A stretch of DNA of 42,119 bases from IMG/VR virus record IMGVR_UViG_3300034272_001457, positions 1 to 42,119 of that record, one strand, 5' to 3'. Numbering within the stretch: the first letter of the stretch is position 1; each line of letters starts with the position of its first letter. The notes under the pieces are model-generated. The model made no database searches. It was not told where the DNA came from and worked only from the letters and a program-made list of their open reading frames with translations. The translations under genes were made by a program, and so were the position numbers. Shown here in pieces: positions 1 to 42,119 of this stretch. Source of the stretch: a virus.

Positions 1-209
1 CGCTTGTGAAACGTATCCGTCAACATAGCCAAATTGCTTGTGTGGCGTTGCCCTATGTGGTGTAGCGTTACTGGCACACCGTCCATGCCTATAGGTGCTG
101 TACCGTTCGCCATGCGTCGCAAGTTCTCAACCGTGGGTTCAAACGTGCTGGGGTTGAAATAGACCTTGCGGTTCAACTCTTCAATGTGAATCGGTGTAAA
201 GTATTTCAT
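1..209 (-). CDS. LHH-type HNH/EndoVII nuclease, 5' part (cut by window edge)
   Basis: The leftward frame opens at ATG 209 and is still open at position 1, giving 69 residues. Residues 41-54 read GMDGVPVTLHHIGQ, followed by TDTFHK at 64-69. The Leu-His-His-x-Gly-Gln block and a later His are the signature of the LHH subgroup of HNH/EndoVII nucleases, seen in toxins and in phage endonucleases often lying near terminase genes. It would cut DNA with a metal ion bound by the histidines. The AAGG upstream of the start lies only one base away, so the start is uncertain. If the window is circular, the frame continues from 42119 to a TAA at 42038, giving 96 residues. Confidence 0.7.
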   Translation of the reverse strand, partial: MKYFTPIHIEELNRKVYFNPSTFEPTVENLRRMANGTAPIGMDGVPVTLHHIGQRHTSNLAMLTDTFHK

Positions 210-240
210 GCCTTCATTCTAAACAAACACTATGGCAATT

Positions 241-319
241 GTGTGACTTGCACACGTTTAACCGATTTTTTGTGCAAGTAAAGCCATGGTTGCACATTTT
301 TAGCGTTTTCTTGTGCAAG
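241..319. promoter_or_regulatory. Array of alternating TTGCACA / TGTGCAA motifs
   Basis: TTGCACA at 248-254, TGTGCAA at 271-277, TTGCACA at 290-296 and TGTGCAA at 312-318 alternate in orientation and are spaced 19-23 bp, about two helical turns. ACTTGCACA (246-254) and TGTGCAAGT (271-279) form a 9-bp inverted repeat, and GTGTG-ACTTG-CACAC sits at 241-255. Looser TTGCA motifs follow at 359, 371, 437 and 447. This looks like a multi-site operator between the leftward nuclease gene and the rightward early genes. The binding protein is unknown; the XRE protein at 3393 is one candidate. Confidence 0.45.
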
Positions 320-437
320 ACCATATTGCTGGCGTCAACAAAATGGTATTGCCATTTGTTGCATAATTTCTTTGCAATTTTAGCCGTTTTTTAACCATTA
401 TTAGGCGTATAACCAGTAAGGGCAATGGTTTATTTCT

Positions 438-467
438 TTGCACGTTGTTTGCAAAAGGGTCTATATA
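438..467 (+). promoter_or_regulatory. Possible sigma70-type promoter
   Basis: TTGCAC at 438-443 and TATATA at 462-467 are separated by 18 bp. The -35 box coincides with one of the TTGCA motifs of this region, which would fit repression by an operator-binding protein. Only a weak consensus match. Confidence 0.25.
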
Positions 468-492
468 TCTTATTTAAGTTTACTTAAATAAA

Positions 493-560
493 CATTATCA
501 TTATCATTTACATTAACATTTACATTAACATTTACATTTACATTAACATTTACATTAACA
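493..560 (+). repeat. Tandem hexamer array CATTAT/CATTTA/CATTAA (11 units)
   Basis: Eleven uninterrupted hexamers beginning CATT run from 493 to 558. The first two end in AT; the rest are TA or AA, mostly alternating so that a 12-bp unit is also visible. The array is very AT-rich and lies just upstream of the replication operon. Possible roles are an easily melted origin element or iteron-like initiator sites. No function is proven. Confidence 0.6.
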
Positions 561-602
561 GTTCGTTTTGTTCAACAAAATGAACATGTGTTCGTTTTGT
601 TC
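561..602. repeat. Direct and inverted repeats built on TTTTGTTC
   Basis: GTTCGTTTTGTTC occurs twice exactly (561-573 and 590-602). The first copy is the left arm of a near-perfect palindrome (562-584, TTCGTTTTGTT then AACAAAATGAA). GAACA-TG-TGTTC at 582-593 is a further dyad that links the two copies. These dyads next to the hexamer array look like protein binding sites of an origin or operator. Confidence 0.5.
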
Positions 603-637
603 GTGTTTGTTAAATTAAATACTCAACAAACAAATGC

Positions 638-667
638 TTGTTTAATGTTTTGAATGTATGCTATTAT
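638..667 (+). promoter_or_regulatory. Putative promoter of the replication operon
   Basis: TTGTTT (638-643) and TATTAT (662-667) are separated by 18 bp. It is the last plausible promoter before the structured leader and the gene at 805. Transcription would start near 674, exactly where the leader stem begins. Confidence 0.4.
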
Positions 668-671
668 GTTT

Positions 672-790
672 AAGCAACGTGCGGATCATCATTTTTTAAT
701 ACATTTTTTTCAACAAGGCTTCAAGCCTTCACCCCCTTCAATGATGATTTAGCCGTTGCACGCTTTCAGTTTTGAGGGGGTGTTTTTATT
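672..790 (+). promoter_or_regulatory. Structured leader with terminator-like hairpin (candidate attenuator)
   Basis: Two mutually exclusive folds are visible. Fold 1 pairs CGTGC (678-682) with GCACG (758-762) and ATCATCATT (685-693) with AATGATGAT (740-748), enclosing a small hairpin AAGGCTT-c-AAGCCTT (715-729). Fold 2 pairs CACCCCCT (730-737) plus CAA (739-741) with TTG (772-774) plus AGGGGGTG (775-782) and is followed at once by TTTTTATTT, an intrinsic terminator shape. Bases 740-741 are used by both. The leader lies between the putative promoter at 638-667 and the ribosome-binding site of the gene at 805, so it could control transcription of the replication genes. Confidence 0.5.
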
Positions 791-804
791 TCAAGGAACG
801 CTTT

Positions 805-1422
805 ATGAAGCAAAGATCCTCTTTTGTTTTCTATTATGATTGGTTAGATTTATTAAATGATGAGTCTTTTGAAAACAAAGGCAGATTGATTGATGCTGTT
901 TCTAAACTTCACTTAACTGGTGAAGATGTAACAGATGAAATGCCTGACGGCGTTAAAATGCTTTTTAAACAAATGAAAAAACAATTTGAAAGAGACGCTG
1001 AAAAATATCAAGCCGTTATTGAAAAACGTCGTAATGCTGGCATAAAAAGTGGCATTGCACGTCAAGAAAAAACAATTAAACCTGTTAGTAAAGAAGTGCC
1101 AAAAGTGCCAAAAGAAAAAACAACATCTTTTTTTGATGATTTTTATAGTTTATATCCAAAAAAACAAGGTAAGGAACAAGCAATTAAAGCATATCAAAAA
1201 GCCCTTAAAAAAACCACGCATGAAGTAATTATCGCTGGTGTTAAAAATTATAAAGCTCAAATAGCCAGTAAGAATACTGAAATGCAGTACATTAAACAAC
1301 CTGCTACATGGTTAAATGCTGGGTGCTGGGATGATGACTACACTATAGAAACCAAACAAAACTTAGCAGATATAAACGCTATGTGGGCGAATGAACCTAA
1401 GGGAGTTAGTTATGGATTTTAA
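805..1422 (+). CDS. Replisome organiser / replication initiator-like protein (DUF6291-like N-terminus)
   Basis: 205 residues from ATG 805, chosen because AAGGA lies 7 bases upstream; the frame is open further upstream but only through leader hairpin sequence. The N-terminus (RSSFVFYYDWLDLL) resembles the DUF6291 type found in phage replication proteins, and a Lys-rich linker follows. The C-terminal part, with FYSLYPKKQGKEQAIKAYQK and then YIKQPATWLNAGCW, matches the tail common to phage replisome organisers that recruit a helicase loader. The next gene, overlapping by 11 bases, is such a loader. It probably binds the origin, perhaps the repeats at 493-602. Family assignment comes from motif recognition only. 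Confidence 0.75.
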   Translation: MKQRSSFVFYYDWLDLLNDESFENKGRLIDAVSKLHLTGEDVTDEMPDGVKMLFKQMKKQFERDAEKYQAVIEKRRNAGIKSGIARQEKTIKPVSKEVPKVPKEKTTSFFDDFYSLYPKKQGKEQAIKAYQKALKKTTHEVIIAGVKNYKAQIASKNTEMQYIKQPATWLNAGCWDDDYTIETKQNLADINAMWANEPKGVSYGF

Positions 1423-2068
1423 TTTAGAAAGTCTTGCCTTGGATGTAAAAAAATATCACTATCAAAATGCGATTACAGAATTAGAAATTGGTGAGCGCTT
1501 TAATAATTGTTTTTTTGGTGCAAGCGGAGAGATCCTTACAGAATGTCAGATAAAAGCTAAAGAATGGGCTTTTCAGTTTAAAGAAGGTAACAAAGAAAAG
1601 CCTTTTTTGTTAATGGTGGGAACTTGCGGAGCTGGTAAAACGTGGGCTGGCATATCCGCACTGTTGCACTTAGCGGTTACTTTTCGTGGCTGGGGTGGAG
1701 ATAAGCCCGACAATTGGCAAAGTCAAGCTTTTGGCAGGTTTCACACACACTATCAACTTGCAGAATCTGTTTTTAGAAATGATTATGCAGAAGAAAACAG
1801 ACGTAAAATGTTAGAAACTCGTGTTTTAATGCTCGATGATTTAAGGGCAGAGGGGACAGGCAGAGTAAGTGAATCCTTACTTGCATGGATGGATGAACTT
1901 ATTAACTATAGGTATAACCATAATTTAGCAACTATTGTAACAAGCAACACAACAACCGAACAATTTAGAGCAACTTATGGTGAAAAAATTGTTGACCGAA
2001 TCCAACACGCAGGCATTGTTTTAAAAGTTAATTCTGAAAGTTTAAGAAAGGTGAAAGCTAATGCCTAA
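1412..2068 (+). CDS. DnaC-like AAA+ helicase loader
   Basis: 218 residues from ATG 1412, preceded by AGGGAG 7 bases upstream; an in-frame ATG at 1391 has no such site. Walker A is GTCGAGKT (residues 70-77), Walker B is VLMLDD (138-143), and a sensor-like TIVTSNTT lies near residue 180. Size and motifs fit the DnaC/IstB-like ATPases that load the replicative helicase onto DNA. It overlaps the initiator-like gene, as in many phage replication modules. Residues 92-112 form an insert-like Trp/Gly-rich stretch between the Walker motifs. No phage-encoded helicase is visible, so the host DnaB is the probable client. Confidence 0.88.
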   Translation: MDFNLESLALDVKKYHYQNAITELEIGERFNNCFFGASGEILTECQIKAKEWAFQFKEGNKEKPFLLMVGTCGAGKTWAGISALLHLAVTFRGWGGDKPDNWQSQAFGRFHTHYQLAESVFRNDYAEENRRKMLETRVLMLDDLRAEGTGRVSESLLAWMDELINYRYNHNLATIVTSNTTTEQFRATYGEKIVDRIQHAGIVLKVNSESLRKVKANA

Positions 2069-2426
2069 GAAAGAAGCACCCACTCAAGAAGTCGTACATT
2101 CAAATAAAAACCTTGTGTCCACTTCAAACGGAACTTTGCAAGTGGTCAGTGTGAATCACGGCACGTTTAAAAAACTTGCTGGCAAGGCTTCTAGCGTGTC
2201 CGAGGTGGGGCGTGTTGCCAACTATGTGAGTGCTTGCTTCAAGAAGAAAAACTACACGCCTAAGTGTGCTAAGTGTGAAGACGTGGGTCACTTTACTGTA
2301 GTCGGTCAAACCCCGAATGGTGAATATACCTTTGGTGTGCCTTGTGAGTGTAGCCCTATTGCTGAAACCGTCATGCACAGTGGGGAATATGAGAAGATGA
2401 CGAGAACTGTTTTAAGCAATAAATAA
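2061..2426 (+). CDS. Small protein with a CxxC...CxC zinc-ribbon-like motif
   Basis: 121 residues, overlapping the helicase-loader gene by 8 bases and so probably translationally coupled. Cys69, Cys72, Cys95 and Cys97 (KCAKC ... PCEC) could bind one zinc ion. The N-terminal 60 residues are polar and the segment before the cysteines is basic. Position directly after the initiator and loader genes suggests an accessory role in replication, possibly nucleic-acid binding. I do not recognise the family. Confidence 0.7.
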   Translation: MPKKEAPTQEVVHSNKNLVSTSNGTLQVVSVNHGTFKKLAGKASSVSEVGRVANYVSACFKKKNYTPKCAKCEDVGHFTVVGQTPNGEYTFGVPCECSPIAETVMHSGEYEKMTRTVLSNK

Positions 2427-2437
2427 AAGGAGACCGT

Positions 2438-2728
2438 ATGATGTTTGTTTACGTCAAAAGAGCTGATAATCAAAACCTTGGAAAATGGATTAACACTGAC
2501 TTTATTGAGCAAATAGGACACATTTATGCAAAAGAAAGTAAATGTGGGGAAGCTCAATTGGGTATGTGTGTACATGGAGAAAGTTTTTTTATTGAACAAA
2601 AATTATACGATCAAATTATAAAAGGCATGGGACTAAAAGCACCTTGCGATCCCTCCCCACCGGTGGGTGAACCATTGCGGGAGATTGTAGGCGAGGCGTT
2701 GGAAAACACGAAAGGACGGAATGCTTAA
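2438..2728 (+). CDS. Hypothetical protein
   Basis: 96 residues. The start ATG 2438 follows AAAGGAG by 5 bases; a second ATG follows at 2441. The sequence is soluble and mixed alpha/beta in appearance, with VYVKRADNQNLGKWINTDFI near the N-terminus and a Pro-rich stretch near residue 72. Its stop overlaps the start of the HAD gene in a TAATG arrangement, so the two are probably co-translated. Function unknown. Confidence 0.7.
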   Translation: MMFVYVKRADNQNLGKWINTDFIEQIGHIYAKESKCGEAQLGMCVHGESFFIEQKLYDQIIKGMGLKAPCDPSPPVGEPLREIVGEALENTKGRNA

Positions 2729-3198
2729 TGCTTTACATATTTGACATTGACGGCGTGTTGGCAAGCGTAACGCACTTTCTTTACCTTATTACTGGAGAAA
2801 ATAAGGATTTTGACGCTTACTATGCCCGCATAGGGGAAGCGTTGCCTATACAGGAAGGCTTGCGTATTGCAGATGCTTTACTGTTTACGCTTTATGAAGA
2901 CGGTGTGCGAGATAAGTTTCACTTTGTTACTGGGCGTAGTGAACGTAGCCGTGGTACAACAGAAGATTGGCTTCTTGACAACTTGAATTGGTTAGGTTTC
3001 GACCTCCACATGAGAAGCAACACAGATCGTCGCCCAGCCCACGAAGTCAAGCATGACATTATTCAACGCATCAGTAAAGAAACTGGCGTACCGTTCAGTG
3101 AAATGACTGTGTTTGAAGACGATCCGCAATGTGCGAAAATGTATGAGTCACTCGGCTGTTATGTGTGCCACGTTCGGCACGAAAAAGCCAAAAGTTAA
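2728..3198 (+). CDS. HAD-superfamily phosphatase, polynucleotide 3'-phosphatase-like
   Basis: 156 residues. HAD motif I is DIDGV (nucleophile Asp6, acid Asp8), motif II is TGR (Thr68), motif III is probably Lys108 in HEVKHDII, and motif IV is EDDPQ (Asp131/Asp132). The order TGRSE...TEDWLLDNL...DRRPAHEVK...EDD resembles the phosphatase half of T4-type polynucleotide kinase/phosphatase, so removal of 3'-phosphates from DNA or RNA ends is a reasonable guess. No kinase P-loop domain is fused or adjacent. A phage nucleotidase acting on small substrates is the main alternative. Confidence 0.78.
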   Translation: MLYIFDIDGVLASVTHFLYLITGENKDFDAYYARIGEALPIQEGLRIADALLFTLYEDGVRDKFHFVTGRSERSRGTTEDWLLDNLNWLGFDLHMRSNTDRRPAHEVKHDIIQRISKETGVPFSEMTVFEDDPQCAKMYESLGCYVCHVRHEKAKS

Positions 3199-3210
3199 GG
3201 AGATTACACC

Positions 3211-3390
3211 ATGTATTTAAACGATTTAGAGGTTATTTCAAAAGCACAAAACAACAAGCTTTTAGTTTGTGGGGCTGAAATTAAGTGTGTCTTACAACAC
3301 AAAAAAACAGGCACACTTTCGCTTGAAATTGAAGATGCCTCAAGTTTTAGTATTGATGAGAAAGAATACACCGTTTTGTGGGAGGCGTAA
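3211..3390 (+). CDS. Small hypothetical protein (59 aa)
   Basis: ATG 3211 follows AAGGAG by about 9 bases. The 59 residues start MYLNDLEVISKAQNN and end KEYTVLWEA. Two cysteines (20, 27) flank a beta-like segment. It lies between the HAD gene and the XRE regulator, whose ribosome-binding site (GGAGG 3381-3385) is inside its last codons. Such overlap fits an operon. Function unknown. Confidence 0.65.
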   Translation: MYLNDLEVISKAQNNKLLVCGAEIKCVLQHKKTGTLSLEIEDASSFSIDEKEYTVLWEA

Positions 3391-3392
3391 CC

Positions 3393-3803
3393 GTGTTATT
3401 TAATTCTTTGCCACTTGAGCAATATATGACACTTGGGCAGTTTATCAAAAAGCATCGTCTAAAAAAGAGTATAAGCCTTCGTAAGTTTGCTCAAGCGGTG
3501 GGGATTTCCCCCACAATGATGTGTAAAATTGAGCATGACGAAAAAGGATTTAAAGCAGGTGAGCAGACTTTACTCAAAATTGCCGATTTGTTAGATGTAA
3601 ATAGTGATGACCTATTGGCAATGTGTGGGAAAATACCAAGTGATGTTAAAGAAGTTTTTTTTCTTGAGCCTCAAGGCTGGGCTAAATTGCTAAGATTTTT
3701 TAAATCGGATCAATTAACCCCTCATCAAAAAACTGTTTTATTTTTACACTTATTAAGTCAGGTAGAAGATTTATTTGAAGCAATGGAGATTAAAAATGAC
3801 TAA
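3393..3803 (+). CDS. XRE-family helix-turn-helix transcriptional regulator
   Basis: 136 residues from GTG 3393, which lies 7 bases after GGAGG; a GTG at 3378 lacks a site, and an ATG at 3426 would also keep the domain. A Cro/C1-type HTH spans roughly residues 12-70 (LGQFIKKHRLKKSISLRKFA, then AVGISPTMMCKIEHDEKGF, then LLKIADLLDVNSDDLL). The C-terminal half is helical and may dimerise. This is the only clear repressor-like protein in the window. The dyads at 241-319, 561-602 and 40782-40824 are candidate operators. No integrase accompanies it, so it may time early genes rather than maintain lysogeny. Confidence 0.82.
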   Translation: MLFNSLPLEQYMTLGQFIKKHRLKKSISLRKFAQAVGISPTMMCKIEHDEKGFKAGEQTLLKIADLLDVNSDDLLAMCGKIPSDVKEVFFLEPQGWAKLLRFFKSDQLTPHQKTVLFLHLLSQVEDLFEAMEIKND

Positions 3804-4290
3804 TCGAGCTGAAAGACCAATAACCATAAGCTTTATAGAAGGCTCATCTTGCACGTTTGACAGCAACGACTTTGTGGAGTTCGACATATTGACGCACGAT
3901 TTACCTATGGGTGAGATTGTGTTTATAGGCAACCCATTTACAGACGCAGGCTTAACAGAACTAGGGCGGTGCGTGTACGACTACTGCGATCACGGCTTGT
4001 ATGTGTACCAAGAACTCGCCAATATGCTTTATGAAGCACAGCATCCGTGGTTGGATTATGAGGATGCGGTGGAGAAAAAAGCGTTTGACGAAAAGAAAGA
4101 ATACTTGTGCTTAGTTGAAGATGTTGACCCTAGCACGTTTGAAGGCAAGGGCGTGTTTTCACACTGGCTACATTTTGGCAACTATTTAGAAGAAGACTAT
4201 GAGTGGCACGGTATTAGAGCAATCAAGCCGATTGACAAGTTTGACTTCTACCATTTCAACCAAGTGAAAGTATGGCAACCGCCCCAATAA
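3796..4290 (+). CDS. Hypothetical acidic protein
   Basis: 164 residues from ATG 3796, with GGAG 7 bases upstream; the earlier ATG at 3775 has no ribosome-binding site. It is rich in Asp, Glu and aromatic residues (for example YDYCDHGLYVYQELANMLYE and HWLHFGNYLEEDYEWHG) with no membrane segment. It is the last gene of the first rightward operon and overlaps the regulator by 8 bases. A perfect 10-bp inverted repeat follows the stop. Acidic small proteins in phage early regions are often DNA-mimic or host-takeover factors, but nothing specific supports that here. Confidence 0.7.
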   Translation: MTNRAERPITISFIEGSSCTFDSNDFVEFDILTHDLPMGEIVFIGNPFTDAGLTELGRCVYDYCDHGLYVYQELANMLYEAQHPWLDYEDAVEKKAFDEKKEYLCLVEDVDPSTFEGKGVFSHWLHFGNYLEEDYEWHGIRAIKPIDKFDFYHFNQVKVWQPPQ

Positions 4291-4297
4291 CAAAAAA

Positions 4298-4325
4298 TAT
4301 CCCCTAGTTTTTAGGCTAGGGGATA
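4298..4325 (+). terminator. 10-bp inverted repeat after the first early operon
   Basis: TATCCCCTAG (4298-4307) and CTAGGGGATA (4316-4325) form a perfect 10-bp stem with an 8-base loop, 8 bases after the stop of the preceding gene. No T-tract follows, so it may be a processing or pausing hairpin rather than a classical terminator. Confidence 0.5.
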
Positions 4326-4350
4326 CCCCGATTTAAAGAAAGGAGGGTGT

Positions 4351-4470
4351 ATGAGTCCCTATCGCTACTTTAGCACACGTTTTTACATTGTGCAAGTAGG
4401 CGTTAAAAAAGCCCTAGAGTTTCCAACTAGGGCGCCAGACCGACAAGGTAAGGTGGTACACTTATTTTAG
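4351..4470 (+). CDS. Possible very small protein (39 aa)
   Basis: ATG 4351 follows a very strong AAGGAGGG. The frame gives 39 residues, MSPYRYFSTRFYIVQVGVKK onward to GKVVHLF. It is basic and short. A second hairpin with CCCTAG/CTAGGG arms (4411-4433) lies inside the frame, so the region may act mainly as RNA. I keep the call because of the ribosome-binding site. Confidence 0.35.
   Translation: MSPYRYFSTRFYIVQVGVKKALEFPTRAPDRQGKVVHLF
4411..4433 (+). terminator. 7-bp hairpin GCCCTAG...CTAGGGC
   Basis: GCCCTAG (4411-4417) pairs with CTAGGGC (4427-4433) across a 9-base loop. Its core arms repeat those of the hairpin at 4298-4325. There is no T-tract on either strand, so a role in transcript processing or protein binding is as likely as termination. 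Confidence 0.35.
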
Positions 4471-4489
4471 CAGATTTTATAGAACATTG

Positions 4490-4579
4490 CAAACATTTAA
4501 AACAGACCAACGCCCCCAAAGGAGCGTCTATCCGAACTTTTTTAACACTTGGTAAATAAGCCTCATTTTTATTATAGCA
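4490..4579 (-). ncRNA. Candidate short leftward RNA with its own promoter and terminator-like hairpin
   Basis: On the minus strand TGCTATAAT (4579-4571) is an extended -10 element. About 40 bases after the predicted start near 4564, ACGCTCC (4527-4521) pairs with GGGGCGT (4516-4510; one T-G wobble), followed by TGGTCTGTTTT. Together this would give an RNA of about 70 bases. The -35 box and the T-tract are both weak, so this is only a candidate. Confidence 0.25.
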
Positions 4580-4589
4580 CACACCGAGT

Positions 4590-4742
4590 TTAATTTCCCA
4601 ATTTTCTAACATTGCTTAATAGATTAAAGTATTCTGCAAAGCTCATAGGCACACGGTCACGTCTTAACGCATCCTTCACATAACCCAAATAAGCGTTTTT
4701 AAAATATCTTTTTTTGTACCATGTTCTAAAAGCTTTAAGCAT
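4590..4742 (-). CDS. Small basic protein downstream of RusA-like gene (50 aa)
   Basis: The leftward start ATG 4742 overlaps the stop of the resolvase gene (TAATG), with GAGGTG just upstream. The 50 residues begin MLKAFRTWYKKRYFKNAYLG and are strongly basic, with aromatic residues. It was probably gained as a coupled partner of the resolvase and might bind nucleic acid. Family unknown. Confidence 0.55.
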   Translation of the reverse strand: MLKAFRTWYKKRYFKNAYLGYVKDALRRDRVPMSFAEYFNLLSNVRKLGN

Positions 4743-5200
4743 TACATCACCTCAAATAAAGCATCCATAGCCCATTTCGGGGCTTGAAATGGTGTATCCG
4801 CAACAAACTGAATCACCGTGTATTCCGTGTCAATATCCGCCCATACTTTACGCCCTTGTGAAGATACCGCCCTCGCATCGTTTGCGTTTAAATGTGGATA
4901 AATAGAATCGAGCGTTGGTTTTACAGGGTTGTCGGAATCCATAAAGTTTAGACTCATCTCTTGGTACTTGCTGGATTTAGTACACACGGATTTAGAAAAA
5001 ACCACGATCTCAACGCTATGAGGTTTTTTAACTAAATCAGACAAGCTTTTTCTCTTATAAGCAGGCATACTCAAAATGTACTCTTCAACACGACGCTTAA
5101 AAGCCACATATTTAGGCGTGTTATACCGTCGTCCGTTGTAAGTGCTTTTCTGCGTGTGATTGGCACTAGGTGGAATGAAAGGCAACACTAACTGAATCAT
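4742..5200 (-). CDS. rusA: RusA-like Holliday junction resolvase
   Basis: 152 residues from ATG 5200, chosen because GGGAG lies 7 bases upstream; the longer frame starts inside the leader. MDSDNPVKPTLDSIYPHLN (residues 87-105) contains the D-x-D-N...K...L-D pattern of RusA-type endonucleases (Asp88, Asp90, Lys94, Asp98), and the N-terminal IPPSANHTQKST is also typical. RusA is a homodimeric metal-dependent enzyme that cuts four-way junctions, which fits with the ERF annealase further right. It is the only leftward operon in the early region and is preceded by an apparent attenuator. Confidence 0.85.
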   Translation of the reverse strand: MIQLVLPFIPPSANHTQKSTYNGRRYNTPKYVAFKRRVEEYILSMPAYKRKSLSDLVKKPHSVEIVVFSKSVCTKSSKYQEMSLNFMDSDNPVKPTLDSIYPHLNANDARAVSSQGRKVWADIDTEYTVIQFVADTPFQAPKWAMDALFEVM

Positions 5201-5214
5201 TGCATTACTCCCTT

Positions 5215-5269
5215 TAAAAAACGCACCCAATCGCTAAACAGGGTGCGTCCAACTCTTTTAATGTTTAGC
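5215..5269 (-). promoter_or_regulatory. Transcription attenuator-like leader of the RusA unit
   Basis: On the minus strand ACGCACCC (5248-5241) and GGGTGCGT (5228-5221) form a perfect 8-bp stem, followed directly by further T residues to 5216: an intrinsic terminator just before the resolvase ribosome-binding site. Its loop contains TGTTTAGC (5240-5233), which is perfectly complementary to GCTAAACA (5269-5262) at the predicted RNA 5' end. The two stems cross, so they are either alternative folds (antiterminator versus terminator) or an H-type pseudoknot. Confidence 0.55.
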
Positions 5270-5276
5270 TGGTAAT

Positions 5277-5282
5277 AGTATA
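5277..5282 (-). promoter_or_regulatory. Putative -10 element for the leftward RusA unit
   Basis: TATACT on the minus strand (5282-5277) would start RNA near 5270, one base before the antiterminator-like arm. No good -35 box is present at 16-18 bp, so activation or an unusual promoter is possible. Confidence 0.35.
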
Positions 5283-5306
5283 ACACACTTTTTATTTTAA
5301 ATGCTA

Positions 5307-5335
5307 TTGTAAAGTTTTGTAAAATACTCTATTTT
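5307..5335 (+). promoter_or_regulatory. Possible rightward promoter for the recombination gene block
   Basis: TTGTAA (5307-5312) and TATTTT (5330-5335) lie 17 bp apart, upstream of the gene at 5394. Each box matches consensus at four of six positions. The site is divergent to the RusA leader. Confidence 0.3.
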
Positions 5336-5393
5336 GTGGATTGTTTTTTGTGTAATTGTGTTGTATATTAAAAAAGTCAAAGGAGTAAACCAA

Positions 5394-5537
5394 ATGTATT
5401 TAACCCCCGAACAAAGGCTTGCTTTAGAAAGTGTGATTGCCACGCTTGAAGAAGTGACCGAAAGTTTATCACAATTGTCTAGTATGCAAGAACAGTTATT
5501 AGGAGGATTCAATGAAAATAGCAACGTATTTTACTAA
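5394..5537 (+). CDS. Small acidic coiled-coil protein (47 aa)
   Basis: ATG 5394 follows AAAGGAG by 8 bases; the frame is open further upstream but overlaps the promoter. The 47 residues (MYLTPEQRLALESVIATLEE onward) are acidic and predicted helical with heptad-like Leu/Val spacing. It overlaps the next gene by 26 bases, and the ribosome-binding site of that gene (AGGAGG) lies inside it. Function unknown. Confidence 0.6.
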   Translation: MYLTPEQRLALESVIATLEEVTESLSQLSSMQEQLLGGFNENSNVFY

Positions 5538-5874
5538 AAAAGAAGAGGAGTTTGTCAACGATTATGTGTTTCAGTATCGTGGGCGAAGCTTCAAAGGTTG
5601 GGTAGCCACAAAACTTGCCACATGGTTACAAGGCGATGACTTTGAACAGTTAAAACTAGAAGATTTGCGTTTCATGGATGAATCCAGTAACGTGATTCGT
5701 GCAAACCAAGAAGAATACGTCACCAAGTATGCCGATATTTCACCCGAAGAACACAAGCTTTTTGTTGAAAAAGTAAAAGCCTTAAAGCAAGGCACTTTTC
5801 GCGAGTATAAAATCAGCTTGTTTCTTATACTGCGTTCCTTAATTTTAAAGGAGGTCGGCTATAAAGAGACTTAG
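5512..5874 (+). CDS. Hypothetical protein
   Basis: 120 residues starting 6 bases after AGGAGG. It is largely helical and charged (for example TYFTKKEEEFVNDYVFQYRG at the start), with no cysteine and no membrane segment. It sits in the block that leads to the ERF annealase and SSB. I see no catalytic motif and do not recognise the family. Confidence 0.7.
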   Translation: MKIATYFTKKEEEFVNDYVFQYRGRSFKGWVATKLATWLQGDDFEQLKLEDLRFMDESSNVIRANQEEYVTKYADISPEEHKLFVEKVKALKQGTFREYKISLFLILRSLILKEVGYKET

Positions 5875-6010
5875 AAGGCAAACTAAAGGTGTTGTATTTT
5901 ACAGGTGTTTGTCAGTCGACGACATGAAAATGGGTTGCACAACGGATCATACGGGCTTCATAAGGATTTTCCTTAAATCCCCTTATAAAGTGCGGGCGTA
6001 TGCGTGGTAG
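5861..6010 (+). CDS. Possible small basic protein with an ATA start
   Basis: AAAGGAGG (5847-5854) is followed after 6 bases by ATA at 5861, which opens a 49-residue frame beginning IKRLRRQTKGVVFYRC and ending YKVRAYAW. No ATG, GTG or TTG stands at the expected distance. Translation from ATA is rare but known in bacteria. TAAGGA-TTT-TCCTTA (5961-5975) forms a hairpin inside the frame, so the segment could instead be a structured RNA or a gene that lost its start codon. Confidence 0.35.
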   Translation: MKRLRRQTKGVVFYRCLSVDDMKMGCTTDHTGFIRIFLKSPYKVRAYAW

Positions 6011-6095
6011 GGCATAAGTTTAATTTGTATCAAAAATGTAAAAGTGAAGGGCTTTTACTGACAACATCTTTAATTTGTATTCAAAGGAGATAAAA

Positions 6096-6242
6096 ATGGA
6101 TGAAAACGAAGCGAGCTACTGGTTTAGTGGCGGTGTTATTGAAGAGCTAGATTCTATTATTGAGTCTTGTGAGAAAACGATTGAACGATTAAGTAACGAA
6201 AACGATATTTCAGAAAGGGATTTACGAGGATGTCATTTATAG
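6096..6242 (+). CDS. Small acidic protein upstream of ERF (48 aa)
   Basis: ATG 6096 lies 5 bases after AAAGGAG. The 48 residues (MDENEASYWFSGGVIEELDS onward) are acidic and helical. It overlaps the ERF gene by 13 bases. It could be a cofactor of the annealase or simply a coupled unknown. A 12-base direct repeat TTTAATTTGTAT (6019 and 6070) lies upstream. Confidence 0.6.
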   Translation: MDENEASYWFSGGVIEELDSIIESCEKTIERLSNENDISERDLRGCHL

Positions 6243-6826
6243 AAGATGAACGCCCACAAGTTAATGAAGTTTATGCCAAGTTGATTAAAGCAAAAGCACA
6301 ATTTGGCAAAGCGATTAAAAACGCTAAGAATCCGCACTTTAAAAACAATTATGCGGATCTACAAAGTGTTTTAGATGCCGTCACAGATGCTTTGCTTGCG
6401 AACGACTTGGTTGTAAGTCAAACAGGTGAACGTAGCGGTGAGCTGTTCGTTATACGGACGCTAGTTTTCGACTCAAACGGCGATAGTATTGACTTTGGCA
6501 TTATGCCTGTAAAGACGATTAAAGACGACGCACAGGCGTTTGGTAGCGGTTTAACATACGCCCGACGTTATGCCCTTATGTCTGCCTTTGGACTTGCTCC
6601 TGAAGACGACGACGGTCAACTAGCGTCTATTGCTTCACCAGTCGATGCCTTGCGTCAACAGGTTATAAAGCTGGGCAAGGAATGTATCGCTCTAGGTATT
6701 ACACCTGCTGAAGTACAGGGAGCTTTAAAAGGTGTTGAAGCTAAAAACCTAACGGAGCATCAAGCACATCAAGGTATTGATTCGCTGACTAAAATTATTG
6801 AATTAACAAAGAAAGGCAAAGCATAA
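6230..6826 (+). CDS. erf: ERF-family single-strand annealing recombinase
   Basis: 198 residues. The first ~130 carry the ERF pattern: AKAQFGKAIKNAKNPHFKNN, YADLQSVLDAV, and the segment QAFGSGLTYARRYALMSAFG followed by Asp/Glu-rich APEDDDG. ERF proteins form rings that anneal complementary single strands, supporting phage recombination and circularisation. The C-terminal ~60 residues form a variable helical domain. The next gene, overlapping by one base, is an SSB-like protein, a usual partner. Confidence 0.92.
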   Translation: MSFIEDERPQVNEVYAKLIKAKAQFGKAIKNAKNPHFKNNYADLQSVLDAVTDALLANDLVVSQTGERSGELFVIRTLVFDSNGDSIDFGIMPVKTIKDDAQAFGSGLTYARRYALMSAFGLAPEDDDGQLASIASPVDALRQQVIKLGKECIALGITPAEVQGALKGVEAKNLTEHQAHQGIDSLTKIIELTKKGKA

Positions 6827-7164
6827 TGGAAAATCAAATTATTGTAAAAGGGCGTGTTTGTAACTTAAAGCCAAGCGAAGGAGACAAACCACAAGAGTTT
6901 GGACTTATTCTTTCCACTGGTAGAATTAAAAAAACTGGTGAATGGGCTAAAGGTATCATATACAATGTTACCGATTGGAATAACTTTACTTTAGAAAACA
7001 AGCAAACCGTTATTGTTGAAGGTTATTTTCAGTCCTACTTGGCGAAAGACGGCACAGAAAAACACCAATTAAACGCTAAGCGAATTGAGCTTGTTGGTGG
7101 TAATGCAACGCCCAAGCAAGCACCGCAAAGCGTACAAGACGCTTACGGCGACCTTCCTTTCTAG
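6826..7164 (+). CDS. ssb: Single-stranded DNA-binding protein
   Basis: 112 residues. The body looks like one OB-fold: beta-rich, with EFGLILSTGRIKKTGEWAKG and QTVIVEGYFQSYLAKDG matching SSB strands. The C-terminus AYGDLPF is the acidic tail with final Phe used by SSBs to recruit partner proteins. It starts on the last base of the ERF stop codon region. It is shorter than bacterial SSB (about 170), as is normal for phage versions. A strong terminator follows 14 bases later. Confidence 0.88.
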   Translation: MENQIIVKGRVCNLKPSEGDKPQEFGLILSTGRIKKTGEWAKGIIYNVTDWNNFTLENKQTVIVEGYFQSYLAKDGTEKHQLNAKRIELVGGNATPKQAPQSVQDAYGDLPF

Positions 7165-7177
7165 CTGTCACACTTGT

Positions 7178-7206
7178 GGGGGTGTATTCCCACCCCCTGT
7201 TTTTTT
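7178..7206 (+). terminator. Intrinsic terminator after the ERF-SSB block
   Basis: GGGGGTG (7178-7184) and CACCCCC (7191-7197) form a 7-bp GC-rich stem with a 6-base loop, followed by TGTTTTTTT. The ribosome-binding site of the next gene begins right after the T-tract, so some readthrough is presumably required. Confidence 0.8.
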
Positions 7207-7220
7207 AAGGAGTAAATTAA

Positions 7221-7595
7221 GTGCCATTAACAGACTTATTTGCCAAGTGGGAACAAGCAAAACGCCAGTGGGTTAGAACTGCTGACGACCTAGCACTTTC
7301 CATGCAAGAACACGCTGAAAGCAAGCGGTGGCTTGCAGAAGTTGAAGCCGACATCATGCTTGCGATGACGGAACAAGACATCCCTAACGCACAATTTAAA
7401 GACATCGTTTTTAAGCGTGGCAATAAAGAAGTTAAAGTTGTGGATGAACCCCTAGCTCGCTTGCTGATTGCAGAACGTGGCATCCAAGACGCATTTATGA
7501 AAATCACACAAAAAGAACTAAAGGCTCAAGGGCTTGATCGTGAATGTATTTCGGTTGAATTGCACCCAAGTTTAAAAGTGGAACTTGCCGAATAA
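7221..7595 (+). CDS. Hypothetical coiled-coil protein
   Basis: 124 residues from GTG 7221, with AAGGAG 8 bases upstream. It is helical and charged at the N-terminus (FAKWEQAKRQWVRTADDLAL), with a beta-like middle (FKDIVFKRGNKEVKVVD). No catalytic motif or membrane segment is seen. It follows the SSB terminator and precedes the first duplicated dyad/-10 module. Its place beside recombination genes hints at a DNA-related role, but this is a guess. Confidence 0.7.
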   Translation: MPLTDLFAKWEQAKRQWVRTADDLALSMQEHAESKRWLAEVEADIMLAMTEQDIPNAQFKDIVFKRGNKEVKVVDEPLARLLIAERGIQDAFMKITQKELKAQGLDRECISVELHPSLKVELAE

Positions 7596-7598
7596 AAT

Positions 7599-7666
7599 AT
7601 CCTCCAAATGGAGGATGTCCGCAAACAAACCGTTATATATAATACTTATATGAGCCTAAGTAAGGC
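7599..7666 (+). promoter_or_regulatory. Regulatory module, copy A: dyad + TATAAT + GCCTAAGT hairpin
   Basis: An 18-bp perfect dyad ATCCTCCAAATGGAGGAT (7599-7616) is followed by GCAAACAAAC (7621-7630), TATAAT (7638-7643) and GCCTAAGTAAGGC (7654-7666). The same order with identical spacing recurs at 9951-10021. There is no good -35 hexamer at 17 bp; that position is next to the dyad. The dyad is therefore more likely an operator or activator site than a terminator, since no T-tract follows it. Confidence 0.6.
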
Positions 7667-7687
7667 ATAAAAAAAAGGAGAAAAAGT

Positions 7688-7846
7688 ATGTTAATTGGAA
7701 ACTTTAGAGTTGAAGTTACTGAAAAAGAAAATCTTGAAAGCATTGTGGATCAACTTGAAAACTATCTTTTTGATTTAAGAAAAGCCAAGTTTCCTGAAAA
7801 CTTCCCCAATTCTGCTAATGTTAGTTTTTATTTAGAAGAAGAATAA
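7688..7846 (+). CDS. Small hypothetical protein (52 aa)
   Basis: ATG 7688 follows AAAAGGAGAAAAAGT. The 52 residues (MLIGNFRVEVTEKENLESIV onward, ending FYLEEE) look like a small alpha/beta fold with an acidic tail. It is the first gene after regulatory module copy A and so may be a middle-time gene. Its stop (TAA 7844) overlaps the ribosome-binding site of the next gene. Confidence 0.62.
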   Translation: MLIGNFRVEVTEKENLESIVDQLENYLFDLRKAKFPENFPNSANVSFYLEEE

Positions 7847-7858
7847 GGAGTTAAGCGA

Positions 7859-8254
7859 ATGACATTTGATATTGAGCAAATCAGAGGAACACATCTTGAA
7901 TCTGTATTAAAAATGTTTCACAATTATTGTGTGTTACAAGGTAAACCATTAACAGAAGTGCTTGAATTGGAAGAGACTAAATTACTTATCGAAAAAGTGG
8001 GCGTAAAAAAAACAACCTTTAGAGGCTGTGTATATTTTATTGCAAGATTGGCAAACATGGAAACAAGTATAGGCGTTTCTCGTTTTTCTAAAGCAAAGAA
8101 ATACACAAAAGACATTAAAGAAAAATACAAAGAGCTTATGTTGAGTGGTATGAAAACGGGATCAGCAATAGCTACTTTAATGCTTGAATATCAGGCTTGT
8201 TATAGCACTATTAAAAATTGCTTAAAAAGGGAAGAAAAGGAGTTAAGCGAATGA
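7859..8254 (+). CDS. Hypothetical protein with possible C-terminal helix-turn-helix
   Basis: 131 residues. The gene starts with a 19-base cassette (AAGGAGTTAAGCGAATGAC, 7845-7863) that is repeated exactly at the start of the next gene. The C-terminal part (YKELMLSGMKTGSAIATLML followed by YSTIKNCLKREE) has the length and spacing of a small recognition-helix motif, but this is uncertain. The body is basic and helical. A DNA-binding role is possible; the family is unknown. Confidence 0.65.
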   Translation: MTFDIEQIRGTHLESVLKMFHNYCVLQGKPLTEVLELEETKLLIEKVGVKKTTFRGCVYFIARLANMETSIGVSRFSKAKKYTKDIKEKYKELMLSGMKTGSAIATLMLEYQACYSTIKNCLKREEKELSE

Positions 8255-8589
8255 CTAAAAACACACACCGAGTGTTACTACTGCTTTTTGCATACGCTTT
8301 GTGGGCGTTTCCATTATCCGCACCTTTCGGCTTGTATGCCCTTATGCTTGGTAAAAAAAACATTGCTAAAAATATGACGACAATTACTTTGCTATGCCCA
8401 GTTCTTTTGATTGTATCCTTACCCTTTGCTGGTGAAGCTGGCTCAAATGGTGGGCTTGCCACTTTCGGCATTATCGCTAACGGCTTGCTGATCCTTTGCA
8501 ACTTGTTTCTTTGGGCTAGCCATGCTTTTTATATACCCAGCTGGGTCGATCAAGAACTTGAAAAAGAAGGAGTGCCGAAAGATGAGTAA
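8251..8589 (+). CDS. Small multi-pass membrane protein
   Basis: 112 residues from ATG 8251 (AAGGAG 8 bases upstream). Three hydrophobic stretches are visible: about residues 7-33 (VLLLLFAYALWAFPL...), 42-60 (TTITLLCPVLLIVSL) and 72-95 (TFGIIANGLLILCNLFLWAS). A charged C-terminus follows. It shares its start cassette with the preceding gene and overlaps the next small membrane protein. An envelope role such as a holin or an exclusion protein is possible. Confidence 0.68.
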   Translation: MTKNTHRVLLLLFAYALWAFPLSAPFGLYALMLGKKNIAKNMTTITLLCPVLLIVSLPFAGEAGSNGGLATFGIIANGLLILCNLFLWASHAFYIPSWVDQELEKEGVPKDE

Positions 8590-8764
8590 CGAACAGTTGT
8601 CTCGATTATTTCTTATGCTTTGCATAGTCGTTGTTATTGCATTTTTTTGGTTTTTTTACACCATGTATCAATTAGAACATCAATCAATGATGAGGCTGAA
8701 AGCAGAATATGAAAATGCTTTAGTATTATACAAAACAAGATTAGAGGAGTGTCGAAATGACTAA
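8582..8764 (+). CDS. Small single-pass membrane protein (60 aa)
   Basis: ATG 8582 lies 9 bases after AAGGAG. One transmembrane helix (LFLMLCIVVVIAFFWFFYTM, about residues 8-27) is followed by a charged helix of about 30 residues. This plan resembles an inner-membrane spanin or a small envelope factor, but no lipoprotein partner is seen nearby. It overlaps its neighbours at both ends. Confidence 0.65.
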   Translation: MSNEQLSRLFLMLCIVVVIAFFWFFYTMYQLEHQSMMRLKAEYENALVLYKTRLEECRND

Positions 8765-8831
8765 CGAAATGATGAGACCGTGTACCTTATGGGGTCAGAC
8801 GTTTGATGCTTGTGATGTAAAAGCCGTTTAA
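8757..8831 (+). CDS. Possible 24-residue peptide
   Basis: GAGGAGTGTCGAA precedes ATG 8757. The frame gives 24 residues (MTNEMMRPCTLWGQTFDACD, then VKAV) and ends 18 bases before the next gene. Support is only the ribosome-binding site and the tight packing between neighbours. Confidence 0.35.
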   Translation: MTNEMMRPCTLWGQTFDACDVKAV

Positions 8832-8849
8832 ACAAAAGGAGATGAACTA

Positions 8850-9326
8850 ATGAATTACGATCAACTTATGGGATTTTTAGCGGGAAACGCTACAATGCTT
8901 GGTGTAGTGTCTGTTGTTTTTACCTTAAACCATGTTAAAAACGTTTTATTTAAAAATCCTGAACCCAAAACGCAACCTTTGCCAGCAAACATTGCTAAGC
9001 CTGACATTATGGTCGTGGCGCAATTATACGCAGACGGTTCGGCTACGATTGATGCTAAGGACTATATGGGTACACCATACCCCACCAGTATGCAAGAATA
9101 CGCTACACACACAACGCTGAACGCTTTAAACTTCTTTTTTGATACAAGTACACCCGAAGTGGAAAAAGAAGCCGTGAGAGAAGCCACAACCGTGTTAGAA
9201 CCTGTTGCGGTGGATGTTGAACGTGAAGAAGCGTTGGACGCTATTCTACCCATGTTAGACGGTAACGATCAATTTGGGAACTTAGCAAAAGCAATTAACA
9301 AAGGGAAAAAAGGCGATGCTAAATAA
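8850..9326 (+). CDS. Hypothetical protein with N-terminal membrane segment
   Basis: 158 residues, AAAGGAG 7 bases upstream. A hydrophobic segment (MGFLAGNATMLGVVSVVFTL, residues 7-26) is followed by a Pro-rich linker and a soluble acidic C-terminal region with EATTVLEPVAVDVEREEALD. The plan is that of a membrane-anchored protein with its bulk in the cytoplasm or periplasm. No known family recognised. Confidence 0.68.
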   Translation: MNYDQLMGFLAGNATMLGVVSVVFTLNHVKNVLFKNPEPKTQPLPANIAKPDIMVVAQLYADGSATIDAKDYMGTPYPTSMQEYATHTTLNALNFFFDTSTPEVEKEAVREATTVLEPVAVDVEREEALDAILPMLDGNDQFGNLAKAINKGKKGDAK

Positions 9327-9338
9327 AAGGAGTAGGTT

Positions 9339-9680
9339 GTGACCAGCGAACAACAAAAACTAGAAAAAAAACTATTAGAAAAGCTAAAGCAAGAAGAAAT
9401 AGCGTTTAATTATTTACAAGAAGTTCAAAAGGAAAGGTGGGAATTAGAACAAAAAATAAAATCATTAAAAGCTGTCCATATTTCAGAACACGCCTTGATC
9501 CGCTATTTTGAGCGTGTTTATAAAGTACCCGTTGCGGAAATTAGAAATGAAATAAGGCAGAAGCTTATTGATTTGCCCTTATGGGTCAAGCAATCTAAGA
9601 ATATAACGTATTTGCATAATGGATTAAATCTTGTTGTAAAAAATGGTACAGTCGTTACAATTTTAGATTCAGTGGAATAA
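9339..9680 (+). CDS. Coiled-coil protein with RelE/DUF4258-like C-terminus
   Basis: 113 residues from GTG 9339, with GGAG 6 bases upstream. Residues 1-45 form a Lys/Glu-rich coiled coil. Residues about 48-113 (HISEHALIRYFERVY, then ITYLHNGLNLVVKNGTVVTI) resemble the small 'EHALIRYFER' domain of phage proteins related to DUF4258 or the RelE fold. Such domains can be ribonucleases or inactive binders. No antitoxin-like gene is next to it, so a toxin role is not supported. Confidence 0.65.
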   Translation: MTSEQQKLEKKLLEKLKQEEIAFNYLQEVQKERWELEQKIKSLKAVHISEHALIRYFERVYKVPVAEIRNEIRQKLIDLPLWVKQSKNITYLHNGLNLVVKNGTVVTILDSVE

Positions 9681-9696
9681 AAAGGAAAAGGAGCCA

Positions 9697-9948
9697 ATGC
9701 TAAAACACCCTAACTTGCAGGAAATTGGAGATGTCTATAATATCGCCGAAGCCCAGCACTTTATTAAACGAAACTTTAATGTAATCTGCTACTTTCCTAT
9801 TCCTCGTATCACACATTACATTGCTCGTGAAGCAGGCACAGGCAAGGTATTACCATTTTACATGATTTCGTTTCTAAACAAAGCTAGTGAAAAACGCTTT
9901 AAGCTATTTCGCATTGTTGATATTAAACCCGAACTGTTTAAGTTTTAA
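9697..9948 (+). CDS. Hypothetical protein (83 aa)
   Basis: ATG 9697 follows AAAAGGAG. The 83 residues (MLKHPNLQEIGDVYNIAEAQ onward) are mixed alpha/beta with a basic, aromatic C-terminus (KRFKLFRIVDIKPELFKF). The stop lies 2 bases before copy B of the dyad/-10 module, so it is the last gene of the transcription unit starting near 7650. Confidence 0.65.
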   Translation: MLKHPNLQEIGDVYNIAEAQHFIKRNFNVICYFPIPRITHYIAREAGTGKVLPFYMISFLNKASEKRFKLFRIVDIKPELFKF

Positions 9949-9950
9949 AT

Positions 9951-10021
9951 ATCCTCCATTTGGAGGATGCCAGCAAGCAAACCCCTGTGTATAATGATTT
10001 TATAAGCCTAAGTGAGGCTTA
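9951..10021 (+). promoter_or_regulatory. Regulatory module, copy B: dyad + TATAAT + GCCTAAGT hairpin
   Basis: Perfect dyad ATCCTCCATTTGGAGGAT (9951-9968), GCAAGCAAAC (9973-9982), TATAAT (9990-9995) and TAAGCCTAAGTGAGGCTTA (10003-10021, 7-bp stem). From GCAA to the -10 box and the hairpin, the spacing equals that in copy A (7599-7666). The hairpin begins about where RNA would start, so it may form a stabilised 5' end. Confidence 0.62.
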
Positions 10022-10036
10022 AAGAAAGGAAACCCT

Positions 10037-10252
10037 ATGTCCTCAATCGTCCCTCGCGTGTTCAATCCGTTGAACCCCTATAAAGCCCCTAGTCCTAACA
10101 CACAACGCCGTATTGAAGGCAAACACGGTGAAGAAGCTATTGTTAGCGTCAACATCTCAATCCGTGAAGAAAAAGCTCAAGATGCTAAACAAGCCCTTGA
10201 AGAAGCCATTGCTCATTTAGATCGTGACGAATACATCGGAGGTGCGTACTAA
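10037..10252 (+). CDS. Small hypothetical protein (71 aa)
   Basis: Starts after AAAGGAAACCCT and is the first gene of the unit driven by module copy B. The N-terminus is Pro-rich (VPRVFNPLNPYKAPSPNTQR), followed by a beta strand and an acidic helix. It overlaps the next gene by one base (TAATG). Function unknown. Confidence 0.65.
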   Translation: MSSIVPRVFNPLNPYKAPSPNTQRRIEGKHGEEAIVSVNISIREEKAQDAKQALEEAIAHLDRDEYIGGAY

Positions 10253-10494
10253 TGACTGATTCACTAAAGCCAATTAAAAAACCTTTTATAATTGACCAAG
10301 CGTCTTTAGCTTTTGCCACACTTTTGGTGGCAACTATATTGCTTGCTATGGTAAGTTACAAATCAGGCGTAAATGACGGTATGGATGAAAGCGAACGTCA
10401 CTTTAAAAAGGTGCTTAAAAAAATGACGGTTGTTGAAAACAAATGCGTCAACGTCCCCGGCTACGACTGCTACCGTATTAAGGATTTTAACTAA
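10252..10494 (+). CDS. Small single-pass membrane protein (80 aa)
   Basis: One transmembrane helix at about residues 18-35 (SLAFATLLVATILLAMVSYK), preceded by a short basic N-terminus and followed by a charged domain with two cysteines (CVNVPGYDC) that could form a disulfide if exported. It is coupled by TAATG to both neighbours. Envelope role likely; identity unknown. Confidence 0.66.
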   Translation: MTDSLKPIKKPFIIDQASLAFATLLVATILLAMVSYKSGVNDGMDESERHFKKVLKKMTVVENKCVNVPGYDCYRIKDFN

Positions 10495-11048
10495 TGTTTG
10501 ATTTTTTAAATAAACAACCTCTTACCTTTAAAATGGGTTTTAATGACGCTAAACGTCACTTTAATGATTTGCTAGATGCAGGCTATTGTAAAAATACCGC
10601 CGTGGATAAATTAACCTATTCTTATCACAATGAACCTTCTATGTTCCCCAATGGCAAGAACAAGGCAGACTATTTAGAAGGCTACAGGGAGTTTCTAGCG
10701 CTTTCCCTGCAGGCTCGTTTCACATCAGTGGTACCTATTCCCCCAAATACAGATGTTGACCTTGCCTGTGACTTGCTAGAGTTCCTAAACGGCGACGGCG
10801 TCACCAAGCCCGCAAGCCCAACAGATGATTCTATTAAATCTTCTTATGGTTATGCAAAGGCTGAAACAGTCTACTTCAATTTGCTTGGTCGTGGGCTTGA
10901 TATTGAAGAGATTTACGCACATTTTCACCAAAACAGGTATTCATTAACCCAAGCTTTAAGTGTCAACGATTGTTTTGGATTTGGTTATTTTATGAATGAA
11001 ATAATCATCCCACGTTTGGAACTTGAAGAAGCCCTTAAATTATCTTAG
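10494..11048 (+). CDS. Hypothetical protein (184 aa)
   Basis: 184 residues, start overlapping the preceding stop. Soluble, mixed composition, with AKRHFNDLLDAGYCKNTAVD near the N-terminus and an acidic helical C-terminus (IIIPRLELEEALKLS). No membrane segment or catalytic motif is seen. It is the largest unknown of this unit. The following intergenic leader is duplicated before the gene at 11521. Confidence 0.68.
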   Translation: MFDFLNKQPLTFKMGFNDAKRHFNDLLDAGYCKNTAVDKLTYSYHNEPSMFPNGKNKADYLEGYREFLALSLQARFTSVVPIPPNTDVDLACDLLEFLNGDGVTKPASPTDDSIKSSYGYAKAETVYFNLLGRGLDIEEIYAHFHQNRYSLTQALSVNDCFGFGYFMNEIIIPRLELEEALKLS

Positions 11049-11057
11049 TTTACAGAA

Positions 11058-11079
11058 AGAAAGGAAACTAAAGTATGAA
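11058..11079 (+). repeat. Gene-start repeat, copy 1
   Basis: A 22-base segment containing GGAAACTAAAGTATG, covering ribosome-binding site and start codon, is identical to 11504-11525. The two genes it serves encode unrelated proteins, so the leader rather than the coding sequence is conserved. Confidence 0.6.
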
Positions 11080-11494
11080 ATACGATATAACCTTTTCAAA
11101 AGTGATTTTGAAAGGTGTTAAACTAGAACTTATTGAAAGTGGATCAAGTAGTGAAGACCTTGCCAAAGGAATGGTAGATATACTACAAGGCTTCTTTAAT
11201 GCACATAAGGACAAGTTTAATTGCGAAAGTATAGAAGTCGTCTACGAAGATAAGTTTAACATTTACGCCAATGTTAAGCCTCATGCGACAAAAGCTTATG
11301 CGTCTTATGCTACTTATAAATCATGTGATGACTACTTAATGGGTGTCCTTATCCGACTTGATAACGGCGTGGATATTAACCTCTGTGAAAGCTATGTTTT
11401 TCAAGAAGCAATCGACATCGCCCAGCAGTACATCAAAGACCACCCCGAATATGAATGGGTAAAAACTTACAAAGATTTGAAGTTAAACGTCTAG
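11075..11494 (+). CDS. Hypothetical protein (139 aa)
   Basis: 139 residues from the ATG within the duplicated start cassette. It is acidic to neutral, with beta-like YDITFSKVILKGVKLELIES at the start and helical SYVFQEAIDIAQQYIKDHPE near the end. No membrane segment or known motif. It lies directly upstream of the frameshifted transglycosylase gene, from which it is separated by the repeated leader. Confidence 0.68.
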   Translation: MKYDITFSKVILKGVKLELIESGSSSEDLAKGMVDILQGFFNAHKDKFNCESIEVVYEDKFNIYANVKPHATKAYASYATYKSCDDYLMGVLIRLDNGVDINLCESYVFQEAIDIAQQYIKDHPEYEWVKTYKDLKLNV

Positions 11495-11503
11495 TACAGA
11501 ATA

Positions 11504-11525
11504 AGAAAGGAAACTAAAGTATGAA
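11504..11525 (+). repeat. Gene-start repeat, copy 2
   Basis: Identical over 22 bases to 11058-11079; gives the ribosome-binding site and start of the signal-anchor protein at 11521. Confidence 0.6.
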
Positions 11526-11817
11526 CAGATTGATTTTAACCATTACCACCATGATTGTATCCGCTTTAATTAGTGGTTACGGCGTATACAACCTTAACGC
11601 TATGGGTTTTATGACTCCACCCACGCCATTGAATGCCCAAACCATTGAATGCCAAGCAAAGGGACGGCAAAATGCTATGTACCCTGATGTATACGAACTT
11701 TTACGAACACAAGGCGGTTGTGAAATGCTTTCTCCTTACCGTGAAGCGTACCCTAGCAAGCCTCCAGTGCCTTTAAAACTTACTACGGAGGCTTCGACAC
11801 CCAAGGGAAAGTCCTAA
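11521..11817 (+). CDS. Signal-anchor protein; N-terminal half of a frameshifted transglycosylase
   Basis: 98 residues if translated in one frame. Residues 3-26 form a signal peptide or membrane anchor (LILTITTMIVSALISGYGVY). A Pro-rich exported linker follows, with Cys43 and Cys67. The frame ends TPKGKS at TAA 11815. Just before the stop it carries GGGAAAG, the slippery heptamer used by lambda G/T, with an unused GGAGG upstream and a hairpin downstream. A -1 slip would join this anchor to the lytic transglycosylase frame, giving a 245-residue enzyme. The short form may be a regulator or a by-product. Confidence 0.72.
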   Translation: MNRLILTITTMIVSALISGYGVYNLNAMGFMTPPTPLNAQTIECQAKGRQNAMYPDVYELLRTQGGCEMLSPYREAYPSKPPVPLKLTTEASTPKGKS

Positions 11818-11831
11818 GCCCACGGAAGGGC
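11787..11831 (+). other. Programmed -1 frameshift signal
   Basis: Three elements stand in order: an orphan GGAGG (11787-11791) with no start codon after it; the heptamer G GGA AAG (11805-11811) in the right phase, 13 bases on; and a hairpin GCCC-ACGGAA-GGGC (11818-11831) after a 6-base spacer. The zero-frame stop is at 11815-11817. The -1 frame is blocked by TAG at 11754, then open to 12257. The frames thus overlap only between 11757 and 11814. A second heptamer T TTA AAA (11772-11778) also lies there. Confidence 0.65.
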
Positions 11832-11861
11832 ATTAAACTAGGCACAAGCAAAGCACATCGC

Positions 11862-12257
11862 TTGTTTGCTTCGCAGAACTTTAGTCCACGTTTAACAAAT
11901 CACATCATTACTGTTTCAAAACAAAAAAAAGTTGATCCGATTTTGGTTTATGCAGTAATGAAGCAAGAAAGTGGCTTTCGCCTAAAAGCAGGGAGCCACG
12001 CAGGAGCCAAAGGCTTAATGCAAGTTATGCCATTTCATTTTCCACATTGTGGTGTTTCTAACGGCTTTAATGCCTATCAAAACACCACTTGCGGAATAGG
12101 TATTTTAGCGGATGCGTTAAACGATGCTCACGGCAATGTTAAAATTGCACTTTCCCTATACAATAGCGGAAAGAAAAATGGATATTTGCGATTTAATGAA
12201 ACTAAAAACTATGTGCGTAACATTACAGCACATTACAACAAGCTGAAAGGAGCTTAA
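11862..12257 (+). CDS. Lytic transglycosylase domain (SLT/GH23), C-terminal half of the frameshift product
   Basis: The frame from TTG 11862 gives 131 residues, but coding-like sequence continues upstream to about 11811, and no start with a ribosome-binding site exists. QESGF holds the catalytic Glu36 (counted from the TTG). GAKGLMQVMP (48-57) and IALSLYNSGKKNG (about 94-106) are the other SLT motifs. The enzyme cleaves the MurNAc-GlcNAc bond, forming 1,6-anhydro-MurNAc. Without the upstream anchor it would stay in the cytoplasm. The -1 fusion with the 11521 frame supplies the export signal. A simple frameshift mutation is the alternative. Confidence 0.85.
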   Translation: MFASQNFSPRLTNHIITVSKQKKVDPILVYAVMKQESGFRLKAGSHAGAKGLMQVMPFHFPHCGVSNGFNAYQNTTCGIGILADALNDAHGNVKIALSLYNSGKKNGYLRFNETKNYVRNITAHYNKLKGA

Positions 12258-12260
12258 CGG

Positions 12261-12413
12261 ATGAACTCATCTATACATGCAGTCGCATTGATTCTATTGG
12301 TGCTAGTGCATTATTACCCACCGAAGATATACCCCTATTACATAACGGTATTTTTGATTTCTATCAATTTAGTATTTTGGTTTATGTTGCTAAAAGAAGC
12401 GATAGGAGCATAA
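12261..12413 (+). CDS. Small hydrophobic membrane protein (50 aa)
   Basis: AGGAG lies 8 bases before ATG 12261, inside the end of the transglycosylase gene. Two hydrophobic helices are likely: residues 6-18 (HAVALILLVLVHY) and 28-44 (ITVFLISINLVFWFMLL). Size and position right after a cell-wall enzyme make a holin or antiholin possible. No sequence family recognised. Confidence 0.6.
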   Translation: MNSSIHAVALILLVLVHYYPPKIYPYYITVFLISINLVFWFMLLKEAIGA

Positions 12414-12415
12414 CC

Positions 12416-12571
12416 ATGGCACTGTTTCTTGAATCTGTTAAACCGTTTTGTGCGTACTTTGTTTTATACTTCCTATGCCCAACTATAGCATTATTGGCTA
12501 TTATGGTGTGTATGCCTAAAACAGTGCGTGTGTTTTTAAATGTTATTAAGAAAGAAGGAGAAACACGATGA
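12416..12571 (+). CDS. Small membrane protein (51 aa)
   Basis: ATG 12416 follows AGGAG by 7 bases; an upstream ATG in frame lacks a site. A long hydrophobic segment (residues 11-33, with FVLYFLCPTIALLAIMVCM) is followed by a basic tail. With the preceding gene it forms a pair of tiny membrane proteins after the transglycosylase, an arrangement reminiscent of a lysis or envelope-penetration cassette. The assignment to holins is only by context. Confidence 0.6.
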   Translation: MALFLESVKPFCAYFVLYFLCPTIALLAIMVCMPKTVRVFLNVIKKEGETR

Positions 12572-13296
12572 CTGAACTAATGAAACAGCTCCAAGCGTGG
12601 GCGGATGAGGGGCTTTACGATTGGGATAATCCAACATTAGACGAAGGTTTTAAATGGATGCAAATGGGAAGCTCTGATATTCGGGATTTTCAACCTTTTG
12701 AAGCTTTTCGTTTTGTGGATAGTTGGGAGCCTTTTGTTCAGTGTGTCCTCGACGGCACAATCCAAGTGTGGCGACCTGTGGAGCATTATCCACCGCCTGA
12801 AAATGCAGAAGTGCTTGCTTTGTTTTTAGTAAGCGAAAATGCAGGCTATGAGCATGGTATTGTTGAAACAAATGTTGAAAAAGGTTTTACCCACTGGCAA
12901 CCCTTGCCACAACCACCGCAGGAGGGAGCCATGCTTGAACTTGAACCCATTGTACTTAATGAAAAAAACCATTATATCATGTACACTCTGGTTGAAGACT
13001 TTGGAGGGTGCGATCATATTTTTGAAAATGGCGAGCGTCGCATGGTATGGCATAGGCAATCTGCTTTTGACACAAAAGAAGAGGTAATGGCACATTTTGA
13101 AGACTATTGTCAAAAATATCCTAATATGTCTTATATTATTGTGACTCCTAAAATCTACTTAGAAGAACCTCATAAAACAATTGTCGCAGGCCTCATAACT
13201 GCTCGCACTATCTACTCTGGGGTAGATCAATGGACTAGGTCTGTAAATAAACTGTCAGAAGATTACAATATCATTGCAGAAAGAAGGGTGAAATAA
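12568..13296 (+). CDS. DUF551-like protein with additional domain
   Basis: 242 residues. The segment around residues 66-120 (WRPVEHYPPPENAEVLALFL ... THWQPLPQPPQEG) has the Trp/Pro pattern of DUF551, a small domain common in phage genes of unknown role. The N-terminal 65 residues repeat a Trp/Asp-rich theme. The C-terminal 110 residues are a separate, unrecognised domain ending in a basic stretch. It overlaps the small membrane protein gene by four bases and the next gene by one base. Confidence 0.7.
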   Translation: MTELMKQLQAWADEGLYDWDNPTLDEGFKWMQMGSSDIRDFQPFEAFRFVDSWEPFVQCVLDGTIQVWRPVEHYPPPENAEVLALFLVSENAGYEHGIVETNVEKGFTHWQPLPQPPQEGAMLELEPIVLNEKNHYIMYTLVEDFGGCDHIFENGERRMVWHRQSAFDTKEEVMAHFEDYCQKYPNMSYIIVTPKIYLEEPHKTIVAGLITARTIYSGVDQWTRSVNKLSEDYNIIAERRVK

Positions 13297-13565
13297 TGCA
13301 AGAAATAATCACCGAAATACTCAAAAGGCACGGCTTCCCCACGAAGAACGTGGAGGAACTTGTGGCAAGTCTTGAGAAGTGGGACTCACTAGATTCAAAC
13401 GATTTTATATCCCTTTCGATTATAACAAATAGCAATGAGATTGTAGGATATTTTTTAGAGAGCCTTGTTTTTAGACTTTTTGAACATAAGCCTACATGGG
13501 GTAGGGACTGGCGTTACTGCTCACTAGGCTCCGAGCTAGTGGCACGATTGAGAGGCGGTGAGTGA
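13296..13565 (+). CDS. Hypothetical protein (89 aa)
   Basis: 89 residues; start coupled to the preceding stop (TAATG). Helical N-terminus (MQEIITEILKRHGFPTKNVE) and a C-terminus containing RDWRYCSLGSELVARLRGG. No motif recognised. Its stop TGA overlaps the next ATG within the phrase GGCGGTGAGTGATGCCA, which recurs at the next gene junction. Confidence 0.65.
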   Translation: MQEIITEILKRHGFPTKNVEELVASLEKWDSLDSNDFISLSIITNSNEIVGYFLESLVFRLFEHKPTWGRDWRYCSLGSELVARLRGGE

Positions 13566-13930
13566 TGCCATTTAAAGACAATGAAAAAGCTAAAGCCTAC
13601 AAGAAGGCGTATCGTGAAAAAAACAAAGAGAAATACAAGTCTTATTACAAAAAGCTAAAAGATAATGGCTATTTTGAGAAATACCAAAAAACTGAAAAAC
13701 AGAAAGAGTACAGGAAGCTATACTATCAAAAAAACAAAGAAAAACTAATTGCTCAAAATACCGCAAACCGAAAAAGAATTAAGGACGAAGCAACTTACGA
13801 AAAAGCTTTAAGTAAAATATACGAGTTAATTCAACTTGAAAGCCTTACTGAAGAACAAGGAAAGATCCTAGATAACCTAGCCTTTGAAGTTGAATCATAC
13901 GAAGCTAAATTAAAGAAAGGCGGTGAATGA
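13565..13930 (+). CDS. Very basic Lys/Tyr-rich protein
   Basis: 121 residues from ATG 13565. The first 75 residues contain repeated short units like YKKAYREKNKEKYKSYYKKL and YRKLYYQKNKEKLIAQN, giving a highly positive helix. A helical acidic C-terminus follows. Such composition is typical of small phage nucleic-acid-binding or HNH-accessory proteins, though no HNH motif is seen. It starts with the shared GGCGGTGA-n-TGATGCCA junction phrase. Confidence 0.68.
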   Translation: MPFKDNEKAKAYKKAYREKNKEKYKSYYKKLKDNGYFEKYQKTEKQKEYRKLYYQKNKEKLIAQNTANRKRIKDEATYEKALSKIYELIQLESLTEEQGKILDNLAFEVESYEAKLKKGGE

Positions 13931-14139
13931 TGCCAGTCATTAAAGTTTTTGGCAGTTATAGAAACGTCCCTAACGATTGGGAGTGGGTTCGTGTTGGGTG
14001 GAACTTTCTCGGTGAACACGCCGTTAAAATAAAAACCCCTTGGTGGAAACCTGACATTACTTTTGATCAATTAAGCCCTAAAGAAGCTTATGAACTCAGG
14101 GATTCAATTTTAGATCAGTTAAATAAAGCACATGACTAA
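13930..14139 (+). CDS. Small hypothetical protein (69 aa)
   Basis: ATG 13930 is preferred over ATG 13927 because the junction phrase matches that of the preceding gene, in which ATG-CCA is the start. The sequence is Trp-rich (NDWEWVRVGWNFL, KTPWWKPD) with a helical end (SPKEAYELRDSILDQLNKAH). Function unknown. Confidence 0.62.
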   Translation: MPVIKVFGSYRNVPNDWEWVRVGWNFLGEHAVKIKTPWWKPDITFDQLSPKEAYELRDSILDQLNKAHD

Positions 14140-14246
14140 TGTTTACAAATAAAGATACCCTTAAAATGGTGGGGCTTATTCTTTTATTGATGCTAGCGAT
14201 GTTTGCAATCCCTAAGCTTTTATGTAAATTAGTTTGTTTTTGTTAA
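14139..14246 (+). CDS. Tiny single-pass membrane protein (35 aa)
   Basis: ATG 14139 overlaps the preceding TAA. Residues 10-27 (MVGLILLLMLAMFAIPKL) form a transmembrane helix, and the C-terminus is Cys-rich (LLCKLVCFC). Too short for family assignment, but the overlap and strong hydrophobic character support translation. Confidence 0.5.
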   Translation: MFTNKDTLKMVGLILLLMLAMFAIPKLLCKLVCFC

Positions 14247-14264
14247 TACGAAAGGTGAATTGTT

Positions 14265-14573
14265 ATGAACTTTAAAGGTTGGTCAACAGGTGAAAATGAA
14301 GCAAGGGAGATGTACGAATGCTTATTAAAAAGCGGGATGTCTAAAGAAGATTCTTTGCAAACCGTAAAACACCACTTGCATATAAATCCGATAATTGATG
14401 TAAAACATGAATGCACGCCGTTATGTACTTATTTCTGCTTGCACACAGACCCAAGTGTAGGTGTAAAACTTAAAAACCCTCGCTATTTCCGTGGTTGGGA
14501 TCGTTTTGTGGCGGAAATGGATTTTCAAATAAAATGGGAATCTGAAAAGAAAAGGTTAGCTGACTTAACTTAA
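14265..14573 (+). CDS. Hypothetical protein (102 aa), last rightward gene of the middle block
   Basis: 102 residues. His and Cys residues cluster in the middle (VKHHLH at 34-39, then HECTPLCTYFCLHTD), which could bind a metal. The C-terminus is basic and helical. The gene converges on the leftward M15 endopeptidase gene, and their ends overlap by a few bases. No intrinsic terminator is visible between the two, so the opposing transcripts probably overlap. Confidence 0.65.
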   Translation: MNFKGWSTGENEAREMYECLLKSGMSKEDSLQTVKHHLHINPIIDVKHECTPLCTYFCLHTDPSVGVKLKNPRYFRGWDRFVAEMDFQIKWESEKKRLADLT

Positions 14574-15034
14574 TACGTCCACTCACGCTCTTTGCCTAAG
14601 TCAACGTGTACAAAGTCTGCCCAGCCGTCCTTGTTGTAATCGGCTCTAGCAAGCCCCCCAGTGTGAAACTTGTCTAAACGTGCCATTTGGTTTTTATCAA
14701 ACGGCACGCCTTTTACTACAAAGTCCACCGCTACACCAGTCAAGTGCATGGACTTAGGCGCTCCACCAATACGCTTGTTATGAGTAGGCACACGCAACCA
14801 TGAAGTGATGATAATCGGCTTGCCAAAGTAAGTCCGCAATGTCTCCAAGTATTCCGCCATTTTAACGGCATTGTCTAACATGGGTCGTGTTACTTCGTCC
14901 CATTCATTCGGGCGAATACCTGTAAACACTTCACCCCATTTAAAGTTTTCGCTAATGTTCTTTTCACACAAAAACTTATACTCATAGGTTTTAATCAATG
15001 AAAATGCTGATCCTGCGGTTAGTGGTTTTGGCAT
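14570..15034 (-). CDS. M15-family peptidase endolysin
   Basis: 154 residues. His97 and Asp104 in SMHLTGVAVDF and His143 in FVHVDLG form the zinc site of the M15 (VanY / D-alanyl-D-alanine peptidase-like) fold. Phage enzymes of this kind cut peptide cross-links of peptidoglycan. There is no signal peptide or separate wall-binding domain, so release should depend on a holin; the small TM/coiled-coil gene at 15393 is the candidate. It is the last gene of the late operon, and its ribosome-binding site (AGGAGG, 45-40 of 15000) can be hidden in a hairpin. Confidence 0.88.
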   Translation of the reverse strand: MPKPLTAGSAFSLIKTYEYKFLCEKNISENFKWGEVFTGIRPNEWDEVTRPMLDNAVKMAEYLETLRTYFGKPIIITSWLRVPTHNKRIGGAPKSMHLTGVAVDFVVKGVPFDKNQMARLDKFHTGGLARADYNKDGWADFVHVDLGKEREWTY

Positions 15035-15038
15035 ATCG

Positions 15039-15075
15039 TCCTCCTAAAGAAAAGGAGGGCGTGAGGAACCCTCCT
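15039..15075 (-). promoter_or_regulatory. Alternative hairpins over the endolysin ribosome-binding site
   Basis: In the leftward RNA, AGGAGGG (15075-15069), CCCTCCT (15059-15053) and AGGAGGA (15045-15039) occur in order. The middle segment can pair with the first (7 bp, 9-base loop) or with the third, which holds the endolysin ribosome-binding site. Only one pairing is possible at a time, so translation could be switched. Confidence 0.5.
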
Positions 15076-15094
15076 AGGTCATGTTTGTCTGCAA

Positions 15095-15232
15095 TTATTT
15101 TAGCGTTTTTAAAACGCCTAACAAAGCTTTTAAGGCTACATCATCAATAGGGTTTTGGGTACTTTTTACAATTTCGTCCCCAAACTCTTCAAGCACATAA
15201 ATCAATACTTTAATTACTGCATTCCAAATCAT
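15095..15232 (-). CDS. Small hydrophilic protein in the lysis region (45 aa)
   Basis: ATG 15232 lies 8 bases after GGAGG. The 45 residues (MIWNAVIKVLIYVLEEFGDE onward, ending VLKTLK) could form an amphipathic helix at the N-terminus. It lies between the holin-like gene and the endopeptidase gene; a role in lysis timing is possible by position only. Confidence 0.55.
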   Translation of the reverse strand: MIWNAVIKVLIYVLEEFGDEIVKSTQNPIDDVALKALLGVLKTLK

Positions 15233-15235
15233 AAT

Positions 15236-15406
15236 CTAGTCCTCCAATAAGTTTTCTAAACTAACACAATCTTTCGCCCAAAAAGGTACAACTGCTAAAG
15301 GTATTTCTTGCACCTCCATTTCTTGCCAAAATACAACGTCAATTCCTTGTAAAAAAGCAATATGGTGTAGTAACATAAATCTACAAAAGGCTTTAAACTT
15401 TTTCAT
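15236..15406 (-). CDS. Small hypothetical protein in the lysis region (56 aa)
   Basis: ATG 15406 lies inside the end of the holin-like gene, with AAGGGGAACG just upstream. The 56 residues (MKKFKAFCRFMLLHHIAFLQ onward) have a basic N-terminus and a moderately hydrophobic first half. The ribosome-binding site of the next small gene overlaps its stop. Function unknown. Confidence 0.52.
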   Translation of the reverse strand: MKKFKAFCRFMLLHHIAFLQGIDVVFWQEMEVQEIPLAVVPFWAKDCVSLENLLED

Positions 15407-15710
15407 CGTTCCCCTTTGTTGTTTTTGGGTTTGTATCCTGTTTTAATGATTTAAAAATACCCTTTAAATAACCAATCTCTTCTTTAAGCGTAAACAAATC
15501 TTTCCGCAATAAAACATTTTCTGCTTCGCATTTTTGATTACTTTCTTTTAAGTCTTTTTTTACTTCTGAAAGAAGTTCTTTCATTTCAGCTTTATTGGCT
15601 TCGTCCTTGTCGTTTTGGCGCTTCCATAGAATACCAACAACACTACCCATTGCAGTTATAGCCGTTATAAATAAGGTTTGATCAGCAGCCGTCACATGAA
15701 TCGCCCCCAT
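15393..15710 (-). CDS. Holin-like protein: one membrane segment plus coiled coil
   Basis: 105 residues from ATG 15710, which overlaps the preceding TAA (TAATG) and has GGAG 9 bases upstream. A hydrophobic segment (about residues 8-27, ADQTLFITAITAMGSVVGIL) is followed by a long charged coiled coil and a basic tail. This plan is common among phage holins and holin-associated proteins of the 'hemolysin XhlA' shape, and it lies just upstream of the endolysin. A spanin-like role is the alternative. Confidence 0.6.
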   Translation of the reverse strand: MGAIHVTAADQTLFITAITAMGSVVGILWKRQNDKDEANKAEMKELLSEVKKDLKESNQKCEAENVLLRKDLFTLKEEIGYLKGIFKSLKQDTNPKTTKGNDEKV

Positions 15711-15892
15711 TAAACATTTCTCCATGTACCAGCATCTTTGACTTTAATGCTAACTGTATCTTTCCAAACACCAGCATCTTTTGTCTTAATGGTAACGGCT
15801 TGCTTCCATACGCCAGCATCCTTCACAAACACTTTTGGGGCTGGCGGTGTGCCAGTAGGAGCTAATAAGGGTGTGCGAATGCGTAAGACCAT
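15710..15892 (-). CDS. Small repeat protein, virion-associated
   Basis: 60 residues. After a Pro-rich start, the phrase KDAGVWK-x-x-V-x-I-K recurs almost three times (VKDAGVWKQAVTIKT, then KDAGVWKDTVSIKV, then KDAGTWRNV). Repeats of this type occur in small tail-tip or fibre proteins of many phages. It is coupled to the holin-like gene by TAATG and follows the LamG-like gene by 3 bases. Confidence 0.65.
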   Translation of the reverse strand: MVLRIRTPLLAPTGTPPAPKVFVKDAGVWKQAVTIKTKDAGVWKDTVSIKVKDAGTWRNV

Positions 15893-15895
15893 TAC

Positions 15896-16768
15896 TTAAT
15901 CTCCTATCAAGGGTGGGCGGTTTTTAAATCTATGATTAGCTGGCAGATTTATAGTTACTCCCCATTTCCATGCAAAATATCCTTCAAATAATTGCACAGT
16001 TGAACTACTCGCAATAGAGGATAGTATTACAATTTCAGCTATATAACCCGTAAACAATAGAGTATTGTTACCACCTGCACCTATTTGCAATGTAAAAGTC
16101 GCGTTTGACAAAGAAGGACTTAATGTGCTTGCGTTGTTTTGAATTGGATTTCCGCCATTTATACTAAGTAATGACCTATTGGTAGCCGTTGCGTTGTTAG
16201 GATCAGTAATGCTGGAAATAATAACAGGGGTATTAGCTGGATGTGCAAGGTCTGCTGTTTGATTACTTACCGTTGAAGTTCCTGTTACCCCTCGGGAAAC
16301 TACAATAGTAGCCCTATCGTTTCTACTAGAAGTAGCTCTATCGTCATAAACTATATAATAACCAATGTTTCCTGTTGCGCCAGCATTATTTCCTAACAAA
16401 GCGTAAACTGCATTTGGATTGCTATTGTTTCCAACTTTCCACAAGGCAAAAACACTTGAACCGTTTGTATTGTGCAGAAAATCCCATGTTGACGCTGTAC
16501 TAATTGAAGTCAAGTATTGTGAACCGCTGTATGAAAGCACGTTCCTACCATTCAAACCATTTAGCGTCAAAGTAGGTTGCGCCGCCCCTGTTCCTTGTGT
16601 AAAGTTTCTTTGGTTGCCACTTTTATCTCCCCACTCACTAATGCCTGTTTGAACACTAATTGTTGACAGGTCATTTGCGTCCAGCCACAAAGCGGTTTGT
16701 ATCATGGCAGGTGTCCAAAGTCGCCCTTGTAATTCTGCTTCATCATATCTATTTACACCGCGTGGCAT
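15896..16768 (-). CDS. LamG/concanavalin-like tail protein
   Basis: 290 residues. Residues about 18-110 (TPAMIQTALWLDANDLSTIS, EWGDKSGNQRNF, LNGRNVLSYSGSQYL) are typical of the jelly-roll LamG-like domains of phage structural proteins. The C-terminal third (FTGYIAEIVILSS, then FEGYFAWKWG) completes the fold. It probably binds a surface glycan and decorates the fibre tip. It overlaps the upstream gene by one base. Confidence 0.75.
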   Translation of the reverse strand: MPRGVNRYDEAELQGRLWTPAMIQTALWLDANDLSTISVQTGISEWGDKSGNQRNFTQGTGAAQPTLTLNGLNGRNVLSYSGSQYLTSISTASTWDFLHNTNGSSVFALWKVGNNSNPNAVYALLGNNAGATGNIGYYIVYDDRATSSRNDRATIVVSRGVTGTSTVSNQTADLAHPANTPVIISSITDPNNATATNRSLLSINGGNPIQNNASTLSPSLSNATFTLQIGAGGNNTLLFTGYIAEIVILSSIASSSTVQLFEGYFAWKWGVTINLPANHRFKNRPPLIGD

Positions 16769-17181
16769 TAGGTGACATCCTCATTCCAAGGTCTTATATA
16801 TAATTCATTCCCTGAAGCATTTAAAGTAACACCTGCATTGTTAATTACACTAAATCGCAGAGAATATGGATATAATCTTATCATGTTTAGTGTTGCTACT
16901 TTCGCACTTGCTCCAGTTGTAAGTGGTATGGTATACAAATCTCCCCCAATTCTATCTGCTGTATCTGTACCGTCACTAAGGGTAACCCGTAATGTAATAG
17001 AACCACCTGTTGTTGGTGTAATACTTCCTAATTTAACTGTAACTACACCATATAAATCACGGTTAGTCGAATTGTCATAAGTAACTACTGTTGATTCAGT
17101 TCCATTTGCAAGCGAATTAAGCGTCGTGCCTGCTAAGTTACTTGAACGTGTGCTAGGTGTTGACCATTTTGCTATTGCCAT
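16768..17181 (-). CDS. Beta-rich tail protein
   Basis: 137 residues, Ser/Thr-rich and beta-stranded (AIAKWSTPSTRSSNLAGTTL, then TVKLGSITPTTGGSITLRV). The composition resembles small tail-fibre accessory proteins. Flanked on both sides by one-base overlaps with other distal tail genes, so it belongs to the fibre module. Confidence 0.68.
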   Translation of the reverse strand: MAIAKWSTPSTRSSNLAGTTLNSLANGTESTVVTYDNSTNRDLYGVVTVKLGSITPTTGGSITLRVTLSDGTDTADRIGGDLYTIPLTTGASAKVATLNMIRLYPYSLRFSVINNAGVTLNASGNELYIRPWNEDVT

Positions 17182-17633
17182 TATGCAATTCCTCCTCGTG
17201 CGATTCCAACCGTTCGAGCCGTTACTTCCACATTGTTATATTCCGCCCACGATTGCAGGCGATAGGCTTTTGATGAAATAAACGCACCTTGTTCTTGTGT
17301 TAAAAGTCCAGCAGAAACCGCACCGCTTAACATCGTTTCAAATGGTGTTCTAATTTCAGAATCTCTTAAATCAAAGGTATAATCTCTTACGGCTACAGAA
17401 TCTACAATGTTTCGACACAACGCTTTTTCATTAACGTTTTGACTGTTTTTAGATTTATCAACAATTCCTGACCACACATTAAATGAAATTAACATTCTCA
17501 TCACATCGGCATTTTTGATAGTCCCATAAGCAGGGGGTAAGTTGGGGTCAGGCTTGTTTAAAATATCTGCCACCTCCCAGTCAGGTAAAGAAGCTAAATC
17601 AGGTTGCTGGATGCGTGTTTGTAATGCTGTCAT
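17181..17633 (-). CDS. Conserved phage tail-region protein
   Basis: 150 residues. Helical, with LPDWEVADILNKPDPNLPPA near the N-terminus, a central DYTFDLRDSEIRTPFETML and ITSKAYRLQSWAE-like ending (ISSKAYRLQSWAEYNNVEVT). Proteins of this pattern lie next to tail fibres in other siphoviruses, with unknown role. Start follows AGGAGG. Confidence 0.65.
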   Translation of the reverse strand: MTALQTRIQQPDLASLPDWEVADILNKPDPNLPPAYGTIKNADVMRMLISFNVWSGIVDKSKNSQNVNEKALCRNIVDSVAVRDYTFDLRDSEIRTPFETMLSGAVSAGLLTQEQGAFISSKAYRLQSWAEYNNVEVTARTVGIARGGIA

Positions 17634-17642
17634 AATGCCCTC

Positions 17643-19289
17643 CTATGGTGTAAATTGAATCCATACGTCGCCGTTTACTCCGTCCCCAACACTTGGGGCA
17701 GAAGTTGACGTAAAAACTGTTATGTTTGATGCTCTATCTAGCGACAAGGCTGTTTTCAGCGTAGCGTTGGGTATAGCCTCTACATTGCCAGTTCCAGCCG
17801 TATTGCGTCCCAACACTGTAGCAGTGGCTACTTGTGCTAAGTCCGCAAGTGTTACGGCATTGTTAGCAATCGTCAATACGCCTGTGTTTGAAAGAGTAGC
17901 ATCGCCCGACATAGCAACTGCCGTCGCCACGTTAGATCCATTACCCACTAATATATTTGCAGAAGTAAGAGTTGTGCCAAGCTTTCCTGCCAAAGCGTCA
18001 AATACGGCGTTTTGAGAAGGGGCAATTGTTGTTACGCCGTCTGTTATAGCATCCGCCACTTTGCCGTCTGCATAAGTGTTTGATGTTGTATTCGTCGCAT
18101 TGTCACCAGTGTTTGTACCGCTTGTATTGGTTAAAACGGTTTGCTGTGCATCTGTGATAAAACGCTTATTGCTTGAATCCGTAATGTTCGCGGTCGTCGT
18201 TGTGTCCACGTTCGCAACATTGCTTAATCCTACCGCCGTTTTATCTAACGTGGCAAGGCTTAAATCACCTCTAAAATACTGGCTAATTGTACCTGTTGTA
18301 ATAGTATTCTGCTTGGCGTTTAAAGCCGTTTGAGTCGCTGTACTTATTGGCTTGTTTAAATCACTTGTATTGTCAACGTTTCCAAGCCCTACCGCTGCTT
18401 TATCTAAGGTTTGAAAGGTCTTATCGCCTCTGTAATACTGGCTAGTTGTCCCAGCAGTTATGGTATTCTCTTTCCCATTTAATGCCGTTTGCGTAGCAGT
18501 TGAAATAGGTTTATTAGCATCGCTCGTATTGTCAACATTGCCTAAGCCTACACTTGTTTTATCTAAAGCCAAGGGCTTCCATAATCCGTCCGCAAACTTG
18601 GCTAGAACATTGCCTGTTACTGCCCCTGTCAACAATACATCGTGCAGTTCTGCAAGTTCTAAGCCGTTGTCCACCTTTACATAAAGTATGCCTGAAGCAC
18701 CGCCACCTTGCTTTACACAATACCCAAGTACCACACTATGGGCAGGCTGTGTAGGTCTCGTCGTGGTTAATTGTCCAGCAGTCTCACTTAACCATACAAT
18801 CTGCCCCTCTGCTAATGCTGAAGTGTTTACGCCGTCTAAAAGCCCAACGGCTACCACATAACCGTTCGTATTGTTCGCAATCGCTTCTTGAGTAATTCCT
18901 AAAGTTTGTGAAGCCGTGGCTTCAAACGAAGCATCTGCTGGAGCCACCGTCATCACAATGCCTGAACTACCCAACTGATAAACCGCCGTACCCTTCGGTA
19001 TCGTTGCCCCTGTTTGGTTTCTTACCAGTTTACGCACTACTGTTGCCGTGTCAACCGTAATGCTATCTAGTTTTGTTTTATCCGCTGGCAACATTAAACT
19101 TGCATTGGTTGCTGAACCAGCAGGGATCGTCGCATCCGTCCCTGTGTCATTCGTTACAATGCCATTGGTGGGTGAAGCCGTGTAAGCCAAGTTAGTGGCT
19201 CCACCACCACCACCGCCACCAGTTGAAACAATGCCACCAGTTAAGACTTCAATTGTTTTGCGGTCTGCTGAAAGCTCTATAATTTTCAA
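17643..19289 (-). CDS. Tail fibre protein with 53-residue repeats
   Basis: 548 residues. A short N-terminal attachment segment, a Gly run (residues 24-30) and a globular domain (about 85-235) precede two full and one partial tandem repeats (242-347 and onward; each starts LDK-x-x-VGLGNVDNTSD). A Ser/Thr/Asn/Ala-rich C-terminal region follows. The VGLGNVDNTSD phrase is frequent in trimeric phage fibres. The last residues (PSVGDGVNGDVWIQF) resemble a terminal tip segment. It likely binds the host surface; repeats make it a place for length variation. Confidence 0.82.
   Translation of the reverse strand: MKIIELSADRKTIEVLTGGIVSTGGGGGGGATNLAYTASPTNGIVTNDTGTDATIPAGSATNASLMLPADKTKLDSITVDTATVVRKLVRNQTGATIPKGTAVYQLGSSGIVMTVAPADASFEATASQTLGITQEAIANNTNGYVVAVGLLDGVNTSALAEGQIVWLSETAGQLTTTRPTQPAHSVVLGYCVKQGGGASGILYVKVDNGLELAELHDVLLTGAVTGNVLAKFADGLWKPLALDKTSVGLGNVDNTSDANKPISTATQTALNGKENTITAGTTSQYYRGDKTFQTLDKAAVGLGNVDNTSDLNKPISTATQTALNAKQNTITTGTISQYFRGDLSLATLDKTAVGLSNVANVDTTTTANITDSSNKRFITDAQQTVLTNTSGTNTGDNATNTTSNTYADGKVADAITDGVTTIAPSQNAVFDALAGKLGTTLTSANILVGNGSNVATAVAMSGDATLSNTGVLTIANNAVTLADLAQVATATVLGRNTAGTGNVEAIPNATLKTALSLDRASNITVFTSTSAPSVGDGVNGDVWIQFTP
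18249..18566 (-). repeat. Two tandem 159-bp fibre repeats (53 residues each)
   Basis: Residues 242-294 and 295-347 of the fibre protein repeat LDK..VGLGNVDNTSD.NKPI, STATQTALN and SQYxRGD in the same order. A third, diverged copy begins at residue 348. The DNA copies have diverged while the protein has not, which suggests old duplication and selection. Confidence 0.72.
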
Positions 19290-19708
19290 CGTGAAGTATC
19301 CTTCTCGATTAAGACATCCCCTTTAAATTGCGTATCAACGACACCACTTGAATAAGTAAGTTGTAAATCGTAAACGCCAATTTTGTAATACGTGACTTCT
19401 TTGCCATCTTCGATTTCTGTCACTAATGAAGTTGTACCGCTTGCCATTAAGGTGTCAATAGCCCCCCAATCGGCTTGTGGGATTGACAAAGTGATGATAT
19501 TGTCGGCAATTGTAGTAGTAAATATATAAAGTGGGGAACCTGTGGATGAAAGCGTGGCTCTTACTTGCATCAAAGCCGTCGCCTCTGTTAAGTCTTGAAG
19601 CTGGCGTGGCTTAACGCTTTCGTCCCATATTTTTACAGTTCGAATCGCCGTGTCGCCACGGTAAAACTTTAATTTGTGATATGGAACGTTAATAAGATCG
19701 CTAGACAT
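19286..19708 (-). CDS. Fibre-associated protein, BppU N-terminus-like
   Basis: 140 residues. The start (HKLKFYRGDTAIRTVKIWDE) and the beta-rich body with YDLQLTYSSGVVDTQFKGDV match the first domain of baseplate upper proteins, which accept a property list and anchor a receptor-binding module. It overlaps the fibre gene by four bases, so the two may form one fibre, with this protein as the base. Confidence 0.68.
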   Translation of the reverse strand: MSSDLINVPYHKLKFYRGDTAIRTVKIWDESVKPRQLQDLTEATALMQVRATLSSTGSPLYIFTTTIADNIITLSIPQADWGAIDTLMASGTTSLVTEIEDGKEVTYYKIGVYDLQLTYSSGVVDTQFKGDVLIEKDTSR

Positions 19709-20074
19709 TTAAGCCTCCAGTATCGCTAAAACGGCTTGCTTCAAAGCGTCAAGCTGTGCGTCGCCTTGCGTATCAATTCGATTCACTACCACGATAGCAA
19801 CTCCCACTTGCCCAGCATTTAATGCCGTGGCAATGCTTGCGGATGCTGGCAAGAAATCGGCTTGCGTTTCGTCATCAAGCGTTGAGATAAGGGTGGTAAG
19901 TTCACGGAGCTTGTCTAATGGCGTTTGTGGGGGAGTGGCTTCAGTATAGCCGTCGAGGGAATCCGCCTCAACCAGCGTTTCATTATCACCCAGCTCCCAG
20001 TCTGCTTCTACCGTGCGAAATCCTGTGTAGGTGGCGTTTTCTTCATTAAAATTAGTGAAGGCGTAAAATGGCAT
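19709..20074 (-). CDS. Small tail protein near fibres
   Basis: 121 residues. An N-terminal beta segment (MPFYAFTNFNEENATYTGFR) is followed by a helical Ala/Leu-rich C-terminus (NRIDTQGDAQLDALKQAVLA). The plan (short globular head plus helix) is like some tail fibre assembly chaperones, but no signature motif is present. Confidence 0.62.
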   Translation of the reverse strand: MPFYAFTNFNEENATYTGFRTVEADWELGDNETLVEADSLDGYTEATPPQTPLDKLRELTTLISTLDDETQADFLPASASIATALNAGQVGVAIVVVNRIDTQGDAQLDALKQAVLAILEA

Positions 20075-20084
20075 AATGAAATCC

Positions 20085-21317
20085 TTATAAGTTGATTGTG
20101 TAGCCTGTAACGGCTAGGTCAACCCCACTGATTGTGACTTTTGCATCAATACTTTGACTGCTATTAGTGAGGACAGGTAATTCTCTTGACTGTACCGCCC
20201 CAGCTAAATCGTAGATGTATTCGTTTGTAGCCCCTGTTGGGCGAAACAAAACAGCACCGCCACCTCTTGCATAACCAAATAACGTGGCTACTGTTGACGG
20301 TGGTGGGACAAAAGAAGCAAGTGAAAACGCAGAATAAGTACCGCTTGAAACTAAACCGATTAAAGTCGGACTGCTAGTTAAACCTGCTGTAGCCCCATTT
20401 AATTGCGTTGAATAACGTGTATGTGAACTACGTCCCGCCCAAGAAACCATATAAAACGGCAGAATGTTTGCCGAGCCGTCGGTTCTCAACGTCAAAGGCA
20501 ACTGCACGACCTTTTGTGAGACTGTTGCAATCGTCAAGGTGCTGGCTCCGTTGGTGGTGGAAGCGACGTAACCGCCTGAATAGGCGTAGACGTAGTACCA
20601 TGTGTTATTAGCAACCGTTAAGCCGTCAGCAAGTCCGTTGGCTCCGTTGGTGGCAAGGTCAAGGTTACGGCTTGCTGAACTCAATAAGATGTTTGCTGTG
20701 TTGTCTTGAGTACGAGCGGTTAAGGCTCCGTTGAAGTTGACACGCTTGGGTTGAGCTGAATCGTAGGTGGGAACAGGGACGTTCAGGTAGCCGTTAGGGA
20801 GTGCCATTGTGTCTTCACTACCTATTGTCGCCTTAAGCGTCCATAAAGACCCATTGTTTGCCGTGTTTCGCAAGTAAAGCTTTGAATCCGTAATGCTTAA
20901 AATCAGCTGGTCAACCACACCACTACCACGGTTAATAACCAAGACGGAGCCATTGCCGTAAGTGTTGTTTGTCGTGCCTGTCGTGATACGGTACAAGCCT
21001 GTTTGGTCGACGCTGTTTAAATCGTCACCACTCTTTAAGGGAGCTGTGCCACCTAAACCATAAACCAGCATCAACTCGTTAATATAAGTGGAAAGGTTTT
21101 TATTTAAAGGAAACTGCGTGTACCAAGTGGTATTTCCTGCGTCTCTCGTTTTAAAAAAGTTCGTGGTAGTATCCGCCCACCCCATAAAAGCATCTAAATC
21201 ACTAGGAGCTGTACTTCCTGAATTGTTGGTTTGAATCGCAAGCAACGCATCGTTTATGTCCGACGCATAAGCACTTCCTGATTGTGACGCTGAAACGGTA
21301 TAATCTGCTTGTGGCAT
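20085..21317 (-). CDS. Tail fibre / receptor-binding protein
   Basis: 410 residues, directly after the J-like tip protein. The N-terminus (YTVSASQSGSAYASDINDAL, then FMGWADTTTNFFKTRDAGNT) is a common attachment segment in phage fibres. A beta-rich middle with NTWYYVYAYSGGYVASTTNG is typical of the tip fold of receptor binders, which often recurs in siphoviruses. It likely contributes to host range. Confidence 0.75.
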   Translation of the reverse strand: MPQADYTVSASQSGSAYASDINDALLAIQTNNSGSTAPSDLDAFMGWADTTTNFFKTRDAGNTTWYTQFPLNKNLSTYINELMLVYGLGGTAPLKSGDDLNSVDQTGLYRITTGTTNNTYGNGSVLVINRGSGVVDQLILSITDSKLYLRNTANNGSLWTLKATIGSEDTMALPNGYLNVPVPTYDSAQPKRVNFNGALTARTQDNTANILLSSASRNLDLATNGANGLADGLTVANNTWYYVYAYSGGYVASTTNGASTLTIATVSQKVVQLPLTLRTDGSANILPFYMVSWAGRSSHTRYSTQLNGATAGLTSSPTLIGLVSSGTYSAFSLASFVPPPSTVATLFGYARGGGAVLFRPTGATNEYIYDLAGAVQSRELPVLTNSSQSIDAKVTISGVDLAVTGYTINL

Positions 21318-21337
21318 TTAAGACACCTCCGATTTTA

Positions 21338-24300
21338 TTATAATGCTTTTCCGTAGCCTCGTGCTAACCAGTCAACTAAGTGGGTATGACTACCTCCGCT
21401 GTGATGCACATAAACATCAAAGGATGAACTTGTAATGTTTGTAATTTCTAAATACTCGTTAGATTCAAAGTTTAATGGCGTAACCTGAATGTTAGGGCGT
21501 GCCTTAAATGGTACGCTAAACGTAACGGTGCTAGCACCTACTGGCAAGTTTACGGCATTTGCAGATTCTAAACGGTCGGGCATATCGCAAGTGACGCTTA
21601 ACGTCGTAACCGTGGGGATTTTAGACTGCAAGAATGAACGCATCACAAGACGGAATCTAAACGCCCTTGCTTCATAGTCCCCTGCATTTAAAGTTGACCA
21701 TGCTCCAAAAGAAACATTGTCGTTAGATGTTGCTACTTGAAGTTCTAACATTCCCTGCGTGTATTCAATGAAGCCGACATCAAGAACGCTAGACAAAGAA
21801 GCGAAATCAACCACATCGGCGATTGTTTCGCTATCCACTGTTGCCATTGTTGGCTCAAGTGATACATCGGGCATGAAAGACACCCATGAAGCGGTATCTC
21901 CCATAATAAAGTCTACAAGACCTGTTAATCGTGAAACATAAACATCGCCTAAGTCGATTGAATTATCAAACTCGTAATAAGCGGTATCCGTCACTAAGGG
22001 GTCGTCAATAACCAAGCCGTCAGGGATTACAATACACCCTGTTTTTGTGCCTGCAAAGGTCGGATGCTCGTCTATGGTTTCCACGACGTTAATGTTAATA
22101 TCGGGCGTGGTAAACGTCACACGGCTGGCATCAATGGCACTATAAGCGCCATAAAAGTCTTTTGCTTTAATAAAAAATGTTCCGTCTTGGTAAGGTATCG
22201 TTAAACTGGTATTCTGTGTAAATGTCAAAAATGGTGTTAAATCCCAAGCCGTACTTATTTTATTAGGGGTATAGCGTATCTCATAACCGTCTAAATCATT
22301 ATCTAAAACAGCATCCCATGTAAAGATGAGATCCCCACCGACGATTTTATAATTAAAGTTCTGCACATTCGCAGGCGCCAAGTTATTTTGAGCAAAGTCA
22401 ATGGTGGCAAGAACGCTCCCCATTGCTCTATTTTCGCTGGCTGTGGCTTGAATGGCATCCACTCGAATATCAAGGAGATTATCCACAATAGCTAAATCAT
22501 ACACAGTGCTTACTGTTTCGCCTGCATAGGTATAATTCTCATCGCTAGGGAGTTTATAATAAACCGCATACCGTGTGATGCGTGGGTCGGGCGATGCCGT
22601 CCAAGTGAGCAGTAATCGCTTTACTCTCACACCGTCTAAGTTTTCAAAGAAGCCCACACCTTTTAAATTGCTATGCAAGTAAACTTGTTGTCCGATTAAG
22701 GTTGTCGGGGTCTTGCCTGTGACAATACCCTGCTCGATTCGGTCATACTTCGTTCGGTCGTATTCAATGGCGGATATTTCATATTGAAACTTTTCTTGAT
22801 CCGTTTTTTCTTTTTTTGCTATAACATAAAACTCTCTAGGGGCAAGGTTAGACGCATTAACTCCCCAAACGCTATGTAACGCAGGCGTGTTGTCGTCTAG
22901 GTCGGGTTCATCCCCTACACTAACGGTTAATGGAGTATCAAAGCGGATATATTGCACATTGCCATAAGTAACAACGCCATTTTGATTACATGGTTTGATA
23001 ACACGCTCTCTTAATGAGCCGTCACGCATCATAACGTACATGGTGTAAGTCTGCAAGGCATCAAAAAATACATTGCTGTCTAAACGCATTCCTTCATAGC
23101 CTGTTGAGCCTATGTCGTCATAAAAAGTTTTTAAACGCCCACTTTGACGCAAAGTTTGAAAACTAGGGTCGTATATTCCTATAACATCGCCAATAGTAAT
23201 CTCTGCTCCCTCTAAACCAGTGGTAAAGCCTACTGTTTGATACTGACTCTTTTGAGTATCTAAAAGCCACCTGCCATAACGCCGTGCCTGCCCTTCGGAC
23301 GTACACCCAATGGAAGCAACGCTGGCTTGTTGATAGCCAAAAAGTTCAATTAAATAAGGGTCTTCAACGGTTACGGTTGCCTGTTGATATAAATCGTCGG
23401 GATCATTCCACCGCACTTGTGCCACGCTAGAGGTCGTATCTACCGATGCCGTGGCATAGGTAAAAGTTATACCGTCATTGTTGACTACGTTTGCTTGCGA
23501 AAATACCGCAATAGGGTCTTTCGGCATATCCGCCGTTAGAATAATAACGTCATTCGCACTGTAAACCATGCCATGAAAGACGGATGCCACCTTATTAACG
23601 ATGTCGTAAAAGCTCTCGTTATTCGCAAACCAGTAATTAAAGGTGTACCGTGGCTCCATGGCTTTACGCCCTGCCACAGGAACCAACTCATCGCAGTATT
23701 TCGCCACTTCATAAAAGCTGTACTTGTCGATTTGTGATGCACTAATGAAATGCCCCCCCCCATACCGCTGATTCGTGAGGATGTCATATAACACCCAAAC
23801 AGGGTTATTCGTCCAAGCTGTTTGAAACGTGCCGTCCCAATAGCCCAAAGGTTCATTATAAAGTCGTGTTATCGGGTCATAGGTATTGGGGATTTTAACT
23901 TTAACGCCGTCGATTAAATAGCCACGCTTGGGAAGGTTGTTGCCAAATAAAGACGCATCAATTTTTATTCCTGCAATGGCTCTATTCGCATAGGTGAGCT
24001 TTGTCTCCACGCCTTCGGCATACGCTGACCAATATAAATCGTTTTGCAAGTAGGGGCTGTTACTGTCTTCTGTTACCCTTGTCACCTTTATATCCCACGG
24101 ACTCCCCCCATTGTCTTTAGGGAGCAATACCAAGTATTCACGCTCATAGGTTGAAGCGGTACGTCCTGAAATAACAGTTTCTTTATTGACCAGTTCAAAA
24201 ACTTCGGATACCGTCCACCCACTAGGTGGCGTGATGCGATATTGCCCTTCTGCTAATCCGATGATTTCATCGTCTAGCTTGTACCATAAGCCGTATTGTG

Positions 24301-25060
24301 ATTTTGTGGAGATCCCCCCACTTTCCATTTTAAGGTTTTGGTTAATAAAATTGACCGTACCATTATAGCCTTGTGTGGGGTTATAAACCGTGTACCCTGT
24401 TGGTTCAATACTGTAATTTTCCGTAATGTTTGAGCCACTTGGCATAAGTTTATACACTAACGCAGGCGTTTCTACGTTGTCTAAAAAGTACGCTTGGCTA
24501 GGATTATCAACACGTTTTGTAAGGACTACCCGAAAGCCTGTAGCCGTGTTAGACGTAAGCCATTGACCGCCTGTTTGATTGATACGTTGCCACGCACGCC
24601 CAAACTGTTTATAACCTGTGCCGTTTTCGTTCACCTCGATTTTAAAGGCAACACTTTGCCTTAATACATCGCCATTTGTAGTGTCTTGAAACTGCAACGC
24701 AGGCACGGCAATTTTAATACGCACATAATCGGCATCGGGGTTTGTAATCGTACGAATTACAGGGGACGCCTGCAATACCTTAACACCTACATTCACCAAG
24801 CTTTCCACACCGCCAAAGCCTTGTATTTCGGTTTGGTCTGCTTCGCCCAGCCGTGATTGAAACTCTACCCCTTGAAAGTTAAAGCTCCCATTCGCATTTT
24901 GCAAGGACGTGTCGTTAAAGTAAACACTATTTAAACCGTTGACTAATCCCTTGACTTCACCCTCTGAAATGACTTCAAGGATCCGTGCGACGTTATTCGC
25001 CTGTAAATCAATCGGCGACGATACAGGCGTTCTTGATTTTGGCTTGTTTGACCCACCCAT
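21338..25060 (-). CDS. J: Tail tip attachment protein, lambda J-like
   Basis: 1240 residues, close to lambda J (1132). The N-terminus (SPIDLQANNVARILEVISEG EV...) and the region around residues 330-480 (GGSPWDIKVTRVTEDSNSPY ... PVWVLYDILTNQRYGGGHF) are the conserved J core, which forms the trimeric tail tip. Fibronectin-like segments follow (about 830-1010). The last ~150 residues, including HHSGGSHTHL, are the variable part used for receptor contact. Start overlaps the I-like gene by one base, as in lambda order K-I-J. Confidence 0.92.
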   Translation of the reverse strand: MGGSNKPKSRTPVSSPIDLQANNVARILEVISEGEVKGLVNGLNSVYFNDTSLQNANGSFNFQGVEFQSRLGEADQTEIQGFGGVESLVNVGVKVLQASPVIRTITNPDADYVRIKIAVPALQFQDTTNGDVLRQSVAFKIEVNENGTGYKQFGRAWQRINQTGGQWLTSNTATGFRVVLTKRVDNPSQAYFLDNVETPALVYKLMPSGSNITENYSIEPTGYTVYNPTQGYNGTVNFINQNLKMESGGISTKSQYGLWYKLDDEIIGLAEGQYRITPPSGWTVSEVFELVNKETVISGRTASTYEREYLVLLPKDNGGSPWDIKVTRVTEDSNSPYLQNDLYWSAYAEGVETKLTYANRAIAGIKIDASLFGNNLPKRGYLIDGVKVKIPNTYDPITRLYNEPLGYWDGTFQTAWTNNPVWVLYDILTNQRYGGGHFISASQIDKYSFYEVAKYCDELVPVAGRKAMEPRYTFNYWFANNESFYDIVNKVASVFHGMVYSANDVIILTADMPKDPIAVFSQANVVNNDGITFTYATASVDTTSSVAQVRWNDPDDLYQQATVTVEDPYLIELFGYQQASVASIGCTSEGQARRYGRWLLDTQKSQYQTVGFTTGLEGAEITIGDVIGIYDPSFQTLRQSGRLKTFYDDIGSTGYEGMRLDSNVFFDALQTYTMYVMMRDGSLRERVIKPCNQNGVVTYGNVQYIRFDTPLTVSVGDEPDLDDNTPALHSVWGVNASNLAPREFYVIAKKEKTDQEKFQYEISAIEYDRTKYDRIEQGIVTGKTPTTLIGQQVYLHSNLKGVGFFENLDGVRVKRLLLTWTASPDPRITRYAVYYKLPSDENYTYAGETVSTVYDLAIVDNLLDIRVDAIQATASENRAMGSVLATIDFAQNNLAPANVQNFNYKIVGGDLIFTWDAVLDNDLDGYEIRYTPNKISTAWDLTPFLTFTQNTSLTIPYQDGTFFIKAKDFYGAYSAIDASRVTFTTPDININVVETIDEHPTFAGTKTGCIVIPDGLVIDDPLVTDTAYYEFDNSIDLGDVYVSRLTGLVDFIMGDTASWVSFMPDVSLEPTMATVDSETIADVVDFASLSSVLDVGFIEYTQGMLELQVATSNDNVSFGAWSTLNAGDYEARAFRFRLVMRSFLQSKIPTVTTLSVTCDMPDRLESANAVNLPVGASTVTFSVPFKARPNIQVTPLNFESNEYLEITNITSSSFDVYVHHSGGSHTHLVDWLARGYGKAL

Positions 25061-25680
25061 TACAACACCTCTTCGGTCGTGATTGATTGGCTAATGACGT
25101 TTGACCCACAATAAAAACGCCCATACGTTACAGGCACACCCACGCCTTTACCTAGTCGATTCGTTGCCCCTGTAAACAAGGTACTTTGACGATCCGCTGT
25201 ATTGTCCCCTTGTTGTAAGTCGCCGATTTTGGGTATGGGTGTAAATAGTGCCACAATGCCCCCTAGAAGCGTTGTAGCACCCCCGATAATCAAACCAACG
25301 CCGATACTTGCTAATTGAGCACCCGTCAAGGTTCCTATGCCCCCTGTCATAAACGTGAGAGCAATCCCTGCCGCAATTAGCAACACGCCTGCAATAATTC
25401 CGATAAATTTCTTTCCATAAACGCCTTCTACTGGTACAAGGTGAATCGTATCGACGCCATTGGGCAAGCTTACATCAAAGCGTGAATCTTCTGAAAGCAA
25501 ACGGCTTTTACCGTCATCGGTTAGGCTGAAGCGATACCAGCCACGCTTTAGCATTTGACGTATCCCCTTAAATGTGCGTAAAAGAAAGGAAACCACTTGT
25601 TGAGCGGTTTCCGCATTTATCCGCAGGGAATTAGGGGAGAAAGTCTTTAATTTTCCATGTAAAACAATCGTTACAAGCAT
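25060..25680 (-). CDS. I: Tail tip assembly protein, lambda I-like
   Basis: 206 residues. A ubiquitin-like N-terminal part (VTIVLHGKLKTFSPNSLRIN) precedes two hydrophobic Gly-rich segments (about 97-120, GIIAGVLLIAAGIALTFMTG, and 125-150). The C-terminal segment TGATNRLGKGVGVPVTYGR is typical of the family. Lambda I is needed for tip assembly but not found in the finished tail. Order K-I-J is preserved. Confidence 0.88.
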   Translation of the reverse strand: MLVTIVLHGKLKTFSPNSLRINAETAQQVVSFLLRTFKGIRQMLKRGWYRFSLTDDGKSRLLSEDSRFDVSLPNGVDTIHLVPVEGVYGKKFIGIIAGVLLIAAGIALTFMTGGIGTLTGAQLASIGVGLIIGGATTLLGGIVALFTPIPKIGDLQQGDNTADRQSTLFTGATNRLGKGVGVPVTYGRFYCGSNVISQSITTEEVL

Positions 25681-25694
25681 TTGATGCCCTCCCC

Positions 25695-26402
25695 TTACAT
25701 TGTAACCTTTAAAAGCATATGCAGGCGTTCCATACTAGCGTGAACTGGCGTTAAACGGCTTACTCCGTTCATAGGATGATGAAGCATCAAACCGTCGCCC
25801 ACATAAACGCCTGCGTGTTCACCTTGACGACCTACACGAATCACAATCAAATCACCAATCTCTAAAGGGCTATCGGCTGGTTTAATTGTGCCAAGCCCTT
25901 GAAAGTTAAGCGTGTAATAGTAGCCGTTTCTGTCATAAAAGTCTCTAGGGACAATAGGGAACTCATAACCCTTGTTTATTTTAAACCAGTCCATAATGAC
26001 CGCAAAGCAATCGCCCTTTCCGTCGCTTCCATAATCGCCCCAGCGGTAATGCCTGCCTAGTAAGCTTTCCTTTGTCGGTTGAATCGACGAATGCCAAAAT
26101 ACAGGATTTACCACGTCGTTATGACTGCAATAGTTCATTATCCCTTGTGGCTTGTCGCTTGATGCAAACATCTGCATATCAAGCATGGACGGCACTAATG
26201 GCTCATTTGAAGGTATTGGGTGCGTGTGCAAGTAAGCCTCCGCCCCTTCAATCATGGAACCGTCCACGAACTCTTCACTACCTACTTTAACCAAGTGCCA
26301 TGTACCATTTATTTTAGCAAACAAATGTTCATTCTTTAATTCATCGGCGGATCGTGCCATAAGTTGCATGGTAACGTGTTGACGGTCTGCATCACTAAAC
26401 AT
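25695..26402 (-). CDS. K: Tail protein, lambda K-like: JAMM + NlpC/P60
   Basis: 235 residues with two enzyme domains. The Mov34/JAMM domain shows His59-x-His61-Pro, with Ser72 and Asp75 in the expected spacing and Glu53 or Glu56 upstream. The NlpC/P60 domain has Cys132 in GKGDCFAV, His196 in GEHAGVYVG and His208/209. In lambda this protein is required for tip assembly and probably has peptidoglycan endopeptidase activity for DNA entry. All catalytic residues appear intact. Confidence 0.92.
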   Translation of the reverse strand: MFSDADRQHVTMQLMARSADELKNEHLFAKINGTWHLVKVGSEEFVDGSMIEGAEAYLHTHPIPSNEPLVPSMLDMQMFASSDKPQGIMNYCSHNDVVNPVFWHSSIQPTKESLLGRHYRWGDYGSDGKGDCFAVIMDWFKINKGYEFPIVPRDFYDRNGYYYTLNFQGLGTIKPADSPLEIGDLIVIRVGRQGEHAGVYVGDGLMLHHPMNGVSRLTPVHASMERLHMLLKVTM

Positions 26403-26404
26403 GG

Positions 26405-27100
26405 TTACGCCTCACTAAAGTTTGGGAACCCATTAAAGGGAACTGCCGTCTTGAAACGTGCTTCACAACCGCCTACTGTCTTACTGCAACGGTCTAGGGC
26501 TTGCGTGGTGACTTCGTTAAACTCGTCGAAGTATTGCGTCCCTGCGTAAGGGCAAGGGTTGACATCGGCAATTACAAAGCTTGATGTGTCCGCATCCCAC
26601 CGCCTATAGATATGGTTACAATAGTTGACCATTTGGTTTTTGGGGAATTGCTGACGGTTTGCCAGCTCCATTGCGGTAATCAGTTCAAACTCAATAGCAA
26701 CGCTTGTTTGGCTTGTAATTTGGTTAATGTAAAATGTATCGTAATTAACAAACTCATCCGTAATCGTGGGTGTGATGTCGTCTAGTTCATTACGTCTTAC
26801 ACGAATTCTTGTAAACTTACAGTTCTGCAAGCCTCTGTATTCGTTGATGCCACCTACTAGCAACGCCTGCAAGTTTGAAACAACAAACGTAGGGCGTGGA
26901 GCCTTTCCACTTTCAATCTCGAAGCCTTGAGCATCAATAGGGAACGCCGTGTAAGTATTGCCGTTGAATACAATGTTTGTACGGTTTTCAAGGCATGAGG
27001 GGCTTAGGTAAATAATCCCACCGCCATAAATCGCCGTGTCGATTTGAAATAATGTGACGATTGAACCAAAACTAGGGAGTTGAGCATCAAGCAAGATCAA
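26405..27100 (-). CDS. L: Minor tail protein, lambda L-like with four-Cys cluster site
   Basis: 231 residues. Cys161 (NYCNH), Cys183 (NPCPYAG), Cys205 (DRCSK) and Cys212 (GGCEARF) match the four cysteines that bind an iron-sulfur cluster in lambda L; the DRC-K-x-x-GC-x-R pattern is characteristic. The protein is part of the tail tip with M and K. It overlaps the M-like gene by 14 bases. Confidence 0.9.
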   Translation of the reverse strand: MILLDAQLPSFGSIVTLFQIDTAIYGGGIIYLSPSCLENRTNIVFNGNTYTAFPIDAQGFEIESGKAPRPTFVVSNLQALLVGGINEYRGLQNCKFTRIRVRRNELDDITPTITDEFVNYDTFYINQITSQTSVAIEFELITAMELANRQQFPKNQMVNYCNHIYRRWDADTSSFVIADVNPCPYAGTQYFDEFNEVTTQALDRCSKTVGGCEARFKTAVPFNGFPNFSEA

Positions 27101-27443
27101 ACACCTCTCTTAGTTTAAAAGTCACGTTCCAAAGATTTGCTTCTGTTGCCGATACTTGAATGGGATCTTGACACACCCATAAACGAGGAGAGGCTTCACT
27201 AGAAAGCGTGTAGTAAAAAGATTCATAACCACCCCTTGCGTTAAAAAAACCGACAAGGTTATTTTTTTCAGTCGCATTTAATAACGCACAAGTAAGTGTT
27301 ACGTTTAGAATCTTAAAGTTTATGCCGTCTGCTACTCTTTGCTCGTAACCATCGCCAAACTTGGCTGTTTGGACACGGTACGATGTTTCTTCAGTGTATC
27401 CACTTTGGCTAGGCGTTACTGGCAAGGTGAGTGTTGAAGGCAT
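27087..27443 (-). CDS. M: Minor tail protein, lambda M-like
   Basis: 118 residues. TEETSYRVQTAKFGDGYEQR and ARGGYESFYYTLSSEASPRL, followed by LWVCQDPIQVSATEANLWNV, are the hallmarks of the M family (DUF tail tip protein that joins the tube and tip). Located between tape measure and L as in lambda. Confidence 0.9.
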   Translation of the reverse strand: MPSTLTLPVTPSQSGYTEETSYRVQTAKFGDGYEQRVADGINFKILNVTLTCALLNATEKNNLVGFFNARGGYESFYYTLSSEASPRLWVCQDPIQVSATEANLWNVTFKLREVFDLA

Positions 27444-29897
27444 TTAAGCGAATCCCCTTTGTAGCATTCCACCATGACGGCTTTCCGTTTTTAAAACTTG
27501 GCGTACTTTTGTTTCAATCATATCACTAATTTGTTTACCTGCTTCTAACAAACCTTGCTTGTCATCCTTACCACCGCCTTGTGTGTTGACCGTCACGTTG
27601 TTAATAACCGTAACGCCACCGCCACCACCGCTAGGCATGGCATCGTTACGCATGATATTTCCTGCCGTGCGTGGTACAAACATTTCACGCCCCGATTCAC
27701 CCACCATGTAAGGCGTGTTAGCGGATACGGAGCCACCACCTGCACGTCCTGAATAGCCCAACGTACCTACCATAGGGTTATTTGAACCACTAAATAAAAC
27801 GCTTCCCTGTCCAGTAAATGCCCCACCGCCTGCTTTACTTGCCCCACCTGCGACGCTAGTCACTATGCCTGTGATTAGTTGTAAGGTGTAAACCTTAATC
27901 AATTGCACGGCTATTTGCCTAAGCAAGCCCACCATAATGTCCTTGAAAGAAGCTGTCCCATTAACCATGTGTTCAATGGTATTGTCAAACGCTGAACGTA
28001 AAGCGTTACGAATCCCCTCGCTTGCTTCTTTCGCACGGTCTGCCATTTGTTGCGTTTGGTTTGTATAATCCTTTAACGCTTGTTCACGGGTTGCTTGTTC
28101 TTGTGCCTGTTGCTTTTGTTGTTCTGTGGCGTTGGAATCTTTAAGTAAGTCACGCTTTCTTTGCTCAATATCTAACTCACGCCGTTTAAGTTCAAGGGCT
28201 TTTTCACCGCCGACTAAAAACGCTTCTCTCAATTCTTTCGCTTTTTGTTCTTCAATGTTTAAATCTTCTGACGCTTGCTTGAGACTTACACTAAGCTCAA
28301 GCTGTTTCTTTTTGGCTTCTGCATCCTGCTCACGTTTAACAATGCTTTGAGCGATCAACTCAAGTTCTTTTTTACCCTTGCCTAAGTAATCGCCCATAAG
28401 CTCGTTATAACGCCCTAAGCCTTCATTTTGTTTAAGCTGTGCCTCGTAGGCTTTAATGCCTCCGCTTGCTAAGGCTTGTATGGCTTTGTCCATGCCTTGA
28501 ACCTGTAGCATGGCTTCACTAGCTTTTTCTTTAATGGACTTCAGCGCTTCGGCGTATTGATCGGCTTGCTGTTGTGCTTCTGACTTTCCACTGCTTGCCT
28601 TTCCTTTTCCCTTGCCTGTTTTACTTAAAGGCGTTTCTATTGTGCCTCTAGCATCAGTAGGAATGGGCGTTGCAATGCTTTTGGGTGTATTAAATAATCC
28701 ATTAAAACCATTCCCAATTTGTTTAAAATCTTGAATTGCACCACCAAATGATGCCTTTCTATCTTTTTTTGCCTGTTGGATCATCCCTTCTACGATACCA
28801 GTAGATTGAAACTTAATAGGGCTTATACTGTTAATTGCAGACCCTAGTTTTGCTATAGCTCGTAAACTATTTTCGACAATCGACGCAATAACACCGTTGA
28901 AACCACGCCAGACGCCTTGTAATAAATCAAAGACGCCCTTAAATGCAAAAGATACCACTTGCACAAAAGTAATCATGTCTTTTTTACTTGCTTCTACACT
29001 TTTAAGAATAGAATCAAAAGAACGCAATAATGAACCGCTTGCATCTGTCGCCTTGTCAATATCGGCAACTAATGACGCAAATGTAATATCCGCCTGCGAC
29101 TTTAAACGCCCAAACGTCATAGGCATTTTGTCAAAATCTTTGTTGATCTTGTCTGACTGTTTAATTAAAGCATCAAATACATCTTTTGATAAAAGCTTGC
29201 CTTCAAGCACCATAAGGCGAAGCTTGCCTACTGATACGCCCATGCCTTCCGCTATTGCCGTAACAAGCTCTTGGGTGTTTTCCTGCATGGAGTTAAACTC
29301 TTCAGCACGGACGATGCCACCAGCCATAGCTTGAGCAAACTGCATTTGACTGTTTTTAATGGCTTCACCACTTGCTCCACTTAACACACCTAGTTTGTTA
29401 ACGGTTTCTGTTAAAATCAATAGTTCTTTATTGGTAGCCCCTATGCTATTTTTTGCGTTGAGTCCACGATTAAAAACTTGAACGGTGGATTCCAAGGCAA
29501 CGCCGGTTTCGCCTGCAATTTTCTTTAATTCTTTAAAGTTCTGCGTGCCTAGTGCAATACCCTTGCTTGCGTTGATCGTCCGTGCTTCAAGCATCCGCAT
29601 CTTATCGGCTGTGTCAGCAAGTTGTTTAGCAGTGTTTAATGAAAGATAGCCAATCGCTGCATTTTTCAGCAATCCCATTGCCCCCGAAAATTGCGAGGTT
29701 TCTTTTTTTACTTTTTGGGTTGCATTTTCAACCTTTTTAGTTTGTTCAGCGATTTGTTGTAATCGAAGGTTTGTTAAGTTTCCACTTGCAACCAATGCGT
29801 CTAGGGCTTTTTTGTAATCGTTTGTTTGTGCCTTTGCCTGCTGAACGCCCTTAGCTTCGACTTCTACTGTGATTTTAGGATTGTCCGCCATCATCAT
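27444..29897 (-). CDS. H: Tail tape measure protein
   Basis: 817 residues; tail length should scale with this (shorter than lambda H, 853). The first ATG of three at the start follows AGGAGG. The segment about residues 127-290 (FNRGLNAKNSIGATNKELLI ... MQENTQELVTAIAEGMGVS) is the canonical tape-measure N-terminal domain. Hydrophobic helices occur around 315-350 and 680-700, and a coiled coil at 505-650. The C-terminus with PYMVGESGREMFVPRTAG is the usual lambda-type tail. It overlaps the T-like frame by 23 bases. Confidence 0.95.
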   Translation of the reverse strand: MMMADNPKITVEVEAKGVQQAKAQTNDYKKALDALVASGNLTNLRLQQIAEQTKKVENATQKVKKETSQFSGAMGLLKNAAIGYLSLNTAKQLADTADKMRMLEARTINASKGIALGTQNFKELKKIAGETGVALESTVQVFNRGLNAKNSIGATNKELLILTETVNKLGVLSGASGEAIKNSQMQFAQAMAGGIVRAEEFNSMQENTQELVTAIAEGMGVSVGKLRLMVLEGKLLSKDVFDALIKQSDKINKDFDKMPMTFGRLKSQADITFASLVADIDKATDASGSLLRSFDSILKSVEASKKDMITFVQVVSFAFKGVFDLLQGVWRGFNGVIASIVENSLRAIAKLGSAINSISPIKFQSTGIVEGMIQQAKKDRKASFGGAIQDFKQIGNGFNGLFNTPKSIATPIPTDARGTIETPLSKTGKGKGKASSGKSEAQQQADQYAEALKSIKEKASEAMLQVQGMDKAIQALASGGIKAYEAQLKQNEGLGRYNELMGDYLGKGKKELELIAQSIVKREQDAEAKKKQLELSVSLKQASEDLNIEEQKAKELREAFLVGGEKALELKRRELDIEQRKRDLLKDSNATEQQKQQAQEQATREQALKDYTNQTQQMADRAKEASEGIRNALRSAFDNTIEHMVNGTASFKDIMVGLLRQIAVQLIKVYTLQLITGIVTSVAGGASKAGGGAFTGQGSVLFSGSNNPMVGTLGYSGRAGGGSVSANTPYMVGESGREMFVPRTAGNIMRNDAMPSGGGGGVTVINNVTVNTQGGGKDDKQGLLEAGKQISDMIETKVRQVLKTESRHGGMLQRGFA

Positions 29898-30183
29898 TTT
29901 TAGAAGCCTCCTGCATCATTAAACGATCTATCTCCATTATAAGCTTTAACTCATCTCGATTGTAGGCGACCCCCACCATGCGATGCCATGCTTCCAATTC
30001 CGTCCACTTCAAAGGGCTTGCGCCACCCATGCCGTAATCCTTACCATGAAAAGCGATGTCATCGTAGATGCTAAACAAGTAACCATGCTTACATTTTGGA
30101 GGCACTAGGGCAGGGCTAGAAGGGTCGTTGTGGTGGATTGTTTGCCATACGCTACACTTACCGCCCTTTGGGACTTTCCGCAT
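29875..30183 (-). CDS. T: Tail assembly chaperone T-like frame (made as G-T fusion by -1 frameshift)
   Basis: The annotated ATG 30183 gives 102 residues but has no ribosome-binding site. Coding-like sequence continues upstream in the same frame (QYAKWLCE before MRKVPKGGKC), back to a TAA at 30282-30280. The frame is -1 relative to the G-like gene and overlaps its end. In lambda and relatives, gpG and gpGT from this arrangement guide tail-tube assembly around the tape measure. The body contains YRSIDE-free, Trp/His-rich helices (LKWTELEAWHRMVGVAYN) typical of the T half. Confidence 0.8.
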   Translation of the reverse strand: MRKVPKGGKCSVWQTIHHNDPSSPALVPPKCKHGYLFSIYDDIAFHGKDYGMGGASPLKWTELEAWHRMVGVAYNRDELKLIMEIDRLMMQEASKNDDGGQS

Positions 30184-30209
30184 CTCGCATAGCCACTTGG
30201 CGTATTGAG

Positions 30210-30596
30210 TTATTTCTTCTTTTTGCGTGGATTGGCTTGTTTTTCCTCTTTCACTACTGGAGGGGGAACCGTAAAAAAATTACTTTTTTCCGTGAAGAAA
30301 CTAACCAATTGCTCGCCAATAAAAGCAGAATCAGGACTTTCTAGCAATGCTTGAAACCCTTCGGCGCTAAACTCGTAATCACCCAACTCTCCACTTTCAA
30401 GGATGCCAAAAAATGCCTGTGCAATGCCTTCCGCCGTGTCTAAACTACCGCTACCAATCAAAGAACTAAACTTTTCATAAGAAGCCGAATCAGATCGTGG
30501 CTTAAATACGATCTTCACATCTTCAATCAGCTCACCATACACTGGATCAACCGCTTGAAAAACGGCTTGCTTTGCTTTAATATCCCCTAAGCGCAT
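30210..30596 (-). CDS. G: Tail assembly chaperone, lambda G-like
   Basis: 128 residues. Position between the tube protein and the tape measure, small acidic helical body (FGILESGELGDYEFSAEGFQ) and basic Lys-rich end NPRKKKK identify it as the G-type chaperone. It should be made in excess over the GT fusion. The last codons AAA AAG AAG AAA TAA follow a C, so the slip region at 30225-30219 is C AAA AAG. Confidence 0.85.
   Translation of the reverse strand: MRLGDIKAKQAVFQAVDPVYGELIEDVKIVFKPRSDSASYEKFSSLIGSGSLDTAEGIAQAFFGILESGELGDYEFSAEGFQALLESPDSAFIGEQLVSFFTEKSNFFTVPPPVVKEEKQANPRKKKK
30219..30279 (-). other. Candidate -1 frameshift region of G/T
   Basis: The -1 frame is open from 30279. Two sites have correct phase: T TTT TTT (30279-30273) and C AAA AAG (30225-30219). 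The first is a full heptamer repeat but lies early; the second is 6 codons or fewer from the G stop, as in other phages, but has C in place of the first A. No strong downstream stem is evident. Confidence 0.55.
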
Positions 30597-30606
30597 AATG
30601 TACTCC

Positions 30607-31503
30607 CTATACTTTCGTAATTTTCAACGTCGTGGCTTCCGTTGCATCATAAACCGCACTAAATCCTGCCGTTATAATAATTGCCCCTTGACCTGTCACC
30701 GTACTATCGGCACTCGTCAATTTAACCTTTGGCATTAAAAACGTGTAAGTATTTGTGCCGTCTGTAATAGCAATACTTAAGTCATCTTCTACTTCATCTC
30801 TAAAGTCATTGTCCAATGTGCTACTGGTATAATAAGCTTCAAAAGAACCTGTGACATCAATAAAGCCTTTTGACAATTCTTCTAATAAATTAGAGCCCAA
30901 CACATAGTTAGACGAAAAATTATTTGCTACAGTCAAAGATGCACTAGATGCCTTTGCCGTTACGCCTTTCCAAGAGACCGTCACTTCATGCCCTGTAAAA
31001 GGAGGAGTGTTTGCTGATGCTGTCATTGTTGAGTCAAAAGATGTGCCACTAGAAACGCAATCCTTCGCTATAAAAGAAGCCGTGCCTGTTACGTTAGCAT
31101 CTAAAGCCATTGTCAATGCAAGCTGATTAACAACTGCACCTTTTACAAGTTTATAGTCCGTATTGTCGTTCATGCGTCCTTCGATGTGATAGGAGCGAAT
31201 ACCTGTACCATGCTTCAACACACCTGTACTAAACGTATTATTCATTACACCCTGTAATAACTCGTCAAAATCAGAATCGGCAAAATCAAACGCAATATCA
31301 CCAGCAACCGCTATATTGCCGTGTCTTTGATAGTTACGTTGACCTGTTGAACTAAACGAATCGGACGTTAAAAGCGTCTTAGTTGGGTTCAACGCAAAGC
31401 TTGTTGCTGGCAATGCAACTAAAGTAGGAACCGCTGGAGCCGTGCCGTAAGTCGTCTCTACTTGAATCCCAATATCAAAACGTGAACCTTGTGCAAATGG
31501 CAT
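30607..31503 (-). CDS. Major tail tube protein
   Basis: 298 residues, longer than lambda V (246). The N-terminus (QGSRFDIGIQVETTYGTAPA) and the middle strand pattern (VKGAVVNQLALTMALDANVTGTASF) are typical of tube proteins annotated 'phage tail tube'. The C-terminal 80 residues form a further beta domain. It lies between the tail terminator and the G chaperone gene, the standard order. About 30-40 rings of it would build the tube. Confidence 0.85.
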   Translation of the reverse strand: MPFAQGSRFDIGIQVETTYGTAPAVPTLVALPATSFALNPTKTLLTSDSFSSTGQRNYQRHGNIAVAGDIAFDFADSDFDELLQGVMNNTFSTGVLKHGTGIRSYHIEGRMNDNTDYKLVKGAVVNQLALTMALDANVTGTASFIAKDCVSSGTSFDSTMTASANTPPFTGHEVTVSWKGVTAKASSASLTVANNFSSNYVLGSNLLEELSKGFIDVTGSFEAYYTSSTLDNDFRDEVEDDLSIAITDGTNTYTFLMPKVKLTSADSTVTGQGAIIITAGFSAVYDATEATTLKITKV

Positions 31504-31506
31504 TGC

Positions 31507-31917
31507 TTAAACCTCCATTCTTGCCGTGAACGGTATTGTCACTGGCGTGTGTAAAAAATTGTCTTCTAAAATGTTTGTTGACTGATAGCCTACACCTATG
31601 ATTATATCACCTCCTGTAAAAGTAAGGCGTTCACCCTTTGGAAAGGTATCCAATACCTGTTTCACATAATCATTGCTAGGTTTTGTGCCTGTGTTCATTG
31701 CGGTAAAGATGCTTACTTGGTATATCCCACGCACAAAGTTTAAACCGTCATTTCCAAGCGTTGCTGAATCCGCTGTGCCAAAAATCAAACTAGGACGCAC
31801 CCATATTTCCGTTTCTTGGCTGTCATCATAGATGATGTTAGGGTATTTGATTAAATCAGTCGTGACCACCGTTGCGAGGCGTGTATGTAAGGCAATCTCT
31901 AAAGCGTTGTAGTCCAT
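31507..31917 (-). CDS. Tail terminator / tail completion protein
   Basis: 136 residues, alpha/beta, with YNALEIALHTRLATVVTTDL at the start and IYQVSIFTAMNTGTKPSNDY followed by a long beta C-terminus. This pattern and position before the tube gene fit the DUF4128/lambda U type of terminator that caps the tail and joins it to the head. It shares one base with the upstream gene. Confidence 0.75.
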   Translation of the reverse strand: MDYNALEIALHTRLATVVTTDLIKYPNIIYDDSQETEIWVRPSLIFGTADSATLGNDGLNFVRGIYQVSIFTAMNTGTKPSNDYVKQVLDTFPKGERLTFTGGDIIIGVGYQSTNILEDNFLHTPVTIPFTARMEV

Positions 31918-32366
31918 TATTTACCTACTTTCAATCGCTGTTTAGCAAGTTCCCAAAAACGAGAAGCTTCTGCAAGCGTTATGCGAACCATACCTTGAGG
32001 AGCCTGCCCTTGTGAGTGGCCATATTCTAAGCGTCCTATGTAAGGAGCATTGTTGGCTAGATACGCTTTCTCTGTAAGTTTAAGTTTACCTAATGGAAAT
32101 AATGAAGTTGATATAGTCTCGCCCTTTTGGGGCTGGTTTGGATGTGACCCTACACCGCCGATATTCTTCCACCACGACGCCCTAGCAAAGCCTGTGTCAA
32201 CTGGTGTCCCACTATGCGAAACTACCGTATTGGGGGCATTTTTTCCTACAATAATGCTATTAAACATCATGTCGCACCCTAACGAATAAATGGCTTCTGC
32301 GTCTTTTATCGCTATGTCAACGGCTTTATCAAACGCGATGTTAAAGTTCTGATTACGTCCTGCCAT
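31917..32366 (-). CDS. HK97 gp10-like head-tail protein
   Basis: 149 residues from ATG 32366, preceded by GGAGG with a short spacer; the longer frame runs through a hairpin and has no site. VSHSGTPVDTGFARASWWKN and the end APYIGRLEYGHSQGQAPQGM match the HK97 gp10 family, which is involved in joining the tail to the head. It directly follows the capsid gene and hairpin. Confidence 0.82.
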   Translation of the reverse strand: MAGRNQNFNIAFDKAVDIAIKDAEAIYSLGCDMMFNSIIVGKNAPNTVVSHSGTPVDTGFARASWWKNIGGVGSHPNQPQKGETISTSLFPLGKLKLTEKAYLANNAPYIGRLEYGHSQGQAPQGMVRITLAEASRFWELAKQRLKVGK

Positions 32367-32383
32367 ACTGCCTCCATAGACAA

Positions 32384-32411
32384 GGGGGCGTGAATAAACA
32401 CACCCCTTTAT
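32384..32411 (-). terminator. Hairpin after the major capsid gene
   Basis: In the leftward RNA GGGGTGTG pairs with CACGCCCC (8 bp with one T-G pair) across a 6-base loop, 18 bases after the capsid stop. No T-tract follows. It may partly stop transcription or protect the capsid message from decay. Confidence 0.45.
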
Positions 32412-32428
32412 TCTTGCCTTATTCACTG

Positions 32429-33478
32429 CTAAGCAATTGCGTTGTAGATCAAGTGACCGTATAACGGCTCAATGATCTTAAAGCCTGCCAAGACTTCGGA
32501 GATGATTCTATGTTCACCACCACCAGCAACTTCAGGATTAAACGAAGTGCGGGTTACAATAGGGAAAGGAAGCGTGTTGCTACCGTTGCCAATGCGGTAC
32601 TCTGCACTGCTTAAGCTGGTTACATCAACGTAAGGGCAAACACCCAATCCGCCATAGTTTTGAATCGTGGAACCATTTAACGACAAGTTTTGACCTAAGC
32701 AAGCAATTAAAAGCTTTCTTGTGTCAATCCAAGAGTTAGAAGCCGTTGCACGAATACCAGCACCGTTGTAGGAGCCATCCAAAACAAAATAGTTTTGAAC
32801 ACCAAATACACGAGCAAAGTTATTCAAGCCTAAACGGTAAGCTCCCAATTCAGATCCTTGAGACGTTGAAGCCCCAAAACCTGCCAAAGCATCTAACACG
32901 TTGACGTTATTGCGAATGATCGCATGAACATCTTTCGTGACGATGATTGTATCAGGAACCGCACCACTGATTTTTTGAACTTCATCCACTTTATCGGTAA
33001 TTTGTTTAACCAAGTCGGTAGTTGCCGTTGTCCAATCCGTGGGGTCGGTTTTAGAGCCTGAACCGTAGTTATTTGCGTTCATAAACTCGTTAGCAAACCC
33101 TTTAATCAACTTAAAGGCTGAACGCTCGGCGGTAATGGTTGCCAAGTTCAACATATGCTCCTGAACGGTAACACTGGTTAATCCACCAACATTAATCCCT
33201 TCAACACCAAGCAAACGCTCGGCGTCGTTAAAGGATGCGGTCGTAAAGGCAACCGTTGAAGTGTCACTGATGCGAGCTTCAATCGTTGTTCCGTATGGAT
33301 TAGAAAGGACATCATTACGGCGTTGTTCATCAAGGTTTGGCTTGATGATCGTTCCAGTCGTCGTAGAAACAGGAACAAAAGGAAGTGTCGAAATCAATTC
33401 AAGCGTGTAAGGCATTGCCTGCTTCGCATGAACGTAAGACGCTTCGGTTAGAATAGGAGTGTAGCTAATGTTCGTCAT
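32429..33478 (-). CDS. Major capsid protein (HK97 fold)
   Basis: 349 residues, within the usual 300-400 range. ISDTSTVAFTTASFNDAERL is followed by the long helix region (VQEHMLNLATITAERSAFKL), a central domain ending in DTIIVTKDVHAIIRNNV, and the C-terminal FPIVTRTSFNPEVAGGGEHR. Order, length and the decoration protein upstream fit an HK97-fold shell protein. No obvious prodomain precedes residue 1, consistent with a separate scaffold. Confidence 0.9.
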   Translation of the reverse strand: MTNISYTPILTEASYVHAKQAMPYTLELISTLPFVPVSTTTGTIIKPNLDEQRRNDVLSNPYGTTIEARISDTSTVAFTTASFNDAERLLGVEGINVGGLTSVTVQEHMLNLATITAERSAFKLIKGFANEFMNANNYGSGSKTDPTDWTTATTDLVKQITDKVDEVQKISGAVPDTIIVTKDVHAIIRNNVNVLDALAGFGASTSQGSELGAYRLGLNNFARVFGVQNYFVLDGSYNGAGIRATASNSWIDTRKLLIACLGQNLSLNGSTIQNYGGLGVCPYVDVTSLSSAEYRIGNGSNTLPFPIVTRTSFNPEVAGGGEHRIISEVLAGFKIIEPLYGHLIYNAIA

Positions 33479-33481
33479 TTC

Positions 33482-33868
33482 TTATAAGACTCCTTGTTGA
33501 TTAAACAAAACACGGCTATAACCGCCACTTGTGCCTGCCTCTAAAGCAATACCCACCACTTGGTTAGTGGAAGTTGCCGTAACAAGCTGACCGCTGGCAT
33601 TGCTCATCAAGTTTACGCCACGAGTAAACGTAGCACCACCTTGACCAAGTGCTTCACCTAGCATAATAACTTCTACAGGGTCGCCATCTGCTAATGTACT
33701 TTGCACATTACCGACTAAACCAATAACACGACCACCAGCGGTTGTGTTGAGAACTACCTTACCACTAGAAAAGACTAATGCTTTTCCTACATCGGCAGTT
33801 GTAATTGCACCACCAGCCGTAAGAATCTGTCTCACAACTGGAGAAGCACCATATTCATATGCAACCAT
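33482..33868 (-). CDS. Capsid decoration protein (DUF2190/lambda D-like)
   Basis: 128 residues, Gly/Ala/Val-rich beta fold: VVRQILTAGGAITTADVGKA, then RVIGLVGNVQSTLADGDPVEV and ASGQLVTATSTNQVVGIALE. Such 'cement' proteins stabilise the expanded shell. It lies between the scaffold and capsid genes, as lambda D lies between Nu3 and E. Confidence 0.8.
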   Translation of the reverse strand: MVAYEYGASPVVRQILTAGGAITTADVGKALVFSSGKVVLNTTAGGRVIGLVGNVQSTLADGDPVEVIMLGEALGQGGATFTRGVNLMSNASGQLVTATSTNQVVGIALEAGTSGGYSRVLFNQQGVL

Positions 33869-34380
33869 TAGTTAGCACCTCCACTTAAAGCTTTAAACTT
33901 CTTCTTAACATCTTCCATATTTGCAGAAGGCTTGTCTTCGGCATCTTTAGAAGCCTTGGGCATTTTGCCAAGTTTCAAAGCAACCGCACCTTTGACGGAT
34001 TCAACTTCATCCGCAAGTCCTTTCATCGCAAGCACAATGGCTTCACGATGCTCACCTGCTTGAAGTAAGCCCAATGCGATAGCCGTTTGGGCGTCATCTT
34101 CACCACCAAGAAAAGCAATCTCTTTCTTAGCGTTTGACAATGCCAAAGCTTGCTCATGCTTAGCAAGGGTCGCTTTTGCTTCCTCTGCTTGTGCTAAAGC
34201 TTGCTTAAGTACCGCTTGAGCGTCACCGTCTAATTGAGACAATGCCAATTCGGTAGTCATCTCAACTTTTGGGGACTCGTAAGCAGAAAGCTTTAATTCT
34301 AGCTCCTGCTTTTCACTCGATAGCTGGGTGACTTGCTTTTGCAATTCTTCCAACCGTTTGTTTTGTTCGTCCTGATTCAT
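33868..34380 (-). CDS. Scaffold protein from internal in-frame start
   Basis: ATG 34380 (Met183 of the protease) follows AAGGAGG with a 5-base spacer, a site as strong as any in the operon and useless for the long form. The 170-residue product begins MNQDEQNKRLEELQKQVTQL (coiled coil) and shares its C-terminus with the protease. This is the layout of lambda C/Nu3, where the internal product is the scaffold made in excess over the protease. Confidence 0.72.
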   Translation of the reverse strand: MNQDEQNKRLEELQKQVTQLSSEKQELELKLSAYESPKVEMTTELALSQLDGDAQAVLKQALAQAEEAKATLAKHEQALALSNAKKEIAFLGGEDDAQTAIALGLLQAGEHREAIVLAMKGLADEVESVKGAVALKLGKMPKASKDAEDKPSANMEDVKKKFKALSGGAN

Positions 34381-34926
34381 AGATTCCTCCTTATTCAGAA
34401 CTAGGGTAACATCACTAAACTGATTCGCAGGAGCGAATACGAGGCTTAGTTCTTGGATGCTCAATTCGGTCACCAGTCGCACGTCCTCAAATGGAGCGTT
34501 TGGATCCTTGCTTAAGCGTTTAATTTCTTCTTCACCTGTAAGGATTTTGCTTGTTCCCCCTAGTGAAAGTCCTTTAATGAGTCCACTTTGCACTACTTGC
34601 CAAGCGTCGTCATCTTGTACGTCAATTTCAACCGCCCAACCTTCACGGTCGGTTTGCATACCTAGTGCTTGTGCCATTTCGCTCTTGAGTACAAATGACT
34701 GTGACACCACCCCACGCTGTGGGTTATTCATGCCTTCGTGGTTGAAATTGACACGCCCGCCCTCAGCCATAAAAGACTTGACGGCGGTGTCTAATACATC
34801 TATAGGGATGTGATTGCCTTTTTGGTCAATAACAGGCATCCCATTTTTAGTAGCCACATTCCCCCAACCGTAAACTTTGCGTTTATCGGCGGATAGTTTG
34901 GTTTCTAAATCAAGTACAAAATCCAT
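33868..34926 (-). CDS. Prohead protease-scaffold fusion (XkdF-like N-terminus)
   Basis: 352 residues from ATG 34926 (CGGAGG 7-8 bases upstream); the longer frame starting at 35022 lies within the preceding gene. Residues 1-170 carry the XkdF-type serine protease pattern: VYGWGNVATKNG, VNFNHEGMNNPQRGVVSQSF, DDAWQVVQSGLIKGLSLGG (probable His and Ser catalysts). Residues 183-270 form a coiled coil, and the last part is helical scaffold. The protease should cut scaffold and itself during maturation. An internal start makes the scaffold alone. Confidence 0.83.
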   Translation of the reverse strand: MDFVLDLETKLSADKRKVYGWGNVATKNGMPVIDQKGNHIPIDVLDTAVKSFMAEGGRVNFNHEGMNNPQRGVVSQSFVLKSEMAQALGMQTDREGWAVEIDVQDDDAWQVVQSGLIKGLSLGGTSKILTGEEEIKRLSKDPNAPFEDVRLVTELSIQELSLVFAPANQFSDVTLVLNKEESMNQDEQNKRLEELQKQVTQLSSEKQELELKLSAYESPKVEMTTELALSQLDGDAQAVLKQALAQAEEAKATLAKHEQALALSNAKKEIAFLGGEDDAQTAIALGLLQAGEHREAIVLAMKGLADEVESVKGAVALKLGKMPKASKDAEDKPSANMEDVKKKFKALSGGAN

Positions 34927-34979
34927 GTTGAAAACCTCCGTTATTACATTAACATTTTTAGAGTCGTTTTTGTTAGCCA

Positions 34980-35936
34980 CTATAGAAAGGCGGATGCCTG
35001 CAAAGCATAAATTACAACACAACGGCAGTTTATCGTGTTACCTGCGGATGCTTGGGGGTCGTGGGGGTACATAATTCGCCCCAATGAGCTGATAAACGGC
35101 TCGTTAATGGCTCGCCCTTCTTTATTCATGCTAGGCAAGGTTAAATGTGCATCCCTTGTTTTATTGTCACGACGTGGCACCCAATAACGGCGATAATCAT
35201 TCGCCCCGATACTCCCCTCTTCAATAGCGTTGTCATAAATGTGTTGATTCGCCATGTTCGTCATGCGTAGGGCTTCTGTGCGTGCGATTGTTTCCGCCCG
35301 ATACTTGAGTTGCTTTTGCCTGTACCGATCCACACGCTTGATGATGTCATCCTCTTTAAGAACTTTCTTTGTAAGGCGTTTATCACGAAGTTTGTAGCTG
35401 GTTACGGATTCACCAGCCCTTAGTTTGGCTTCATAGTTCTGTACCGCTTTTACCTGTTGAGGCGTTAATCCGATACTGCCTCTTATTGCCCTTGCACTTT
35501 GGAGCGGATTCACCCCCCTTAGTGTTGCCTTAGAAAGCTCAACGCCAATGCCTTGAATCGTGGCTTGTGTTTCATTCGTGATAAGCGTATTCGTCCAGTT
35601 GTTTACCACGTTTACAAGGCGCGGGTTTACTTGGTTGAAATACACGCCTGAAACGGTTATATTTTTAGCAATCTGCACGCCTGATGTGGCGTAGTGGTTT
35701 GTCATTGCATCTTTAAAGCCTTTAAGCCTCAACTGTACCGCTTCAGGTGTGAACGCCCTTTGTATGGCGTAAACGTCGTTATTCATAACCGCCACCGTTA
35801 ATGCGTCAAGCGTCATCAAGTCTTTGACCTGCTCAATAGCAAGGAGCCATTCATTCGCTAGGTAGAACTCCTTGCTTTCCGCTATCGCCATAAGTTCCTG
35901 ACGCTTGGCTTGCAAGCTTGCTTCACTCGGCATCAT
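34980..35936 (-). CDS. Minor head protein, SPP1 gp7 / Mu F-like
   Basis: 318 residues. The C-terminal domain shows RTEALRMTNMANQHIYDNAI, then WVPRRDNKTRDAHL, MYPHDP and NTINCRC, the usual signature of the Mu F / SPP1 gp7 family. The protein sits inside the portal region and affects DNA injection or head assembly. It overlaps the portal gene by 14 bases. Confidence 0.87.
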   Translation of the reverse strand: MMPSEASLQAKRQELMAIAESKEFYLANEWLLAIEQVKDLMTLDALTVAVMNNDVYAIQRAFTPEAVQLRLKGFKDAMTNHYATSGVQIAKNITVSGVYFNQVNPRLVNVVNNWTNTLITNETQATIQGIGVELSKATLRGVNPLQSARAIRGSIGLTPQQVKAVQNYEAKLRAGESVTSYKLRDKRLTKKVLKEDDIIKRVDRYRQKQLKYRAETIARTEALRMTNMANQHIYDNAIEEGSIGANDYRRYWVPRRDNKTRDAHLTLPSMNKEGRAINEPFISSLGRIMYPHDPQASAGNTINCRCVVIYALQASAFL

Positions 35937-37269
35937 CTGCCAACTCGTTATCTATAGGGGGCTTGGGTGTGCCTACCATCGGGTTCATCATTAACGCATC
36001 CGCTTCTAGTTTCAACCGCTCCTCGGCTTCAGGTTTAGGCAATCCGCCGTATTCAAATAGGTAGTCTTCTTGGCTTTCCGTAAGTACTATACCTGCACCG
36101 CTTAGGGCGTTGATAAACGTCGCCATGCCGTCAAGCGTCAAGTCTACGCTGTCGTAAGTCAATTCGGGCAAGTATTCAAACGGCTGTCCATTTAGCACCC
36201 AAAGAGGCTTAATAACTTGGTGATTGAACGTGTCGCATAAATGCTGTGCGATGCCTTCGACAAGGAGCTTAAACATAGACGTGGTGTCTTTGCTTAGGGC
36301 ATAGCTTCCTGAATCCTGCCCTACCATAACAAGGAAGCCAGCCATCAACGCCCTTGCGATGCTGTTCTCTTCACGATTGATTAAGGTGTTCGTGTCAATG
36401 AACTTAGATCCTTCGACGCTCATTAAATGCACGTCTTCACGTCTTATATTCGTGGGTTTACCTTCTGCATCCATGTAAGGAGCTGACCCGATAATCAAGC
36501 CGTCAACAAGTCCCGATTTGTACCGTATCGCTTGTGCAGATAATCGCTCAACGTCTTTTCTTATCTTCTCTTCTGACCCTGTGTTGTCAAACGTGAAAAT
36601 CGGCACCCCTTCCAAGTTGACTTGCACTTGACGGTTTTCTTTGGTTAAGTAAAAGCACTTGTTTTTAAAGTGAAAGTAAGCCGATTTAAGCAATGACTCA
36701 CCATAGGCAGAGTTGTTGTAGTTGCCAATGCCCTTAGCATAAACGCATTGCGATAGTTCAATCGTATCGCTTGTAAGCAATGAATCAAACCCTTCGAGTG
36801 TGTACTGGTCTGCAAACTTGGCTGTCAAATACCGTTGAGGGTGAAAACATAAATCGTCCACCTCATAGCCTGTTTCGCCTTTTCGCAAAACCAGCTCAAA
36901 CAACGAAAAGCCATACAGGAACGTAGACACATAGTTTCTTAGAAAGTCCTTAAAGTCACCACCAGCCCAATCCGTGAACATCTTTTCAGCCATTTCGTGG
37001 AAATCATCGCCGTCGTCTTCATCGTTGGATTTAATCTCAAACGTGAGGCTTGTAAGAAGCAACTGCAACACGGTTGAAAAGGCTCTCGTTACCGTGTCGG
37101 TTTCTATCATGTCGTAATAACGCTGAATCCATCCCCTTGCATCCGTGGGGTTGTTAATCTGCGTCGTGGCTTCTGTTCCCCATAGCATCCACGCCCCATA
37201 AGTTGAAGCGGTTTGAATGTTTTGTGGCGTTGCCTGCGTTTGCTTACGGTACTTCTTATTTTTTGCCAT
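35923..37269 (-). CDS. Portal protein (DUF935 / Mu gp29-like)
   Basis: 448 residues. The segment about residues 85-125 (FLRNYVSTFLYGFSLFELVL) and the later GQDSGSYALSKDTTSMFKLL (about 320-345) with NHQVIKPLWVLNG resemble Mu gp29-like portals. The dodecameric ring forms the DNA channel and docks terminase. It lies directly after the large terminase gene (1-base gap). Confidence 0.85.
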   Translation of the reverse strand: MAKNKKYRKQTQATPQNIQTASTYGAWMLWGTEATTQINNPTDARGWIQRYYDMIETDTVTRAFSTVLQLLLTSLTFEIKSNDEDDGDDFHEMAEKMFTDWAGGDFKDFLRNYVSTFLYGFSLFELVLRKGETGYEVDDLCFHPQRYLTAKFADQYTLEGFDSLLTSDTIELSQCVYAKGIGNYNNSAYGESLLKSAYFHFKNKCFYLTKENRQVQVNLEGVPIFTFDNTGSEEKIRKDVERLSAQAIRYKSGLVDGLIIGSAPYMDAEGKPTNIRREDVHLMSVEGSKFIDTNTLINREENSIARALMAGFLVMVGQDSGSYALSKDTTSMFKLLVEGIAQHLCDTFNHQVIKPLWVLNGQPFEYLPELTYDSVDLTLDGMATFINALSGAGIVLTESQEDYLFEYGGLPKPEAEERLKLEADALMMNPMVGTPKPPIDNELADDAE

Positions 37270-37270
37270 G

Positions 37271-38731
37271 TTAGAATCCTATGCTTATGCCTTGGACGTC
37301 GGACTGTCTACGATTTAGTTTAGCATTTATGAATTGTGTTAAGGCGTCCACCATGTCATCATCCTTGCGATTTGGAAAGGCAATCGCTTGGTCAATTAAA
37401 GAATCTGTAAAGGGATTGTCTAAAAACTTAACGCTTCCTTGATTAAGGTAGATTGTAGAGGCTTCTGCCCTTGCTTCCTTACTTTCCTTTGGTGTTATAG
37501 CTAGCACGTTGTCAATGCCATGCTGACGCAATACTCTAATGATAGCATCGCCGTTTGCTTTCTTTTCAATTATAAGCGAATGAGGGCGATATTCGTTCAT
37601 CATTTGCTTAATGCTCGTTAGGGTTGCCAAGAAATCCATTTGTTTGTTGATGCCGTTGACGCAGTACCATTCCCCTTTATACCGTGCGAATACAATAATT
37701 GCCACGCAGTCCGATAGCTCCGAATCGCTAAACGTGGCATCCACTGAAAGCAATACTTCGGTTGCCCCGTTGATAATGGCATTAGCGTTTTCGTCCACAA
37801 TGGGGAACATTTCTTCTTTGAAGATTTCGCCGTCTGCTACACTAGGGCGCTGTTGTAACTGGCTATTGTAGTGCCTTGCCCCTTTTGCTTTTTCCTGTTG
37901 CACCCATACCTCGCCAAAACGTTCACCCCATAAAAGCTCCCCTTCCTGCGTGCGTGGGTCTTGAAAGCCTAACGATGATATGGTTTTGACTGGGTGGTTT
38001 GGGTCGTACAAGGCAGGGAAGCAAAGCACATCATAATGGCGTGCGTAGGCTTCATCTGCTAGAATACGCCCTGCGATGTCGTCTTCGTGTAGCCGTTGAT
38101 GAACCAACACTAAAGGGGTCTTCTCGGCTTTAGTTCCCCTTGTGGTGAAGGTGGAATCGTACCAAAAGAAACAGGAATCCCGCTTTACTTGGCTTCGTGC
38201 GTCCTGTGCCTCTAGCGGATCGTCGCATAACAGAAAGTCGGCATCCTGCCCTGTACCGCCACTGGTTGTAATGGGAAGGCGACTCCCCCCTTGTTCATTC
38301 TGATAATAGCTTGACCCCCACCGTGTAGCATGAGGCTTACACACGTCGCCAAAAAGGCGTTGATACATAGGTGAGGCAATCAAGTTTCTTGCTTTCACGG
38401 CGTCCCTTGTTGAGAGATTGTCTTTTGCGGATGCTGAAACAAACCGCCTATATGGTCGCACCGTCCAGTCCCACGCAGGCATGAATACGTTGACGATGAT
38501 ACTTTTTGCGTGCCGTGGGGGTAGAAATATCATCAAGCGGTTACGTTCTAGCCTGCCCTCTGCTAAGGCTTGCAAGTGGTCGCATATCGCTTCAATGTGC
38601 CAGTTCTCCACGAACTCCCCTTGTTGAACCACGACGTGCCAAAACGTTTTAACAAAGAAGTAAAGGGAGCCTTTGCATAAACGACGCAAGGCTTCATCAT
38701 GTGCTAGGCGTAACGCTTGGACGCTTGCCAT
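37271..38731 (-). CDS. terL: Terminase large subunit
   Basis: 486 residues. Walker A-like PPRHAKS (71-77) and Walker B FLLCDDP (Asp170/171) define the packaging ATPase; Asp331 (LLSVDATFS), Glu389 (IIEKKANG) and Asp462 (DDMVDAL) form the RNase H-like nuclease. The ATPase pumps DNA into the prohead and the nuclease trims concatemers. Length matches the TerL norm. The nearest relatives cannot be named without a search. Confidence 0.95.
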   Translation of the reverse strand: MASVQALRLAHDEALRRLCKGSLYFFVKTFWHVVVQQGEFVENWHIEAICDHLQALAEGRLERNRLMIFLPPRHAKSIIVNVFMPAWDWTVRPYRRFVSASAKDNLSTRDAVKARNLIASPMYQRLFGDVCKPHATRWGSSYYQNEQGGSRLPITTSGGTGQDADFLLCDDPLEAQDARSQVKRDSCFFWYDSTFTTRGTKAEKTPLVLVHQRLHEDDIAGRILADEAYARHYDVLCFPALYDPNHPVKTISSLGFQDPRTQEGELLWGERFGEVWVQQEKAKGARHYNSQLQQRPSVADGEIFKEEMFPIVDENANAIINGATEVLLSVDATFSDSELSDCVAIIVFARYKGEWYCVNGINKQMDFLATLTSIKQMMNEYRPHSLIIEKKANGDAIIRVLRQHGIDNVLAITPKESKEARAEASTIYLNQGSVKFLDNPFTDSLIDQAIAFPNRKDDDMVDALTQFINAKLNRRQSDVQGISIGF

Positions 38732-38959
38732 TTAAGCCTCGCAATAGTTCATTAAGTAATCGTAGAGCTGTTCGACTGTTTCAACCGCCATATATTGATT
38801 TTTTCCAATAAATGCTGGGTTAATCCTGCACTGCTCATCATTTATCCACTTATCCAGCTCTTTTAGTTGAATAGGATTAAGTGCCTGCATAAAGAATCTT
38901 GAAGCTTCGTTTCCTGAAAGCAAAACATTTACGTTTTCAGTAAAAAATGACTTATCCAT
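38732..38959 (-). CDS. Small hypothetical protein (75 aa) before terL
   Basis: 75 residues between a connector-like gene and terL, touching both. Helical, with NPIQLKELDKWINDEQCRIN and VETVEQLYDYLMNY. It could be a terminase- or portal-associated factor by position. No family recognised. Confidence 0.68.
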   Translation of the reverse strand: MDKSFFTENVNVLLSGNEASRFFMQALNPIQLKELDKWINDEQCRINPAFIGKNQYMAVETVEQLYDYLMNYCEA

Positions 38960-39307
38960 TTAAACCCCTATTTTCTGATATGCCAATCCTTCTGCTGGGT
39001 TGACCGTGTGAACACTTAACACCTGCTGATTCGTGTATCCGCCGTGTGTGATTAAGTCTTTTGGCTTGATGATGTAATCATCTATAAGCTGAACGATTAA
39101 AACCGCTCCACCGCTAGGATTTAAGCCTTTAGTTTCCTTTGTTGAGTTTTGGCGATATGCTTTGCCTGTGTGTATTGTGGTCGTCGAAGTGACCTCTCCA
39201 GTCGTAGCATTGCGTGTAGTCGTTGCCACTTGTGACACCGTGCAAGCCGTACCGTATCGTGCAAGCAAAGAGGCGACAGCTTCTTTCATCGTGGCAAGCC
39301 CTGCCAT
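38960..39307 (-). CDS. Head-tail connector (stopper-like)
   Basis: 115 residues. A helical N-terminus precedes a beta barrel-like rest (STTTIHTGKAYRQNSTKETK, LIVQLIDDYIIKPKDLITHG, then VLSVHTVNPAEGLAYQKIGV). This pattern, in which a short oxidisable loop carries KPKD-x-I-x-x-GG, is usual in stopper/head-completion proteins. It overlaps the adaptor-like gene by 22 bases. Confidence 0.65.
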   Translation of the reverse strand: MAGLATMKEAVASLLARYGTACTVSQVATTTRNATTGEVTSTTTIHTGKAYRQNSTKETKGLNPSGGAVLIVQLIDDYIIKPKDLITHGGYTNQQVLSVHTVNPAEGLAYQKIGV

Positions 39308-39675
39308 GCGTAAGAAGCTTCTGTTACAACCATTGTCATCGTGCTGGATGCGGTCGTAGCGGTTACTCCGTCATAAGTTGGAAGCGTTCCTGATTGGTTC
39401 ATTTCTGCGAATGAACGTTTTAAGGCTTCGTATTTAGCACCCATATTCCCCCATGTGACACTAAGTCCTTCAACAGCTTCATCCTGTGGCTTGCCTGCTG
39501 ATTTAGCGATTAACGCCGTGCAAAGCATGGAAAGGGTTTTAGCCATGTCGGAGTTTTGCAAAGCGTAAGAATCCGTAAGTTCTTCATTGCTAAACAAAAA
39601 GGGAGCTACGGTGTCCTGCAATAGAAACCGTAGCAAGTCTTTAACGGAGCTTGACGGCGTGCCTGTGTAGCTCAT
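39286..39675 (-). CDS. Head-tail adaptor-like protein
   Basis: 129 residues, mostly helical in the first 100 (SVKDLLRFLLQDTVAPFLFS, DSYALQNSDMAKTLSMLCTA). The 'EEL...A....D' arrangement and position before a stopper-like gene fit gp6/adaptor proteins that bind under the portal. The C-terminus is Ser/Thr-rich and ends YAWQGLPR. Confidence 0.65.
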   Translation of the reverse strand: MSYTGTPSSSVKDLLRFLLQDTVAPFLFSNEELTDSYALQNSDMAKTLSMLCTALIAKSAGKPQDEAVEGLSVTWGNMGAKYEALKRSFAEMNQSGTLPTYDGVTATTASSTMTMVVTEASYAWQGLPR

Positions 39676-39878
39676 TTCTTTTTACCTTTGGGTTGTGGCT
39701 TAGGTGCTTCGACGTTTAAAATGGCTTCTTTTACTTCAACCTGTTCAGCTTCCAACGCTTCAACGTGACTGTACCGCTTAATGATGCCATGTCGTAGTAA
39801 GTATGCTCTATTGACGCTGGCAGGCACACGGTCGCCTACTTTGTAATTGTGCCAGTCTTGAGCGAATGTAAACTTCAT
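39672..39878 (-). CDS. Small head-region protein (68 aa)
   Basis: 68 residues. FTFAQDWHNYKVGDRVPASV and the Arg/Tyr-rich AYLLRHGIIKRY resemble the small protein often found beside adaptor genes ('phage head morphogenesis, 7-kDa type'). The C-terminus is Lys/Pro-rich. It overlaps the next gene by four bases. Confidence 0.62.
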   Translation of the reverse strand: MKFTFAQDWHNYKVGDRVPASVNRAYLLRHGIIKRYSHVEALEAEQVEVKEAILNVEAPKPQPKGKKK

Positions 39879-39879
39879 G

Positions 39880-40272
39880 TTAAGCCCCTTTACTTAGTGA
39901 GTAATACTTTAACGCTTTATTATCATCATAGCATGCCATGATTGTAGTTGTGGGTGCTATTAAGCTGATGCCCTTGTCTTTTAGCTCACCACGAATAAAA
40001 GCCCTTTGAAGGGCAGGGGAGGCTTTCCCCTCTTTAATGAGGGCGTGAGGGCGTTCAAGGGTTTCGATATATTCCAGTAATAAATTGATTGTTTCTTTGA
40101 AGTAATCTTCGTTTTGACCCACAAATCCGCTAGGCATACAGCAATGATTAACTACTTCGTGAATCCGCTTGATCGTAGGGTTATCAAGCTCCGTGCCTGT
40201 CTGCACGCAAAGGCTTAAATGGTTTAAGGAATTAACCAGCCTGCTAAACAGAACATCGTCACGAATCGGCAT
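39880..40272 (-). CDS. Hypothetical protein between small terminase and connector genes
   Basis: 130 residues, helical, with histidines and two adjacent cysteines (VVNHCCMPSG) in the first half. It shares one base with terS and has a 1-base gap to the next gene. Possibly a packaging accessory factor; no motif recognised. Confidence 0.65.
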   Translation of the reverse strand: MPIRDDVLFSRLVNSLNHLSLCVQTGTELDNPTIKRIHEVVNHCCMPSGFVGQNEDYFKETINLLLEYIETLERPHALIKEGKASPALQRAFIRGELKDKGISLIAPTTTIMACYDDNKALKYYSLSKGA

Positions 40273-40715
40273 TATTGACCCTCCAGCTTATCAAGCCCCT
40301 TACCTAGTGCGATGATGTTGTCAAAGTCCATGTTTTTGATTTGGTCAACTAGGGCTTCATCAACAGCAAGGGTTGTGTTTTGGTCTACCTGTGCCTGTTG
40401 TTTCCAGCCACCTTTTGCATTAAGGAAGAACTGAACGGATTGAGCTACAGTGCGTGGATCTTTTTCAAGCATTTCATCATTAAATAGAAACGCCTGTCTT
40501 AAACGGTCTGTAGCCTTGTTAATAAGCACTTCTTTACCTGATGCTAACTCTTTTGCGTAGTGCTTGCGTAGGGTATCTTCACAAACGTCAATAACATTAG
40601 CAATCTGCTTGTGTGTAAAGCCATTAAGTATGCCGTTTTCAACATAACGGCGTGACATTTCATTGGGTTCGTGAGGGGGTAAACACTCCCCTTTTTTGGG
40701 TGGCTTATGAGGCAC
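40272..40715 (-). CDS. terS: Terminase small subunit-like DNA-binding protein
   Basis: 147 residues from GTG 40715, with GGGAGG 6 bases upstream. A helix-turn-helix is seen at about residues 20-55 (YVENGILNGFTHKQIANVID, CEDTLRKHYAKEL), followed by a helical oligomerisation part. This pattern is common in small terminases of this type, which recognise the packaging site. It is the first gene of the leftward late operon. Confidence 0.8.
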   Translation of the reverse strand: MPHKPPKKGECLPPHEPNEMSRRYVENGILNGFTHKQIANVIDVCEDTLRKHYAKELASGKEVLINKATDRLRQAFLFNDEMLEKDPRTVAQSVQFFLNAKGGWKQQAQVDQNTTLAVDEALVDQIKNMDFDNIIALGKGLDKLEGQ

Positions 40716-40781
40716 AAGAAACCTCCCTATGTTCTGCCGTTACTATACACCTGCATGATGACACATTTAAGTTTTTTCGTC

Positions 40782-40824
40782 AACATGATTATGTTAAGTT
40801 TTGTAAACTATTTGAATGATTCAA
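40782..40824. promoter_or_regulatory. Two dyads in the divergent regulatory region
   Basis: AACAT-GATT-ATGTT (40782-40795) and TTGAAT-G-ATTCAA (40812-40824) lie between the leftward late operon and the rightward promoter. Both are perfect inverted repeats and could bind a repressor controlling early/late timing. The late promoter itself (perhaps TATAGT at 40748-40743 on the minus strand) lacks a clear -35 box, which suggests that an activator is needed. Confidence 0.4.
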
Positions 40825-40835
40825 TAAAAAAAGTA

Positions 40836-40864
40836 TTGACAATTAAGATACAATGCGTTATGAT
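40836..40864 (+). promoter_or_regulatory. Strong sigma70 promoter
   Basis: TTGACA (40836-40841), 17-bp spacer, TATGAT (40859-40864). The -35 box is a perfect match and the -10 differs at one base, the best promoter in the window. It drives the rightward genes at 40946-41936 and is probably an immediate-early promoter. Confidence 0.85.
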
Positions 40865-40945
40865 GTATACATAAGGTTAATCAAACGAGACGCCTTAGAG
40901 TTACGATTAAAGAAACCGTTTACATTAAAGAAGGAGTTAAAGATT

Positions 40946-41182
40946 ATGCTTGATACTATTAAACTTTATGCCGATTTAAAAAAGCCTTTGTGTGAAAAGC
41001 CATTTGAGAAGGTTCTAGCCCCCATTTATAAATGTAATGGGTTCTATAGTATACCCTTTGAGGTTTCTAGCCGTGGCGGGCACGTGGCTAGCCTAGAAAC
41101 GTATATTTCAGGCGGTTCTAAAACGATTGAAGAAGCCCTTGCGAACATTGAAGCCATAAAAAAGCTTTTTTTTGAAGATTGA
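40946..41182 (+). CDS. Small hypothetical protein (78 aa), first gene after the strong promoter
   Basis: ATG 40946 lies after AAGGAG with a 9-base spacer; the longer frame would include the promoter. 78 residues, with KLYADLKKPLCEKPFEKVLA, a Gly-rich middle (SSRGGHVASLETYISGGSKT) and an acidic helical end. Placement behind the strongest promoter suggests an early host-takeover or regulatory factor. Family unknown. Confidence 0.68.
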   Translation: MLDTIKLYADLKKPLCEKPFEKVLAPIYKCNGFYSIPFEVSSRGGHVASLETYISGGSKTIEEALANIEAIKKLFFED

Positions 41183-41222
41183 TTGGAAGCTGTAGTTTAC
41201 GATTAAAGAAGGAGTCCCCCCT

Positions 41223-41369
41223 ATGAAAAACTACATCCGCCTGTGCGTCCTATCGCTTGTCATGCTTTTATCGCTTATCACAACCTTCGGCGTGCTACTA
41301 GGGGAGCAAGTGCAAGTAAGCGAACACCTCGTCAACGTCCCTAGAAACCTCACAATGTTAGCCAAGTAA
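41223..41369 (+). CDS. Small signal-anchor or secreted protein (48 aa)
   Basis: AGGAGT precedes ATG 41223. Residues 5-29 (IRLCVLSLVMLLSLITTFGV) form a signal peptide or single membrane helix, followed by a short charged tail. A 14-base repeat TTACGATTAAAGAA (40901 and 41197) lies upstream of both this gene and the gene at 40946. Function unknown; exclusion or envelope role possible. Confidence 0.58.
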   Translation: MKNYIRLCVLSLVMLLSLITTFGVLLGEQVQVSEHLVNVPRNLTMLAK

Positions 41370-41386
41370 AAAAGGAGTTTTTAAAA

Positions 41387-41758
41387 ATGTTTGTACCCGT
41401 TAATGAGTATATTTATAAAAGTGTAACAGACACGGATGAATTGTGGAAAGTCCTTAAATCGTGTGAATTGCACGCAAATGGCAATGTGCCGTTGACGCAT
41501 ATAGAAACGGACGGAAACGTCGTTCGTTTTACTGAACCCATGACCTGTGAACAAACAATGCACACCATAGAGTCCCACCTTAAAGCACTGCAAGCCGATT
41601 ATGACCGCTTGGTTACACGAAATAAAGTCCTTGAAAAAAAGGTTCAAACCCTTGAAAGTCGATTGAATACCGAAATGGAAACATCGGCTCGATTTGCTTG
41701 TCAACTTACAACCGCTAAAGAACTTCTAAAAATACTGAATGGAAACGATAATGCCTAA
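41387..41758 (+). CDS. Coiled-coil protein (123 aa)
   Basis: Starts 8 bases after AAGGAG. A globular N-terminal part (NEYIYKSVTDTDELWKVLKS) is followed by a long coiled coil, about residues 58-120 (MHTIESHLKALQADYDRLVT onward). No family recognised. Likely an early regulatory or structural accessory protein. Confidence 0.66.
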   Translation: MFVPVNEYIYKSVTDTDELWKVLKSCELHANGNVPLTHIETDGNVVRFTEPMTCEQTMHTIESHLKALQADYDRLVTRNKVLEKKVQTLESRLNTEMETSARFACQLTTAKELLKILNGNDNA

Positions 41759-41786
41759 CAAACCCCTAAAAAAGGAAATACACACC

Positions 41787-41936
41787 ATGAAAAACAAGAT
41801 CCCCAAACGCACGGCAATTTGGCTCGCCGTTAGTGTCGTTGCCTACTTGCTCGATCCCCCAAACCTATACCTCGTCTTCATAGCGTGGATACTGGAGCCA
41901 TTTTGGATGAAGTTATTTAATAAAAACAAAGAATAG
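41787..41936 (+). CDS. Small hydrophobic protein (49 aa)
   Basis: ATG 41787 follows AAGGAAATACACACC; an ATG at 41751 in the same frame is possible. The 49 residues contain two hydrophobic stretches (AIWLAVSVVAYLL and LYLVFIAWILEPFW) in a hairpin-like plan with basic ends. Last gene before the terminator. Confidence 0.58.
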   Translation: MKNKIPKRTAIWLAVSVVAYLLDPPNLYLVFIAWILEPFWMKLFNKNKE

Positions 41937-42009
41937 CTTTCTTTTTTCCCGCATTTTTGTTATTCTAAAAATGCTCATAATTCAGAAACTCACACTCAAA
42001 CGTAACTCA

Positions 42010-42035
42010 CCCCCTAGCAATAGGGGGCTTTTTTT
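42010..42035 (+). terminator. Strong intrinsic terminator
   Basis: CCCCCTA (42010-42016), GCAA tetraloop, TAGGGGG (42021-42027), then C and seven T. A GNRA-loop terminator about 75 bases after the last rightward gene. If the window is circular, it separates this operon from the convergent LHH nuclease gene, which would end at 42038. Confidence 0.9.
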
Positions 42036-42119
42036 AATTATGGCGAATATGCCACAATTAACACACGCCACTTTGTACTCACACTTCGTGTTCGCCTCTG
42101 TAAGCCTCCAAAAAACAAC

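Follow-up and report, generated by a model that had tools for sequence, protein, structure and literature searches.

In a viral IMG/VR record 42,119 bases long (the whole stretch of DNA that was analysed, hereafter called the window), a short open reading frame encoding a putative membrane anchor overlaps, in the -1 frame, a frame that encodes a lytic transglycosylase domain, which raises the question how this domain comes to be translated. The two frames and the domain are located as follows:

11521..11817, plus strand: frame-0 anchor ORF, ATG to TAA, 98 amino acids
11757..12257, plus strand: enzyme frame (-1), a stop-to-stop open frame presumably entered at the heptamer (11805)
11904-12182, plus strand: lytic transglycosylase domain, placed by genome search

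A sequence-only reading of this DNA had proposed that the frames are joined by programmed -1 frameshifting. Its coordinates and the frame relation of both ORFs were right, and the 58-base overlap (61 nt if the stop codon is counted), the 98-residue anchor and the predicted fusion of 245 amino acids were obtained again when the lengths were recomputed. The anchor ORF consists of a hydrophobic export or anchor segment (residues 4-22), a short exported domain which includes Cys44 and Cys67, and a proline-rich linker, and its stop lies two codons past the heptamer. The -1 frame matches the SLT family (PF01464) with an E value of 2.8e-18 and 66 bits, against a Pfam cut-off of 21.3, and reading of the sequence identified the motifs KQESGF, with the catalytic Glu in the ES motif, and GAKGLMQVMP, with the GLMQ motif. 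The statement that the enzyme frame has no usable start was almost correct: no ATG, GTG or TTG occurs before the TTG at 11862, which is without a Shine-Dalgarno sequence, but a start there would still take in the whole SLT domain.

Four elements that may direct a change of frame lie in or next to the overlap:

11772..11778, plus strand: second in-phase heptamer, T_TTA_AAA, found in the window only, inside the same overlap
11787..11791, plus strand: internal Shine-Dalgarno-like GGAGG, 13 nt 5' of the G_GGA_AAG heptamer
11805..11811, plus strand: slippery heptamer G_GGA_AAG, in phase, predicted junction PKGK-VLSPR
11818..11831, plus strand: hairpin GCCC-ACGGAA-GGGC, 4-bp stem and 6-nt loop, 6 nt 3' of the heptamer

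The GGAGG, the GGGAAAG and the hairpin had all been placed correctly, the hairpin being the predicted minimum-energy fold, and G_GGA_AAG is in the right phase as claimed, but T_TTA_AAA had been overlooked. The window contains the composite pattern GGNGG-N13-GGGAAAG-N6-GCCC a single time, and 0 of 100 shuffles contain it. GGGAAAG alone is not rare in the window (6 found, 4.3 expected), in-phase XXXYYYZ heptamers occur at 0.7 % of the codons in open frames 100 or more codons long, a perfect 4-6-4 hairpin begins at 0.47 % of positions, and the window hairpin alone is unexceptional compared with shuffles (z -0.9). An Rfam search gave no match near the cassette, and PADLOC gave no match. The window by itself is suggestive, and the strong evidence is the conservation of the cassette in four relatives.

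These relatives were found in IMG/VR by terminase and capsid searches, complemented by the cassette pattern, and each has a copy of the gene:

L045: IMGVR_UViG_3300032283_000637
L055: 3300044730_000625
L062 (also L056): 3300042509_001480
L098: 3300005805_000276

Together with the window they bring the gene to five copies, each in its own record, which agree in the order of anchor, heptamer and enzyme and in the 5-13-7-6-4-6-4 geometry; a search for relatives with this order had been suggested in the sequence-only reading, and these four matched. Across 17 records of the phage group, the Shine-Dalgarno-heptamer pattern matches exactly the five in which the gene was found. Every copy has G_GGA_AAG unchanged and in the correct phase, the upstream site is GGAGG or GGGGG (GGRGG) exactly 13 nt before it, and a stem of 4 bp closing a 6-nt loop begins exactly 6 nt after it. 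The hairpin is the predicted minimum-energy fold in every copy, and in L098 both arms of the stem are changed (GCTC/GAGC), a compensatory C-G to U-A replacement. All 20 stem cells pair, but a single covariation event in one sequence is weak support (82 of 500 shuffles reach that level), and from these alignments the stem is likely, though not proven, to be real. Among nine IMG/VR matches of the hairpin pattern, six (L052, L054, L057, L058, L059 and L060) do not have the gene layout. SLT matches in L002-L005 were rejected as copies of the same gene, as they sit in long single-frame proteins.

Bacterial -1 frameshifting was judged by the presence of an X_XXY_YYZ heptamer in phase before the frame-0 stop with the downstream frame open in -1, which all five copies satisfy, and a downstream RNA structure was expected 5-9 nt after the heptamer. 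Such a structure is predicted 6 nt away in 5/5 copies, although the stem is short and that of the window is no stabler than in shuffles. According to a frameshifting review (PMC5009743), stimulatory Shine-Dalgarno sites for -1 shifting lie 9-14 nt upstream of the heptamer, a range which includes the 13-nt spacing of GGRGG in all five copies, and G_GGA_AAG is reported there to be highly shift-prone in E. coli. The main slip in the window could instead occur at T_TTA_AAA, itself a canonical in-phase heptamer within the overlap. This heptamer is absent from the relatives, however, the spacing of the GGAGG and the hairpin suits GGGAAAG, and the frame-0 residues between the two heptamers are partly conserved (AS-T-xGK), which makes T_TTA_AAA a very improbable main site. 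Transcriptional slippage was not favoured either, GGGAAAG being no long homopolymer.

Selection was compared between frames on both sides of the cassette. For the anchor, dN/dS in frame 0 was 0.119 (L045/L062) and 0.178 (L055/L098), whereas the other frames gave 0.86-5.7. For the enzyme, dN/dS in the -1 frame was 0.203 (L045/L055; other frames 1.1-2.7) and 0.205 (L062/L098, a pair in which 99 residues are identical over 169 aligned columns). Coding selection, as estimated from these substitution rates, switches frame at the cassette, being purifying on frame 0 of the anchor and on the -1 frame of the enzyme. Conservation in divergent relatives combined with selection in both frames, a further criterion for frameshifting, was met. 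One changed base would fuse the two frames and metagenome assemblies can contain errors, so a single-frame gene split by a recent indel or by a sequencing or assembly error had to be considered. The same frame relation is found at the same place in four other records and with three enzyme types, both frames are under purifying selection, and no relative was found with anchor and enzyme in one intact frame. A sequencing error, a recent mutation or a decayed gene was excluded by the four relatives and the selection, and the chance that an intact gene has merely been split here is negligible.

The enzyme might also be a separate cytoplasmic protein that crosses the membrane through a holin; its translation would then begin within the -1 frame, either with GGAGG serving for ribosome binding or through termination-reinitiation. 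The TTG at 11862 of the window precedes the SLT domain, an ATG is present far upstream in the -1 frame of L045 and L062, and in L098 an ATGA overlap with the anchor stop supplies an in-frame ATG. There is, however, no conserved start, and none lies at initiation distance after the GGAGG in the window, L045, L055 or L062, while the ATG of L098 is preceded only by AAGG, in direct contact with it. Internal initiation would furthermore leave the invariant in-phase GGGAAAG and the fixed spacings unexplained. It is considered improbable as the general explanation and is unsupported, with the exception of L098, where the ATG leaves it possible.

The gene is therefore very probably read by programmed -1 ribosomal frameshifting, as the sequence-only reading had supposed, a view which the conserved cassette in the four relatives and the published heptamer and spacing data support. 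At the level of sequence it is established that the two frames stand in this relation, that the cassette is conserved and that both frames are under selection; that ribosomes slip in cells, and that the two products arise in a fixed ratio, as the sequence-only reading had inferred, is unproven in the absence of expression data. It appears that the enzyme is produced only when a ribosome slips back one base at the conserved signal. In frame 0 the export domain would be translated, and the majority of ribosomes would terminate no more than a few codons past the heptamer, releasing in abundance a short exported protein that contains two cysteines. With a ribosome on G_GGA_AAG, the anti-Shine-Dalgarno of its 16S rRNA would pair with the GGRGG 13 nt upstream and its front would meet the hairpin 6 nt downstream of the heptamer, and the Gly and Lys tRNAs could then re-pair one base back, on GGG AAA. 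A minority of ribosomes would proceed into the -1 frame, and the rarer product would be a 245-amino-acid exported muramidase, tethered or cleaved, cutting peptidoglycan from the periplasmic side. The corresponding fusions of the relatives are predicted to have 282-294 amino acids.

The sequences on either side of the cassette are not constant. The enzyme behind it is an SLT domain in the window and a GH108 muramidase in L062 and L098 (PF05838, 5.3e-20 for L062); in L045 and L055 it has no Pfam match and only a weak resemblance to c-type lysozyme (E 0.0067). For this last type the predicted structure (pLDDT 51) was too low in confidence for use, and hhalign against the SLT domain of the window gave no clear result. 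The -1 relation is retained with all three enzyme types. The anchors, too, are of three sequence types that share little identity, and L045 shares its anchor with L062 but its enzyme with L055. Between L062 and L055, identity upstream of the cassette is at background level (17/50, 8/40 and 13/42), rises to 45/46 nt in the cassette and 14/17 just after it, and returns to background farther on. Judged from these comparisons, the cassette is the part that the mosaics retain, the enzyme behind it and the anchor in front of it being exchanged. The evidence leans somewhat towards a wider interpretation, in which the cassette is a fixed translational joint around which export domains and unrelated muramidases have been recombined, so that one and the same slip of the ribosome would govern both export and dose of any enzyme installed, which would be a form of lysin dosing not described before.

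Searches with the anchors in phage and plasmid records gave no match, nor did an anchor profile against 369 genomes belonging to the same class as a Halomonas genome, a search made without a positive control. Scanning genomes for the 5' half of the cassette gave 28 matches, none recognisable as the gene by its frames, and thus no host; all five gene copies are metagenomic, and host and efficiency are undetermined. Window positions 11485-11527, which run from where the upstream gene ends to the start of the anchor (AACGTCTAGTACAGAA...ATG), are 84 % identical to L045 5517-5560 (minus strand). The coding DNA neighbouring this stretch is not alike between the two records, suggesting that a promoter or a further recombination joint may lie within the stretch.

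Several known systems share parts of this arrangement. The E. coli dnaX gene likewise has an internal Shine-Dalgarno-like site, a slippery heptamer and a downstream stem-loop, as described in the review (PMC5009743). It differs in having A_AAA_AAG, a stem of approximately 11 bp, a shift by approximately 50 % of ribosomes and a shifted product which is the shorter one, whereas the gene described here has G_GGA_AAG, a stem of 4-5 bp and a longer shifted product. In lambda-type G/GT tail chaperones, too, a C-terminal domain is added by a -1 shift close to where a short ORF ends, and G_GGA_AAG is among the sites listed for G/GT frameshifting in the same source (PMC5009743). The G/GT gene is, however, a tail gene preceding the tape measure, while here a wall hydrolase is added and an exported protein extended; the present gene was rejected as a G/GT chaperone, since it encodes an SLT fusion and lies in the other arm from the TAC_18 pair. 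This tail-chaperone pair is found at 29875-30596 (minus strand), with TAC_18 in the second frame and a -1 link at C_AAA_AAG immediately ahead of the first stop (CGC AAA AAG AAG AAA TAA), and is of the classic G/GT type. With this shift in addition to the wall-enzyme cassette, the phage seems to use -1 shifting twice. The capsid gene of phage Privateer has the same heptamer, GGGAAAG, and gives two products from one start (PMC7881722). Capsid frameshifting (T7 gene 10, Privateer) differs in that it concerns a structural protein, with no export domain and no enzyme.

In SAR endolysins, such as P1 Lyz and R of phage 21, an N-terminal hydrophobic segment exports the muramidase without a holin pore. 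A hydrophobic N-terminal segment on a muramidase domain is common to these and the present fusions, in all five of which the best 19-residue hydropathy is 1.9-2.5, but here the segment is joined to the muramidase domain only via frameshifting. SAR endolysins are encoded by single-frame genes, whereas here a separate anchor-only product is predicted, and there are no data on membrane release. Lysis functions tied to overlapping frames are also found in MS2 (cited among the references of PMC5009743), the lysis gene of which is switched on by termination of coat translation, and have been suggested for Ms6 lysA. For the gp1/lysA overlap (GTGA) of mycobacteriophage Ms6, the suggestion is a single speculative sentence (PMC3111421). 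A set of heptamer, Shine-Dalgarno and stem is described in neither text.

LNA, VQA and ANA were read after the hydrophobic segment of the anchors, and signal-peptidase cleavage after the segment is possible; lasting membrane anchoring is unproven. The exported part of all five anchors contains two cysteines, 21-27 residues apart, despite the low sequence identity, and these would fit, by inference, an exported, disulphide-bonded domain. The anchor-only product may have a function of its own. Two other features of the window bear on the role of the enzyme:

12261..12413, plus strand: small hydrophobic ORF directly downstream of the enzyme, no family match
14570-15034, minus strand: M15 peptidase of endolysin type (phrog_894), a separate wall enzyme in the other arm

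The downstream ORF is one of two small hydrophobic ORFs behind the enzyme (12261-12571, plus strand), neither with a family match, and other small hydrophobic ORFs occur at the same place in relatives (L051 and elsewhere); that it encodes a holin-like partner is possible, but the support is weak. In L062, an N-acetylmuramoyl-L-alanine amidase (Amidase_2) is encoded at 5237-5728 (minus strand) where the window has the M15 peptidase, and an amidase likewise replaces M15 after the matching stretch in L098. The frameshift product is predicted from its domain to supply a glycan-cutting activity. Its most likely role, which is inferred, is to assist lysis in limited dose, as an accessory to the M15 peptidase or amidase that the phage encodes separately. 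The frameshift may also be real and the enzyme serve a purpose other than lysis, for example wall remodelling or exclusion of other phages; the gene lies on the plus strand amid small genes of unknown function, and a second endolysin-type enzyme, the M15 peptidase, is present in the other arm. GH108 and SLT-type domains are, however, named endolysins in phage families, and small hydrophobic ORFs come after the gene. Neither point settles the role, and a non-lysis function is still a possibility, although a less likely one than that of an accessory lysis enzyme.

In the open literature, subscription papers not being covered, phage frameshifting was found for tail and capsid genes and none for a wall hydrolase, and the part of the frameshifting review that could be consulted mentions neither endolysin, lysozyme, transglycosylase nor peptidoglycan (PMC5009743). 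A phage wall hydrolase made by frameshifting is likely, though not certain, to be new. Standard gene callers would truncate or miss such an enzyme, and similar enzymes may therefore have gone unnoticed in the genomes of other phages. The mosaic, with one cassette and three enzyme types, constitutes a natural experiment. If the interpretation is true, the dose of an exported lytic enzyme would be set at the ribosome, beyond the holin clock or the promoter alone.
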